From positions 1-54,647 of the forward strand of contig CANHQZ010000011.1 in the NCBI GenBank assembly GCA_947463125.1: a DNA stretch of 54,647 nt. The letters are read 5' to 3'. Below the pieces are notes generated by a model, which was given only the letters and a program-made list of their open reading frames with translations, did not search any database and was not told the DNA's origin. Positions 1-54,647 of this stretch are shown here, in pieces. The first letter of the stretch is position 1. Each line of letters opens with the position of its first letter. The position numbers were made by a program, and so were the translations under genes. This DNA comes from Flavobacteriales bacterium (GTDB lineage: Bacteria > Bacteroidota > Bacteroidia > NS11-12g > UBA955).

Positions 1-484
1 CCCATCGCTTGGGATTTTCCTCCATGTATTTTATAAAATTTCGGTATGCGTTTTCATTTCTTACGATAACATCATGAAATGAACGCTGCCATTGAAATTC
101 AAAATTTCCCGCGTCGCGAATATTTTTGGATGTTGTTGTCTTGTACGCACCCATAATGGATGAAACCGATTTTATTTTTAAATTGGGTAGGGACAGGTCG
201 CGACCTGTCCCTACATCGTTTTGAATTGCATTTCGTTTAATTTCCATCAAAATATGGACATGGTTTGGCATTACCACAAAACCATGTAATTTCAAGTATA
301 AATATTGATTCTGCATCCATTCAATTTGTTCCCGGGCGATTTTACCAAATTCATTTAAAATCATACTCCCATTTACAACTTCACCAAAGTGACATTCATG
401 GTTTAAACAACATGAGGTAATAAAATAAAGAGCATCCCGTGAGTAATCAAACCCTTTTAATCTATTGGCTTTGCGATTTTTCAA
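1..484 (-). CDS. REP-associated tyrosine transposase (Y1/HUH family), cut by window edge
   Basis: Reading the minus strand gives about 161 residues of a single-strand DNA transposase of the Y1 (IS200-like) superfamily, REP-associated group (RAYT). The HUH metal motif is visible as PNHVHIL, and the family's C-terminal block follows: FQWQRSFHDVIVRN, then a Tyr/Asn-rich helix (NAYRNFIKYMEENPKRW) at the window edge. The last residues lie outside the window, so intactness is unknown. I see no ATG at the start; the frame opens near a TTG at 484, giving MKNRKANRLKGFDYS, which resembles the usual family N-terminus. Such proteins bind and cut palindromic REP sequences. Here the gene itself contains a perfect 28-bp palindrome at 187-214, in frame, between the HUH block and the following strand. 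Family assignment is fairly sure; the start is not. Confidence 0.85.
   Translation of the reverse strand, partial: MKNRKANRLKGFDYSRDALYFITSCCLNHECHFGEVVNGSMILNEFGKIAREQIEWMQNQYLYLKLHGFVVMPNHVHILMEIKRNAIQNDVGTGRDLSLPNLKIKSVSSIMGAYKTTTSKNIRDAGNFEFQWQRSFHDVIVRNENAYRNFIKYMEENPKRW
187..214. repeat. 28-bp perfect palindrome inside the transposase gene
   Basis: The two 14-bp halves (GTAGGGACAGGTCG and its exact reverse complement) meet with no loop. The outer bases TAGRGAC/GTCYCTA are shared with the palindromes at 1072 and 1137, while the core differs. Read on the minus strand it encodes VGTGRDLSLP as a loop within the transposase, so the gene stays open. Confidence 0.9.
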
Positions 485-612
485 GATGATAATGACAGAT
501 ACAAATATAATTTATTTTGTAGATTTTTATAATTTATAATAAAACAAGTAATGACCTCCATCACCCCATCCCACTTTCCCCTGTTGTATTTTAGTGCATT
601 CAATTAAATCCC

Positions 613-1047
613 ATGCACACACCCCACAAAGCCCCCAAAACCATTGGTATTTTCATGAACCACACACGCGCCCTGTTTTTCATTCCGGAAAACGGCCCGC
701 AGCAACCGGCACCACTGGAATCAGGCATCGAAAATCGATTACGCTATCCCGGCGAAACCCATCCCGGCGCCAATGTGGGCAATTTCCGCTCCACCAATAA
801 CGAATACAGCCGTCACAACCGCGAAAACAACCAATTAAAACAATACCTGCAGTCGCTGTCGGAATACCTGGAACACGTGGATGCCGCGCTAATTCTGGGG
901 CCCAAAACCCTGGTAAACCGATTTAAAAACCACATAAATGGAAACAAAAAATTTGCGGGCAAACAATTAAAATTCGAGCAGCAGGACAAACTCACCCCTG
1001 CCCAATTCCACGTGGCCGTGAAAAAATTCGCGGCAACGCTGGTGTGA
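613..1047 (+). CDS. baeRF/VLRF1-like (eRF1 domain-fold) small protein
   Basis: A 144-residue protein resembling the small bacterial eRF1-type proteins often labelled translational machinery or host-attachment proteins. The family signs I see are an N-terminal strand ending in MNHTRALFF (usual form: I-x-M/I-D-H-x-x-A), a charged middle, and a C-terminal Rossmann-like half with AALILGPKTLVNRFKNHI followed by LTPAQFHVAVKKFAA. In these proteins the ILGPG-like loop and the 'T..Q..A.V..FF' end are typical. The ATG at 613 puts the first strand (KTIGIF) in the expected place; an internal ATG at 655 would delete it. No transmembrane segment or signal peptide. It stands alone, followed by two palindromic repeats. 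Function in ribosome rescue is only an inference from the fold. Confidence 0.5.
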   Translation: MHTPHKAPKTIGIFMNHTRALFFIPENGPQQPAPLESGIENRLRYPGETHPGANVGNFRSTNNEYSRHNRENNQLKQYLQSLSEYLEHVDAALILGPKTLVNRFKNHINGNKKFAGKQLKFEQQDKLTPAQFHVAVKKFAATLV

Positions 1048-1071
1048 AATAACCATGGCCGTGTAAATGCA

Positions 1072-1097
1072 TAGAGACGCACAATTGTGCGTCTCTA
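1072..1097. repeat. 26-bp perfect palindrome, copy 1
   Basis: TAGAGACGCACAA followed directly by its reverse complement. The same 26 bp recurs at 1137. Its ends match those of the palindrome inside the transposase gene at 187-214. Confidence 0.9.
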
Positions 1098-1136
1098 CGT
1101 CCATGGTTAAACCCCATACGACATGGGCGACATCTA

Positions 1137-1162
1137 TAGAGACGCACAATTGTGCGTCTCTA
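1137..1162. repeat. 26-bp perfect palindrome, copy 2
   Basis: Identical to the palindrome at 1072-1097, 65 bp downstream. Both lie in the gap between the ends of the genes at 613-1047 and 1200-2531, and both are followed by C, extending the 3' arm to CTCTAC. Confidence 0.9.
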
Positions 1163-1199
1163 CAGACACGTGTCTAAACCCGTGGTGAACGATTGTCGC

Positions 1200-2531
1200 C
1201 TACAACCCCCAGGGGTAGGTTTCCGGCAACTGCAACCCGTCTGGCTCTACATGCATGGCATGCACCGGGTGTGTTTTCTGAAAATACAAAAACGCCTGAT
1301 ACCGCTCGGGAATAACGCTGGGCACATAATTTTTGGTTTCCTCACTGCCGGGCAAATAGACAACACCAATGGCCCTGTGGTTGATGCGTTTTTCAAAAAA
1401 CTCTTTTTCGCGTAAATCATCGGAAAATACCATGCAATCCGCACCCACATGCTCTTTCAGCCAGTGCTCCCAACTGTCTTTTCGGGCGGGCGGCTGATCC
1501 ATCTTGATGGGCTTGCCGCTCCAGCGGTTGGAGGCCAGTACCCTGCCGGTGTAGGAGCCCATGCCCACGCTGAACACCCCCTGCGCATGATACTGCTCGT
1601 GCAGCAGCTGCCCCAGGTTGAGCATGCCGTCCTCGGTCATATCTGTGGCACGTGCGTCGCCAATGTGTGTATTGTGCGCCCACACGATGGCTTTGGATTG
1701 CTTGCCGTGGAATTTCAGCAGTCGGTCCAGGGTATCGGCCATGTGCAAATCGCGCAGGTTCCACGACAACGGCCCGGCTTTGATCATGGCGCGGTAGTAT
1801 TTTTCGGCATTCACCGTCACCACGGCATTCTGTTCCGCATTCAGTGCGGCCTCCGGGTCTGAGTTATAACCCGCCTGCTTATTCCGGATGGCAGCCAGCA
1901 GGGCAACGGCTTCTGCCTCGCACGATTGTGTGAGCGCGCCATTGCGTACCGCATAGGATAACCCTTCCTGCGAACCGTACGGCTCAAAACATTGGAACAC
2001 CTTTTGCACGTGTCCATACGCTTCCTTGTCGTTGGCTTTCAGGTACGCGGCCAGGTACTCCAGCGATTCCTGCAGGCTGTATACATCCAGTCCGTAAAAA
2101 CCGACCTTGTGCTGTCCCTCTCGGCCGTCATTGTAGCGGCGCATCCATTCGGCAAAGGCATCGGTTTCCCAGTTAGCCCACATCCATGTCGGCCACCGGT
2201 TAAAATTTTGCAGCACGTCCCTAGATTTTTTGGGAGCGCCCCTGTAGTTCTTCACATAGCGATTTATCAAATACGCATCGGGCCAGTCGGCCTCGGCAGC
2301 CACAAAGCTGAAATTCTTTTCCGAAATCAGCCGGCGTGTGAGGTGATTTCGCCACAGATAATACTCATGTGTGCCGTGTGATGCCTCACCCAGCAAAACA
2401 ATGCGGGCATCGCCGATTTTATCCATCAGCAAATCCAGGTCTTCGGATTTCTCCAGCGGCAATGCTGCCGATTTCAGGGTGCGAACCGCCTCTTCTTCGG
2501 CGTGTGTGGAAAGCAGTTTAACGTCTTGCAT
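1200..2531 (-). CDS. Erythromycin esterase family protein
   Basis: A 443-residue protein of the EreA/EreB/succinoglycan-biosynthesis-related esterase family. The hallmark GEASHGT is at residues 48-54 (E49, H52), followed by the typical THEYYLWR helix, then FVAAEADWPDAYLINRYV. A second active-site block WAHNTHIGDA sits near 284-293, with His near 286 matching the catalytic histidine known in Ere enzymes. No signal peptide, so cytoplasmic. In Ere enzymes this site hydrolyses the macrolide lactone ring; many family members in environmental Bacteroidota have no proven drug substrate, so resistance is not claimed. I chose the ATG at 2531; an upstream TTG at 2546 is in frame. Monocistronic, with two palindromes just past its stop. 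Confidence 0.88.
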   Translation of the reverse strand: MQDVKLLSTHAEEEAVRTLKSAALPLEKSEDLDLLMDKIGDARIVLLGEASHGTHEYYLWRNHLTRRLISEKNFSFVAAEADWPDAYLINRYVKNYRGAPKKSRDVLQNFNRWPTWMWANWETDAFAEWMRRYNDGREGQHKVGFYGLDVYSLQESLEYLAAYLKANDKEAYGHVQKVFQCFEPYGSQEGLSYAVRNGALTQSCEAEAVALLAAIRNKQAGYNSDPEAALNAEQNAVVTVNAEKYYRAMIKAGPLSWNLRDLHMADTLDRLLKFHGKQSKAIVWAHNTHIGDARATDMTEDGMLNLGQLLHEQYHAQGVFSVGMGSYTGRVLASNRWSGKPIKMDQPPARKDSWEHWLKEHVGADCMVFSDDLREKEFFEKRINHRAIGVVYLPGSEETKNYVPSVIPERYQAFLYFQKTHPVHAMHVEPDGLQLPETYPWGL

Positions 2532-2649
2532 AACAATACAAAGCAAGCCTCATCCCATACAAAAACCCCTGCCCGGCATCATTCACAGACATGAAATAAA
2601 ACGCCCAAAAAATTTGGAAATCTCACTTTTTTTTCGTATATTGTGTTTG

Positions 2650-2847
2650 ATGAAAATTCATACGCCCTTCATTCAACTCAATTCTTTACTCAAACTGCTG
2701 GGTTGGGTAGAAACCGGTGCTGACGCCAACAATGTAATTGATGCAGGCATGGTCAAGGTGAACGGACAAACCGAAACCCGCCGCCGCAACAAAATCTATC
2801 CAGGTATGGTCGTAGCCTTCGAAAACAAGCAGGTTACCATCGAATAA
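2650..2847 (+). CDS. Small S4-domain RNA-binding protein (YbcJ-like)
   Basis: A 65-residue protein consisting of one S4 RNA-binding domain: FIQLNSLLKLLGWVETGA, then DAGMVKVNGQTETRRRNKI and PGMVVAF. This is the compact YbcJ/YaaA type, which uses the alpha-L motif to hold structured RNA. The ATG at 2650 gives the standard family length; the open frame extends far upstream but that part does not look like protein. It is divergent from the esterase gene and separated from it by 118 bp. The exact RNA target is unknown for most members. Confidence 0.85.
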   Translation: MKIHTPFIQLNSLLKLLGWVETGADANNVIDAGMVKVNGQTETRRRNKIYPGMVVAFENKQVTIE

Positions 2848-2914
2848 TCCTACACATACAACGGCTTTTGGCAAAAAATCGCCCGTTCCTGCGTATCATT
2901 GCAGTTACGCTTTT

Positions 2915-5455
2915 ATGATGAAAAGAACCTTACTGCTGGGAATGATGCTCGCCGCAGCCACCGTTCCCGTTCTGGCCCAGAAAAAGAAAAACGACAAGAA
3001 AAAAGGCGCTCCCGCCGCCGCTGCCGAAGCTCCCAAACCGAAAGACGACAAGCCTTCCATCGCTTCCAAAACCAAAAGCTGCAAGCGCATGCCGGGCCTG
3101 TTTACCCTTTTCAGGGATACCGCCACAGGCAAATCCTATCTGCTCATTAAAAAAGACCAGCTCAACAAAGAGTTTATTCATTTTACCTATACCGAAAACG
3201 GAGTAACCGATGCCGGATTCCACCGTGGTCAATTCCGCGGCAGCCGCATCTTCAAAATCAAAAAGCACTACGAGTACATCGATTTTGAACAGCAGAATAC
3301 CAGCTTCTATTTCGACCCCAACAACGAAATCAGTAAAAGCGCAAATGCCAATATCAGCAACAGTTCGCTGGCATATGAAAAAATCATTGCCGCCGATGAA
3401 AAAACAGGCGAATACCTGATTGATGCGGACGAATTGTTTCTGGGTGAAAAACTTCACCAGATCAAGCCAAGCGGATTCCCCGGCAATCCCATGGCGTTTA
3501 ACCTGGGTAGCCTGAGCCGCACCAAAACCCGGTATGAACAACTGAAGAACTACCCCATGAACACCGATTTGGTGGTGCGCTATGTATTTGAAAACCCTTA
3601 CCCCATTAACGGTGGAAGCGAAGAAGTGACCGATGCCCGCGCCATCAATGTGGTGTTGCAGCACAGCCTTATCGAAATGCCCGCTGACGGCTACAAACCC
3701 CGTCATGATGATCCCCGCGTAGGCTTCTTCTCCGATCAGGTGAACGACATGACCACCACCGCGGCTGTTAATTACCGCGACCTCATACACCGCTGGGACC
3801 TTCGCAAAAAAGACCCTTCAGCCGCCAAAAGCGAGCCTGTAAAGCCCGTGGTATGGTGGATTGAAAATACCACGCCCAAAGAATTCCGCGCCACCATCAA
3901 GGCGGCCGGCGAAGCCTGGAACAAGGCGTTTGAGCCCCTGGGTTTCATCAACGCCGTACAAATCAAGGAACAACCCGACACCGCCGATTGGGATGCCGGC
4001 GATATCCGTTACAATGTGCTGCGCTGGACCAGCAGCCCCAACCCACCCTTCGGCGGCTACGGCCCCAGCTTTGTGAATCCCCGTACCGGCGAAATCCTGG
4101 GTGCCGACATTATGCTTGAATATGTGTTTGTAACCAACCGCATTGTTGCTGAAAAACTTTACGACATCAAAAAACCAAACGGGCACTTCTGCGAAGCCGG
4201 CCATACCCTGCACAACGAAATGTTGCTGGGCACCGAAATGATGCGTGCCGCCGGCGCTTCGGATGTGGAAGTAACCAAACTCATTCACCAGAGCCTGCAT
4301 TACCTTGTATTGCACGAAATGGGACACACCTTTGGCCTTCAGCATAACATGAAAGCCAGTCAGCTGCTAAGCCCCACCGAACTGAAAGACAAAAACATTA
4401 CCGCCAACGGCCTGATCGGCTCTGTGATGGACTATCCAGCCATCAACCTGAACGGCGATGTGAACGCAGTAGACTATTGCCAAACCGCACCCGGACCGTA
4501 TGATATGTGGGCCATTGAATATGGCTACAGCCCTGCATTGGAAGATGAAGCCCAGGAAAAAGCCCGTCTGGCGGCCATCCTGTCACGCAGCAGCGAAAAA
4601 GCCCTCACCTTTGGCAACGATGCTGACGACATGCGCGCACCCGGCAAGGCCATCGACCCCCGCGTGATGGTGAATGACCTCAGCTCGGACGCCATTACCT
4701 ATGGCGTTGAGCGCATCGAAAAAGTGCAAACCCTGATGAAAGGCCTGAAAAACCGCTACACCAGCGGTGTTAGCTGGCAGGAACTGCGCAATGCCTACGG
4801 AAGCCTTTCCGGTGCATACAGCCAAATGACCGGTATTATCAGCCGCTATGTGGGTGGTGTATACGTAGAGCGTGTGGCTCCCGGTGCAGGCAGCACCCAA
4901 CCCTACACACCCGTGCCTTACGCAGATCAGAAACGTGCCATGAACGCGCTGGCAAAATATGCTTTTGCACCCAATGCCATGGAAGTGCCCGCCGATATTG
5001 TAGCTTACCTGCAACCCCAGCGCCGCGGTTTCAACTTCTTCAGTGCCGGTGAAGATCCCAAATTCCACAGCCGTGTTGATGCCATGCAGAGCGGGGTTCT
5101 CGACCATTTGCTTAGCCCAAGCATGATGCTGCGCCTCAGCGACAGCCGCCTGTATGGCAACAAATACAGCGTGGGCGAAATGCTGGGCGACCTCACCAAA
5201 GCCATCTTTGATGAAGACATCAACAGCAATGTAAACAGCTTCCGCCAGGTGCTGCAGATTAACTATACCGAGCGTTTGATCGCCATCACAGGACTCAAAG
5301 GCAACAGCCGCCACGATGAAATCAGCAAGGCCAGGGCCACTGCACAGCTGCAGGAAATTACCCGCAAGTTGAAAAGCAGCACCGGTGGCGACAAAGACAG
5401 CAAGGATCACCGCAATTACCTGTTAACCCTCATAGAGCACGGACTGGATGACTAA
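2915..5455 (+). CDS. Secreted zinc-dependent metalloprotease (DUF5117/DUF5118 type)
   Basis: An 846-residue protein with a cleavable signal peptide (about residues 1-22, ending VLAQ) followed by a Lys/Ala-rich linker. The first half matches the DUF5117-type module found before the catalytic domain in Bacteroidota zinc proteases. The metal site HEMGHTFGLQHN lies at residues 467-478, with the third ligand His typical of metzincin-like enzymes (HExxHxxGxxH). SVMDYP about 30 residues later fits a Met-turn. No T9SS sorting tail is visible, so a periplasmic or lipid-independent outer location is likely. It overlaps the next gene by 8 bp, implying translational coupling with DUF423 and SixA-like genes. 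Substrate unknown. Confidence 0.88.
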   Translation: MMKRTLLLGMMLAAATVPVLAQKKKNDKKKGAPAAAAEAPKPKDDKPSIASKTKSCKRMPGLFTLFRDTATGKSYLLIKKDQLNKEFIHFTYTENGVTDAGFHRGQFRGSRIFKIKKHYEYIDFEQQNTSFYFDPNNEISKSANANISNSSLAYEKIIAADEKTGEYLIDADELFLGEKLHQIKPSGFPGNPMAFNLGSLSRTKTRYEQLKNYPMNTDLVVRYVFENPYPINGGSEEVTDARAINVVLQHSLIEMPADGYKPRHDDPRVGFFSDQVNDMTTTAAVNYRDLIHRWDLRKKDPSAAKSEPVKPVVWWIENTTPKEFRATIKAAGEAWNKAFEPLGFINAVQIKEQPDTADWDAGDIRYNVLRWTSSPNPPFGGYGPSFVNPRTGEILGADIMLEYVFVTNRIVAEKLYDIKKPNGHFCEAGHTLHNEMLLGTEMMRAAGASDVEVTKLIHQSLHYLVLHEMGHTFGLQHNMKASQLLSPTELKDKNITANGLIGSVMDYPAINLNGDVNAVDYCQTAPGPYDMWAIEYGYSPALEDEAQEKARLAAILSRSSEKALTFGNDADDMRAPGKAIDPRVMVNDLSSDAITYGVERIEKVQTLMKGLKNRYTSGVSWQELRNAYGSLSGAYSQMTGIISRYVGGVYVERVAPGAGSTQPYTPVPYADQKRAMNALAKYAFAPNAMEVPADIVAYLQPQRRGFNFFSAGEDPKFHSRVDAMQSGVLDHLLSPSMMLRLSDSRLYGNKYSVGEMLGDLTKAIFDEDINSNVNSFRQVLQINYTERLIAITGLKGNSRHDEISKARATAQLQEITRKLKSSTGGDKDSKDHRNYLLTLIEHGLDD

Positions 5456-5849
5456 TTCACCAAACGGGCAGCCCCTCTATCGCCTCACGGCACTGGGTGC
5501 GCTGCTGCTGGCCGCAGGCATTGCCCTGGGGGCCTTCGGCGCGCATGGTTTGAAAGAAATAGCCACAGATCACTACATCGCAGTGTTTGAAACCGGCGTG
5601 CAGTATCAAATTTACACCGCTTTGGGCATCATGGTTTTATCCATGTTTGGCAAAACCCTGGAAAAGCCCATCCTGCTGATTTTAGCGGGCATGTGGATTT
5701 TTTCGGTGAGTTTATATTTCATCGGACTGAATGAAGTTCTTGCCGCTTCGCTGAAAAAACTGGGTGCGATTACTCCGATTGGCGGTGTGCTGATGATAGC
5801 CGGCTGGTGCTGGGCAGGGATGAAACTCCTGCGCCTCAGCAAATCCTGA
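5448..5849 (+). CDS. DUF423 family inner-membrane protein
   Basis: A 133-residue protein with four hydrophobic segments and the family signature near the N-terminus, GIALGAFGAHGLK. It ends with the conserved GAITPIGGVLMIAGWCW block. This is the YgdD-like family of small membrane proteins whose function is not established. Its ATG lies inside the end of the protease gene (ATGACTAA), so the two are translationally coupled. The SixA-like gene starts 2 bp after its stop. Confidence 0.88.
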   Translation: MTNSPNGQPLYRLTALGALLLAAGIALGAFGAHGLKEIATDHYIAVFETGVQYQIYTALGIMVLSMFGKTLEKPILLILAGMWIFSVSLYFIGLNEVLAASLKKLGAITPIGGVLMIAGWCWAGMKLLRLSKS

Positions 5850-5851
5850 AC

Positions 5852-6325
5852 ATGGGCAAAACCATCATTTTCATGCGCCACGGCAAGGCCGCCGATACGG
5901 AAGATGCCTTCAACGATTTTGAGCGGCCCTTGGTGGCACGCGGACGCCAGGAAGCGGAACAGACTGCTGTTTTGCTGAAAGACAACAACCTCATTCCCGA
6001 AATGATTCTTTGCAGTCCGGCTACCCGCACGGCAGGAACTGCGCAGATAGCCGCCCGCGTATTTGATTATCCGGCTGAACATATCGTTTACCACGCACCG
6101 CTGTATATGGGCAGGGCACACGAATACATGGATGCCATCAACAACCTGAAAGCCTCGTGTATTCTGGTAGTGGGCCACAACCCCGAAATGCAGGCCCTGG
6201 CTTTTCACTTCGGCAAAGTAGGACAAGCAGGCTTCCCTACCTCATCGGCTGTGGCATTGCAGTTTGAGGATGAGGTGATATCTGCGCAGAGCAAGGCAGT
6301 GGTGGCAGGGGAATGGCTGAGGTAA
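5852..6325 (+). CDS. SixA-like histidine phosphatase
   Basis: A 157-residue histidine phosphatase superfamily protein. The N-terminal catalytic motif FMRHGKA gives the phosphorylated His, and the second histidine lies in VVGHNPE near residue 110. Length and the short insert fit the SixA branch, which in E. coli removes phosphate from histidine phosphotransfer proteins; here the partner is unknown. The ATG at 5852 is chosen because it starts right before the TIIFMRHG strand; an in-frame ATG at 5807 lies inside DUF423 and adds non-homologous residues. Last gene of the three-gene run starting at 2915. Confidence 0.87.
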   Translation: MGKTIIFMRHGKAADTEDAFNDFERPLVARGRQEAEQTAVLLKDNNLIPEMILCSPATRTAGTAQIAARVFDYPAEHIVYHAPLYMGRAHEYMDAINNLKASCILVVGHNPEMQALAFHFGKVGQAGFPTSSAVALQFEDEVISAQSKAVVAGEWLR

Positions 6326-6470
6326 TTCAACCAGTCACAAATTGTGACCAGTTTAACCAAAACTACATTATAACTTTAAAAATTAAGCTTGAGTCAACAA
6401 ATTGACACCTCAAACTTTGCTGCTCGCAGCAACAAACATCTAGTCGTTCTCTTAACTTATTGTAAAACAA

Positions 6471-6497
6471 AAAAGACACTGTTTTCACAGCGTCTTT
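6471..6497 (-). terminator. Rho-independent terminator of the tRNA gene
   Basis: On the minus strand AAGACGCTGT and ACAGTGTCTT pair over 10 bp with one G-T wobble around a GAAA loop, followed by TTTTTTG. It begins 7 bp past the tRNA 3' end. Confidence 0.8.
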
Positions 6498-6503
6498 CTT
6501 TCG

Positions 6504-6577
6504 TGGGCCCACTTGGGATCGAACCAAGCACCTACTGATTATGAGTCAGTTGCTCTAACCGAATGAGCTATAGGCCC
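6504..6577 (-). tRNA. tRNA with CAU anticodon (tRNA-Ile2 or elongator tRNA-Met)
   Basis: A 74-nt cloverleaf: acceptor GGGCCUA pairs with UGGGCCC, D arm AGCTC...GAGC, anticodon stem ACTGA/TCAGT with loop CTCATAA, T arm CTTGG-TTCGATC-CCAAG, discriminator A. CCA is not encoded. A CAU anticodon reads AUG, or AUA after lysidine modification by TilS. The acceptor has C4-G69 and C5-G68, which are TilS determinants described for E. coli tRNA-Ile2, so Ile2 is possible; I cannot decide from one tRNA. Confidence 0.93.
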
Positions 6578-6876
6578 GATGGGACTGCAAATATATTACA
6601 ACCAACTGAATTTATCATGCAGCCTGTCCACTTTCAGTTGTATCCGCTCACCATCCCACCCTATTCCGCTCATTTTACCCTCTTTTTGAGCCGTATTTTC
6701 CTCCATGATGAGCCGATTCTGCAAAGGATCCTATTAAACAACTAAACCAACAGACCCATAAACAACTTCATTCCTACATTAATCATTCTTTCATTTTTCC
6801 ATTAAACATCAACATTAACGATTAAAACATAAACAGGAACATACATTTATGTTTAATTTAGCAGCCCTTTAATTCT
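6578..6876. other. Gene-free AT-rich gap between tRNA and the 6877 gene
   Basis: No convincing gene. The right half (from about 6740) is a C/T/A-rich tract containing CCCATAAAC, CATTCTTTCATT (6784-6795) and TTCCATTAAACAT (6797-6809). The same words reappear at 8912-8968 before the next gene. A weak -7-like TAATTTAG lies about 20 bp before the ATG at 6877. Confidence 0.6.
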
Positions 6877-8784
6877 ATGACGAAAAACCTAATTGCCTTA
6901 TGCTTTTTAATAATGGTTGGATCTGCGTTTTCATGTAAATGTTTCTCTCAAAATTGTGAAAAAATAAAAGAATACTACAATGCGAAAAAATATTATGCGA
7001 TCACGTATGAATTTGACCAAAATACACCCATTTCAATTGTAGAAACGAGAATCATCAATTCCCCCTGCGTCAACTATTATATTCTTGCCTTAGAAAAAAC
7101 AAAAAAGTATGGCAACCTTTACAAGGTGGCAGATGCTATTGCAACAAAAGAGAATATAAAACTATCATATAAAACATCCGATAACAATCAATTTCCGGAC
7201 TCTGTAATCAAGGCAATTTCTTCCTGCTACAATACTTCAGCTCAAGTTGCTATTGGCGGCTCAGACATGAGTAAAATTAGCTCTTGGTTGCTAAATAAAA
7301 CAGATTTAGACAAAATTACACTATCTGACATCTATAACTATTATAAAAAGAACAGATATGAACTTTCTATTTTTGGTCAATATTCTTACATTCTAGCGAA
7401 GGCGGCCAAAACATATATAAGCAAATATGGGATTAATGACCCTCATGCACTTGAAATGTTCGATATGCTCAATTCCATATACAAACAATCTGCATCCGGA
7501 GATTTTATACCAACAGAAGTAAATTCACAAGAAGAGTATGATATAGCGGTGAAGAAGGAATTAATTAACAAAAACAATTACAGCATTTTATACTTTAATA
7601 CAAATTTTAATTTCCATAACACTGAATATTATACCAATCGCCTCAGCTATGACAAGAATATCATGACTGAATGGTACAGATATTCGGAAAAAATTGATAA
7701 GATTAAGACTGATAAAATAGATTTTTATTTTAAGTACTTTAAAAACAACCATCATTACTATAAAGCGGCAGTTCTATTTGATTTAAAGCTAAATAAAACT
7801 CCCATTGCAAGCGACAATTACAAAAATTACTATGAAGTATTGTCCAAAATCCCTTCAGAAATGTTCCCTCAGGCCAACAAAACATTTCAACCAACATTAG
7901 ATAAATTGTATGAATTAAATAGTGGTAATTGTGAATTCCAGAAAGATTACATGAGGTTTTTATCAGTAACAAAACAACACGAAATCGGTATTGATCACAT
8001 CAAAAAAGTGGGTTCGAAATTTGGCGGTTGTATGAATTGGGATTCTTTACTTTTAGAGTTTCGAATTTCTAAAATTTTCAATTTAGTTGACATATCAACT
8101 GACCCTTTAAGGGTATTTTGCACTTCGATTGATGAAAAAATACCTTTCAGCCGAATAAATAAGAATCTTAAAGTTATTGCGCCTTACATCAATGCTAAAA
8201 AATTAGGGACACTTTTCTTTACTCTTAATGAGAAATATCCGTCATTCCGAGATTCAATCTGGTGGGGATTTTGTGATCATTTGTTTCCAATGTCTTCGTT
8301 CAATGAAAAAGAGCTCAATCAATTTTTAACCATATACAAAAAATTAAAAATGAACAACATGGTCGAGTCGATAAACTATGACCTATGGAATGGAAAAACA
8401 CATTCCGAAATTTTAGCAGCAATCAAAACAAACAAGATCACTAAAACGGCCGGATGGCAATTAATAGCCGAATACGGAATTTATTATTATTCTGAAAGTG
8501 AAACCCGAAACGAAGAAGCAACCAAAAAAACCGCCCTCGATCTTATGAAACAGGCTGCTGTTTATTTTACGGACGATGGGGAGTTACAAAAACACATCGG
8601 GCATTGTTTATTTTTACTTGGCAGATCAGCAGAAGCGCAGCCATACTATAAACGAGCCGGCGCATTGGGTGCCAATATGACCGATGTGGGCGCTTACGGC
8701 GGAACGGGCATCAGAACAGGCCCCAGAGGTGGAAAATACATGTTTAAAATCAATCCCGGGACTGCCAGCAGCCTTAAACCGTAA
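6877..8784 (+). CDS. Unrecognised AT-rich secreted protein with TPR-like C-terminus and GPRGG tail
   Basis: A 635-residue protein I do not recognise. It starts with a signal peptide (hydrophobic residues 5-20) followed by a Cys-containing mature start near 20-27. Most of it is Lys/Asn/Tyr-rich helical sequence. Near the C-terminus, about residues 555-600, lies a TPR-like helix pair (ALDLMKQAAVYF, then HIGHCLFLLGRSAEAQPYYK). The last 30 residues are low in helix and contain TGPRGGKYMF at 614-623, close to the 'tGPRGGkYyi' core of basic adaptor-type tails seen at the ends of diverse viral and bacterial proteins. Base composition is clearly lower in GC than its neighbours, suggesting recent transfer or a fast-evolving lineage-specific gene. 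Stands alone. Confidence 0.6.
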   Translation: MTKNLIALCFLIMVGSAFSCKCFSQNCEKIKEYYNAKKYYAITYEFDQNTPISIVETRIINSPCVNYYILALEKTKKYGNLYKVADAIATKENIKLSYKTSDNNQFPDSVIKAISSCYNTSAQVAIGGSDMSKISSWLLNKTDLDKITLSDIYNYYKKNRYELSIFGQYSYILAKAAKTYISKYGINDPHALEMFDMLNSIYKQSASGDFIPTEVNSQEEYDIAVKKELINKNNYSILYFNTNFNFHNTEYYTNRLSYDKNIMTEWYRYSEKIDKIKTDKIDFYFKYFKNNHHYYKAAVLFDLKLNKTPIASDNYKNYYEVLSKIPSEMFPQANKTFQPTLDKLYELNSGNCEFQKDYMRFLSVTKQHEIGIDHIKKVGSKFGGCMNWDSLLLEFRISKIFNLVDISTDPLRVFCTSIDEKIPFSRINKNLKVIAPYINAKKLGTLFFTLNEKYPSFRDSIWWGFCDHLFPMSSFNEKELNQFLTIYKKLKMNNMVESINYDLWNGKTHSEILAAIKTNKITKTAGWQLIAEYGIYYYSESETRNEEATKKTALDLMKQAAVYFTDDGELQKHIGHCLFLLGRSAEAQPYYKRAGALGANMTDVGAYGGTGIRTGPRGGKYMFKINPGTASSLKP

Positions 8785-8982
8785 ACAAAAGCACAAACAT
8801 ATCAGACAAGGCATTCATTGTCTCAAATCAAAAGAATGAATGCAACTTCTGAACCTTCAAAAAGCGCCTTCATCAATTCTTTGGAAGCCAACAAGCCAAT
8901 AAACCATTAAACCCATAAACTATTGCATTTCTTAATTCCTTCATTCTTCCATTAAACATTCTTTCATTAAGTTTGCACTACG

Positions 8983-10932
8983 ATGAGAAGAACCCTTACC
9001 ACTCTCCTTTCATTACTGATCATCACCGCCCTCTGGTCAAAGCCCGGAGATACCGTTCGTGTGAACACCCACAATAAGGTTGTCATTAAAACCAATCCTG
9101 CTACAGGAAACACCAAATATTACGGCTGGGGTACTTTCCCGAAAGCCGGTGTTAAATACCAGAAGGCTTATGCCGAACTCACCTTCAAATGCGCACCCGG
9201 ACTGAGATGCGGTGAATGGGATTACCTCAACTACATTTACCTCTGCAACCGCCGCGGGTCTGCCAATGATAGCCTGGGTTGGGAAATCATGCGGTTTATA
9301 ACCCCATATGGTTTCTACTTTGACCAAAACTGGAACCACACCTGGCAATTTGACATCACCGACTTTGCCCACCTGCTGCACGACAGCGTGCAAATTATGT
9401 ATCAGCACACGGGCTATGAAGCAAACCACGACAGGGGATGGGAAATTTCCCTCAACTTCAACCTCATCGAAGGCACGCCCTGGCGCGATGTGAAAAACAT
9501 TACCCGCTTCTACACCCGCAGCGTGGGCTATGGCAACGATTCCCTGTTCGATGTGCGTGTACCGGAAGACACCTTCACCCTGGGCCAGGAAACGGATCTC
9601 ATGCGATTTAAAATCCTGCAAACAGGGCATGGCATGGACAGACCTCAAAACTGTGCAGAGTTCTGCCCAAAACGCCGCTACATCAAGCTGGATGGCGCTG
9701 TAGCCGATGAAAGCTATGTATGGCGGGATGACTGCGGTGAAAACCCGGTTTTCCCGCAGGCCGGAACCTGGCTCTACGACCGCGCAGGATGGTGCCCGGG
9801 CGCAGAAGTTCGCGAATACAACCTGGATATTGCCGCCACACCGGGCAGCACCCACCGCATGGACCTGGACATGGAAAGCTACAAAACCGACAACGGCGGA
9901 GCCAATTATATGCTCAGCACTTATCTGGTAGAATACGGCAAACCGAATTACAACCTGGATGTGGTGGTGGAAGATATCATCAGCCCCAATGCAGAACTGC
10001 GTTACAAGCGCGTAAATCCTTCCTGCGGTTCACCGAAAATTATCATCCGCAACCGTGGAGGTTCAGTGGTACAAAGCATTGATTTCCTCTACGGAATGGA
10101 AGGCCTGCAGCAAAAACACTACCGCTGGAACGGCACCCTGAAATCCGGACAGTGGGATACACTGGATCTGCCGCCAGACTTTGTGCGCAACAACAAACCT
10201 GGCATCTTCAGGGTAAATGTGGCATGGGTAAACAACCGTCCGGATGATAACCCCAGCAACAATACCGCCACGGCCATTACCGGAAGTCTTCCTGCCCTGC
10301 TGCCCAACAAATTTGTGCTTTATTGCAGCACCAATGCGGCTCCCTCTGAAAATAGCTGGGAAATACGCGACATGACTGGCAAAACCGTGAAGACGCGAAA
10401 AAAATATCCACTCGCCAACATGGTATACCGCGATACCCTGGATCTCGCTGAAGGCTGCTACACACTGGACTTTCAGGATACGGGCGCTCCCAATCCGAAT
10501 TACATGCTGAACGAAGACGGACTGCAGTGGTGGGCCAATACCGCCGACGGAACCGGGTTCCTGCAGATACGCACCCTCAGCAATGGTATTCTTCAGCGCT
10601 TTGGCGCCGATTTTGGCAGCAGTATACGTTTTGCCTTTACCGTGGGAAAAATTACCGAGCCTGCATTGCCTGCGGCCCAAATCAATATTCGCCCTAACCC
10701 GGCCAAAGACTACCTGATGCTGGATTTCAGCACATACAAACCGGAAGAGCTGAACGATGTCTGCACCATTGTTATTCATGATATTCGAGGCAGAAAAGTA
10801 ATGGAGCAAAACATTGACATGCGCAGAACTCCCATGCCCGGACTCAATATTTCTGCCCTTTCAGCGGGCGTATACCACCTAAAGCTTAGCTACAAGGATG
10901 CTGTGGTTTCACAAAAACTGATTAAACAATAA
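8983..10932 (+). CDS. PNGase F-like secreted protein with T9SS type A sorting domain
   Basis: A 649-residue secreted protein. A signal peptide (about 1-19) is followed by a region resembling the peptide-N-glycosidase F fold: KAYAELTFKCAPGLRCGEWDYLNYIYL, then a jelly-roll-like stretch and the second domain with conserved His/Asn/Trp (residues about 130-330). PNGase F-type enzymes cut the bond between Asn and N-glycans; the exact catalytic acids cannot be assigned by eye here, so amidase activity is not certain. From residue 566 the protein ends in a T9SS type A domain (NIRPNPAKDYLMLDF ... GVYHLKLSYKD ... KLIKQ), which sends it through the outer membrane. A -7 match TAAGTTTG (8968-8975) lies 7 bp before the ATG. 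gmk follows after 4 bp. Confidence 0.68.
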   Translation: MRRTLTTLLSLLIITALWSKPGDTVRVNTHNKVVIKTNPATGNTKYYGWGTFPKAGVKYQKAYAELTFKCAPGLRCGEWDYLNYIYLCNRRGSANDSLGWEIMRFITPYGFYFDQNWNHTWQFDITDFAHLLHDSVQIMYQHTGYEANHDRGWEISLNFNLIEGTPWRDVKNITRFYTRSVGYGNDSLFDVRVPEDTFTLGQETDLMRFKILQTGHGMDRPQNCAEFCPKRRYIKLDGAVADESYVWRDDCGENPVFPQAGTWLYDRAGWCPGAEVREYNLDIAATPGSTHRMDLDMESYKTDNGGANYMLSTYLVEYGKPNYNLDVVVEDIISPNAELRYKRVNPSCGSPKIIIRNRGGSVVQSIDFLYGMEGLQQKHYRWNGTLKSGQWDTLDLPPDFVRNNKPGIFRVNVAWVNNRPDDNPSNNTATAITGSLPALLPNKFVLYCSTNAAPSENSWEIRDMTGKTVKTRKKYPLANMVYRDTLDLAEGCYTLDFQDTGAPNPNYMLNEDGLQWWANTADGTGFLQIRTLSNGILQRFGADFGSSIRFAFTVGKITEPALPAAQINIRPNPAKDYLMLDFSTYKPEELNDVCTIVIHDIRGRKVMEQNIDMRRTPMPGLNISALSAGVYHLKLSYKDAVVSQKLIKQ

Positions 10933-10936
10933 CATC

Positions 10937-11506
10937 TTGGGCAAACTCATCATTTTTTCAGCGCCCTCCGGATCCGGAAAAACCACCGTGGTAAAGCATT
11001 TGCTGTCTGTGATGCCCGACAAAATGGCATTTTCGGTCAGTGCCACCACCCGTAAACCCAGACCGGGTGAGGAAAACGGCCGTGAATACCATTTTCTGGA
11101 GTTTGATGACTTTGAAAAACGCATAGAAAACAACGAATTTCTGGAGCATGAAGAAGTATATGCCGGCGTGCTGTACGGAACGCTTTGGAGTGAAGTACAC
11201 AAAATCTGGGACTCAGGGAAAGCCGTGGTGTTTGATGTGGATGTACAGGGCGGTCTGAACCTAAAAAGACGTTTCAAACAGGATGCCCTGGCTATTTTCC
11301 TCAGGCCGCCCAGCGTGGAAGTGCTGATGGAACGCCTCAGAAAGCGCAGCACCGAAGTGGAACACCACCTGCAGGAACGCATTGCCAAAGCCAACCATGA
11401 GCTGAGTTTTGAAAACCAATATGATGTGGTGGTGGTTAACGATGTGCTGGAAGACACCCTAAAAACCTGCGAAAAGCTGGTAACCGATTTTTTAAACAAA
11501 CCCTGA
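10937..11506 (+). CDS. gmk: Guanylate kinase
   Basis: A 189-residue guanylate kinase, phosphorylating GMP to GDP. The P-loop SAPSGSGKTT is at residues 8-17, followed by the GMP-binding region SVSATTRKPRPGEENGREYHF and the FDVDVQGG strand. Length is standard for the family. The start is TTG: no ATG or GTG is in frame upstream before the preceding stop, and the TTG gives the canonical MGKLIIFSAPSG. It begins 4 bp after the PNGase-like gene and its stop overlaps the nadD start by one base (TGATG). Confidence 0.96.
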   Translation: MGKLIIFSAPSGSGKTTVVKHLLSVMPDKMAFSVSATTRKPRPGEENGREYHFLEFDDFEKRIENNEFLEHEEVYAGVLYGTLWSEVHKIWDSGKAVVFDVDVQGGLNLKRRFKQDALAIFLRPPSVEVLMERLRKRSTEVEHHLQERIAKANHELSFENQYDVVVVNDVLEDTLKTCEKLVTDFLNKP

Positions 11507-12078
11507 TGGCCCGTGTAGGCTTGTACTTTGGTTCGTTCAATCCCATTCACAACGGGCATTTAATCATTGCCCAGCACATGCTCAATGAGGGGCCTTTCGA
11601 TGAAATCTGGTTTGTGGTTTCTCCCCAAAATCCGTTTAAAGAACAAAAAGATTTGCTGCCGCAAAACATTCGTTTCGAAATGGTTAAAGCCGCTGTGGAT
11701 GGCAATCATCAGTTTAGGGCCATGGACACTGAGTTTCGGCTGCCCGTGCCCTCGTTTACCATACAAACCCTTGAGCATTTGCTGGAAAAAAGCAGCAATA
11801 GCTTTTCCATAGTGATGGGCTCCGACAACCTGCCACGGTTGCACGAATGGAAAGACATTGACAAACTGTGCAGTCTGACAGATTTTCATGTATATAACCG
11901 CAGTGGCAGCGAATTAAAATGCAGTGTACCGCAGGCAAAAATCACCGCTTACACAGCGCCTTTTCTGGATATTTCGGCTACCCATATTCGCAGTTTACTG
12001 CAACAAAACAAAAGCATCCGCTACCTGGTGCCGGAGGCCGTGCGTGAAATGCTCACAGCACAAGGTTTTGGCCAGTAA
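11506..12078 (+). CDS. nadD: Nicotinate-nucleotide adenylyltransferase
   Basis: A 190-residue NadD, joining nicotinate mononucleotide with ATP in NAD synthesis. The nucleotidyltransferase motif GSFNPIHNGH spans residues 9-18, and the second motif ISATHIRSLL spans 156-165 (family form ISSTxIR). It is coupled to gmk by the TGATG junction; gmk-nadD adjacency is common in Bacteroidota. Its TAA stop directly abuts the stop of the convergent gene at 12079, leaving no room for a terminator. Confidence 0.95.
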   Translation: MARVGLYFGSFNPIHNGHLIIAQHMLNEGPFDEIWFVVSPQNPFKEQKDLLPQNIRFEMVKAAVDGNHQFRAMDTEFRLPVPSFTIQTLEHLLEKSSNSFSIVMGSDNLPRLHEWKDIDKLCSLTDFHVYNRSGSELKCSVPQAKITAYTAPFLDISATHIRSLLQQNKSIRYLVPEAVREMLTAQGFGQ

Positions 12079-12822
12079 TTACAGTTTAATATTGCATCCC
12101 AGTACCGGACCGGTATTGTATTGAAAAACCGGTTTTCCGTTCACGGCTTTTCCCTGCTGTAAAATCTGGTTCAGCACTCCCATTTCCAGTTGTACGGATT
12201 TGTTAAGATTCAAACCCAGCAAGCCTAATAAACGATTTTGGTCAAACACGTTCAAACCAACATTCTTGCCGAAGCCAATAAAAATTTCATCTGACAAAGC
12301 CAGGTACAGATTTTTATGAATCCTTTTCAACGGCCATTGTATGCGCTGCATCAGCCGAATGCGGTTCAGGTAATTCCAACGCAAAAAACGACTATTGGTA
12401 TCCAAAATCTCCAGCCAGCGCTGTTCAGCGCGCAAACGGCTTCTAAAAACAGCACCTTTTCCACCGTATTCATTTACAAAATACCATTGCTGATAGGCTC
12501 GCCGTTCCGCAAAAGCACCGTTTTCTGCGAGAGGAAAATCACCGTAAGGATAAGTTAAAATCCTGGCATAGCCTACCTGAAAACGATGTTGTGGTTTAAC
12601 TTGCCACGTGATTCCCACTCTTATAAGATTTTGCTGAGGAGACTGAACCCTGTCAACTCTGCGCCATTGAAATTCGGTATGCAAAAACCATTTTTCCGAC
12701 AACCGGTTCTGCACCGTTACCGGGGCCCAGAATAAATCATTGTTATCCGTATTACGATACTGTGCACAAGCCGATGTTATCTCTGCGACGGAAATAGCAA
12801 AAAATACGAAACTGCGCAGCAT
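12079..12822 (-). CDS. DUF2490 family outer-membrane protein
   Basis: A 247-residue protein with a signal peptide (about 1-20, ending SACAQ) and an amphipathic beta-strand pattern ending in a hydrophobic strand. It fits DUF2490: early LFWAPVTVQNRLSEKWFLHTE, the RYN/QQWYFVNEY block and the late FDQNRLLGLLGL. Such proteins are predicted outer-membrane barrels with no defined job. Last gene of the seven-gene minus-strand operon, 3 bp after the SulP transporter stop. Confidence 0.8.
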   Translation of the reverse strand: MLRSFVFFAISVAEITSACAQYRNTDNNDLFWAPVTVQNRLSEKWFLHTEFQWRRVDRVQSPQQNLIRVGITWQVKPQHRFQVGYARILTYPYGDFPLAENGAFAERRAYQQWYFVNEYGGKGAVFRSRLRAEQRWLEILDTNSRFLRWNYLNRIRLMQRIQWPLKRIHKNLYLALSDEIFIGFGKNVGLNVFDQNRLLGLLGLNLNKSVQLEMGVLNQILQQGKAVNGKPVFQYNTGPVLGCNIKL

Positions 12823-12825
12823 ATC

Positions 12826-14463
12826 CTACTTTATTATTGACTCTTTGGATGCAGCTAGCGTTTGCCTGCGGAGCCTAGGCTTATTTCGTGTAGCCTGGCT
12901 ATGATTGTAGTTTCCTGTATATTCAAGTTCTTCAAGACCTATTACCTGTAAATCACCACCTGCCTGCTGAAAATCCTGTTTTATGCGGTGCAGGTTATCG
13001 ATTACGGTGTAATCGACGAGATTGCAATTCTCAAGATTTACCACAACCTGTTTACTGGGGTCCATATCATTCAAAACCCTTTTCAATCCAAGCCAGTTAC
13101 TAAATACAGCTGCTCCTGCTACCCGTATTTCACAACCTTCAACAACAATATGGGATTTAAATACGGCACCTTTGGGTGCGCCAAGCACCAACTGTGTAAT
13201 CAGCTTGGTCAACACACCTGCACCAATACCAAGCAATAAATCCGTAAACAAAGTAACCAATATGGTAACTACAACTACTACTACTTGCTCAACTCCTACC
13301 TTAGCCATCTCGCCAAATGATCGGGGACTTGCAAGTCGATATCCCACACCGATCAACATAGCTGCCAGTGCCGGCACCGGTATCAGATTGTTAAACCAAT
13401 CATCCAGCATTAAAAAAACAAGCATGAACAACCCATGAAACCCATTAGCCCAACGGGTTTTTGCACCATTATTCACGTTGGCGCTACTTCGGGCTACTTC
13501 GCTGATCATAGGCAAACCACCCAACACTGCAGAAATTGTATTGCCTGCACCTACTGCCATTAAATCCTTATTGGCATTACTCTTTCTTTTAAGTGGATCC
13601 ATCATGTCTGTTGCCTTAACGGTAAGAAGTGATTCCAGACTGCCTACCAGTGCAAACATCAGTACGTATTTGGCAAACAACAGTGGCTTTTGCATACCGC
13701 CAAAATCCACGTTAATGGCCAAAATTTCTGTTAGGTCATGCTCAAAATGAATAAACCTGGTACCGTCAAGACCTATCCATTTGGCAACCGGTATTGCTAT
13801 TGCCAGTACCATAATGGGTGCAGGTACTTTTGAAAGCCTGTCATGCTTGATTCTCGGCCAGATGAAAACGACCAAAAGACTAACAAAACCAACAATTGCA
13901 GCATTTCCATCCATTTTTTTCAATGTTTCCGGAAAAGCCATAATGAGATCAGGTGGATGAATCATGGGCCTGCCATCGGGCATTAACGGATTAACCCCAA
14001 GAAGTATATGGATTTGTTTGCTGAAAACAATGATACCTATGGCAGTTAGCATCCCTTGAATGGTACTTAAAGGGAATAAATCAGCGATAGTACCAATACG
14101 TAAAAATCCAAACAAAATTTGCAAAACGCCGGCCACCAAAATTGCTCCCAGCGCCATTTTCCAGCCAATTTCGGCATTGCTGCCGCCAAATTCAGCAACA
14201 GCTCCAGCCACAATCACAATCAAACCTGCCGCAGGCCCCTTGACCGTGAGCGGTGAGCCGGAAAGTAAACAAACAACCAAACCGCCAATCATAGCAGTTA
14301 TTAACCCCATAATGGGAGGAAAATCCGAAGCTCCGGCAATTCCCAGGCTCAACGGTAACGCAAGTAAAAATACCAGAAACCCACTCAGTCCATCTTCCCT
14401 GTAATACTGTTTTAGTCCGGCCAGACCATCTAAAGGAATTTCGGCTTTGGGGTTTCTTTTCAT
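12826..14463 (-). CDS. SulP family anion transporter with STAS domain
   Basis: A 545-residue membrane protein of the SLC26/SulP family. The transport core (about 1-410) has the expected 14 segments, opening with [23 protein letters not shown] and carrying [14 protein letters not shown]-terminal STAS domain (about 430-520) has [19 protein letters not shown]. Family members move sulfate, bicarbonate or related anions; the substrate cannot be read from sequence. The ATG overlaps the pdxJ stop by 4 bp (ATGA). Confidence 0.93.
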
Positions 14464-15191
14464 AATGCGATATTGGGAAGCAAATGATTTTTATACATTG
14501 CAATGGTGTCTCTGAGCCCGTAGTAAAGGGCATCACAAATAAGTGCATGACCAATGGAGACCTCCTGCAAACCCGGCAAATGCACGCGCAAATAATGCAG
14601 GTTATGTAAATCGAGGTCATGGCCCGCATTGATTCCCAGTCCGGCTTTTATGGCTACTTCGGCTGTTTTTACGTAGGGTTTAACAGCTTCTTCCGGATTT
14701 TTGGGAAACAAAACGGCATATTGTTCCGTGTAAAGCTCTATTCGGTCCGCTCCGCAAAGGGCCGCATTCTCAACCAAATCGGGATCAGGATTGAGAAACA
14801 AGCTTACCCGCATGCCCCCCGATTTAAGGCGTGCGACTACATCCTGCAGCAAGTGCAAATTTGCTTTGGTATCCCAGCCATTATTGCTGGTAAGCACATC
14901 AGGCGGATCAGGGACCAGGGTAACCTGTGCAGGCTTAACCTCTTCTACCAGCTTCAGAAACGATTCCGAAGGATAGCCTTCAATATTGAATTCAGTGGTT
15001 ACCACCCGGCTCAGCTTGCGCACATCATCATAGCGAATATGCCGCTCATCCGGTCTGGGGTGAACCGTAATGCCATCAGCCCCGAACTGCTCGCAATCCA
15101 GTGCCACCTTAATCACATCGGGATTGTTGCCGCCCCGGGCATTGCGCAGGGTCGCAACCTTGTTCACATTCACACTCAGTTTGGGATTCAT
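14460..15191 (-). CDS. pdxJ: Pyridoxine 5'-phosphate synthase
   Basis: A 243-residue PdxJ, which condenses 1-deoxyxylulose 5-phosphate with 3-amino-1-hydroxyacetone phosphate in vitamin B6 synthesis. Signature stretches are [17 protein letters not shown] at the start, [22 protein letters not shown], and [15 protein letters not shown], with ISIGHALI-like [13 protein letters not shown] near the end. I chose the ATG at 15191, which overlaps the stop of the upstream gene by 4 bp (ATGA) and matches the family N-terminus; an upstream frame extension to 15230 reads into the neighbouring gene. It sits oddly among envelope genes. Confidence 0.95.
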
Positions 15192-17164
15192 ATACGCCAG
15201 ATCAATTGTACAAAGATACGGCGGTTCCACGTGGGCAAAACATCACCGCTGCTGATACTTTCCATCCACGCATAGCGAACACCTGCTTTCAGTTTTTTAT
15301 TGATGGGCTTGGTGGCCAGTATATAGGCAGAACGGCCTTTTCCGTAGAATGCCACCGTGCCAAAGTCATACAGCAATTGATTTTCATAGGCATATAGCCT
15401 GTTATAAAATCCAGATACATCAAACATACTGTAACGCAACACCAGCTGCCATCGGCCCGGATTCACCTTGGTGGTATATTCACCGTAAAACAAGGAAGAA
15501 TGGCCTGCGGAAGGACCGTCGGCATTGAAACTGTGTTCCGCTCTCAATTCCACCCGGCTATTGTCGGTTACTGCGGCATTGATATTCACCCGAAGCAGCT
15601 GTGTGGTATAGTTTGTAATGGTTTTAGTGATGCCTTCGCTGTTTTGCAGGCTTCTTGTAATGTAGCGGTAGCGAACATACACCTGTGTTTTTTTGGTGGC
15701 CGCATAATCCAGCTGCCACAGCAAATCCTGGGTTTGTGAAGGTGCATAAAACCTAAAGGTAAGCCACGGCTGACGGGCGAAATCGCAATAATTACTGAGA
15801 CTCAGTTTACGGGTAAAATTCATCTTCAAACCCATATACACCCCTTGCTCATTTTGATTGCTGTTGCCAAAAGCGGTAGAATACGGACTGATAAATCCGG
15901 GGGCATAATCGCGGATGTGCACAGACCATTCAGCCCATTTGCCCAAAGAAACCAATGCCCCGGCCGAAACGGCGTGTTTTCGTGTTTCTGCCAGCCATGC
16001 CCATTCGCTAAAAACGTGCATCCGACCGATGGTATGGGCCTGCCAGCCGTGGTAAAAGTGCTGTTGCTTGCCGGTGGGATTGTACAGGCGGTATAAATCT
16101 TCCGATACGGATTGTGCAATACTGTTGCTGAACAACGCCAAACCACCGCCAATATTACCAGCTTTTCCATTGCGCTGCAGCCAGTAGCCCTGCAAGTTAC
16201 GCCTAAGGTTGTTTTTGGTTTGAATTTCAGACGGGGTTCGGTGCAATCCATCCAGGTCCACCGATGAGAAACCATCCGCTCCCAATCCTGCTGTATCGCC
16301 CATTCTCGCACTAATGCCATTGGATGCAAGGGCCACCGTAAAATCCCAGTTTTTGGTCAGTTTCAATGTTGACGCAATTCCCCGCAGAAACAAAAATTCA
16401 TTTACCCCACGGTAAGCTTTTACGGCTGGTTGCGATCTTTTAATATTCAGCACACTCGCACTTTTGCCAATACCGATGCCGGAGCCCATCACCAATCCTT
16501 GTCCCAGACTCAGCACATAATCACCTGCCACCAGGGATTTTACCGCTCCGAAATTAAAAATGGCGGCATGCGCTGAAATATAGTCAGGACCTTTATTCCA
16601 CCAGTATTCCCCCGGGTCTTTTTCAGCGGTAATGCCAAAGCTGTATGTGCCGGGAAGCGTGTATCGCAATCGGGTGCTCATGGCAAGCAAATCTGCATTG
16701 TAAGCTTCTGTGGGATCCGGATACCGTCGTCTAGTGGTAAGTATAAGTTCTGTTTTGCCCTGACTGAGCTTCTGAGCAAGCCCCTTTGCTCTGTCTTCCA
16801 GTCCGGGAGCGATATTCACAAAAGGCAAAATGGCTCTTATTTGATCGGGTTCCATGCCCACCACCTGCAATTCTGCGGGTGTGAGAAAAAGCCCGAAACG
16901 TTTGCGGTGCGACACAATCGCCGCTGCCTGAACTGGTGTAATCAGCGGAAAATTAATAAGCTCATCCACCGCGGCATGGTTGAGGTTCAGGGGTTTTTCA
17001 GTAAACTGAATCAAATCCTCATATATCTGGGTGTAATCAGCATTGGTTTCCAGGGTTTCGAGATACCGCTCTATGGTCAGTTTCACATCTTCAGGAATTT
17101 GCGCAAAAGCCCTTCCGGCAAATAGCAATAAAATCAGCAATATCGATTTTAACGCTTTGTCCAT
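15188..17164 (-). CDS. Helix-hairpin-helix protein with outer-membrane barrel-like body
   Basis: A 658-residue protein with a signal peptide (1-21, ending AFAQ). Residues about 55-118 contain two ComEA-like helix-hairpin-helix units: [18 protein letters not shown] and [27 protein letters not shown]. The remaining 530 residues show alternating strand patterns with [17 protein letters not shown] and similar aromatic-ended strands, ending in FVQLIWRI, as in an outer-membrane barrel. HhH units bind DNA backbone in ComEA; a periplasmic HhH joined to a barrel hints at a role at the envelope-DNA interface, but this is inference. Coupled by ATGA to pdxJ downstream and overlapping the preceding barrel gene by 16 bp. 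Confidence 0.75.
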
Positions 17165-17937
17165 ACCAGGGAAAAAGCGGGCGAAAAGCCCAAATAAGTA
17201 TGATATCGGGTAGAGAGTGCGAAAACAACAGTACCGGATTTGTACTCAACCCCACCCGAAAAAGGCTCGGGCCCTGTTTGCAACGCACCATTAAAAACGA
17301 TGCGTTTGCCATATTCATGCCGCAAGGCAATACCATAAACCGGCTGATTTTGGGCGTTGTATCGATATTGAAAACCGGCCCGGGTAAACGGATTAATTTT
17401 ATACCCCAGCGCCAGCGCTCCGGCCGGCAATGCCATTCCTCCGTCGTACGTGCGATTCCAGGGATTCATCAGCACCGCGGAAGCATCCCATTTTTCATTC
17501 AGCTGAAAAGCCGCTCCCAGCTTACCGCTCAGCCAACCGGGGCGCTGTGCAAGCATAACCTGATACAAGGTGGTGTAGCCCACCGAAAAACCTACACTAA
17601 AGCGGGAACTTATAACCTGACAAAGCGACAGGTGTGCGGCGTTGACGGAGAAATTGGATGTGCCATTGTAGGTAAAATCCCCGCCATACATGGTGCCTTT
17701 ATTTCTGAATGCCACTGCTGCTCCACCTTGTACAAGCGCTGTACCCGTGAAGCGCTGCCGGCCCCAAACTCCGCCTGCGGCCTTGCCAGTAAATGCAGCA
17801 CCCGGGTTGTTGCTCAGTCCAAAACCGGCATCCCTGTTGGCTTCATTTCCCCCCAATCCATAAACAGCTGCTCCATGCTGCGCAAAGAGCATTCCTGTCA
17901 GGCACAAAAAGAATCCTATTGTCCAGAAACGAATCAC
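17149..17937 (-). CDS. FadL/PorV-like outer-membrane barrel protein
   Basis: A 262-residue protein with a signal peptide (1-19, FAQ) and Gly/aromatic-rich beta strands. The mature N-terminus GGNEANRDAGFGLSNNPGAA resembles the 'LSNNPAA' plug region of FadL/PorV-type barrels, so I place it in that superfamily without a more precise name. The start is GTG, overlapping the MerR stop (GTGA). It overlaps the helix-hairpin-helix gene by 16 bp, so the two are likely made together. Confidence 0.65.
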   Translation of the reverse strand: MIRFWTIGFFLCLTGMLFAQHGAAVYGLGGNEANRDAGFGLSNNPGAAFTGKAAGGVWGRQRFTGTALVQGGAAVAFRNKGTMYGGDFTYNGTSNFSVNAAHLSLCQVISSRFSVGFSVGYTTLYQVMLAQRPGWLSGKLGAAFQLNEKWDASAVLMNPWNRTYDGGMALPAGALALGYKINPFTRAGFQYRYNAQNQPVYGIALRHEYGKRIVFNGALQTGPEPFSGGVEYKSGTVVFALSTRYHTYLGFSPAFSLVWTKR

Positions 17938-18272
17938 TCTCCCAGCGCCTGTTTAAAAACCAGCAGTTTTTCTTTCAGTTCTCTCAATTTTTTCACAAGC
18001 ACAGTGTTGGGATTGGGTTCCGCACTGCCCCCGCTTACCTTTCGGGTGGCTTTGGCTATTTTAATGCCTTTTTCACGGGTCAGGTAATGAATTTCTTTCA
18101 GCAATTCAATGTCCTTGAGCGAATAGATACGATCGCCCTTCTTGTTTTTCATGGGCTTCAGCTGCCTGAATTCTGTTTCCCAAAAGCGCAGGGTTGATGC
18201 AGGAACATTCAGCATCTTGCTCACTTCGCCAATCTTGTAGTACTTTTTAATATGTGTATTTTCTGCTTCCAT
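17934..18272 (-). CDS. MerR family transcriptional regulator
   Basis: A 112-residue regulator. The winged-helix domain is complete: YYKIGEVSKMLNVPASTLRFWE (residues about 10-31), FRQLKPMKNKKGDRIYSLKDIELL, followed by HYLTREKGIKIAKA and a C-terminal coiled coil for dimerisation. No Cys cluster or effector domain, so it is a short MerR of the kind found beside M23 peptidases in Bacteroidota. The ATG at 18272 overlaps the M23 stop by one base (TGATG); an in-frame TTG lies just upstream. Confidence 0.9.
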   Translation of the reverse strand: MEAENTHIKKYYKIGEVSKMLNVPASTLRFWETEFRQLKPMKNKKGDRIYSLKDIELLKEIHYLTREKGIKIAKATRKVSGGSAEPNPNTVLVKKLRELKEKLLVFKQALGE

Positions 18273-19231
18273 CAATCAAATCGTTTGGATTCCCGGTTGC
18301 TCATTTCAATCATCTGCCGATATTGTTCATCGGTCAAATCGTTGTGGTAAAAGAAGGCAGGATTCAGCGGGTTTCCGCCTCTGCGAACCTCGTAGTGCAG
18401 ATGTGGCCCCGTGCTGCGGCCCGTATTACCTATATGCCCTATCAACTGTCCTCTTTTTACCGACTGGCCGGGTCTTACCACCATTTTACTCAGGTGACCG
18501 TACAAGGTTGTGTAACCAAACCCGTGATCTATGATAATATGGTTTCCGTATCCCCAACCGTCATTATTGGTTTTCTGCACCACACCATCTCCGGTGGCAA
18601 ACACCTCGGTGCCAATATCTGCCGTAAAATCCATCCCCGAATGGAAAGTAAAGGTGCGGTAAAACGGATCAAGCCTGTAACCAAAGCCACTGGCCATCTG
18701 GTTCAAATCCTCATTTGCCACAGGCTGAATCGCCGGTATGGATTTTACAAAAGATTCCTTGCTGCGTATCAGTCGCTTCAGCGTGGCATATGAAACGGCC
18801 TGGGCATAGGCTTCTTTACCAAGCCGGTCAATTTTTTGCCGGATTCGCTGCAGCAACTCACCTTCCGGTAATTCTATCAGCTCGGCATAATCCGGACCGC
18901 GGTAATCAACGGGCTTGGGCGGATCGGCTTCGTACATAGCCCTGTATATCTGCAGGTCGCGTTCTTTCAAAACACCCAGATTCCGCTCCAGTTCAGCCAC
19001 CGAGCGCTCCATTCCTTTCAGTTCACGCCGCAGGGTTGCATTTTCATCCATCAACGACCGTTCACGGGGCGTAGCAAACATCCGGCTGAACAAAACGGCG
19101 AAAAGCAGAGATAAAACCAGAATAAGGCTACTGAACCCGATTCCACGCCACAACATATAACTGCGGTTATCCCTGACCCGCTCAAAACTCAGACTTTTTG
19201 GGTTAAAAAAGTATTTTGTCTTGCGCGCCAT
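18272..19231 (-). CDS. M23 family peptidoglycan metallopeptidase
   Basis: A 319-residue membrane-anchored endopeptidase of the LytM/M23 type. One transmembrane segment at about 30-50, then a coiled coil (60-90) and a C-terminal M23 domain with metal ligands H197 and D201 (HSGMD) and H279 in GPHLHYEV (second conserved His H277). All catalytic residues are present, so it probably cuts peptide cross-links in the cell wall, unlike the degenerate EnvC/NlpD activators. First gene of the minus-strand operon reaching to 12079. The following MerR gene starts inside its stop codon. Confidence 0.93.
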   Translation of the reverse strand: MARKTKYFFNPKSLSFERVRDNRSYMLWRGIGFSSLILVLSLLFAVLFSRMFATPRERSLMDENATLRRELKGMERSVAELERNLGVLKERDLQIYRAMYEADPPKPVDYRGPDYAELIELPEGELLQRIRQKIDRLGKEAYAQAVSYATLKRLIRSKESFVKSIPAIQPVANEDLNQMASGFGYRLDPFYRTFTFHSGMDFTADIGTEVFATGDGVVQKTNNDGWGYGNHIIIDHGFGYTTLYGHLSKMVVRPGQSVKRGQLIGHIGNTGRSTGPHLHYEVRRGGNPLNPAFFYHNDLTDEQYRQMIEMSNRESKRFD

Positions 19232-19345
19232 TGCTAGTTTATTGCAAGTATACGCAATATCCCCCCTCAGATTGCTTTTTTAGGCACCTTATTATTCTTT
19301 TGTTCTTTATTCCGGACTCAAAAAGCAAGTATCATGAGCAAGGTT

Positions 19346-19377
19346 ATTGGTTTTTATAGAATTATTTGATATTTTCG
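19346..19377 (+). promoter_or_regulatory. Bacteroidota-type promoter for the 19389 gene
   Basis: ATTG at -33, a 20-bp spacer, then TATTTTCG at 19370-19377 (consensus TAnnTTTG). It ends 11 bp before the ATG, so the 5' leader would be very short. Confidence 0.6.
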
Positions 19378-19388
19378 CAACAAATATT

Positions 19389-20102
19389 ATGAAAAAAATC
19401 ATTTGGATTGGCCTGTTTCTGTTTGTTGCAAACATTGGAAACGCGCAAACATCAACCCATAAATGGGCTGTATCAATCAATGGAAATCACAAAGAATACA
19501 AGGGTGATCTTGGAAAGGCGCTGCTGCAGTTCCGTTACCCCAATTTCCAGCTCGGAGGAGGCCTTTCACGCTACATGAACAAGTGGCTGGATCTGAGCCT
19601 GAATGCAAATTACGGCAAAATGTTCTTCAACCCCAATGCTACAGCTTTTCAGGAACAATATCCCGTGTTGAACCTCAAAGGCACAAACGCAAATCTTACT
19701 GCCAGAATCAAATTCAACAATGGCAAATGGCTGAAGGAAGAAGCATTTCTGGCACCTTATTTTGTGGCCGGTGTAGGTATGTTTTACGGCGAACGCCAAA
19801 AACCCGACTACACTCCGGACTGGCGCACAGTATCTTACCTGAATATTCCCGTAGGCCTGGGAGTAAACATCCGCTGCACACCCCGCCTGAATGTAAACAT
19901 TAACTCCACCTGGCTTCCGTCATTTTATGACAACCTCGATGGCTACGTGCAGGGTAACAACTGGGATCAGCTTTGGGAACACCGCATCGGCCTGAGCTAC
20001 AACTTTAACCTCAAGAAAGGCGAAAGCAACGATTCAAAAGAGGATAAAGCCAAAAAGGATAAAAAGGCAGGCAAAGCTGCTGATAAGAACCCTGCCAAAT
20101 AA
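19389..20102 (+). CDS. Outer-membrane beta-barrel protein with Lys-rich tail
   Basis: A 237-residue protein: signal peptide (1-19, ending NAQT), then an eight-strand barrel-like pattern similar to the OmpA/OmpW N-terminal domain (FQLGGGLSRYMNKWLDLSLNANYG, HRIGLSYNFNL). No OmpA peptidoglycan-binding domain follows. The last 30 residues are almost entirely Lys/Asp/Ala/Glu, a periplasmic charged tail of unknown use. The ATG at 19389 is preferred over an in-frame TTG at 19347 because the latter overlaps the promoter. Divergent from the M23 operon. Confidence 0.78.
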   Translation: MKKIIWIGLFLFVANIGNAQTSTHKWAVSINGNHKEYKGDLGKALLQFRYPNFQLGGGLSRYMNKWLDLSLNANYGKMFFNPNATAFQEQYPVLNLKGTNANLTARIKFNNGKWLKEEAFLAPYFVAGVGMFYGERQKPDYTPDWRTVSYLNIPVGLGVNIRCTPRLNVNINSTWLPSFYDNLDGYVQGNNWDQLWEHRIGLSYNFNLKKGESNDSKEDKAKKDKKAGKAADKNPAK

Positions 20103-20136
20103 GGCTTACATCAATCCTCGTATTTTTCCGAACAAT

Positions 20137-20670
20137 TTATTCGGTTAAAGAATAACCGGCAGCTAAATAGGAGCGGGCTTTTCTTACGTATTCATCCACG
20201 TTATCCTGTATGCGCTGATGCACACTGTTATCCAGCGTTTTTACCACCTTGGCAGGCACACCCAGCACAAGACTGTATGGTGGAATTACCATACCCGATG
20301 GCACCAGTGCATTGGCACCGATGATGCTGTATTCCCCAATTTCGGCATTATTGAGCACAGTGGCGTGCATGCCCACCAAAACATGGTGGCCCAACTTTGC
20401 GCCGTGAACAATGGCGCTGTGCCCGATTACACAATCTTCACCAATGATACACGGGTCGCCGGGATCGGCATGTAATACGGCATTGTCCTGAATATTCGAG
20501 CGGGCGCCAACTGAAATTGTATCGCTGTCGCCGCGCAACACCGCCCCGAACCAGACGCTGCTCTCATCGCCCAGTTTCACATCCCCAATGACATGAGATC
20601 CTTTTGCAAGAAATACATTTTTGCCTGATTCGGGTCTTTTTTTCAAACGTTCCGTCAATTCTGTACTCAT
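20137..20670 (-). CDS. Gamma-carbonic anhydrase family protein
   Basis: A 177-residue left-handed beta-helix protein with hexapeptide repeats (VIGDVKLGDESSVWFGAVLRGD, then NIQDNAVLHADP). The zinc-site histidines are in place: VLHAD, VIGHSAIVHG and the HH of LGHHVLVG. This is the YrdA/PaaY/CaiE-like group; members can hydrate CO2 or be inactive, so activity is not assured. The start MSTELTERL at 20670 is chosen; the frame stays open upstream but runs into the divergent hutI. A promoter with TTTG-N20-CATATTTG lies 9-40 bp upstream. Confidence 0.9.
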   Translation of the reverse strand: MSTELTERLKKRPESGKNVFLAKGSHVIGDVKLGDESSVWFGAVLRGDSDTISVGARSNIQDNAVLHADPGDPCIIGEDCVIGHSAIVHGAKLGHHVLVGMHATVLNNAEIGEYSIIGANALVPSGMVIPPYSLVLGVPAKVVKTLDNSVHQRIQDNVDEYVRKARSYLAAGYSLTE

Positions 20671-20678
20671 AAGCGGTT

Positions 20679-20710
20679 CAAATATGCTTTTTTTGCAGGG
20701 CATGCGCAAA
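20679..20710 (-). promoter_or_regulatory. Promoter for the gamma-carbonic anhydrase gene
   Basis: On the minus strand TTTG (20707-20710), a 20-bp spacer and CATATTTG (20679-20686), one mismatch from TAnnTTTG. The -33 element lies inside the first codons of hutI. Confidence 0.55.
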
Positions 20711-21937
20711 TTATTCACCCATATTGCTGCCATACATGGCATTGAAAACAACCCGCAACCCATGCTTAAGGGTGAGGAAATGGCCCATGTAAACAGTCTG
20801 AAAAATGCATGGCTGCTTATTGAGGACGGAAAATTTGCAGGCTGGGGCACTATGGATCTCGATCCATTACCAACGGCCGACGACTCCGTTTCACTAACAG
20901 GACTTGAAATTCTTCCCGGACTGGTAGATAGCCATACCCATTGCATCTTTGCTGAGCCACGAAGCGCAGAATGGGAAATGCGACTTAAAGGCGCTACTTA
21001 TGAGGAAATTGCCGCCGCCGGCGGTGGCATACTGAACTCTGCGGCCAAACTGCGCAGCATGGACGAAGAATGGCTCTATGAGCAAAGCTTGTGGCGGGTT
21101 CAGCGCATGATAGAACACGGCTCCACCACCATTGAAATCAAAAGCGGCTATGGCTTAAGAACCGAAAGCGAATTGAAAATGCTGCGCATTGCACGCCGCA
21201 TTGGACAAAATGTAAATGCCACCATCAAAACCACCTTTTTGGGCGCCCATGCCGTGCCTCCGGAATTTAAAGGCAGACAGGATGATTACGTAGAGCATAT
21301 CCTGAATGAAATGCTGCCAGCAGTATGCGGGGAAGGTCTTGCTGACCACATGGACGTTTTCTGCGACCGCGGATTTTTTACCGCTGAACAAACGCTTCGC
21401 CTGCTGGAAGCTGCCGCCAAATTGGGTCTGCCTGCCAAAATACATGCCAATGAACTGGGCATTACCGGCGGCGTTCAGGTGGCAGCCAGTGCCGGTGCCT
21501 GGAGTGCCGATCACCTCGAGCATATAGGCGATGAAGAAATTGAATGTCTGAGAAATTCCGAAGTTATGCCTGTGGGCTTGCCAGGCACCAGCTACTTTCT
21601 GGACATACCATACACACCGGCCAGAGAAATCATCGGTGCCGGTTTGCCTTTTGCACTGGCTTCAGACTTCAATCCCGGCAGCAGCCCTGTGTGCAGCCTG
21701 CAAATGGTGTGGAGCCTGGGTTGCAGCCGCATGAAAATGCTGCCTGCAGAAGCGTTTAATGCCATCTCACTCAATGCAGCGCGGAGCCTCAGGCTTGAAA
21801 ACACTACAGGCAGTATTGCTGTAGGCAAACAGGCCGATTTCTGGACCACAGAAACCCGCAATGCCTTGCAGTCCGTGCCCTACTTTTTTGGCGTTAATCA
21901 CGCCAAAGATGTTTATCTGAAGGGCACCAAAAACTAA
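20702..21937 (+). CDS. hutI: Imidazolonepropionase
   Basis: A 411-residue amidohydrolase of histidine breakdown, opening 4-imidazolone-5-propionate to N-formimino-glutamate. The metal motif DSHTHCIF has H78 and H80, and the HutI-specific GATYEEIAAAGGGI follows. Downstream TFLGAHAVPPEF, KIHANEL and LASDFNPGSSP carry the other ligands and the family's signature. ATG at 20702 gives the standard start (MRKLFTHIA). No other hut genes are in the window. Its stop directly abuts the stop of the convergent SPFH gene. Confidence 0.95.
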   Translation: MRKLFTHIAAIHGIENNPQPMLKGEEMAHVNSLKNAWLLIEDGKFAGWGTMDLDPLPTADDSVSLTGLEILPGLVDSHTHCIFAEPRSAEWEMRLKGATYEEIAAAGGGILNSAAKLRSMDEEWLYEQSLWRVQRMIEHGSTTIEIKSGYGLRTESELKMLRIARRIGQNVNATIKTTFLGAHAVPPEFKGRQDDYVEHILNEMLPAVCGEGLADHMDVFCDRGFFTAEQTLRLLEAAAKLGLPAKIHANELGITGGVQVAASAGAWSADHLEHIGDEEIECLRNSEVMPVGLPGTSYFLDIPYTPAREIIGAGLPFALASDFNPGSSPVCSLQMVWSLGCSRMKMLPAEAFNAISLNAARSLRLENTTGSIAVGKQADFWTTETRNALQSVPYFFGVNHAKDVYLKGTKN

Positions 21938-22816
21938 TTATTTACCGCCTTCAGGAATACCCAGCAGCGGCGTTTTTCCATCGGTGATAATTACTTTGGA
22001 ATTGCTGCTCTGTGATAAAGACTTAAACGCCTCAATCTGGTTGTTTTTCAATATATCGCCTGTTAGACTTTTGGCCAGCATTTCATTTCCTTTCGCCCTT
22101 GCTTCTGCTTCAATTTTAATGGCATTGGCCTGTCCTTCTGCTTTGATTTTTGCAACCTCGGCCTGCGCCTGAGCGCCAATAATGGCTGCCTGCTTATCTC
22201 CTTCCGCTGCAATAGCTTTACGCTCAGCTTCCAGCTTTTCGCGCTGTTTGGTAAATTCCATGCGCTGAGCCTCCTGCTCTGCCCTGAGTTTCTCTTCTAT
22301 AGCAGCAGACAAGCCGGGTGGCAGTGATATAGATTTCATCAGAACATTCTCAACAATAAACCCTTTATCGCCCAAAATTTCCATCATGGTATCACGGATA
22401 TTTTTTTCAATAAGTGCTCTTTCTCCGCTGTGCATGTCTTTCGCATAAAACTTGGATGTCACATCAGCTGCTGCAGACCTGAACACAGGCAAAATCACAA
22501 CCTCTTCGTAATTCATGCCAATATTTCGGATTACCTCAGGTGCCGATTTTTTCTCAATACGATACAGAATGGATATTTCCGATTGAATGGTGAGGCCTTC
22601 CCTGCTGGGCAAAGGAAGTCTGACCTCCATATTAACTGTCCTTACCGGCACCAGCAATATGGTAGATAAAAAGGGATTGTAGAACCGTATGCCTGGATCA
22701 AAAGCGGTATGTCCCAGTTTACCGAGCTTACGTTTCACACCGGTTTCACCCGGCCTTACAATGGTGCAGGCTGTCAGAGAAAGTCCTGCAAGGCATAAAA
22801 TCATCAAATTTCTCAT
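21938..22816 (-). CDS. SPFH/prohibitin-domain lipoprotein
   Basis: A 292-residue protein with a lipobox LTAC (C17), an SPFH/prohibitin domain (about 20-190), and a long Glu/Ala/Lys coiled coil (190-255: AEQEAQRMEFTKQREKLEAE, then QAQAEVAKIKAEGQANAIK). Prohibitin-like proteins form large membrane rings that organise domains and restrain proteases. Having a lipoprotein signal rather than a transmembrane anchor suggests it sits outside the cytoplasm, which is less usual than HflC/HflK. No NfeD or FtsH partner is next to it. Confidence 0.85.
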   Translation of the reverse strand: MRNLMILCLAGLSLTACTIVRPGETGVKRKLGKLGHTAFDPGIRFYNPFLSTILLVPVRTVNMEVRLPLPSREGLTIQSEISILYRIEKKSAPEVIRNIGMNYEEVVILPVFRSAAADVTSKFYAKDMHSGERALIEKNIRDTMMEILGDKGFIVENVLMKSISLPPGLSAAIEEKLRAEQEAQRMEFTKQREKLEAERKAIAAEGDKQAAIIGAQAQAEVAKIKAEGQANAIKIEAEARAKGNEMLAKSLTGDILKNNQIEAFKSLSQSSNSKVIITDGKTPLLGIPEGGK

Positions 22817-22937
22817 GGTTGGAATTGTTTATGAAATAACAACAAATAATTATGCCAATTGCCCGAGGTATGAATTTTAACCCTACACCTACTGAATTGG
22901 TCTTAAATTTGCAGTCAAATTCATACGTAACATTACC

Positions 22938-23354
22938 ATGCCATACCCGGAAATGCTTGTAGCGCCTATGCGCGCTGAACTCACGAACAACGGATTCACT
23001 GAACTGCGCACTGCTGAAGAAGTGGAACAAGCCATGTCGAATACCGAAGGCACCGCCCTTGTGGTCGTAAATTCCGTTTGCGGCTGTGCCGCCGGAAGTG
23101 CCCGCCCCGGCATTTTAAAAAGCCTGCAAGGCAGTAAGAAACCCGCCAGGTTATTCACGGTATTTGCCGGACAAGATTTGGATGCCACCCAGAAAGCCCG
23201 CGAATACATGGTACCTTTCCCGCCTTCATCCCCAGCAGTAGCACTTTTCAAGGATGGTCAAATCGTGCACATGGTGGAGCGACACATGATCGAAGGCCGC
23301 ACCGCAGACATGGTTGCCGACAATTTGTCAGGTGCCTACGAGGCATTTTGTTGA
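22938..23354 (+). CDS. Bacilliredoxin (BrxA/BrxB, YphP/YqiW family)
   Basis: A 138-residue thioredoxin-like protein with the family's CGC active site in VVNSVCGCAAGSARPG (about residues 47-62). In Bacillus these enzymes remove bacillithiol from oxidised proteins; in Bacteroidota a related low-molecular-weight thiol or general disulfide role is assumed. Conserved end includes VHMVERHMIEGR. A -7 match TAAATTTG lies at 22904-22911. Divergent from the SPFH gene; the metalloprotease gene downstream has its own promoter. Confidence 0.93.
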   Translation: MPYPEMLVAPMRAELTNNGFTELRTAEEVEQAMSNTEGTALVVVNSVCGCAAGSARPGILKSLQGSKKPARLFTVFAGQDLDATQKAREYMVPFPPSSPAVALFKDGQIVHMVERHMIEGRTADMVADNLSGAYEAFC

Positions 23355-23381
23355 TATTGTAAACTTTAATCGGTAGCTTTG
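23350..23381 (+). promoter_or_regulatory. Promoter for the M4 metalloprotease gene
   Basis: GTTG (23350-23353), 20-bp spacer, TAGCTTTG (23374-23381), an exact TAnnTTTG. It ends 14 bp before the ATG and overlaps the end of the bacilliredoxin gene. Confidence 0.65.
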
Positions 23382-23395
23382 TCATAACGACCGCC

Positions 23396-26300
23396 ATGCG
23401 TGTGCGTATTGACAAATTTTTTATCCTGCCGGCGCTGTGGATTTTACCTGCTTTAGGACAAAACACATTACCCGGTAACGTCAGGCACAGAAACCTGCCC
23501 ACCCCTTCTTTACTTGTTTTCCCTGATAATAACAAACCTGCTTTTGACCAATGGACTGCCATTGTTGGCAAAATGGGCAATTACAGCGCGTTATCCCAAT
23601 GGAAAATTTATTCCACCCTCAAGGACGAACTGGGCCAAACTCACTACCGCGCCGAACACTACTTCAACGAAATCCCCTCCGAGTTGTCTACACTCATTCT
23701 GCACGAAAAAAAAGGACAACTGCTAAGTATAAACGGAGATCTGGTACCCGAATCGTTTTTCGAAGGAAAAGCACTGCTTACCCAGGAACAGGCAAGGGAG
23801 AAGGCGCTACAGTTTATGCCGGCAAACCTTTATTATTGGCAGGATAAAAACCAGAACAGCATACTGCAGCAGCTCACAGGCAACCCGGATACCACCTATT
23901 TCCCTACCGGCAAAAAGATATACTGCCCCAAGGAATTCCGGCTGGAAAACAGACACAGACTGGCCTATAAATTCAATATTTATGCCCTTGAACCTCTTGG
24001 AGGGAAAAGCATCTACGTAGATGCCGAAAACGGTGAAATCCTGGCGTCCCAGGATCTTATTCTGCACACCGAAGTGACTGGCACGGCTGTAACAGCATAC
24101 AGCGGAACTAGAACTATGAAAACCGACAGCACGGCTCCAGGCAACTACCGATTAAGGGAAATTAACCGCGGCAAGGGGATTGAAACGTATAATATGCGAA
24201 AGGGCACGTCCTATGGTGCAGCTGTAGATTTTACAGATGCTGATAACTACTGGAACAACGTAAACGCCAATAAAGACGAAGCTGCAACAGATGCACACTG
24301 GGGTGCAGAAATGACATATGATTATTTCAATAACCAGCACAGCAGGAACAGCTTTGACGCAACCGGGGCAAAAATTGTAAGTTACGTTCATTACGGAAAT
24401 AATTACAATAATGCATTTTGGAACGGCTCCTATATGACCTATGGAGATGGAAACGGAAGCTTATTCACTCCACTCACAGCCCTGGATGTTTGCGGCCATG
24501 AGATTGCGCATGCTGTTACTACCTATACTGCCAATCTGGTATACAGCTATGAAAGTGGCGCCCTTAACGAGAGCTTCAGTGATATTTTTGGCAATACCAT
24601 TGAAATTTGGGCTCGCCCCACAAAGTGGAGCTGGCGCATAGGCGAGGATATGATGCCGAGCAAAAACGGCATCCGCAGTATGGCAAACCCAAACCTGTTC
24701 AATCATCCTAAATTTTATAAAGGAGTAAGCTGGTATAGTGGAGCCGGGGATAATGGCGGGGTACACTATAACAGCGGTGTACAGAACTACTGGTATTACC
24801 TTATTGCCAATGGCGGAACAGGCACCAATGAAAAAGGCTGGCCCTTCAACATCGATTCCCTGGGCATCATCAAAGCTGGTAAAATAGCCTACCGAAACCT
24901 GGCGGTATATTTGACCAAAAACTCGCAGTATTCCGATGCCAGAACCTTCAGTATTCTTTCAGCAGCAGACCTTTACGGACAATGCAGCAAAGAAGTAATT
25001 GCTGTGACAAATGCCTGGTGGGTGTGTGGTGTTGGAAACAAATACGACAGCGGCTATGTTAAAGCCAATTTTACAGGCGACACTCTTGCCTGCCGGACAG
25101 GGAAAACCATTAACTTCCTAAATCTCAGCGACAACTACAAATCCAGCCAGTGGTATTTTGGAAACGGGAATAGTTCAACCCTTACCAACCCAACCCATGC
25201 CTACAGCAGCTACGGGAAATTTAATGTAAAACTGGTGGTGACAAGCTGTTTCAAAAATAAAAAAGACAGCATCACTAAACTGCAGTATGTGAAAATAGAC
25301 AGCACCTATGATATCTGCAATGCAGTATTGCTGCCAAAGACCGGAACTGACAGTGCTATACGCTGCAAGGGATTTGTATACGACGACGGAGGCGAAGACA
25401 ACTACGGCCCGTTAAAAGTGGTTACTTTCAAACTAAAAATCCCCGGAGCCGATTCCATCCGATTCCGTTTTCGTGTGCTTGACTATGAAAATGGATACGA
25501 CTCGGTCGTTTTATTTAAAAACAGCATCACCTGGCCCAATAAAATAGGGCGATATACCGGCACAACACTTCCATTCGGGGGTGCCTGGCAAACCATCAAA
25601 GCAGATGCATTATGGTTCAGGCAATATTCGGATCCACTGCTGGAAGGCAAGGGCTTCAAAGTGGAATTTGCGGGCATACGCAAACCATTGTCTGTTGATG
25701 CAGGAAAAGACACCCTGATATGTTACGGAGACAGCGTGGTATTTAACCCAACCGTTTCCGGTGGTTATGCTCCTGATTACCGCTACAGCTGGAAACACGG
25801 AGACACAAGGGCCAAAGCCGTGGTAAAACCTACCACCAAAACCAAATATTACCTGACCCTTACAGATATCTGCACCGGAAAAACAGCCAATGACTCCATT
25901 ACCGTGGATGTTCGGCCGCCACTAAAGGCCTCACTGGGCAAGGATACCGTCATTTGCTATGGGAAAAGTGTAAAACTTACAGCCGGCGGCACAGGCGGCA
26001 TTGCTGCAGCTTACCAATACGCCTGGAATCAGGGATTACCTAATGGTAGTAGCCATACTGTTACACCCACAGCTACTACCACCTACCGCGTCATTCTGAC
26101 AGACGGCTGCACCGACAAACCCGATACTGCCTACCGAACTGTGCTGGTAAAACCTGCCCTGCAGGTAAGCATCACCGCCGGCATCACACCCGTGTGTGTC
26201 GGAAAAACGGTTTCACTATCCGCTAATGGATCCGGCGGGGATACAGCAGGCTATCTGTATAGCTGGAACAACGGCCTGGGAACAGGGAAAAATAAAATCA

Positions 26301-27886
26301 TAACCCTGAATGATACACAGACGGTGATTTTGACCCTTTCGGATGCCTGCAGCGCACTGCCCGCAAAGGATACGGTAATGCTATACACCTATCCGGCCTT
26401 AAAACTGAGCTTGTCCAATGACACTGCGATTTGTCGTGGCAGCCAGGTTGCACTGACAGCCCTGATTAGCGGTGGCAAAGGTTCAGGCTATACCTACAGC
26501 TGGGCACACGGCAAATCCACGGGCAGTATTTCGGAAACACCCACCGCTTCGGGAATCTGGTACAAAGTGACAGGATCTGACAACTGCTCTCCTTCGGTGA
26601 AAGACAGTGTAAGAATAAACTGGCTTCCTACCTTGGATTTGAGTACATATCCGGATACTTCCCTCTGCGACGGTCAAACCCTGAGCGTAAAACTTACAGC
26701 CTCCGGCGGAAAAGCAACCGCACACTCAGTTTCATGGAATCCGGGCGGGCAAACCGGGCTGAATGTTACCCTGAATCCTATCGTTGCGGGCATTACAAAG
26801 TATACCGCCGTATTAAGCGATGGCTGCACACAGGTAAACGATACCACTTCGTTCAATGTAACACGGCTATTGCCCCTGGGCGGCAGCATCACTGCCACGC
26901 CCAATGCCGTTTGTCAGGGCGATTCCATTACCCTAAACCTCACACAAACCGGCGGAAAAACCAATGCATACAGCTGGTCAGTGGATGGAACGCCTGTAAC
27001 ATGGGAAAAAATGCGTACCAATCCGGGTTTTACCCGCTCCTATTCGTATACGCTGACCGATGGCTGTTCTGCACCTTTCAATACATCCGCCAATGTGGTG
27101 GTATACCCTAAACCCAACGCCGTACTCACCACCGACATCAATGATATCTGTGCAGGCGGCAGGGTGCAGTTTTCTTTCGTCAGTGCCGATGCAGTAAAAG
27201 CGTTTTGGATATTCGGGCCCAAGGATTCCGTAAATGCCTTACCCTCTGCCTACACCCGCACCTTTAAAAATGCGGGCAACTACTTTGCCAGACTACGGGT
27301 AACTACCTCGAACGGTTGTCAGAAACTGTTTGACATTACAGACAGCGTGCGCGTGACAGCATATCCAATGGCTTCATTCACGCCCAACCCTGCGCTGGCA
27401 TCAATCGAACAGCCATTCATTCAGTTCAACGACAACAGCAAGGGTGGAAGTCAGTATTTATGGTTTTTCGGGGATGGCAGTACTTCCAGTACAAGTGGCA
27501 GCACTTCGCACACATACAGCGATACAGGACGCTACCGGGTTCAGCTTGTGGTGACTAAACCGCCCGGCTGTGCCGACACCACCGAAGCCTGGGTTAGAAT
27601 TAAGGATGTATACTACCTGCATATCCCAAATACATTTACACCTGACGACAACAACCTGAATGATCTGTATGCTCCATATGCACGCGGCTGCGTTTTCTTC
27701 AACATGAAAATATACAACCGATGGGGGGCAAAGGTTTTCGAAACCAATCAGCCCGGAAAAGGATGGAACGGCAAAACCCCGGATGGGAAAGATGCCATGA
27801 GCGGCTTGTATCCTCTGATGATTGAAACCATTGATACAGAAGGTTTCAGACACGTAGAAAAAGGCTACCTCATACTGCAGCGGTAA
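23396..27886 (+). CDS. Giant M4 (thermolysin-family) metalloprotease with PKD, CUB-like, Ig-like repeats and T9SS type B tail
   Basis: A 1496-residue secreted protease. Order: signal peptide (1-21); FTP-like/PepSY-type propeptide (to about 225); M4 catalytic domain with HEIAH at 368-372 and the third zinc ligand E392 in GALNESFSD, the exact 24-residue spacing of thermolysin; the second catalytic His region GVHYNSGVQN near 460. Then a PKD domain (about 555-640), a CUB-like domain (about 645-760), seven Ig-like repeats of about 85 residues each starting near a 'D-x-x-I/V-C-x-G' motif (about 765-1320), a second PKD (about 1325-1400, WFFGDGST), and a type B T9SS sorting domain from 1412 (NTFTPDDNNLND ... 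KIYNRWG). All active-site residues are intact. Probably degrades extracellular protein. The inositol-phosphatase gene starts inside its stop (TAATG). Confidence 0.93.
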   Translation: MRVRIDKFFILPALWILPALGQNTLPGNVRHRNLPTPSLLVFPDNNKPAFDQWTAIVGKMGNYSALSQWKIYSTLKDELGQTHYRAEHYFNEIPSELSTLILHEKKGQLLSINGDLVPESFFEGKALLTQEQAREKALQFMPANLYYWQDKNQNSILQQLTGNPDTTYFPTGKKIYCPKEFRLENRHRLAYKFNIYALEPLGGKSIYVDAENGEILASQDLILHTEVTGTAVTAYSGTRTMKTDSTAPGNYRLREINRGKGIETYNMRKGTSYGAAVDFTDADNYWNNVNANKDEAATDAHWGAEMTYDYFNNQHSRNSFDATGAKIVSYVHYGNNYNNAFWNGSYMTYGDGNGSLFTPLTALDVCGHEIAHAVTTYTANLVYSYESGALNESFSDIFGNTIEIWARPTKWSWRIGEDMMPSKNGIRSMANPNLFNHPKFYKGVSWYSGAGDNGGVHYNSGVQNYWYYLIANGGTGTNEKGWPFNIDSLGIIKAGKIAYRNLAVYLTKNSQYSDARTFSILSAADLYGQCSKEVIAVTNAWWVCGVGNKYDSGYVKANFTGDTLACRTGKTINFLNLSDNYKSSQWYFGNGNSSTLTNPTHAYSSYGKFNVKLVVTSCFKNKKDSITKLQYVKIDSTYDICNAVLLPKTGTDSAIRCKGFVYDDGGEDNYGPLKVVTFKLKIPGADSIRFRFRVLDYENGYDSVVLFKNSITWPNKIGRYTGTTLPFGGAWQTIKADALWFRQYSDPLLEGKGFKVEFAGIRKPLSVDAGKDTLICYGDSVVFNPTVSGGYAPDYRYSWKHGDTRAKAVVKPTTKTKYYLTLTDICTGKTANDSITVDVRPPLKASLGKDTVICYGKSVKLTAGGTGGIAAAYQYAWNQGLPNGSSHTVTPTATTTYRVILTDGCTDKPDTAYRTVLVKPALQVSITAGITPVCVGKTVSLSANGSGGDTAGYLYSWNNGLGTGKNKIITLNDTQTVILTLSDACSALPAKDTVMLYTYPALKLSLSNDTAICRGSQVALTALISGGKGSGYTYSWAHGKSTGSISETPTASGIWYKVTGSDNCSPSVKDSVRINWLPTLDLSTYPDTSLCDGQTLSVKLTASGGKATAHSVSWNPGGQTGLNVTLNPIVAGITKYTAVLSDGCTQVNDTTSFNVTRLLPLGGSITATPNAVCQGDSITLNLTQTGGKTNAYSWSVDGTPVTWEKMRTNPGFTRSYSYTLTDGCSAPFNTSANVVVYPKPNAVLTTDINDICAGGRVQFSFVSADAVKAFWIFGPKDSVNALPSAYTRTFKNAGNYFARLRVTTSNGCQKLFDITDSVRVTAYPMASFTPNPALASIEQPFIQFNDNSKGGSQYLWFFGDGSTSSTSGSTSHTYSDTGRYRVQLVVTKPPGCADTTEAWVRIKDVYYLHIPNTFTPDDNNLNDLYAPYARGCVFFNMKIYNRWGAKVFETNQPGKGWNGKTPDGKDAMSGLYPLMIETIDTEGFRHVEKGYLILQR

Positions 27887-28677
27887 TGCATTCTGCCCTA
27901 CTTACAGGAATGATGGAAGCCTGCAAACTGGCAGGCGAATTCCAGCGTACCCATTTCAGATCCGTAGCCGGTGACGCAGTATCGGATAAAGGCCTCAACC
28001 AGCTGGTGAGTTTTGTGGATGTAGAAAGTGAAAGAATTCTGGTAGATAAATTAAGAAGCATCCGACCCGAAGCAGGTTTCATCACCGAGGAAAACACTGC
28101 ACCCGAAGCGACTGAAGGCAATAGCCTCTGGATTATTGATCCGCTGGACGGAACGACGAATTTCCTGCACGGGCTGCAGGTTTTTTCCATCAGCATTGCA
28201 CTTATGGAAAACGGCATGGTAACAGCAGGTGTAGTATATGCCCCAATCATGCAAGAAATGTTCTGCGCTGAAAAAGGCAAAGGAGCCTGGCTGAATGATA
28301 AGCCCATCCGCGTGAGCGATGTTGACACCTTAAAATCATCCCTGATTGCCACCGGATTCCCGTATTATGAATTTCAGCAAACCACAGCCTACCTCGAACT
28401 GCTGGGCGAGTTGATGAAAACCACCCACGGGCTCAGGCGAATGGGATCCGCAGCTATAGACCTGGCTTACACGGCCTGTGGCCGGTTTGACGGCTTTTAC
28501 GAGACCCGCCTGAACGCGTGGGATGTAGCAGCCGGTTCCTTGCTGGTAGAGGAAGCAGGTGGAAAAGTCAGTGATTTCCGCCAAAATTCCAACCATTTGT
28601 TTGGGAAGCAAATCGTGGCAGCAACACCGGGGGTTTACAGGGAATTACAGCCATTCACCCTGTCATATTTGGGATAG
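27886..28677 (+). CDS. Inositol monophosphatase family protein
   Basis: A 263-residue Mg-dependent phosphatase. Metal ligands are visible in FITEEN, IIDPLDGTTNFLHG and, near the C-terminus, NAWDVAAGSLLVEEAGG. The length and motifs fit SuhB/IMPase, which removes phosphate from inositol phosphates or similar polyols; some members act on 3'-phosphoadenosine phosphates. The ATG overlaps the preceding stop by one base, so it is translationally coupled to the huge protease gene, with no obvious functional link. Confidence 0.93.
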   Translation: MHSALLTGMMEACKLAGEFQRTHFRSVAGDAVSDKGLNQLVSFVDVESERILVDKLRSIRPEAGFITEENTAPEATEGNSLWIIDPLDGTTNFLHGLQVFSISIALMENGMVTAGVVYAPIMQEMFCAEKGKGAWLNDKPIRVSDVDTLKSSLIATGFPYYEFQQTTAYLELLGELMKTTHGLRRMGSAAIDLAYTACGRFDGFYETRLNAWDVAAGSLLVEEAGGKVSDFRQNSNHLFGKQIVAATPGVYRELQPFTLSYLG

Positions 28678-28706
28678 CGGTTTTTCATTGCTAATTTGCA
28701 ATCCAA

Positions 28707-29369
28707 TTGTTTTGGATAATTCCCATACTGAAAGGCATCGGACAAGGCTTCCTTATCAGCATTCTAAGCTTTGGACCATCTTTCTTTACCCTTATCAATT
28801 CCGGCATAAAAGGAGGCAAAGCGGAAGGCATGCGTGTAGCACTCGGCATTTTCCTCAGCGAGTTTATCATGGCCCTGATCTGCTTTTTCGGGCTTTCCCG
28901 TTTTTTCATCCTACCGGAATTTCAGCTTGGTTTCTCCTTTTTTGCCGCTGCCGCCATCTCCTACATTGGCATCAGGGGTTTTTATAAAAAATACCAGCAA
29001 TTTTTGCGCAGCATAGAACAACCCGCTGCAAAAAGCAAATCATTTTTTAAAGGATTTATTTTAAATCTGATTAATCCATTTGTACTGCTGCTATGGGTAG
29101 GCCTGCTGGCAATCGTATCGGTATACTACGATAAAACAGACCCAAATTATGAAATATCGATTCTGATTAACCTGATTTCAATTTTATTTACCCTATTTTT
29201 ACTGGATCTGGGCAAAGTATATTTAAGTGATTTTCTGGGCCGTAAATTGAGCAGGCGCGTTTATTATTACATCAATAAATATTTTGGATTGATTTTACTG
29301 ATAATCGGAATCTATTTTTTCTATCATTTCTTCACTTTGTTAGTTCCCTATCTCAAACATGGCCATTGA
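28707..29369 (+). CDS. LysE family translocator
   Basis: A 220-residue membrane protein with six hydrophobic segments. The N-terminal signature GIGQGFLISILSFGPSFFTLI fits the LysE/RhtB group (usually G-x-x-x-GP), and the central KSFFKGFILNLINPFVLLLW matches the second conserved block (GFLLNLLNPK). These proteins export amino acids or similar small molecules. I see no ATG near the family start; TTG at 28707 gives a normal N-terminus. Overlaps the BASS gene by 11 bp, so the two transporters are probably co-translated. Confidence 0.87.
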   Translation: MFWIIPILKGIGQGFLISILSFGPSFFTLINSGIKGGKAEGMRVALGIFLSEFIMALICFFGLSRFFILPEFQLGFSFFAAAAISYIGIRGFYKKYQQFLRSIEQPAAKSKSFFKGFILNLINPFVLLLWVGLLAIVSVYYDKTDPNYEISILINLISILFTLFLLDLGKVYLSDFLGRKLSRRVYYYINKYFGLILLIIGIYFFYHFFTLLVPYLKHGH

Positions 29370-30252
29370 TATCAACATACTGCTGAATGTAGTGCTGGGA
29401 ATGATCATGTTTGGCCTGGGACTATCGCTGACCAAAGAAGATTTCAAACACCTTTTTGACCAGCCGAGGGCTCTGAGTATAGGACTTGCATCCCAAATGC
29501 TGTTGTTGCCGTTTTTCGCCTGGCTTATTGCCAAACAAAGCGGACTGGGTGCTGAAATGCAGGTAGGAATCATGATTTTATCTGTTTGTCCCGGGGGGAT
29601 AACCAGCAATCTGGTAAGCTATTACGTTAAAGGAAATGTGGCGCTGGCCATAAGCCTTACGGTTTGCAACGCACTGCTCTCGCTGTTTACCATACCGTTT
29701 CTGGTTAACCTGTTTTTACAGCATTTCATGCACTCCGGCAGAATGATCGAACTGCCATTCTGGAAAACCATGTTCGATATCTTTGTAGTTACCGTAATGC
29801 CTGCACTGCTGGGCATGCTGGCCCGACACCAGTATGGCAACAGCGCACTCAAAATAGAAAAAAACCTGAACGTAATTTTACCCGTTCTGCTGCTGATTGT
29901 ATTCGCATTCAAGTTTGTGGCAGGCAGCGATAAAGGCGGAACCGCTATGCGAACTTCAGATTTGCTGGACCTTTCCGGCTGGATGATTGCACTCAACATT
30001 GGCAGTATGCTTACCGGCTACATCGCAGGTGTGCTGGGTAAGTTATCCTTCAAAAACCGCATTACCATTGCCGTGGAAGTAGGCTTGCACAATACCGCCC
30101 TTGCCCTGCTGATTGCAGGAGATAAGCTGGGCATTCCGGCCATGGAAAAACCGGCTTTGGTGTATGCGCTGTATTCTTTTGTAATTACCTTTCTGGTGGC
30201 ATGGGCGCTGATGAAACTCGACCCTGCCTTCAAAAAAGAACCCAAAGCGTAA
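29359..30252 (+). CDS. Bile acid:sodium symporter (BASS) family transporter
   Basis: A 297-residue membrane protein with about ten segments. BASS signatures: MFGLGLSLTKEDF at the start, ILSVCPGGITSNLVSYY (sodium site, family form CPGG..SN) and AVEVGLHNTALAL (family form E.G.QN..LA). The family moves organic anions with sodium; bacterial members carry various keto acids or pantoate-like substrates. Paired with the LysE-type exporter through an 11-bp overlap. Confidence 0.93.
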   Translation: MAIDINILLNVVLGMIMFGLGLSLTKEDFKHLFDQPRALSIGLASQMLLLPFFAWLIAKQSGLGAEMQVGIMILSVCPGGITSNLVSYYVKGNVALAISLTVCNALLSLFTIPFLVNLFLQHFMHSGRMIELPFWKTMFDIFVVTVMPALLGMLARHQYGNSALKIEKNLNVILPVLLLIVFAFKFVAGSDKGGTAMRTSDLLDLSGWMIALNIGSMLTGYIAGVLGKLSFKNRITIAVEVGLHNTALALLIAGDKLGIPAMEKPALVYALYSFVITFLVAWALMKLDPAFKKEPKA

Positions 30253-30281
30253 TTTTGCAGACGATTCTCGATTCTGTTTTT

Positions 30282-31676
30282 ATGATAAAAAGACAACTAT
30301 TTTTACCTTCATTTATCTTCATGGCATCCTGGCTGCTGCAGGGTTGTGGCGGCATTAAACCCCAGGCCCCTGCTACTGCCAATCAAACCATCGCGCCAAA
30401 AGAGCTGCCACCGGTTATTTCGAACATTCACATTCCCATCAAGGTGGAAATGAAGCCCTTTTTCAAAATGGCAGACGATGCATTTGACAAAGAATTCAAA
30501 GGCAGTGATAAACCTTGCTCCGGTCTTCGTTACGACTATAAAGTAAAACGCGAACCCCTGCAGATTTCCGGTTCAGGTAAAACCGTAAATCTAAATCTGG
30601 ATATGGCTTACGGATTTAAAGGGGAATATTGCGCAGCCTGTCTTTTTGAAACCTGTGTCAATCCTCCCGTCCCCTTTTCATGCGGCTGGAATGAAAAACT
30701 GAGAAGGGTAAATGTGAAGCTTTCATCGGATATTGAAATACTTCCCAACTACCAGGTAAAATCTGCTTCGCGGTTTACCGATATCAAAACAATAGATCCC
30801 TGCGAAGTAACGTTTGCCAACATTAACATCAACAGCATTCTGCAGAGCAGGCTAAAACCAAGACTGGGTGAATTTGCAGGCATGATTGATGCCGAGGTGG
30901 CTAAACAAAACCTGAAGCCCTATGTAAAACCCATCTGGGATGCGCTGCAGGAAGACATTAAAATTGACATGGTGGGTTACCTTCGTTTTCAGCCCAGGGA
31001 AATCAGCCTGGGCGAAATAAATATGAATGGCTCACAGCTGAGTTTCTCGGTGGGACTGAAAGCGGCTCCCTTTATTTCCATACAGCCGGCATCAGCAACG
31101 CCTTCTGAGATACCCAATTTATCAGCCTATAAAAAAAGCTCCGGCTTCGAAGTATACACCGACCTGTACATGAACTACGATACCCTTTCGGCACAGGTGT
31201 ACAGCACCATCAAAGACCAGGTGTTTGAAATGGGCAGTAAAAAAATAAAGGTGACCTACATAAAGCTTTTCCCTGCCAGGGAAAAGCTGGGCGTGGAAGT
31301 AGGTTTTTCCGGCAGCAACAAAGGCGTATTTTACTTGCTGAGTGTGCCGGAATTCAACGCAAAAACATCGCAGCTGCGCTTAAAAAACGTGGAATATGAC
31401 ATTGCCACCAAAAACATCCTCATTAAGTCTGCGAAATGGCTACTGGATGAAACTATCCGTAAAAAAATGGAAGAACAAATGGTGTTTGATGTTTCAGACC
31501 TGGTGAAACTGACCCGCGAATCCATCAATGCCTCCCTAAACCAGAAAATGGATTACGGGGTACGACTTCAGGGCAGCCTGCAGGAACTCGACATCAAGGA
31601 TTACAGCATTCGACCGGATGCATTGCTCGTGCGCTCACTTACCAAAGGCAACCTGCAGGTTTTTGTGAATCAATGA
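30282..31676 (+). CDS. DUF4403 family lipoprotein
   Basis: A 464-residue lipoprotein: signal with LLQGC (C22), then a long domain of DUF4403 type, a family predicted to have tubular lipid-binding-like folds and repeated beta/alpha units. Family-like stretches are SNIHIPIKVEMKPF near the N-terminus, IWDALQEDIKI in the middle, and the C-terminal DVSDLVKLTRESINASLNQ. Function is not established; an envelope lipid role is an inference. A -7 match TAATTTTG (30250-30257) overlaps the stop codon of the BASS gene, without a clear -33 element. ATG at 30282 chosen because it starts the signal peptide. Confidence 0.82.
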   Translation: MIKRQLFLPSFIFMASWLLQGCGGIKPQAPATANQTIAPKELPPVISNIHIPIKVEMKPFFKMADDAFDKEFKGSDKPCSGLRYDYKVKREPLQISGSGKTVNLNLDMAYGFKGEYCAACLFETCVNPPVPFSCGWNEKLRRVNVKLSSDIEILPNYQVKSASRFTDIKTIDPCEVTFANININSILQSRLKPRLGEFAGMIDAEVAKQNLKPYVKPIWDALQEDIKIDMVGYLRFQPREISLGEINMNGSQLSFSVGLKAAPFISIQPASATPSEIPNLSAYKKSSGFEVYTDLYMNYDTLSAQVYSTIKDQVFEMGSKKIKVTYIKLFPAREKLGVEVGFSGSNKGVFYLLSVPEFNAKTSQLRLKNVEYDIATKNILIKSAKWLLDETIRKKMEEQMVFDVSDLVKLTRESINASLNQKMDYGVRLQGSLQELDIKDYSIRPDALLVRSLTKGNLQVFVNQ

Positions 31677-31748
31677 GCGTGTCCACCAAATTGAACGTGT
31701 GAACAAGCCGGAAGCGGGCCCGCACTTGGTCCTGCTACCTTTGTGCTG

Positions 31749-32711
31749 ATGAAATATGCGTGGCTGTTACTGGCAGGTCTGCTCATGACCGCCTGTGTTA
31801 CCAAGAAAAAGTACCAGGAACTGGAAAAATCCAAGAGTGAACTGGAACAAAAACTCAATAAAAAAATTGGAGATTGTGAAACACAGAGTGCGGAATACCT
31901 GGGTAAAATCAGTGAGCTGGACGGCAATATAGCCGCGCTGGATAAACGCATCGGAAATCTCTACGATTCGTTGGGTAATTGCCGTGTAAAACTGGCAGAA
32001 AACCAGGAATACATTCGTGGTTTGGGCGACAGACTAGACGAACAGAAAAAACGCCTTGCTTCGGAATTGGATACCAAAAACAAAATTCTGCAAACCAAAG
32101 AGCTGGAACTGAACAATGCCCTTGCCAAAGCCGAGGAAGAGCGCATTAAGCTCGAAAACCTGCGCAAAGAACTGGAGAAGACCGTAGCCCGTGTGCGCAT
32201 GCTGGAAAGCGAACTGAACCGCAAAGACAGCGCCGTGAAAGCCCTGAAAGAAGAGATTGCAAAGGCACTTGCCGGTTTTGATGAACTCGATATTAAAGTT
32301 GAATACCGCAATGGAAAGGTATATGTGAGCATGGCAGAGAAACTACTTTTCAAAAGCGGCAGCACCAGCGTTGATCCCAAAGGTCAGGAAGCACTGCTAA
32401 AACTGGCCGGCGCACTGAACAAAAAACCGGATGTGACCGTGAACGTGGAAGGGCATACCGACAACAAACCCATGAACAGCGAGAAAATCAAAGACAACTG
32501 GGATTTGAGCGTATTGCGTGCCACCAGCATTGTGCGCATACTCAGCGAAGACGGGAAAATGAATCCGGCCCGCATCACTGCCAGCGGTCGGGGAGAAACC
32601 AACCCTATTTCCGACAACGGCAGCCCCGAAGGCAGGGCAAAAAACCGCCGCACCGAAATTATCCTCACACCCAAGCTGGATAAAATTTTCGAGATTCTTA
32701 ACAACAACTGA
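31749..32711 (+). CDS. OmpA-family lipoprotein with coiled coil
   Basis: A 320-residue lipoprotein: lipobox LMTAC (C16), a long coiled coil (about 20-175, Lys/Glu/Leu heptads), and a C-terminal OmpA domain with VNVEGHTDNKPM, NWDLSVLRATSIVRIL and GRGETNP...GRAKNRRTEI. This domain binds diaminopimelate in peptidoglycan, so the protein tethers the outer membrane to the wall. It is a clear paralogue of the protein at 48337-49179 (both begin C-V-x-KKKY after the lipobox). ATG 31749 preferred to a GTG at 31743, which is part of the TACCTTTG -7 match (31736-31743). Confidence 0.92.
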   Translation: MKYAWLLLAGLLMTACVTKKKYQELEKSKSELEQKLNKKIGDCETQSAEYLGKISELDGNIAALDKRIGNLYDSLGNCRVKLAENQEYIRGLGDRLDEQKKRLASELDTKNKILQTKELELNNALAKAEEERIKLENLRKELEKTVARVRMLESELNRKDSAVKALKEEIAKALAGFDELDIKVEYRNGKVYVSMAEKLLFKSGSTSVDPKGQEALLKLAGALNKKPDVTVNVEGHTDNKPMNSEKIKDNWDLSVLRATSIVRILSEDGKMNPARITASGRGETNPISDNGSPEGRAKNRRTEIILTPKLDKIFEILNNN

Positions 32712-32717
32712 TTTGCT

Positions 32718-33179
32718 TTGAGCATCCTGATTGCAGCCATTGAAAACCACAAAGATTCCGCAATCGATGACCTGTGCGAAAAATACCTGCAACGCCTGAA
32801 CGGACCCTGGAAAACTACTTTAATGCGGCTTCCTGCGGCCAGGGTTAAGGAACCCGAAAAGCAAAAACAGATTGAAACCGAAACGCTGCAGAAAATCATT
32901 AAACCCGAAGATGTGGTACTGCTGTGTGATGAAAACGGCAAAACCCTTACGAGCACTGCATTTTCAACCCTGATCCAGTCCAAGCTGGACACCCTGCGAG
33001 GACGACTCATCATTGGAATTGGCGGTTCGTATGGCTTTACACCGGAGTTTATGAAAATGCACACCTGCATTCGTTTATCCGACATGACCCTGCCCCACCA
33101 CCTCGCGCGACTGCTGCTTTGCGAGCAATTGTACCGCGCCATGAGCATTCAAAAAGGGAGTGCTTATCACCATGCCTGA
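32718..33179 (+). CDS. rlmH: 23S rRNA (pseudouridine-1915-N3)-methyltransferase RlmH
   Basis: A 153-residue SPOUT methyltransferase, methylating pseudouridine 1915 in helix 69 of 23S rRNA. The knot region is clear: LLCDENGKTLTS, then IIGIGGSYGF, and the C-terminal LPHHLARLLLCEQLYRA followed by GSAYHH. The start is TTG at 32718, giving MSILIAAIE; no other start is in frame nearby. It starts 6 bp after the OmpA gene. Confidence 0.95.
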   Translation: MSILIAAIENHKDSAIDDLCEKYLQRLNGPWKTTLMRLPAARVKEPEKQKQIETETLQKIIKPEDVVLLCDENGKTLTSTAFSTLIQSKLDTLRGRLIIGIGGSYGFTPEFMKMHTCIRLSDMTLPHHLARLLLCEQLYRAMSIQKGSAYHHA

Positions 33180-33203
33180 GATTTTGCGTATTTTCGCGGT
33201 AAA

Positions 33204-34973
33204 ATGAATATTGAACAGGAATTATCGCTGCAGATTGATCAGGCCATCACCGAATTGTACGGAGAAAATCCGGTAGCGGTAAAACTGGAGAAAACCAATA
33301 AAGATTTTGAAGGCCAGTACACTTTTGTGGTGTTTCCGTTGCTGCGTATTAGCAAAAAGAATCCACAGGACACCGCCGCCGAAATCGGGGAAAAACTGCT
33401 AAAAAATGGCAACCCCGTGGTGGCATATAACGTCATTAAAGGCTTTCTGAACCTGAGCATAAGTGACCGGGTATGGTATGATTTGCTTCAGCAAAACTGG
33501 TATAACACCACTTTTGGCCTGAAAAACAAAACAGAAGGCCGCGTGATGGTAGAATATTCTTCGCCCAACACCAATAAACCGCTGCATCTTGGGCATATCC
33601 GCAACAACTTGCTGGGATACAGCATTGCAGAAATCATGCGCGCCGGCGGACATGAGGTTATCAAAGCCAATCTTATAAATGACCGCGGTATACACATTTG
33701 TAAAAGCATGCTGGCGTGGCAGCTTTTCGGCAATGGAGAAACCCCGGAAAGCAGCGGCATGAAAGGCGATCACCTGGTAGGCAAATACTACGTAGCATTT
33801 GACAAGGCATACAAAGCCGAAATTGATTCGCTGGTTGCCGGCGGCTTGGACAAGGAGGAAGCCGAAAAATCAGCTCCCATTCTGCTGCAAACCCAGGAAA
33901 TGCTGAGGCAATGGGAAGCCGGAAACCCTGAGATCATCAAGCTCTGGGAAACCATGAACGGCTGGGTTTACAAAGGTTTTGACCACACCTACAAGCGACT
34001 GGGCGTGGATTTTGACAAATACTACTACGAAAGCAATACCTACACGCTGGGTAAAGATATTGTTGCCGAAGGCCTCGAAAAAGGCGTCTTCTACCGCAAG
34101 GAAGACGGCTCAGTCTGGATTGATTTAACCGCAGAAGGACTCGACCATAAGTTGGTGCTGCGCAAAGACGGTACTTCTGTTTACATTACCCAGGATATTG
34201 GCACTGCCGATGAAAAATTCAGGGAATTCGGTGCCGAAAAGAGCATTTATGTGGTTGGCAACGAACAGGACTACCACTTCAAAGTGCTCTTTCTCATCAT
34301 GCAAAAACTCGGTCGTAGCTACGCTCCAGGCATGTATCACCTTAGCTATGGCATGGTTGATTTGCCCAGCGGCAAAATGAAAAGCCGAGAAGGCACGGTG
34401 GTGGATGCCGATGACCTGCTGAAAGAAATGCATGAAACGGCAAAAGCCAAAACGCTGGAACTCGGCAAAACCGAAGGCATGGAAGTTTCCGAACTTAATA
34501 ACCTTTATGAAAAACTCGGGTTGGCTGCACTCAAATTCTTCATTCTGAAAGTGGACCCCAAAAAACGTATGCTCTTCAATCCACAGGAAAGTATCGATTT
34601 TCAGGGTGATACAGGTCCGTTTGTACTCTATACCTACGCCCGCATCCAAAGCATGCTGAAACAGGCAGGAACCGACTGGCAAACCCATGTTTCCGAAATT
34701 GAATGGCAACCCTCAGAAAAGGAAACCCTGGAGTGCCTGTATGGCTTCCCTGAAGCGGTTCACAACGCCTGCCGCGACTTCAACCCCGCCATCATTGCAC
34801 ATTACAGCCTGGAACTGGCGAAAGCCTTTAACCGGTTGTACAATGAATTATCCTTCCTTAAAGAAACCGATACAAACAAGCGCGCAGCCCGACTGCAAAT
34901 CGCATCGTTTACTGCCAATACACTTGAAAATGCCTGCAGGCTGCTTGGCATTTCCATGGTGGAAAGGATGTAA
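33204..34973 (+). CDS. argS: Arginyl-tRNA synthetase
   Basis: A 589-residue class I synthetase charging tRNA-Arg. The HIGH motif is HLGH at residues 128-131 within SSPNTNKPLHLGHIRNN, and the KMSK-like loop is KMKSREGT starting at residue 391. The N-terminal Add-1 domain and the C-terminal DALR anticodon domain (from about 460) are both present. Full length. A -7 match TATTTTCG (33189-33196) lies 7 bp before the ATG. Its stop is 3 bp from the stop of the convergent gene. Confidence 0.97.
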   Translation: MNIEQELSLQIDQAITELYGENPVAVKLEKTNKDFEGQYTFVVFPLLRISKKNPQDTAAEIGEKLLKNGNPVVAYNVIKGFLNLSISDRVWYDLLQQNWYNTTFGLKNKTEGRVMVEYSSPNTNKPLHLGHIRNNLLGYSIAEIMRAGGHEVIKANLINDRGIHICKSMLAWQLFGNGETPESSGMKGDHLVGKYYVAFDKAYKAEIDSLVAGGLDKEEAEKSAPILLQTQEMLRQWEAGNPEIIKLWETMNGWVYKGFDHTYKRLGVDFDKYYYESNTYTLGKDIVAEGLEKGVFYRKEDGSVWIDLTAEGLDHKLVLRKDGTSVYITQDIGTADEKFREFGAEKSIYVVGNEQDYHFKVLFLIMQKLGRSYAPGMYHLSYGMVDLPSGKMKSREGTVVDADDLLKEMHETAKAKTLELGKTEGMEVSELNNLYEKLGLAALKFFILKVDPKKRMLFNPQESIDFQGDTGPFVLYTYARIQSMLKQAGTDWQTHVSEIEWQPSEKETLECLYGFPEAVHNACRDFNPAIIAHYSLELAKAFNRLYNELSFLKETDTNKRAARLQIASFTANTLENACRLLGISMVERM

Positions 34974-34976
34974 TTG

Positions 34977-35777
34977 CTACTTCTCCTCGTTTAGCTTGAA
35001 AATCAGCCCCGCTTCCAGCGAAAGCTGAGGCATGAATAGGGTCTGTGTTCCTGTGGCAGAAGGCAACAGCGGAACACGCAGACGGCCCTGCAGGAATGCA
35101 TTGGTCTTTTTGAACATGATATAATCCGCCTTGTAACCCGCATTCAGCCACAGATTAGCCGGAAAACCCCGCAGGTCATCGTCCTTCACCGCTATTTGCG
35201 ACTCTCCGTTGCTGTGTGAAAAGCCCACGGTTTCCACCATCACGCGGTCGCGAATGAGCGCACCTGCCGAAAGGCCATACATCCACCACAGGTCAAACTC
35301 ACGGAGATTGCGGCTGTATCCTTCGGCACTTTTGGTTTTGAGCCAGGAGAACTCAAGATAGTGATACCTAAAATCCTGGTTGACCTGCAAATTCCCGGAA
35401 CCTGTAAGGTTGGGCACTACCCCTATTTTAGGATGTATAACAGATCCAATCTTAATATCTGTATTAATTCGTCTGAACCCCACCGTTGTGTAACCCAAAC
35501 CCAGCGAAACGGCCTCCAGTGCATTCTTTTTGCGCGTGTAGGCCACACCAAAGTTTAGATTTTGTCCAGGACGATCGGCCTTATTGAGGGAATCGCGAAA
35601 CACGGAGCCGGCTGCATAATACCTTTCAGGGGTTTTGAAACCTGTCATGAGCCTAAAACCCAAATTGGGCGCCACATACACATGCAGGGTCTGCTCGTCT
35701 TTGCTGCGCTGTGCACAGACATTGCCCGTCAAAGAAAGCAGCAAACTGCATCCAAAAACAATTTTTTTTAATCCCAT
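34977..35777 (-). CDS. Uncharacterised outer-membrane barrel-like protein
   Basis: A 266-residue protein with a signal peptide (about 1-22, ending VCAQ) and alternating beta-strand patterns (LNFGVAYTRKK, AVSLGLGYTTVGF, FRYHYLEFSWL, LSLEAGLIFKLN). I do not recognise a named family; it looks like a small outer-membrane barrel. Its start overlaps the end of the MATE gene by 10 bp, so they form a two-gene operon. Confidence 0.7.
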   Translation of the reverse strand: MGLKKIVFGCSLLLSLTGNVCAQRSKDEQTLHVYVAPNLGFRLMTGFKTPERYYAAGSVFRDSLNKADRPGQNLNFGVAYTRKKNALEAVSLGLGYTTVGFRRINTDIKIGSVIHPKIGVVPNLTGSGNLQVNQDFRYHYLEFSWLKTKSAEGYSRNLREFDLWWMYGLSAGALIRDRVMVETVGFSHSNGESQIAVKDDDLRGFPANLWLNAGYKADYIMFKKTNAFLQGRLRVPLLPSATGTQTLFMPQLSLEAGLIFKLNEEK

Positions 35778-37150
35778 TGTAATCGGTTCAATTTATAATA
35801 AAATCGCCATACACCAAACGCTGCAGCGACAAATAATCCAAGTGTAAAACCGGTCCAGATGCCAAACACCTTGCCATCCAGAATTATTCCGAGCACATAG
35901 GAAGCAGGCAAAGAAATCACCCAGTAGGAAACTACTGAAATCAGGGATGACCATTTCACATCGGTGATACCACGAAGCAGGTTCATGGCGCCTGCCTGAA
36001 TCCCATCGGCAAGCTGAAACAAGGCTGCCAAAAAGAAGAGCGGTAAAATCACAGGCATTACTTCGGCCTCCACGCCATACCAGCCAGCAATCTGCTTATT
36101 GAATAAAACAAAAATACATGCATTTACCAGCTGAAAAACAACCACAATAAAAAACGTGGCGTGGGCTACTTTTCGTATGGCATCTTTGTTTTTTTCACCA
36201 TAGGCATTCCCCACCAGAATGCTACCGGCCACAGCCAGTCCGCTTACCACCATATACGCTACGGAAGCCACATTGAGTGCAACTGCATGTGCTGCCACCT
36301 GTGCGGTTCCAAGCCATCCTACCATTAAACCTGATATACTGAAACATGCCCATTCTGCAAAGGTTTGAAGCCCTACCGGAAGTCCAAGTTTCCAAAGTGC
36401 CGAAAGCTGTGTTTTGATTTCATACCAGGCGGGCATCATTACCGGGCGATAAGCCGCAAGAAAACCGGAATAACGGATATACCAGATGCCGGACAGCGCC
36501 ATACCAATTCGGGCTATCAGGGTGGCCCAGGCCGCCCCCAGCATGCCCATGGCAGGTAATCCCATATTGCCGTATATAAGGCCATAGTTCAATAACACGT
36601 TGAGGGCAAGTCCTCCAAACGTAATGGACATGGCTACCTTGGTGTGACCCAAGCCGTCGGTATACTGACGAGATGCGGTGGACAAAAGCATGGGCAGCGC
36701 CGAATAATTGATAATGCGGAGAAAATCGGGGGTGAGTCGGTTGATACTTTCCGCCTGACCCAGCCACTCAAAGTTGCGGATAATCAATTCAAGCAGAATA
36801 AACTGACATAAAAACAAAAGCATGGCTGCAACCTGCCCTGCAAGATAGGTGGCGAAAGTTTCCTTGCGCAATCCCTCACCATACTGAATACTTACGCGGG
36901 AGCTGATGGCAAACATGACACCGAAAGTGACACTGGAAACCATGAAGAAAATACTATTAGCCTGATTGGCTGCTGCCAGTACATCCTTCCCCAATCTACC
37001 CACCATCAGGGTATCTGCCACCCCCATAAGTACAATGCCCAGCTGCCCCATAATGATGGGAATGGCCAGGGTAAAGGTTTGGATTACGGTGGGGCGGTGG
37101 GGAGAAAGAAAGCGTTTCAAGAACCACAAAAATACGGGCTTAAGGTCCAA
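35768..37150 (-). CDS. MATE family efflux transporter
   Basis: A 460-residue, twelve-segment multidrug/toxin extrusion protein. Opening segment IQTFTLAIPIIMGQLGIVLMGVADTLMVGRLG is typical, as are the two-fold repeat and the WACFSISGLMVGWLGTAQVAAHA block. MATE proteins exchange drugs or metabolites for sodium or protons. The frame starts with TTG at 37150; another TTG lies a few codons later and no ATG precedes the first membrane segment, so the exact start is uncertain. Divergent from the IS200 transposase with a 70-bp gap. Confidence 0.94.
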   Translation of the reverse strand: MDLKPVFLWFLKRFLSPHRPTVIQTFTLAIPIIMGQLGIVLMGVADTLMVGRLGKDVLAAANQANSIFFMVSSVTFGVMFAISSRVSIQYGEGLRKETFATYLAGQVAAMLLFLCQFILLELIIRNFEWLGQAESINRLTPDFLRIINYSALPMLLSTASRQYTDGLGHTKVAMSITFGGLALNVLLNYGLIYGNMGLPAMGMLGAAWATLIARIGMALSGIWYIRYSGFLAAYRPVMMPAWYEIKTQLSALWKLGLPVGLQTFAEWACFSISGLMVGWLGTAQVAAHAVALNVASVAYMVVSGLAVAGSILVGNAYGEKNKDAIRKVAHATFFIVVVFQLVNACIFVLFNKQIAGWYGVEAEVMPVILPLFFLAALFQLADGIQAGAMNLLRGITDVKWSSLISVVSYWVISLPASYVLGIILDGKVFGIWTGFTLGLFVAAAFGVWRFYYKLNRLQWD

Positions 37151-37220
37151 AAGCCGGTTTTCATTGTGGAATTATGTTGTTTTTATTGTTTTTATGTAGA
37201 TTTTTATGTATTTTTGTTTT

Positions 37221-37685
37221 GTGGCGGATTCGTTTTCTCAGATATACATTCAGCTTGTTTTTGTGGTTCGGCATCGGGAAAAACTCATACAAAATGCATG
37301 GGAAGAGGAGCTTTTTAAATACATCACCGGAATTATCACGGCTAAAGGGCAGAAGCTGATGGCCATAAACGGCGTTGAAGATCACATCCATATTCTCATT
37401 GGGATGAAGCCTTCCTGCCGTTTGTCTGATTTAGTTAAGGAGGTCAAGTTCTCTTCGGGAGGCTTCATCAACGATAAAAAATTCTGTAAAAAACCGTTTC
37501 GCTGGCAGGAGGGGTATGGCGCATTTTCATACAGCCAGTCAGCCGTTAAAAATGTAATTAACTATATAAACAACCAAAAGGAACATCACCGAAAAACCAC
37601 ATTTGAAGAGGAATACCGTGAATTTTTAAGAAAATTTGATATTGAATTTCAGGAAAGATATTTCAACGAAGGCTTGGACTCTTGA
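37221..37685 (+). mobile_element. tnpA: IS200/IS605-family transposase TnpA
   Basis: A 154-residue Y1 transposase of the IS200 type common in Bacteroidota. The HUH motif is DHIHILIG, and the C-terminal catalytic-helix block is WQEGYGAFSYSQSAVKNVINYINNQKEHH, then TFEEEYREFL. I choose GTG at 37221 (MADSFSQIYIQ, matching relatives); an ATG at 37206 lies across a -7-like TATTTTTG (37209-37216). The protein looks intact. Three bases after its stop codon is the hairpin CGACCCCTCCGGGGTCG (37690-37706), which could be the right-end hairpin of the element. Exact element ends are not determined. Confidence 0.9.
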
Positions 37686-37837
37686 GGTGCGACCCCTCCG
37701 GGGTCGGGTTTTGGGGGCGCCTGTGACGGATAATGACATGGCATCCCTCCGGGATACCATAACCAAAACCTAAAGTATAATGCCAGCCGGAGCTCCCAGG
37801 AAAGAGCCAGACCCTTGCCATCAATGTAAAACCCGAA

Positions 37838-37942
37838 GGGTTCGCACAAACCACCAAAAACGCAAGCAGTCAACGAAGGACTAATCCCGCGGATAATAAG
37901 AGCCTGCAACGCCCGAACCCGGAGGGTTCACATGCCCATAAC
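37838..37942 (+). repeat. 105-bp direct repeat, copy 1
   Basis: Runs from GGGTTCGCACAAACCACC to GTTCACATGCCCATAAC. It matches 37973-38077 with a constant offset of 135 bp and only two differences that I can see. Confidence 0.9.
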
Positions 37943-37972
37943 CGAAACCTAAAAAGGCAACTCGAACCCGGA

Positions 37973-38077
37973 GGGTTCGCACAAACCACCAATAATGCAA
38001 GCAGTCAACGAAGGACTAATCCCGCGGATAATAAGAGCCTGCAACGCCCGAACCCGGAGGGTTCACATGCCCATAAC
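37973..38077 (+). repeat. 105-bp direct repeat, copy 2
   Basis: Second copy of the repeat at 37838-37942, separated by a 30-bp spacer (37943-37972) that also carries half a palindrome. Confidence 0.9.
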
Positions 38078-38145
38078 GAAGTGCAGGGAGATGCCACGAA
38101 CCCGGAGGGTTCGCATATCAGCCCGGTTTTCACGACCTTTGCACC

Positions 38146-38814
38146 GTGCAGCCCGAAGTTCTTTACGAAGACAACCACCTCATAGCGGTGAACAAACCCG
38201 CCGGACTTGCCGTGCAGGGCGATGTTACCGGTGATGTACACCTGCTGGATGTGGTATCGGATTACCTTGCCGCCAAATACAACAAACCCGGCAAAGCCTT
38301 CGTGGGTCTCATTCACCGCCTGGACCGACCCGTAAGTGGTGTAGTCCTGCTGGCACGCACCTCCAAAGCCCTGGCACGCATGAACGAACAATTCCGAGCT
38401 AAAACCACCCAAAAAACATACCGTGCCCTTGTAAGCACCCTGCCACCCGAAAATTCTGCCACCCTCATTCATTATCTAGGCAAAGACAGCAAAACCCACC
38501 GGGCCCTCACCTACCTGAAACCCAAAGCCGGCGCCAAAGAAGCCATCCTGCATTACGAACTGCTGAAACACGCTCCCAACGGCTACCTACTTAACATCCA
38601 CCTCGAAACCGGCCGTTTCCACCAGATCCGCGCACAGCTGGCCAAAACCGGCTTGCCCATTCTGGGCGACGTAAAATACGGAGCCGGCACACCCCTGCCC
38701 GACAGAAGCATTGCCCTGCATGCCTTTTCACTGGAGTTCATCCATCCTGTCACCTCGGAAAAAATATTGATTACAGCTCCGTATCCAAAACAGCCTTGGT
38801 GGAAAGGCTGCTAA
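38146..38814 (+). CDS. RluA-family pseudouridine synthase
   Basis: A 222-residue pseudouridine synthase without an S4 domain. Catalytic Asp lies in HRLDRPVSGVVLLART (the usual HRLDxxTSG), followed by KTYRALV, LETGRFHQIRAQL and the final HAFSLEFIHP. The family converts uridine to pseudouridine in 23S rRNA or tRNA; the target is not predictable here. Starts with GTG at 38146, giving MQPEVLYEDNHLIAVNKPAG. The final four bases overlap the stop of the convergent ATL gene. Confidence 0.93.
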   Translation: MQPEVLYEDNHLIAVNKPAGLAVQGDVTGDVHLLDVVSDYLAAKYNKPGKAFVGLIHRLDRPVSGVVLLARTSKALARMNEQFRAKTTQKTYRALVSTLPPENSATLIHYLGKDSKTHRALTYLKPKAGAKEAILHYELLKHAPNGYLLNIHLETGRFHQIRAQLAKTGLPILGDVKYGAGTPLPDRSIALHAFSLEFIHPVTSEKILITAPYPKQPWWKGC

Positions 38815-39161
38815 AATCCGAGCTCCCTGCCCGGATCCCAGAAAAATCGCTCAAAATCCACCACACAATCGTTTTCAACCGTCACACCTTCTGCCTCCAG
38901 CAGCTTTTGCATGGCATCATCGCTGCCAAAATGGGCTTTGCCTGTCAGCATTCCCAATCTGTTCACCACCCTGTGCGCCGGAACCGGCTCCTGCAAACCG
39001 TGGCTGTTATTCATGGCCCAGCCCACCATTCGGCTGCTGCGGCCTGTGCCCAGATAACGGGCTATCGCTCCATAGGATGTCACCCTGCCCTTTGGAATCA
39101 GCCGCACAACCGCATACACATCCTCAAAAAAATCATTTTTGTCACCTTTCTCAGCCTTCAT
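38811..39161 (-). CDS. Alkyltransferase-like protein (MGMT homologue lacking the active Cys)
   Basis: A 116-residue protein matching the DNA-binding C-terminal domain of O6-alkylguanine-DNA alkyltransferase: FFEDVYAVVRLIPKGRVTSYGAIA, the helix-turn-helix RYLGTGRSSRMVGWAM, then VPAHRVVNRLG at residues 60-70. In MGMT the motif is PCHRV; here the acceptor Cys is Ala62, so it cannot remove alkyl groups. Alkyltransferase-like (ATL) proteins flip alkylated guanine and recruit nucleotide excision repair. Tyr30 and Arg44, which drive flipping, are present. ATG at 39161 chosen over an in-frame TTG at 39185. Divergent from the next gene. Confidence 0.9.
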   Translation of the reverse strand: MKAEKGDKNDFFEDVYAVVRLIPKGRVTSYGAIARYLGTGRSSRMVGWAMNNSHGLQEPVPAHRVVNRLGMLTGKAHFGSDDAMQKLLEAEGVTVENDCVVDFERFFWDPGRELGF

Positions 39162-39209
39162 GGTGTTTTGGAACAAAATTTGCAAATTATTTGTTCAATT
39201 GCAAACCCA

Positions 39210-40775
39210 ATGTCAATGCTAAGAACCTTAACCCTTTTTTCCCTGCTTGCAGGCAGCACCGCGCTGATGGCACAGATAACGCCTTACAAGCGCACTGAAC
39301 CTGTTAAAATCAACAACATAGGGGTTTACCCAAAACTCACCAATGCTAAAAACTGGGACGGAAGGGAACCCGGAACCTACAATTTGCGTTTTAAGATACG
39401 TGGCCTGAAACCCGGCGATACTGCTTACATAGCAGATTACTACCTCGACAACAAATACCTGCGCGATACCGCAGCGGTAGATAAAAAAGGCCTGCTTACC
39501 TTCACCGGAAACAAAAAACTCCAGCGAGGCATGTATTTGTTTGTGCTGCCCAAAAAGGCCGATTTCTTTGAGTTTATCGTAGATGACGACCAGGATTTTA
39601 CCATCAGCACCGATACACAGTATTGGAAACGCGAATACTACGGCACCATGACAGTAGATGGTTCAGAGCAGAACACAGCCTTTGCAGCCTACCAAAATGG
39701 AAGGGTGAGCCTTGGGATGGAAATTGGAAAACTGGAGGAAAGCATTAAAAATGAAACCAACGAGAAGACCAAAAAAGACCTGCAAACCAAACAGAAAGCC
39801 CTTTTTGAGAAAAAAGAAAGCTACGATAAAGATTTTATTGCTGCACACCCTGACCACCTGCTGTCGCGCTTTCTCTATGCCATGATGGACGTGGATGTAC
39901 CCGAAGAACTTCCTACCAAACCCGATGGGAGTAAAGACAGCGCTTTCCCCTACCGCTTTTACAAAGCCCATTACTGGGACCACGTAGATTTTGGAGAAGA
40001 TGGTCTGGTGCGCATGCCCGTAAATTTCATCAAACAAAAACTGAATTTTTATTTCGATAAACTGGTGAGCCCCGATCCCGATAGCTGTATCAAGGAATGC
40101 AATATGATTCTGGATAAGGTTAAAAACACCATCGACCTGGAACACTTTGTCATCTACCACCTTACCTACAAGTTTGAGACCAGCAAAATCATGGGACAGG
40201 ATGCGGTTTTTGTGAACCTTGCCGTAAACAATTACTGCAATGGCAGGGCCTGGTGGACCGACAGCGCTACTATTGATAAAATGTGTGAAGCCGCTATTCG
40301 AAAGTCTTCAACCCTTGTAGGAAGAATAGCGCCTCCGCTGGAGTTGCTGACCCCTGACAGCACCTGGGTGAATACCGCTGCAGTAAAAGCTCCCTATACC
40401 CTGATGATTTTCTGGGATCCCACCTGCGGACACTGCAAAGAAGTAATGCCTAAGCTGGCCAAAGTATATGAAAAGAACAAAAACAAAGGCTGGAAAGTGA
40501 TAGCCCTGGCCAGCAGCGATAAAAAAGCCGAATGGATTCAGTATCTGGCTGAACATCCTGAAGTGAAAGAATTTATTCACCTGCGCCGTGGCATAGTGCG
40601 CTCCGAAGAAATGGCCCACAACATGCAATCGTATTACATTGTAGCAAATCCAACTATTTTCGTACTGGATAAAGATAAGAAAATACTGGCAAACCGCATT
40701 GATAGCGAAAAGATTGAAGATTTTATCGGCCACTTTGAGAAGGAAGAGGCTGAAGAAGCAGCAAACAAAAAGTAA
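39210..40775 (+). CDS. Secreted thioredoxin-fold protein with CGHC site (TlpA-like)
   Basis: A 521-residue protein with a signal peptide (about 1-22, ending LMAQ). The N-terminal half resembles the DUF4369/carbohydrate-like barrel seen before TlpA domains in Bacteroidota, then a Lys/Glu helix (about 180-210), a DUF5106-type helical part, and a C-terminal thioredoxin-like domain with FWDPTCGHCKEVMPKLAK (C406, C409). The CGHC site is the PDI-type sequence. It likely handles disulfides in the periplasm. A second ATG at 39216 also fits the start. Confidence 0.85.
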   Translation: MSMLRTLTLFSLLAGSTALMAQITPYKRTEPVKINNIGVYPKLTNAKNWDGREPGTYNLRFKIRGLKPGDTAYIADYYLDNKYLRDTAAVDKKGLLTFTGNKKLQRGMYLFVLPKKADFFEFIVDDDQDFTISTDTQYWKREYYGTMTVDGSEQNTAFAAYQNGRVSLGMEIGKLEESIKNETNEKTKKDLQTKQKALFEKKESYDKDFIAAHPDHLLSRFLYAMMDVDVPEELPTKPDGSKDSAFPYRFYKAHYWDHVDFGEDGLVRMPVNFIKQKLNFYFDKLVSPDPDSCIKECNMILDKVKNTIDLEHFVIYHLTYKFETSKIMGQDAVFVNLAVNNYCNGRAWWTDSATIDKMCEAAIRKSSTLVGRIAPPLELLTPDSTWVNTAAVKAPYTLMIFWDPTCGHCKEVMPKLAKVYEKNKNKGWKVIALASSDKKAEWIQYLAEHPEVKEFIHLRRGIVRSEEMAHNMQSYYIVANPTIFVLDKDKKILANRIDSEKIEDFIGHFEKEEAEEAANKK

Positions 40776-40776
40776 T

Positions 40777-41400
40777 TTACCTGTAATGCTTTTTCATATA
40801 CTTCTTGGCATCGCGGTACATGGTGCCGGTAAAGTACGTGAGGCCATATGACCAGTATGGACCGGTAAAATTGGTGGTTTCCAAACCGGAAACACGGATT
40901 CCCACACCGGCATAAAAGCCAAAGTAGCGCAGAAACCTCACCGTACCGCCAATCCCGGCCTCCAGCGGCACAATCCAGCCGATATTGGCTTTTTTGATAT
41001 CAGCGCCGCTTTTGCGGTATTCCCAGCCTGTGCCAATGCCTGCCTGAAAAGAAGTAACCACCTCAAAACGCCAGCTTTGGTGCACGTAATATTCCAGGGT
41101 GGAGCTGGTGTATCCAAAACCCTGATTGAGGGTATCCTGATCCAGGGTTTGCAACAGCCGACTGTTATAGTAGCCCGTCCATACAGCCACCTTCCCAAAA
41201 TCAAGTCCGTAGCGCAGCCCGTTCACATCCACAGGCACACCGCCCATAACGGATTTACGGCTGTCAAAACCCAGCCTGAGCCCCGGCGTTCGCATCAGGT
41301 AGGTGCGCACCGTATCTACAGGATTCCAGCGAACGCGGGTAGTATCCTGTGCCTGCACAGTTAATGCAGCAAGGCTAAAAACGATTGCGGCAATGCGCAT
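40777..41400 (-). CDS. Uncharacterised outer-membrane barrel-like protein
   Basis: A 207-residue protein with a signal peptide (1-18, ending VQAQ) and Gly/Tyr-rich strands (YGLDFGKVAVWTGYYNSRLL, FGFYAGVGIRVSGLE, YWSYGLTYF). The last residues (MYRDAKKYMKKHYR) are basic. No family recognised. Its stop is one base from the stop of the convergent thioredoxin-fold gene; it is divergent from acs. Confidence 0.68.
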   Translation of the reverse strand: MRIAAIVFSLAALTVQAQDTTRVRWNPVDTVRTYLMRTPGLRLGFDSRKSVMGGVPVDVNGLRYGLDFGKVAVWTGYYNSRLLQTLDQDTLNQGFGYTSSTLEYYVHQSWRFEVVTSFQAGIGTGWEYRKSGADIKKANIGWIVPLEAGIGGTVRFLRYFGFYAGVGIRVSGLETTNFTGPYWSYGLTYFTGTMYRDAKKYMKKHYR

Positions 41401-41512
41401 GGGGCGAAGTTAGAGAAGGCCTTCGTAAATACCATTTTTCAATATTTCCCCGATTGTTGATAAACGCACCTGCGACATCCACACAAAAAATTCCCCTATT
41501 TTCGCATTACCC

Positions 41513-43429
41513 ATGTCGTTCCCTTATCAGATAAAAACCCTCGAAGCATACCAAAACGCCTACCAACAAAGCCTGGAAGACCCTGAAGCCTTCTGGGCCG
41601 GTATTGCGTCGAATTTTACCTGGCACAAGCCCTGGCATTCCGTGGTGCACTCCGATTTTCACACCGCAACCCACAGCTGGTTTGAAGGCGGTAAACTCAA
41701 CATTACCGAAAACTGCCTGGACCGCTACGCCGCCTCACAACCCGATACCACCGCCATTCTCTGGGAACCAAATAATCCCGAAGAAGCCGGCAGAACCCTG
41801 ACCTACCGGCAATTGCTGGATGAGGTGATGCTGTTTGCCAACGTGCTAAAACACCGCGGCATTGGCAAGGGCGACCGGGTTTGCATCTACATGGGAATGG
41901 TGCCCGAACTGGCCATAGCCGTGCTGGCCTGCGCCCGCATCGGGGCCATACACTCCGTTATTTTTGGCGGATTCAGCGCCAGCAGCATTGCCGACCGCGT
42001 GCAGGATGCCGGCGCCAAAGCCATCATCACCTGCGACGGCGCCTTCCGCGGAGCCAAAACCATTCCGCTGAAAAACGTGGTAGATGAAGCACTGCAGCAT
42101 TGTCCCACCGCACAAACCGTGTGGGTACTGCGCCGCACCCATGAACCTGTGAGCATGCTCAATGGCCGCGATTACGAATGGCAGGCCGAAACCGAAGCTA
42201 TGCGAACAAGCGGCAACACCCACTGCTCCGCCGAAAGCATGGATTCCGAAGATCCGCTGTTTATTCTCTATACATCAGGCTCAACCGGAAAACCCAAGGG
42301 CGTGGTGCACACTACCGCAGGCTACATGGTTTGGGCCCACTACACGTTTGTAAACGTGTTTCAGTACCAGCCGGGACAAATCCATTTCTGCACCGCCGAT
42401 ATCGGCTGGATTACCGGCCACAGCTACATCCTGTATGGCCCGCTGAGCGCTGGCGCCACCACGCTCATGTTTGAAGGCATCCCCACCTGGCCCGATGCAG
42501 GGCGGTTCTGGGATATTGTACAAAAATACCGCACCGATATCCTCTACACCGCTCCCACGGCCATACGCAGCCTGATGACCTTTGGTACAGAACCGCTGCA
42601 AAACAAGGACCTCTCTTCGCTGAAAGTGCTGGGCACCGTGGGCGAGCCCATCAATGCCGAGGCATGGCACTGGTATGACCGCGAAGTGGGCAAAGGCAAA
42701 GCCCCCATAGCCGATACTTGGTGGCAAACCGAAACCGGTGGCATTATGATCAGCAATTTGGCGGGGGTAACACCTGCAAAACCCACCTTTGCCACCCTGC
42801 CACTGCCGGGGGTATTTCCGGTGCTGGTGGATGAAAACGGCAAAGAAATCAGCGGAAACGGCGTTTCAGGCAATTTGTGCATCCAAAAACCCTGGCCGGG
42901 CATCATCCGCAGCACCTGGGGCGACCACGAGCGCTGCCGCCAAACCTACTTCTCCACCTATCCGGGATTGTATTTTACCGGCGATGGCTGCCTGCGCGAT
43001 GAAGACGGGCATTACCGCATTACCGGCCGCGTAGATGACGTGCTCAACGTTTCGGGGCACCGCATTGGCACCGCCGAGGTGGAAAACGCCATCAACATGC
43101 ACGCCGGCGTGGTAGAGAGCGCCGTGGTGGGCTTTCCGCACGACATCAAAGGGCAGGGAATTTATGCCTACGTCATTTGCGGCACAAAGCCTGACGATGA
43201 AACCCAACTGCGACAGGATATCCTGCAAACGGTTTCGCAGGTGATTGGCCCCATTGCCAAACCCGATGCCATACAATTTGTGAGCGGACTCCCCAAAACC
43301 CGCAGCGGCAAGATCATGCGGCGCATTTTACGCAAAATCGCCGAAGGCGAAACCCAAAACCTGGGCGACACCACCACCCTGCTGGATCCGGGTGTGGTGG
43401 AGGAGATTGTGAGGGGGAAAGCATGTTAA
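41513..43429 (+). CDS. acs: Acetyl-CoA synthetase
   Basis: A 638-residue AMP-forming ligase activating acetate. The P-loop YTSGSTGKPKGVVH starts at residue 253, TADIGWITGHSY and DTWWQTETGG define the adenylation core, and the A10 lysine lies in KTRSGKIMRR (K600), the site known to be acetylated in Acs. Full length for the family. A -7 match TATTTTCG (41497-41504) lies 8 bp before the ATG, without a clear -33 box. Its stop is one base from the stop of the convergent Fic gene. Confidence 0.96.
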   Translation: MSFPYQIKTLEAYQNAYQQSLEDPEAFWAGIASNFTWHKPWHSVVHSDFHTATHSWFEGGKLNITENCLDRYAASQPDTTAILWEPNNPEEAGRTLTYRQLLDEVMLFANVLKHRGIGKGDRVCIYMGMVPELAIAVLACARIGAIHSVIFGGFSASSIADRVQDAGAKAIITCDGAFRGAKTIPLKNVVDEALQHCPTAQTVWVLRRTHEPVSMLNGRDYEWQAETEAMRTSGNTHCSAESMDSEDPLFILYTSGSTGKPKGVVHTTAGYMVWAHYTFVNVFQYQPGQIHFCTADIGWITGHSYILYGPLSAGATTLMFEGIPTWPDAGRFWDIVQKYRTDILYTAPTAIRSLMTFGTEPLQNKDLSSLKVLGTVGEPINAEAWHWYDREVGKGKAPIADTWWQTETGGIMISNLAGVTPAKPTFATLPLPGVFPVLVDENGKEISGNGVSGNLCIQKPWPGIIRSTWGDHERCRQTYFSTYPGLYFTGDGCLRDEDGHYRITGRVDDVLNVSGHRIGTAEVENAINMHAGVVESAVVGFPHDIKGQGIYAYVICGTKPDDETQLRQDILQTVSQVIGPIAKPDAIQFVSGLPKTRSGKIMRRILRKIAEGETQNLGDTTTLLDPGVVEEIVRGKAC

Positions 43430-43430
43430 A

Positions 43431-44027
43431 CTACATCCTGGCAAAAGCCAGCAGAAAAGCATACTCCCCCAGGTCAGCGGCCTTCACTGCCTTCAGGTAT
43501 GCTGCTCGCGCCGCCCCATCAGCCGTGAGATTGGACGTACCCCAGCTAAAAACAGGTTGTTTATAAATCTTCTCAATAATGATATCTGCCATTAATCGGC
43601 TGTGTCTGCCATTACCATTGGGAAAACAATGAATTTCCACCAGGCGGTGTTTGAAACGAATGGCCATTTCATCTGGAGAATAGGTGTTGTTTTCGTGCCA
43701 AAATTTCGCATCATCCAACAAGTATTTCAACTCCGTGGATATTTGCCATAGCTGGGTTCCAATATTTTTATTGGTTTTACGGAATTCCCCTGCCCATGAC
43801 CATACATCACCATACATTTTTTTATGAAGCAGACGGATAAAATCCTCCTTAAATACAGACTCCGCTTTAAAAGAACGGCTCATTGTCCATTGAATGGCAT
43901 TCTCTATATTTTGTTGCTCAAATTCATCCAATTCGCCGCGCGTAGCAATGTCAGGAATGAGCAGGCTTTCCTTTTCGTCTTCGTCCAAAGGTGTTTGCCC
44001 TGCTATGTATCGAAAATCTAATCCCAT
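43431..44027 (-). CDS. Mobile mystery protein B (Fic/Doc-domain protein)
   Basis: A 198-residue Fic-fold protein of the 'mobile mystery protein B' type. The Fic motif is HCFPNGNGRHSR at 133-144, with catalytic His133 and the Gly-Asn-Gly-Arg anion site; the second residue is Cys rather than Pro, as is usual in this group. Upstream WSWAGEFRKTNKNIG is the conserved Fic flap. Fic proteins usually attach AMP or other phosphate groups to target proteins. The start overlaps the end of the HTH gene by 10 bp, so they form a two-gene unit. Target unknown. Confidence 0.9.
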   Translation of the reverse strand: MGLDFRYIAGQTPLDEDEKESLLIPDIATRGELDEFEQQNIENAIQWTMSRSFKAESVFKEDFIRLLHKKMYGDVWSWAGEFRKTNKNIGTQLWQISTELKYLLDDAKFWHENNTYSPDEMAIRFKHRLVEIHCFPNGNGRHSRLMADIIIEKIYKQPVFSWGTSNLTADGAARAAYLKAVKAADLGEYAFLLAFARM

Positions 44028-44479
44028 AGCATACCTGGCATTTCATTTTTGATCATCTCCGTCCTCTCCTTTATCGACCTGGCAATCCTCTTTTTAGAAT
44101 TTGCCTGATCCTCAAGACTCATGGTATGGGCTGTGCGCATAACAATCTCAGTTGCCAGCTTCAATGCCTGCTTTTCAATTAAATCATTTAAAGTACCATC
44201 CTTCGGCAAGAAGCCGTAAACAAACTCCATATCCATGGCATGGGCCACTTCCTTTAATGCCTTAATACTTACTGTACCCTCCTGCTCCCTCTTTTCCATA
44301 TTTTGTACATTCTGCTTGGAAACACCCAGCTTATTGCCCAATTGCTGCAACGACATGCCCAGCGCCAGCCGAATTGCTTTAACCCAACCTGTGGGAGGAA
44401 AAGACACCTTTCTGATAGCGGAAAGCACCTTCATCCTATCGTTTAACTGTTGGATACGCAGATTTTGATTGCTTTTCAT
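44018..44479 (-). CDS. Mobile mystery protein A (HTH regulator)
   Basis: A 153-residue protein with a Cro/C1-type helix-turn-helix at about 43-62 (LQQLGNKLGVSKQNVQNMEK) preceded by the family block FPPTGWVKAIRLALGM. This is 'mobile mystery protein A', which is known to travel with protein B on mobile elements. The C-terminal half is helical (MSLEDQANSKKRIARSIKER). By analogy with antitoxin-first toxin-antitoxin pairs it may repress its own promoter, but this is inference. ATG 44479 chosen; an in-frame GTG at 44485 is possible. Confidence 0.9.
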   Translation of the reverse strand: MKSNQNLRIQQLNDRMKVLSAIRKVSFPPTGWVKAIRLALGMSLQQLGNKLGVSKQNVQNMEKREQEGTVSIKALKEVAHAMDMEFVYGFLPKDGTLNDLIEKQALKLATEIVMRTAHTMSLEDQANSKKRIARSIKERTEMIKNEMPGMLWD

Positions 44480-44491
44480 ATACACCTAAAG

Positions 44492-44563
44492 ATTGACTTT
44501 ATAGATACAAAAGTAAATCTTTATATTGACTTTTACAATATTTTTGTCAATTTATATGTTGAC
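44492..44563. promoter_or_regulatory. Three 33-bp-phased (A/G)TTGAC repeats over the HTH/Fic promoter
   Basis: ATTGAC at 44492-44497, ATTGAC at 44525-44530 and GTTGAC at 44558-44563, exactly 33 bp apart each time. The first two share ATTGACTTT. An inverted copy GTCAAT (44546-44551) lies between the second and third. The middle copy is in the spacer between the -33 and -7 elements, the first just past the expected start of transcription, the third upstream of -33. This is a plausible operator array for the HTH protein. Confidence 0.55.
44508..44539 (-). promoter_or_regulatory. Promoter of the HTH/Fic operon
   Basis: On the minus strand ATTG (44536-44539), a 20-bp spacer and TACTTTTG (44508-44515), an exact TAnnTTTG. 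The 5' leader to the ATG at 44479 would be about 20 nt. Confidence 0.65.
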
Positions 44564-44645
44564 TATGATAGTTCTGATTTCACTTCCCGATACCTCACGA
44601 CATTCAGTTCTGGTTTGCTGATGGTTGAAGTTGCCATAAAAAAAC

Positions 44646-45650
44646 CTACGCTCCCGCCCGCTCCAGCCCCTTCCGCATATCCTCCAGCCAATGCTCGCGC
44701 AGCGACACGGGCTTCAACACCTGCACGCGGCTTCCATAGCTTCGGATAAACATATTTAGTTCTTCAGAAAGGTGCACGGTGATGCGCATATGCAAGCCCT
44801 TCTGCGGATGGTTTTCAATAATTTCCTGGGTGGCATGCAATCCCGTAGAAAGCACATAGGCTGCACTTTCCGGCGCAAACAACAATTCTACCGCAACAGG
44901 CGCGGTGTTGTTCACCACCGTAATGCCCATGGCATAGGCAAAATACGCTTCCGCATCAAACGTTTCATGGTAGGTTTCGGCCGTAAGGCCTGCTTCCGTA
45001 AAGCGATCCAGTCCATAATTGCGCACTTCGTTTCGATGCTCGGCAAAGGCCACCAGGTACCAGCGGTTGTTAAATTCCTTGAGCAAATACGGACGAATGC
45101 GATAAGGCTGACTTTCCTCGCCACTAAAAGGTTTGTAGCGCACGGTCATGATCCTTTTTTGCAAAATCCCTTCCACCGCAGTTTCAAAAATGCCTTTCTC
45201 AGGCCACTCTGCCGGTACTTCCATTTGTATCACCTGCCGGTTAAGCCACTGCCCGGTGGCACTGCCCACACGGATAATGCGCTCAAGCTGTTCAATGGGC
45301 CTGTGAATTTCCGCCAGATAGGGAACCCCGCTAAACTGGTTCAAAATATCCGCTGCATACCTCAATTTTTCAATATCATCGCGGCTGATGGGCACACCGG
45401 TGATGGAATAGTCAGGTGTTTGGTAATAATATCCCTTCCGCGTCTTGTCGTAGGCAATGGGCGCCATGTAGCCCAAATCCTCGTTGTTGCGCATGTTGTT
45501 GATATCCTCGTCCAGCGTGCGGCTGCTGATGCTGTAGCCAAGACGGTTTTCAATGGCATCCATCAGGTCTTCCTTGCTCGGAAAAGAACGTCTTTTCAGC
45601 ATTTCATCAATGATGCGGTAACGGCCAAGGGCATCTTTGTTTACAGGCAT
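44646..45650 (-). CDS. WYL-domain transcriptional regulator (YafY-like)
   Basis: A 334-residue regulator with an N-terminal winged helix (about 1-75, with SSRTLDEDINNMRNNEDLG) and a WYL domain in the middle: YRIRPYLLKEFNNRWYLVAFAE (about 180-205) and YGLDRF. The C-terminal part carries the WCX-type extension (RSYGSRVQVLKPVSLREHW). WYL proteins bind nucleic acid or nucleotide ligands and often sit beside defence or stress genes. No operon partner; the gene lies alone between the HTH/Fic unit and an unknown gene. Confidence 0.92.
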   Translation of the reverse strand: MPVNKDALGRYRIIDEMLKRRSFPSKEDLMDAIENRLGYSISSRTLDEDINNMRNNEDLGYMAPIAYDKTRKGYYYQTPDYSITGVPISRDDIEKLRYAADILNQFSGVPYLAEIHRPIEQLERIIRVGSATGQWLNRQVIQMEVPAEWPEKGIFETAVEGILQKRIMTVRYKPFSGEESQPYRIRPYLLKEFNNRWYLVAFAEHRNEVRNYGLDRFTEAGLTAETYHETFDAEAYFAYAMGITVVNNTAPVAVELLFAPESAAYVLSTGLHATQEIIENHPQKGLHMRITVHLSEELNMFIRSYGSRVQVLKPVSLREHWLEDMRKGLERAGA

Positions 45651-45700
45651 ACGAACGAAGATAGAATATTAGAATTACAAAAAGGATACGTTACCTAAAT

Positions 45701-46390
45701 TTAATTACAGGAATTAAGCGCCCTGACAATACGTGCATCATCCTGTATTTTTCTTTCATTCGCTATTCTTTGCAAATCGTTCAGCTTAGCTGTATCGCAA
45801 TCGCAACGGGCAATCAGCCTGACCAGTATCCAGGCGGCATAATCATCAGAAAACATATATAAAATACGAATGCGCTTTAATTTAATGATGGATAAATCAT
45901 CTACTTTGTTGCCCATCAACAGGTCATAAACATTATCGCGGGTGATACTCTTTTTTTTATATTTATGCTGAATCATTTTACCCAGCACATCGCCTTTAGA
46001 ACTGAATGCAAGGGATTTGGCAGCCTGTCTGGTAACAATCCACTCATCGGCCTTTTCTATGCCCCATTCCTTTAAGCGATCCCACATTTCTTCCTCTATT
46101 TTTTCAGCAACAAATTCTTCCCAGTTAAATTTTTCTTCTTTCAAAACGGCACTTTCCTCAATGGATTTTAACGTGGAGTTGTGTTCACCAATAAGTTGTT
46201 TTTCCGTTGAACTCAGGTAGTGCAATTCATCTGCGGCCCCTTTCATACCGGCAGCCGATTCGCTGAGTGCCTTTGATTCTGCAGCTGCCGCTTTGGCTTC
46301 TGAACGCACGGCTGCAGTTTCCTTAACGCAGGTTCTTAGGGCACTGCTAAGAAAGAACATCAAAATGATTCCGGCATGGGCTTTTAACAT
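45701..46390 (-). CDS. Unrecognised protein with N-terminal membrane segment and coiled coil
   Basis: A 229-residue protein I do not recognise. Hydrophobic residues 6-18 could be a signal peptide or anchor (a Cys at 21 is not in a good lipobox). Residues about 22-60 are an Ala/Glu/Lys coiled coil (VRSEAKAAAAESKALSES), followed by a helical, charged region with Trp residues and a C-terminal helical part. It starts near a short gap after the propeller gene and probably shares no operon with it. No function assigned. Confidence 0.65.
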   Translation of the reverse strand: MLKAHAGIILMFFLSSALRTCVKETAAVRSEAKAAAAESKALSESAAGMKGAADELHYLSSTEKQLIGEHNSTLKSIEESAVLKEEKFNWEEFVAEKIEEEMWDRLKEWGIEKADEWIVTRQAAKSLAFSSKGDVLGKMIQHKYKKKSITRDNVYDLLMGNKVDDLSIIKLKRIRILYMFSDDYAAWILVRLIARCDCDTAKLNDLQRIANERKIQDDARIVRALNSCN

Positions 46391-46455
46391 GCCTCAAAAG
46401 AACGAAAAATATATCAATAATGCATCCTGTATTGCACCACAAATTGGGTATTTTA

Positions 46456-47559
46456 TCAATCATCCCGCAGCGGAATAATGGGCACGTTAGGTATTGTTGT
46501 CGGTCTCTGCTGCCTCGGATCTACCGGCAAAGGCTGCGGTTTTGGTTTTATTTTTTTATGCTTTTTATTGTCCTTATGGCTGAATACGACCACGCCATGG
46601 TGCCAGGTAGCCAGCCAGATGCTGCTGTCGGGTGCCACCACAATGCGATTAATACCATCAAACTCGCCATCCAGTGGCACGGAATAAACCTCCCAGTCAT
46701 TATCATTGTTCACAATCAAATGGGCGCCAAACTGGCTGCCGGCAAGCAACCGGCCATCGGGTAGCACGCCCAACTCGTGGGCCGTAAACTGCCATGAACC
46801 GTTGAAATTGTAATACGCAGTCTGCGGAATATTATCTGCCTTTACCCAACCTGAATCTTTGCGATACATCAGGTTCAGTCCGGTGAAAGCAGCTGCCCAT
46901 AGCCTTCCTTTCCCGTCTTCGGCCGTGCGGTATAGGGCGGCATCGCACACATGGGAACTTCTCGTTAAACCAACCCCGAGATATTTGGAAAACCGATAAC
47001 GGTAGGTATTGCGGCCGGTACTCACATCCACAGAATCATCACTATGGGGCGAAAGACCCATCACGCCAGCATCCTCGCGCAACAGCGATTTAAATGAGCC
47101 GTTGCGGTATATCACCAGCCCCTGAGTTCCGCCAAGCAACAAACCATTGTCAGGCACCTTGCACACTTCCATGGCCTGCAGGCTGCTTTGGGGAATATCG
47201 ACGTATTCCCAGGTGTTGCTGTTCAGGTGATAAATAACCAGTTTGCCAACAATGCCCCCAATGGCCAGGGTTTGATCGTCAATAAAAGCAAGGTCGTGAA
47301 ACCACCCGTAAACAAGGGAATCCGGCAATATGGGTTTTACCACATGCCAGCCCTTGCTGTCATAATAATTCAGCCCAAAATTGGAGGTAGCCACCCAGGC
47401 GCGGCCTTTGGCATCAAATTCTATATCGGTAATAAAGTTGTGCTGAACGCTTTTGTTTTCGGCATTGTAGAATGTCCAGCCATACTCATGCAGGGGCTGT
47501 GCCTTGGCTGAAACGGTGGCAACAAATACAATCAGAAAAAACCATTTACGCATGCCCAT
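46456..47559 (-). CDS. Secreted beta-propeller protein (two-component regulator propeller-like)
   Basis: A 367-residue protein with a signal peptide (about 1-21, ending AKAQ) and repeats of about 40-50 residues ending in patterns such as GRAWVATSNFGLNYYDSKGW, NGLLLGGTQGLVIYRNG and SSIWLATWHHGVVVF. These match the propeller repeats found in the sensor part of hybrid two-component systems, but no kinase or response regulator follows. The tail (about 325-367) is Lys/Pro/Arg-rich. Promoter TTTG-N21-TACCTTTG lies just upstream. Possible start at the next ATG, 47553. Confidence 0.8.
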   Translation of the reverse strand: MGMRKWFFLIVFVATVSAKAQPLHEYGWTFYNAENKSVQHNFITDIEFDAKGRAWVATSNFGLNYYDSKGWHVVKPILPDSLVYGWFHDLAFIDDQTLAIGGIVGKLVIYHLNSNTWEYVDIPQSSLQAMEVCKVPDNGLLLGGTQGLVIYRNGSFKSLLREDAGVMGLSPHSDDSVDVSTGRNTYRYRFSKYLGVGLTRSSHVCDAALYRTAEDGKGRLWAAAFTGLNLMYRKDSGWVKADNIPQTAYYNFNGSWQFTAHELGVLPDGRLLAGSQFGAHLIVNNDNDWEVYSVPLDGEFDGINRIVVAPDSSIWLATWHHGVVVFSHKDNKKHKKIKPKPQPLPVDPRQQRPTTIPNVPIIPLRDD

Positions 47560-47576
47560 TTATACCCTTATAGCGG

Positions 47577-47609
47577 CAAAGGTAAATGCCGCAGCAGACT
47601 TACAACAAA
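47577..47609 (-). promoter_or_regulatory. Promoter of the beta-propeller gene
   Basis: On the minus strand TTTG (47606-47609), a 21-bp spacer and TACCTTTG (47577-47584); both elements match the Bacteroidota consensus exactly. It overlaps the 3' end of hepT. Confidence 0.65.
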
Positions 47610-47929
47610 TTGATGATTTCTTGTTTTAGTAAAGGCAAATCCCGCAAAATAATTGACCAAATTATTTCATCTGAAACTGTATCGTATCCATGAATGATGC
47701 GATTTCTTGTATCAACAATTTTTCTGGAAGCGGAGATATTTACATCAGGTGAAACGGAAAGAATTCTTTGTGTCGCCTCTCCAATAATTTCTAAATTTCT
47801 TTCAACCGCCCTTTTGGTTTTTATATCTTTAGTAAATTCTTCAAAAATCTTTTTCTCTGGCAAAAATGATTCTATTTCCTCGATAGCCAGCAGAATATCA
47901 GACAACCAGACGTTAATTTCCCTTTCCAT
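47600..47929 (-). CDS. hepT: HepT-type toxin (HEPN ribonuclease)
   Basis: A 109-residue HEPN protein (older name DUF86). The R-x4-H-x-Y motif is RNRIIHGY with R75, H80 and Y82, the catalytic RNase site and the tyrosine that the partner antitoxin modifies. Length is standard. It is the second gene of the pair, its start overlapping mntA by 17 bp. In studied systems HepT cuts tRNA or mRNA unless AMPylated by MntA. Confidence 0.92.
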   Translation of the reverse strand: MEREINVWLSDILLAIEEIESFLPEKKIFEEFTKDIKTKRAVERNLEIIGEATQRILSVSPDVNISASRKIVDTRNRIIHGYDTVSDEIIWSIILRDLPLLKQEIINLL

Positions 47930-48224
47930 ACAAAAGAACTTTGGTATTGTCTATTTCTTTTTTCAGATATGGATTTTTCAGGGATTTCATTTCCATTAAA
48001 TCAATAGTTCTTCCAAACAGATTTTCAAACTGTTTTTTCAACTCAAAATAGCAATCTGTATATAGAAAAGGATCTTGCTCAGATATTTCAACCAATAAAT
48101 CAATATCACTGTCCGGTTTCATTTCGTTACGAACCAATGATCCAAATGCAAACAGCGATTTTACCTTATATGTCTTGCAAATATTTTCTAATGAATTTTG
48201 ATATGTACGCAAAAATGAATCCAC
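47913..48224 (-). CDS. mntA: MntA-type antitoxin nucleotidyltransferase
   Basis: A 103-residue minimal nucleotidyltransferase. Catalytic motif G28-S29 ... D40-x-D42 is seen in FAFGSLVRNEMKPDSDIDLLVE. These proteins add AMP units to the tyrosine of the HEPN toxin and so neutralise it (type VII toxin-antitoxin). The start is GTG at 48224, placed only 5 bp after a consensus -7 element, so the mRNA would be essentially leaderless. Confidence 0.92.
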   Translation of the reverse strand: MDSFLRTYQNSLENICKTYKVKSLFAFGSLVRNEMKPDSDIDLLVEISEQDPFLYTDCYFELKKQFENLFGRTIDLMEMKSLKNPYLKKEIDNTKVLLYGKGN

Positions 48225-48229
48225 TTACA

Positions 48230-48261
48230 CAAATATAATAAATTTGCCATGCCTTGCCAAA
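48230..48261 (-). promoter_or_regulatory. Promoter of the mntA-hepT operon
   Basis: On the minus strand TTTG (48258-48261), 20-bp spacer, TATATTTG (48230-48237); an exact match to the consensus. The GTG start of mntA is 5 bp past the -7 box. Confidence 0.75.
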
Positions 48262-48290
48262 TCCGAAAACATCACCGAACTCAGAACATA

Positions 48291-48316
48291 AAAAAGACCG
48301 CCTCAGCGGTCTTTTT
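48291..48316. terminator. Bidirectional Rho-independent terminator
   Basis: AAAAAGACCGC and GCGGTCTTTTT form an 11-bp perfect stem with a CTCA loop. A-run on one side and T-run on the other make it work in both directions. It closes the minus-strand OmpA gene (stop at 48337). Confidence 0.92.
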
Positions 48317-48336
48317 CGTTTCATCACAGATGAATT

Positions 48337-49179
48337 TTATTTCTTTGGCTCAATCAGTTTGAAGAACTGATCCAGCTGCGGCAGAATCACAATGCGGGTA
48401 CGGCGGTTGCGGGCGCGGCCTTCTTCAGAATTGTTGTCAGTAACGGGCTTGTGTTCGGCACGACCGGCAGCAATCAGTCTGGAAGGATCCAGTCCGTATT
48501 TGGTTTGCAGCAAACGAACTACAGCCGTAGCTCGCAGTACGCTCAAATCCCAGTTGTCTTCGAGAATCTTGCCGTTCATAGGCACATTGTCGGTGTGGCC
48601 TTCTACCATGAAGGTAATGTCTTTCTGGGCTTTCAGCACGGTAGCTACTTTCTCGAGCACTTTCAGGGCTCCGCCTTCTACTTCAAAGCTGTTTTGTTTG
48701 AAAAGCAGTTTGTCTGAAATGTCAACAAACACAGCGCTTCCTTCTACCTTGATTTCAACATCCTTGTCGTTGATGTCTTTCAGGGCACCTTTCAGGCTGA
48801 GCACCAGTTGCATATTCAGCGAATCCTTGCGGGCCATGGCCGACTGAAGATCCTTGATATAGGAATCTTTAGAGCTGATGTTCGAGAGAGACTGCTTGAT
48901 GCTCTCAGCCTGGGCCTTGCTGATGATAGACAAATCTTCCAGCTGCCCCATCAGGTTGTTGGCATTGGCACGGAGGCTTACCACTTCGGCTTCCAGGCGC
49001 TTGATTTCATTGCGCTGTGCCTGTTTATCGCTAAGGCAAACATCGAGCTGGTTGGTAATGCGGTTCAGTGAATCGTTGAGCAGTGTGCTTTTGGCTACCT
49101 CGGCATTGTATTTCTTTTTGGAAACACAGCCGGCTGATACAATCGCAATCAGCGTGAATGCAATAAGGATTTTCTTCAT
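48337..49179 (-). CDS. OmpA-family lipoprotein (paralogue of 31749 gene)
   Basis: A 280-residue lipoprotein: lipobox SAGC (C18), coiled coil (about 20-140), C-terminal OmpA domain with FMVEGHTDNVPM, NWDLSVLRATAVVRLL and GRAEHKP...GRARNRRTRI. It anchors the outer membrane to peptidoglycan. Compared with the paralogue at 31749-32711 the coiled coil is shorter and the OmpA domain is very similar. ATG 49179 begins the signal peptide; a longer frame to 49239 is not used. A strong bidirectional terminator follows. Confidence 0.94.
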   Translation of the reverse strand: MKKILIAFTLIAIVSAGCVSKKKYNAEVAKSTLLNDSLNRITNQLDVCLSDKQAQRNEIKRLEAEVVSLRANANNLMGQLEDLSIISKAQAESIKQSLSNISSKDSYIKDLQSAMARKDSLNMQLVLSLKGALKDINDKDVEIKVEGSAVFVDISDKLLFKQNSFEVEGGALKVLEKVATVLKAQKDITFMVEGHTDNVPMNGKILEDNWDLSVLRATAVVRLLQTKYGLDPSRLIAAGRAEHKPVTDNNSEEGRARNRRTRIVILPQLDQFFKLIEPKK

Positions 49180-49307
49180 AAACAGTAAGTATTGATTGGG
49201 TTTACGTAAATTTCTTTGCAATATTACCACTACTAACAAAAATCACACCAAAAAGATTGTACACAGGGTGTGGAAGTCGATGAAACTTTATGCTCAGACC
49301 ATGAAAA

Positions 49308-50732
49308 TCAGGACAGTTCAGAGGGACAGACGTATTCCGTCAACTGAAAATTACCCGACTTTTTAATGGCCGAAAAACCGCCTGCCACATCCACCAGGTT
49401 ATCATACCCACGGGCTTTGAGAATGGAAGCAAACACCATAGATCTGTAACCGCCTGCACAATGCACATACCAGGTTTTATCCTTGCTCACCTTTAGCATG
49501 CTTTCATTGATATAATCCAGCGGTGCAGTCACAGCGCCCAGTATATGTTCTGACTGATACTCGCCGGGTTTACGCACATCCAAAATGGCGGTTTCAGGAT
49601 TGTTTTTTTGAATTCCGGCGAGTTCCTCTGCCGATATGCTTTTGATGCTGTCCGTTTCTTTTCCGGCTGCAATCCAGTTATTCATGCCACCTTCGAGATA
49701 TCCTACAGCAAAGTCATAACCCACGCGGGCCAGACGGGTCACCACTTCCGTCTCACGGCCGGGTTCAGCCACAATAAGAATTTCCTGTTTCAGATCCGGG
49801 ATAAGCGTACCCACCCAAACTGCAAAACTGCCGTCAATACCAATGTTGATGGCATTGGGAATAAAGGATTTGGCAAACACCTGAGGCGCACGGGTATCAA
49901 GAATCAAAGCACCGGTTTCGTTGGCCGCAGCCTCAAAAGCTTCGGGAGAAAGAGCCCGGGTACCGCGCTGTATTACCTTTTCAATATTGTCATATCCCTC
50001 AATATTCATCATCACATTCTTAGGAAAATAAGAAGGCGGTGGCATCAAACCATCCAGCACCTCTTTGATGAATTCTTCACGAGTCATGTCGGCACGCAGG
50101 GCGTAGTTGTTTTTCTTTTGGTTGCCCAATGTATCGTAGGTTTCCTTACTCATGTTTTTGCCACAGGCAGAACCCGCGCCATGGGCAGGATATACGGTAA
50201 TATCATCGGCCAGCGGCATGATTTTATTGCGCAACGAATCGAAGAGATAAGAGGCCAGTTTGTCCTGGGTTAAATCATCAGACGCTTTCTGGGCCAGATC
50301 GGGGCGGCCTACATCACCTATAAACAGGGTATCTCCGGTGAAAATAGACACATCTTTTCCGTTTTCGTCTTTCAATAAATAACAGGAACTTTCCAGGGTA
50401 TGTCCGGGTGTGTGCAGCAGCGTAAAGGTGATATTCCCAACCTTAAACTCCTGGCCGTCGGTGGCTTTAAGAGCATCAAAGCCCAGCTGCATATCAGTGG
50501 GACCGTACACAATTTGTGCGCCTGTGGCTTTGGCCAGGTCTATGTGTCCGGACACAAAGTCCGCATGAAAATGTGTTTCAAAAACATATTTGATTTTCAC
50601 CCCGCTTTTTTCGGCACGTTCCACATAGGGCTGAATTTCACGCAGCGGATCAATCACCACAGCTTCGCCGGCTGATTCAATGAAGTAGGCTCCCTGAGCC
50701 AGGCATCCGGTATAGATTTGTTCAATATTCAT
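49308..50732 (-). CDS. CstB-like persulfide dioxygenase-rhodanese fusion
   Basis: A 474-residue protein of three modules. N-terminal metallo-beta-lactamase fold of ETHE1 type: THFHADFVSGH (H54, H56, D58), H111 and D134, the iron ligands of persulfide dioxygenases. Then a rhodanese-like domain (about 270-360) whose active-site loop is AEPGRE, with no Cys, so inactive. The last rhodanese domain (about 375-474) has the active YVHCAGGYRS with C425. The layout matches Staphylococcus CstB, which oxidises persulfide and transfers sulfur to make thiosulfate in sulfide detoxification. ATG 50732 chosen; extended frame to 50795 is non-coding in character. No CstR-type regulator nearby. Confidence 0.9.
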   Translation of the reverse strand: MNIEQIYTGCLAQGAYFIESAGEAVVIDPLREIQPYVERAEKSGVKIKYVFETHFHADFVSGHIDLAKATGAQIVYGPTDMQLGFDALKATDGQEFKVGNITFTLLHTPGHTLESSCYLLKDENGKDVSIFTGDTLFIGDVGRPDLAQKASDDLTQDKLASYLFDSLRNKIMPLADDITVYPAHGAGSACGKNMSKETYDTLGNQKKNNYALRADMTREEFIKEVLDGLMPPPSYFPKNVMMNIEGYDNIEKVIQRGTRALSPEAFEAAANETGALILDTRAPQVFAKSFIPNAINIGIDGSFAVWVGTLIPDLKQEILIVAEPGRETEVVTRLARVGYDFAVGYLEGGMNNWIAAGKETDSIKSISAEELAGIQKNNPETAILDVRKPGEYQSEHILGAVTAPLDYINESMLKVSKDKTWYVHCAGGYRSMVFASILKARGYDNLVDVAGGFSAIKKSGNFQLTEYVCPSELS

Positions 50733-50954
50733 GGAATAATCCAGTAAAACACAAAGTTCGTGATGTTTTTTGGAATTGTGTATCATAAATATCATCTACC
50801 TGTGTAATTTTTTAATAATAGGTTTTTTACTAAATTGCCTAAACCTTATTAAAATATTTTTCTGCGGTTAATAAACACTGTTTAATAAAGAAAATTTAAC
50901 CCACATTAAATATGCTAATTATTTATCGATAACAAGGCATAAAGAATTTCGTAT

Positions 50955-51800
50955 ATGCAAATACGAAAACTACAGGCCGTAATTATCAGTGATGTCCACC
51001 TCGGCACTTATGGTTGTCATGCCACAGAACTGGTGCAGTATTTAAAATCAATTCAACCGGAAATACTGGTTTTAAATGGCGATATTATAGACGGATGGGC
51101 CTTTAGCAAACGTTATTTTCCTGCCACCCACATGCAGGTAATTAAAGAAATTACCTCATTTGTGAGCAAAGGAACCAAGGTATATTATATCACCGGAAAC
51201 CATGATGAAATGCTGAGAAGATATTCCGGATTTAACATGGGTAATTTTTATCTGGATGATAAACTTGTTTTGGATATTGACGGTAAAAAAGCATGGATAT
51301 TTCACGGGGATGTTTTTGATGCCAGCACCAATGGTGCGGCAAAATGGCTAGCAAAACTTGGGGGAAAAGGCTATGACATACTCATTCTGCTTAATCGGTT
51401 TATTAATTTTATTTTACAGACTATCGGCCGCGATAAAATGAGCTTTAGTAAGAAAGTAAAAGCTTCTGTAAAACGGGCAGTAACGTGGATTGGCGATTTT
51501 GAAACCTGCGCTGCCGAACTGGGGATAGAGAAGGGGTATGATTACGTTATCTGCGGACATATTCATCAGCCCCAGGACAGAACCATTCAATCTGAAAATG
51601 GCAACATACGCTACCTCAACAGCGGAGACTGGATTGAAAATCTGACTGCACTGGAATACGAAAACGGAGACTGGAATATATATCAATATGCCGAAGCTAA
51701 AACCGCCCATGCAACCGTGTTTGAATTCACCAAAAAACACCCCTTCCCCGATGTGGTAAATAACCCTGTGGAACTGGTCATTCAATCGCTTACAAAATGA
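50955..51800 (+). CDS. LpxH-like UDP-2,3-diacylglucosamine diphosphatase family phosphoesterase
   Basis: A 281-residue calcineurin-like metallophosphoesterase. The metal motifs are all present: ISDVHLGTYG, LNGDIIDGW, ITGNHDEMLRRY, FHGDVFDAS and ICGHIHQPQ. The GFxxG-type LpxH core fits the family that removes UMP from UDP-diacylglucosamine in lipid A synthesis. Bacteroidota carry several such paralogues; without a second one in view I cannot say it is the lipid A enzyme. The glycosyltransferase gene starts inside its stop (ATGA), so the two are co-translated. Confidence 0.9.
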   Translation: MQIRKLQAVIISDVHLGTYGCHATELVQYLKSIQPEILVLNGDIIDGWAFSKRYFPATHMQVIKEITSFVSKGTKVYYITGNHDEMLRRYSGFNMGNFYLDDKLVLDIDGKKAWIFHGDVFDASTNGAAKWLAKLGGKGYDILILLNRFINFILQTIGRDKMSFSKKVKASVKRAVTWIGDFETCAAELGIEKGYDYVICGHIHQPQDRTIQSENGNIRYLNSGDWIENLTALEYENGDWNIYQYAEAKTAHATVFEFTKKHPFPDVVNNPVELVIQSLTK

Positions 51801-52843
51801 GAATTTTCTACGCTGTTCAAGCTACCGGAAACGGACACATATCCAGGGCCATGGAGATATTGCCTTATTTACAGCAATACGGCGAAGTAGATATTTTCCT
51901 CAGCGGAACCAATGCCCAGCTGGGTCAAGGATTGCCGGTGCTATACCGAAGTAAGGGCCTCAGCCTGGATTACAATAAAAAAGGCGGCCTGGATTATTGG
52001 AAAATAGCCAAAAAACTCAAGCCCCTGATGCTGGTAAAAGACGCAATGAAACTGCCCCTTCACCGCTACGATTTAATTTTAAACGACTTTGAATGCGTAA
52101 CATCTCTTGCCTGTAAGCTTAAAAGAATGCCTTCCGTACATTTCGGACATCAGGCCAGTTTTAAAAGCCAATTGGTACCCCGACCCATCCAAAAAGATCT
52201 GCTGGGAGAATGGGTGCTCAAAAACTATTGTAGCGGAAGTATTAATCTGGGCCTGCATTTCAAGGCTTATGATGATAACATCAATACCCCAATCATTAAA
52301 TCGGCTGTTGTTAATGCAAAACCCACCGACCGAGGTCATGTGACCGTTTATTTGCCACAATACCAAGGCAGTGAAATTGCCACTTACCTCAAATCCCTTA
52401 CCTACATTCATTTTCAGGTATTTACCCGTGAAACCAGAACCATCAAACAACTAGATAACATTACCTTCTTCCCCATAGACAATGAAATGTTTACCCAAAG
52501 TTTGATTGATTGCCATGGAATCATCACCGGCGGCGGTTTTGAAACTCCGGCCGAGGCGCTATATCTGGGCAAACGGGTAATGGTAATGCCCATCCACGGG
52601 CAATATGAGCAATGGTGCAATGCCGCTGCACTGCAGGAATGGAATGTGCCGGTTCTCGATAATCTTACTACCCGGACAGGCGTATGCATTCACCGCTGGT
52701 ACTTTAACGACGCTCCGGTTGAAAAACCCATATTTAATGAAAATGCACAGATTATCAGGTGGATGATGGATAAGGCAAGGATTAGTGCTGCTCCGGCTCT
52801 TGCTTCAAAAGAAGAACCGGGATTATTAAGCTATCCGGGGTAA
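51797..52843 (+). CDS. MurG-like (GT-B) glycosyltransferase
   Basis: A 348-residue glycosyltransferase of GT-B fold. The N-terminal glycine loop ATGNGHISRAMEILPYL is typical of MurG/UGT-like enzymes, and the C-terminal nucleotide-sugar site is GIITGGGFETPAEALYLGKRVMVMPIHGQYEQ. No membrane segment, so peripheral. Coupled by ATGA to the LpxH-like gene, suggesting that both act on the same lipid or sugar carrier. Acceptor and donor are unknown. Confidence 0.88.
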   Translation: MRIFYAVQATGNGHISRAMEILPYLQQYGEVDIFLSGTNAQLGQGLPVLYRSKGLSLDYNKKGGLDYWKIAKKLKPLMLVKDAMKLPLHRYDLILNDFECVTSLACKLKRMPSVHFGHQASFKSQLVPRPIQKDLLGEWVLKNYCSGSINLGLHFKAYDDNINTPIIKSAVVNAKPTDRGHVTVYLPQYQGSEIATYLKSLTYIHFQVFTRETRTIKQLDNITFFPIDNEMFTQSLIDCHGIITGGGFETPAEALYLGKRVMVMPIHGQYEQWCNAAALQEWNVPVLDNLTTRTGVCIHRWYFNDAPVEKPIFNENAQIIRWMMDKARISAAPALASKEEPGLLSYPG

Positions 52844-52931
52844 GTTGGAAGAGATTGTATTTCTTCAAGCAACATAAAGTTTTTTTTGCGCAATAAATAC
52901 AACCATCTTGTATCCTTATTTTCGCAGAGCT

Positions 52932-54602
52932 ATGTCCATATTCCGGCGCTTGATCACTTTGACATTACTTTCATGGTTAATATGTATAAATATAAACTTT
53001 CTTGGTGCAAACGATACCTCAACCATCCGGCTTATCATAATTAAAGCGCAGTCTGTTGTTTCCGAAGATGAAAGAACCCAATTATGGATTAAAGCATCAG
53101 AAATTTATGCTGAATCAGACCTGGTTAAGGCTGCGATTTATGCCAAAAAAGCCCTCAAAAGCGCTGAATTATCCAGCAGCAATCGGATTAAAGAAAGTGC
53201 CTATAGCAATGCTATTACCATATTGGCAGCTGCGGGTAATTACGAACAAGCGGTTCATTACATGACCCTATCCATGGAGCTTTCCCGTAAATCAGGAGAT
53301 AAGGAGGCCATTGCAAAATCCACCTTCAACCTGGGCTCCGGCTGGCTGATCCTGGGCAACTATGCAAAAGCCGAAAAGCTATTTGAAGATGCCTACCATA
53401 TGGCCTGCCAGGTAAGCAGATCTTCTTTGTTTTTGGACACAGCGACACATCTTCTATACCTCAACAATATGGGAATGATTGCCAGTGAAACGAAGAATTT
53501 CAATAAAGCCAAGGACTATTATCTGGAAGGCCTGAATCAAACCCAAGGGAAACCCTTTCTTATCGCTGAATACGCCAAATTTCTCGTGAACTACGGAGAC
53601 CTTCAGTTAAAAACCAAATTGCCTGAAGCAGCAAGGGTATCATTCAGAAAGGCACTGCATATTTACCGGCAGGAAAATGACATTCCCATGCAAAGTCTGG
53701 CCTTTTATTCATTGGCAAAATCATACGAAAATGAAGTAGCAAAAGATAGTGCCATTTATTTTTTCAAAATGGCATATTCGATGGCCATCACTTCGGGTGC
53801 AAGATCGCTGCAAAGCGACGCTGCCCTGGCCCTGACTAACCTATACCAATCACTAAAAATGAGTGACTCTGCGCTCGCCTATCTTCAAATTCATGAAGAT
53901 TACACCCGTCAATCCAATGGTGAAAGGACCAAGGACTCCCTATTGAACAAGGAAATTGCCTGGATATTTCGGCAAAAAGATGAGGAATTCAAAGCCACAA
54001 AAAACCAGTTGCTTTGGACAATAACCGCCCTTGTGATTCTGGCTGCGGGAATTTGGATCGTTTTACGGAAAAGAAAATCGCAATTCAAAAAAGTAGCACT
54101 AACAAGTTATCAGGCAAGCCTGGAAAAAGAAAAACTATTGCTTGAAAAGGAGCTGCTGGAGGCAGAACTGGAGAAAAAGGAAAAACAACTCACAACAGAG
54201 GCTTTGTATAAAATTCAAAAAAACGCCATGATTGAGGAGGTGGTAGATAACCTTTTGAAATTGCGCCTGGAATCAGGGCAAAAGACCAAAACCGCATTAA
54301 ACACGGTCATTCGCGATCTTCAAAAATCCCTGGAAGATAAAGTATGGACAGATTTTGAAATGCGTTTTCAGCAAGTACACAGCCAATTTTACGAAGCCCT
54401 GGACAAACAATTCCCGGATCTATCCACCAACGAAAGACGGCTGTGTGCATTTTTAAAGCTGGGCCTGAACACCAAAGAAATAGCAACCATAACTGGACAA
54501 ACTCCAAACAGCATCACTGTAGCGCGCACTAGGTTAAGAAAAAAGCTGAACCTTGACAACACGGAACTTGCACTGACCCGGTTTATAGAAAGCCTGGACT
54601 AA
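52932..54602 (+). CDS. TPR-membrane-HTH regulator
   Basis: A 556-residue protein: N-terminal signal/hydrophobic segment (about 5-30), tandem tetratricopeptide repeats (about 45-330, with YEQAVHYMTLSMELSRKSGD and NFNKAKDYYLEGL), one transmembrane helix (about 360-380), a Glu/Lys coiled coil (about 390-440), and a C-terminal LuxR-like helix-turn-helix (LSTNERRLCAFLKLGLNTKE ... NSITVARTRLRKKL). This layout is common in Bacteroidota as a membrane sensor with its DNA-binding end in the cytoplasm. Ligand and targets unknown. A -7 match TATTTTCG (52917-52924) supports ATG 52932; an upstream TTG at 52908 is possible. Confidence 0.9.
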   Translation: MSIFRRLITLTLLSWLICININFLGANDTSTIRLIIIKAQSVVSEDERTQLWIKASEIYAESDLVKAAIYAKKALKSAELSSSNRIKESAYSNAITILAAAGNYEQAVHYMTLSMELSRKSGDKEAIAKSTFNLGSGWLILGNYAKAEKLFEDAYHMACQVSRSSLFLDTATHLLYLNNMGMIASETKNFNKAKDYYLEGLNQTQGKPFLIAEYAKFLVNYGDLQLKTKLPEAARVSFRKALHIYRQENDIPMQSLAFYSLAKSYENEVAKDSAIYFFKMAYSMAITSGARSLQSDAALALTNLYQSLKMSDSALAYLQIHEDYTRQSNGERTKDSLLNKEIAWIFRQKDEEFKATKNQLLWTITALVILAAGIWIVLRKRKSQFKKVALTSYQASLEKEKLLLEKELLEAELEKKEKQLTTEALYKIQKNAMIEEVVDNLLKLRLESGQKTKTALNTVIRDLQKSLEDKVWTDFEMRFQQVHSQFYEALDKQFPDLSTNERRLCAFLKLGLNTKEIATITGQTPNSITVARTRLRKKLNLDNTELALTRFIESLD

Positions 54603-54647
54603 ACTGCAAATTTATTTCTATTATCTTTCTGATTTTCTATTTTTTAC

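Follow-up and report, generated by a model that had tools for sequence, protein, structure and literature searches.

In-frame GTAG-footed palindrome in a RAYT transposase gene of a Flavobacteriales bacterium and its recurrence among related genes

At the start of a contig from a Flavobacteriales bacterium lies a transposase gene that carries, within its reading frame, a palindrome of the type on which such enzymes act. This raises the question of whether the palindrome is an accident of one gene or a recurrent feature, and how it came to be there. The window is the whole 54,647-nucleotide stretch that was analysed. It is contig C11 of a genome of 85 contigs and 2.34 Mb. The features discussed here are collected in Table 1.

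Table 1. Positions of genes, palindromes and repeats in the window, the host genome and other loci.
Feature	Sequence	Position	Strand	Remarks
RAYT/TnpAREP gene (Y1, HuH nuclease)	Window	2..484	-	161 codons present
Perfect 28-bp palindrome, double-foot GTAG	Window	187..214	.	In frame within the RAYT gene 2-484
144-aa ORF	Window	613..1047	+	
Inverted repeat TAACCATGG...CCATGGTTA	Window	1047..1110		
Perfect 26-bp palindrome (1072-1097) plus GTAG foot	Window	1072..1098	-	Subfamily GAGACGCACAATTGTGCGTCTC; matches the C3 in-gene palindrome
Further copy of this 26-bp palindrome (1137-1162) plus GTAG foot	Window	1137..1163	-	65 bp on
Second RAYT gene of the host genome	C3	14906..15424		
Exact copy, subfamily GGGACAGGTCGCGACCTGTCC	C79	37..64		
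Other gene with the 28-bp palindrome in frame	L134	6436..7317	+	
Other gene with the 28-bp palindrome in frame	L075	6744..7814	-	
Other gene with the 28-bp palindrome in frame	L110	2752..4059	+	
Other gene with the 28-bp palindrome in frame	L179	5086..5634	+	
Other gene with the 28-bp palindrome in frame	L119	1281..2480	+	
RAYT gene with in-frame half-palindrome array	L159	557..1222		21-nt units
RAYT gene with in-frame half-palindrome array	L087	4038..4697		27-nt units
RAYT gene with in-frame half-palindrome array	L181	5680..6468		~54-nt units

The preliminary description called the gene a Y1/RAYT transposase, and this was borne out. In a profile search the ORF matches Y1_Tnp at 6e-6. It matches the NCBIfam model REP_Tyr_transpos (NF047646) with an E value of 4e-15, at 56 bits, below the 80-bit cut-off. 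The motifs that define class 2 Y1 HuH enzymes are all found: NHVH, WQ (as FQWQ) and YMEENP (Y-x3-NP). The probable start codon is a TTG at 484. Because the contig begins inside the gene, it lacks the final residues and the 3′ flank. An AlphaFold2 (AF2) model with a pLDDT of 88 has the HuH Y1 fold, and Foldseek matched it to IS608, ISDra2 and the E. coli TnpAREP–REP complex (4er8). A sequence search of the PDB returned a single match, to an unrelated mitochondrial protein, which was judged spurious. The 144-aa ORF elsewhere in the window has no Pfam or NCBIfam match.

A perfect 28-bp palindrome had also been described in this gene, and both its position and its perfect pairing were confirmed. 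Its sequence is GTAGGGACAGGTCGCGACCTGTCCCTAC, and it encodes VGTGRDLSLP, residues 91–100 of the protein. About 2e-6 perfect palindromes of this length would be expected in 484 random bases (an estimate, at 4^-14 per centre). It had been considered that such an insertion might break a domain core. In the window RAYT, however, the insert leaves the fold core unbroken: the model places the peptide in a low-confidence loop that leads from the HuH strand (residues 75–82) to the next helix (107–124). This peptide lies within a variable insertion (residues 83–106) between β3, which bears the HuH motif, and αC. A literature search with the letters of the palindrome and of the peptide gave no match.

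The idea of a palindrome family stood to fall if its members were absent elsewhere in the genome. A pattern-based search of the host genome found members of two double-foot subfamilies, GGGACAGGTCGCGACCTGTCC and GAGACGCACAATTGTGCGTCTC. The first comprises the in-gene copy of the window and three more, an exact one on C79 and diverged ones on C38 and C8. The second comprises the copies at 1072 and 1137 and further copies on C3, C7 and C65. A copy on C3 lies in frame (VETHNCVSLQ) in a second RAYT gene, directly after FGEI and ahead of the HuH motif, a site unlike that of the window RAYT. A palindrome of such type was sought near a third Y1 gene, on C77, and none was found.

The preliminary description had placed the palindromes at 1072 and 1137 in one family with the in-gene copy. 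Both are perfect, as described, and the feet are indeed alike (GTAGRGAC/GTCYCTAC), but the arms are not (ACAGGTCGCGACCTGT versus GCACAATTGTGC). Since each subfamily lies in frame in its own RAYT, these palindromes go with two different RAYTs. By their sequence, the copies at 1072 and 1137 belong with the C3 RAYT, not with the window RAYT. A scan of 5 kb of the 5′ flank of the window RAYT gene found no REP of the same subfamily; in the 3′ direction the contig ends within the gene. The palindrome at 1072 sits within a longer inverted repeat (Table 1).

From Bacteroidota, 186 distinct RAYT-like ORFs were collected at the levels of genus, family, class and phylum, on the basis of similarity to a protein or to a family. 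An internal palindrome was scored where a perfect stem of at least 12 bp enclosed a loop no longer than 6. Such a stem was found in 63 of the 186, a figure with a mild and perhaps upward bias from a collecting query that included the palindrome peptide. The same criterion picked out 1 ORF among 930 dinucleotide shuffles and 1 among 319 neighbouring ORFs (265 kb). When near-perfect footed copies were included, 73 of the 108 RAYTs of the main phylum sample were positive and 35 had no footed copy. By contrast, the same test found a footed in-gene copy in none of eight high-scoring NF047646 members, which form a different group. A looser test found an unfooted palindrome in 2 of 26 loci of such members. 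The in-gene palindrome is thus recurrent, and the rule rather than an accident among the relatives of the window RAYT. The preliminary description is supported in this respect: a RAYT gene with a palindrome of the type on which RAYTs act is a true feature.

An exact scan of contigs for the 28-mer, blind to genes, found at least 127 copies in at least 119 stretches from many phyla. The groups among the matches listed are Nitrospinota, Bacteroidota, Spirochaetia, Fibrobacter, Omnitrophota, Patescibacteria and Methylococcales. Of the 127 copies listed, RAYT frames contain 11, and a further 8 are no more than 1 kb from a RAYT. RAYT coding DNA is estimated at far below one percent of these genomes, so the 11 listed in-frame copies are a large excess.

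The presence of an identical 28-bp palindrome across many phyla (L064–L182) points to either wide transfer of this RAYT/REP pair or strong sequence constraint. Outside RAYT genes, diverse bacteria carry this palindrome in frame as well (Table 1). The genes concerned encode AroE, YchF, a dihydroorotase-like enzyme, an integrase-like protein and a DNA methylase. The AroE gene, from a Roizmanbacterium, holds two perfect palindromes and a half-site, and the YchF copy comes from a Paceibacterota genome.

Within RAYT genes, the palindrome mostly lies in the loop after the HuH strand, and most copies begin 12–21 residues past the HuH motif. A second, rarer site is the N-terminal β-hairpin turn after FGE[IV]. 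A copy lies ahead of the HuH motif in 14 RAYTs, 5 of which also have one after it. On a quick tree the N-terminal site label changes at least eight times, with five changes forced by well-supported branches. Relatives that share a 28-mer can differ in the loop that holds it (L081/L163 versus L130/L173). A candidate empty site, in L295, was rejected because it holds a decayed palindrome.

The centres of the in-gene palindromes fall into the three reading phases as 51 (GTA GGG...), 10 and 0. In the empty phase the TAG of GTAG would read as a stop, which accounts for the zero. This does not explain the 51:10 split of the two open phases, which must have some other cause; with near-perfect copies included, the ratio falls to 75:23. 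In three RAYT genes the 5′ half-palindrome is repeated in tandem and in frame, and each array ends in one full palindrome (Table 1). In three other loci (L264, L282 and L359) the inverted arms of the in-gene copy run well past the GTAG feet, with stems of 22–26 bp, perhaps through hairpin-templated repair.

We propose that the enzyme's own REPs entered the RAYT gene and persist there in tolerant loops, a reading that we consider rather likely, with the insertion event itself putative. By analogy with characterized relatives, the window RAYT would act on single-stranded GTAG-footed hairpins. Such action could cause REPs to multiply near and within the gene of the RAYT itself. Local insertion or copying through the enzyme's own activity is the simplest account. 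Copies would survive where they leave the frame open and add their peptide to a surface loop (β3–αC or the N-terminal β-hairpin turn), and slippage may later have grown some of them into half-palindrome arrays. Related RAYTs tend to have one common palindrome sequence, and distant RAYTs differ. The window palindrome is a plausible cleavage target of its RAYT, given the chemistry of E. coli TnpAREP. We count in favour of own-REP entry the enrichment among the 186 ORFs, the 73 of 108 in the main sample, the share of RAYT frames and their 1-kb surroundings among the listed gene-blind copies, the phase bias, the repeated site changes and the occurrence of one 28-mer in different loops. The pairing of two RAYTs with two subfamilies and the likeness to 4er8 point the same way, as do three genomes (G429, G676 and G505) with copies both inside the RAYT gene and on both its flanks.

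The main rival holds that the palindrome is the recognition site of the enzyme itself and is kept by selection in that role. The gene could then not be separated from its cognate site, and a RAYT could mobilise, copy from, or nick and limit its own gene after transfer to a new genome. We take this seriously while thinking it unlikely. In five genomes every copy found by pattern lies within RAYT genes (1 of 1 in G408, G431 and G589, 2 of 2 in G660 and 3 of 3 in G091), which is hard to square with spill-over from a dispersed family, although a pattern of fixed length and foot misses diverged REPs. In RAYT pairs at 74–93% protein identity, chosen for perfect palindromes so that one-sided decay is under-counted, the palindromes are mostly identical, more so than neutral inserts should be. 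Between more distant relatives the differences are for the most part matched changes in the two arms, a count that is ascertainment-biased and hence no proof of selection. Near-perfect pairing in most of the main sample also speaks for a recognition site, whereas decayed copies such as that of L295 and the 35 RAYTs without a footed copy speak against it. A further reading makes the cognate palindrome, in this RAYT lineage, a built-in, selected part of the gene, movable between the two surface loops, with enzyme and site as a self-contained unit. It would suit those genomes in which the fixed-length pattern finds no further palindrome copy, and we judge it distinctly unlikely.

Other readings fare worse than own-REP entry. 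The preliminary description suggested an mRNA hairpin, which would control translation or stability of the transposase by autoregulation. The palindrome is transcribed with the gene and could fold into a strong hairpin, but imperfect in-gene copies show no excess of G.U pairs (sense-strand mismatches 31 G/T versus 41 A/C, p 0.29). Of the two feet, neither is the better conserved (21 versus 18 discordant, p 0.75); there is thus no strand preference of the foot, and these two tests give no sign of an RNA or a single-strand role. Control hairpins well inside a coding frame are unusual, and a place this deep is atypical for such control; we find this suggestion very improbable and without support in these counts. 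Selection on the encoded peptide rather than on the DNA could be read from the phase bias, which favours a VG/VE...L reading. Yet the peptides vary widely (VGTGRDLSLP, VETHNCVSLQ, VGAIHELPLR, VKAHGHALLQ) while palindromy is kept, and the loop is modelled with low confidence, so that this is hardly credible. It might finally be chance, with REPs landing anywhere and some falling in this gene irrespective of its RAYT identity. In-frame copies do occur in housekeeping genes (YchF, the dihydroorotase-like enzyme and AroE), and intragenic REPs are already known from the main text of an earlier study (PMC3733652). The contrast between RAYTs and neighbouring ORFs, together with the excess among the listed gene-blind copies, leads us to reject chance insertion, to which we assign next to no probability.

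How does this gene compare with known systems? According to the text of PMC8266576, TnpAREP of E. coli and others binds and cuts single-stranded GTAG-footed hairpins. The E. coli TnpAREP/REPtron (4er8) shares the HuH Y1 fold and the GTAG-footed hairpin substrate. It differs in that its REPs flank the gene and its stem needs a bulge, and that text has no in-gene copy (PMC8266576). Proof in vivo of how REP palindromes spread is still wanting. Where one gene encodes the enzyme and also contains its likely substrate, and relatives differ in loop and palindrome, natural pairs are at hand for tests of specificity and movement. GTAG-tagged palindromes within open reading frames were described by Di Nocera in 2013; the main text places them in DNA repair and other genes, not in RAYT genes (PMC3733652). 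Rickettsia palindromic elements (RPE), as presented there, likewise lie in frame in protein genes. However, RPE-4 and RPE-6 have the tag CGTC, and CGTC repeats are given there as without transposase association (PMC3733652), whereas the tag in the window is GTAG.

The closest precedent is the 2018 report that tnpAREP genes of subclass 2.4 can contain REPs in frame, with Bacteroidetes among the hosts (Quentin, Siguier, Chandler and Fichant; PMC6006769). On the main text of that report, the window case belongs to an already described kind. The window gene, too, contains a double-foot GTAG REP with the frame kept and has a variable insertion between β3 and αC. Judged by these described features, it appears to be a TnpAREP/RAYT that fits subclass 2.4. 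The enrichment found here indicates that an in-gene copy is typical of the subclass, which general annotation fails to show, the window gene falling under the cut-off of the NCBI model. Relative to the main text of PMC6006769, our additions are the N-terminal, pre-HuH site in 14 RAYTs, the half-palindrome arrays, the phase bias, the enrichment figures and the genomes in which the copies found lie only within RAYT genes.
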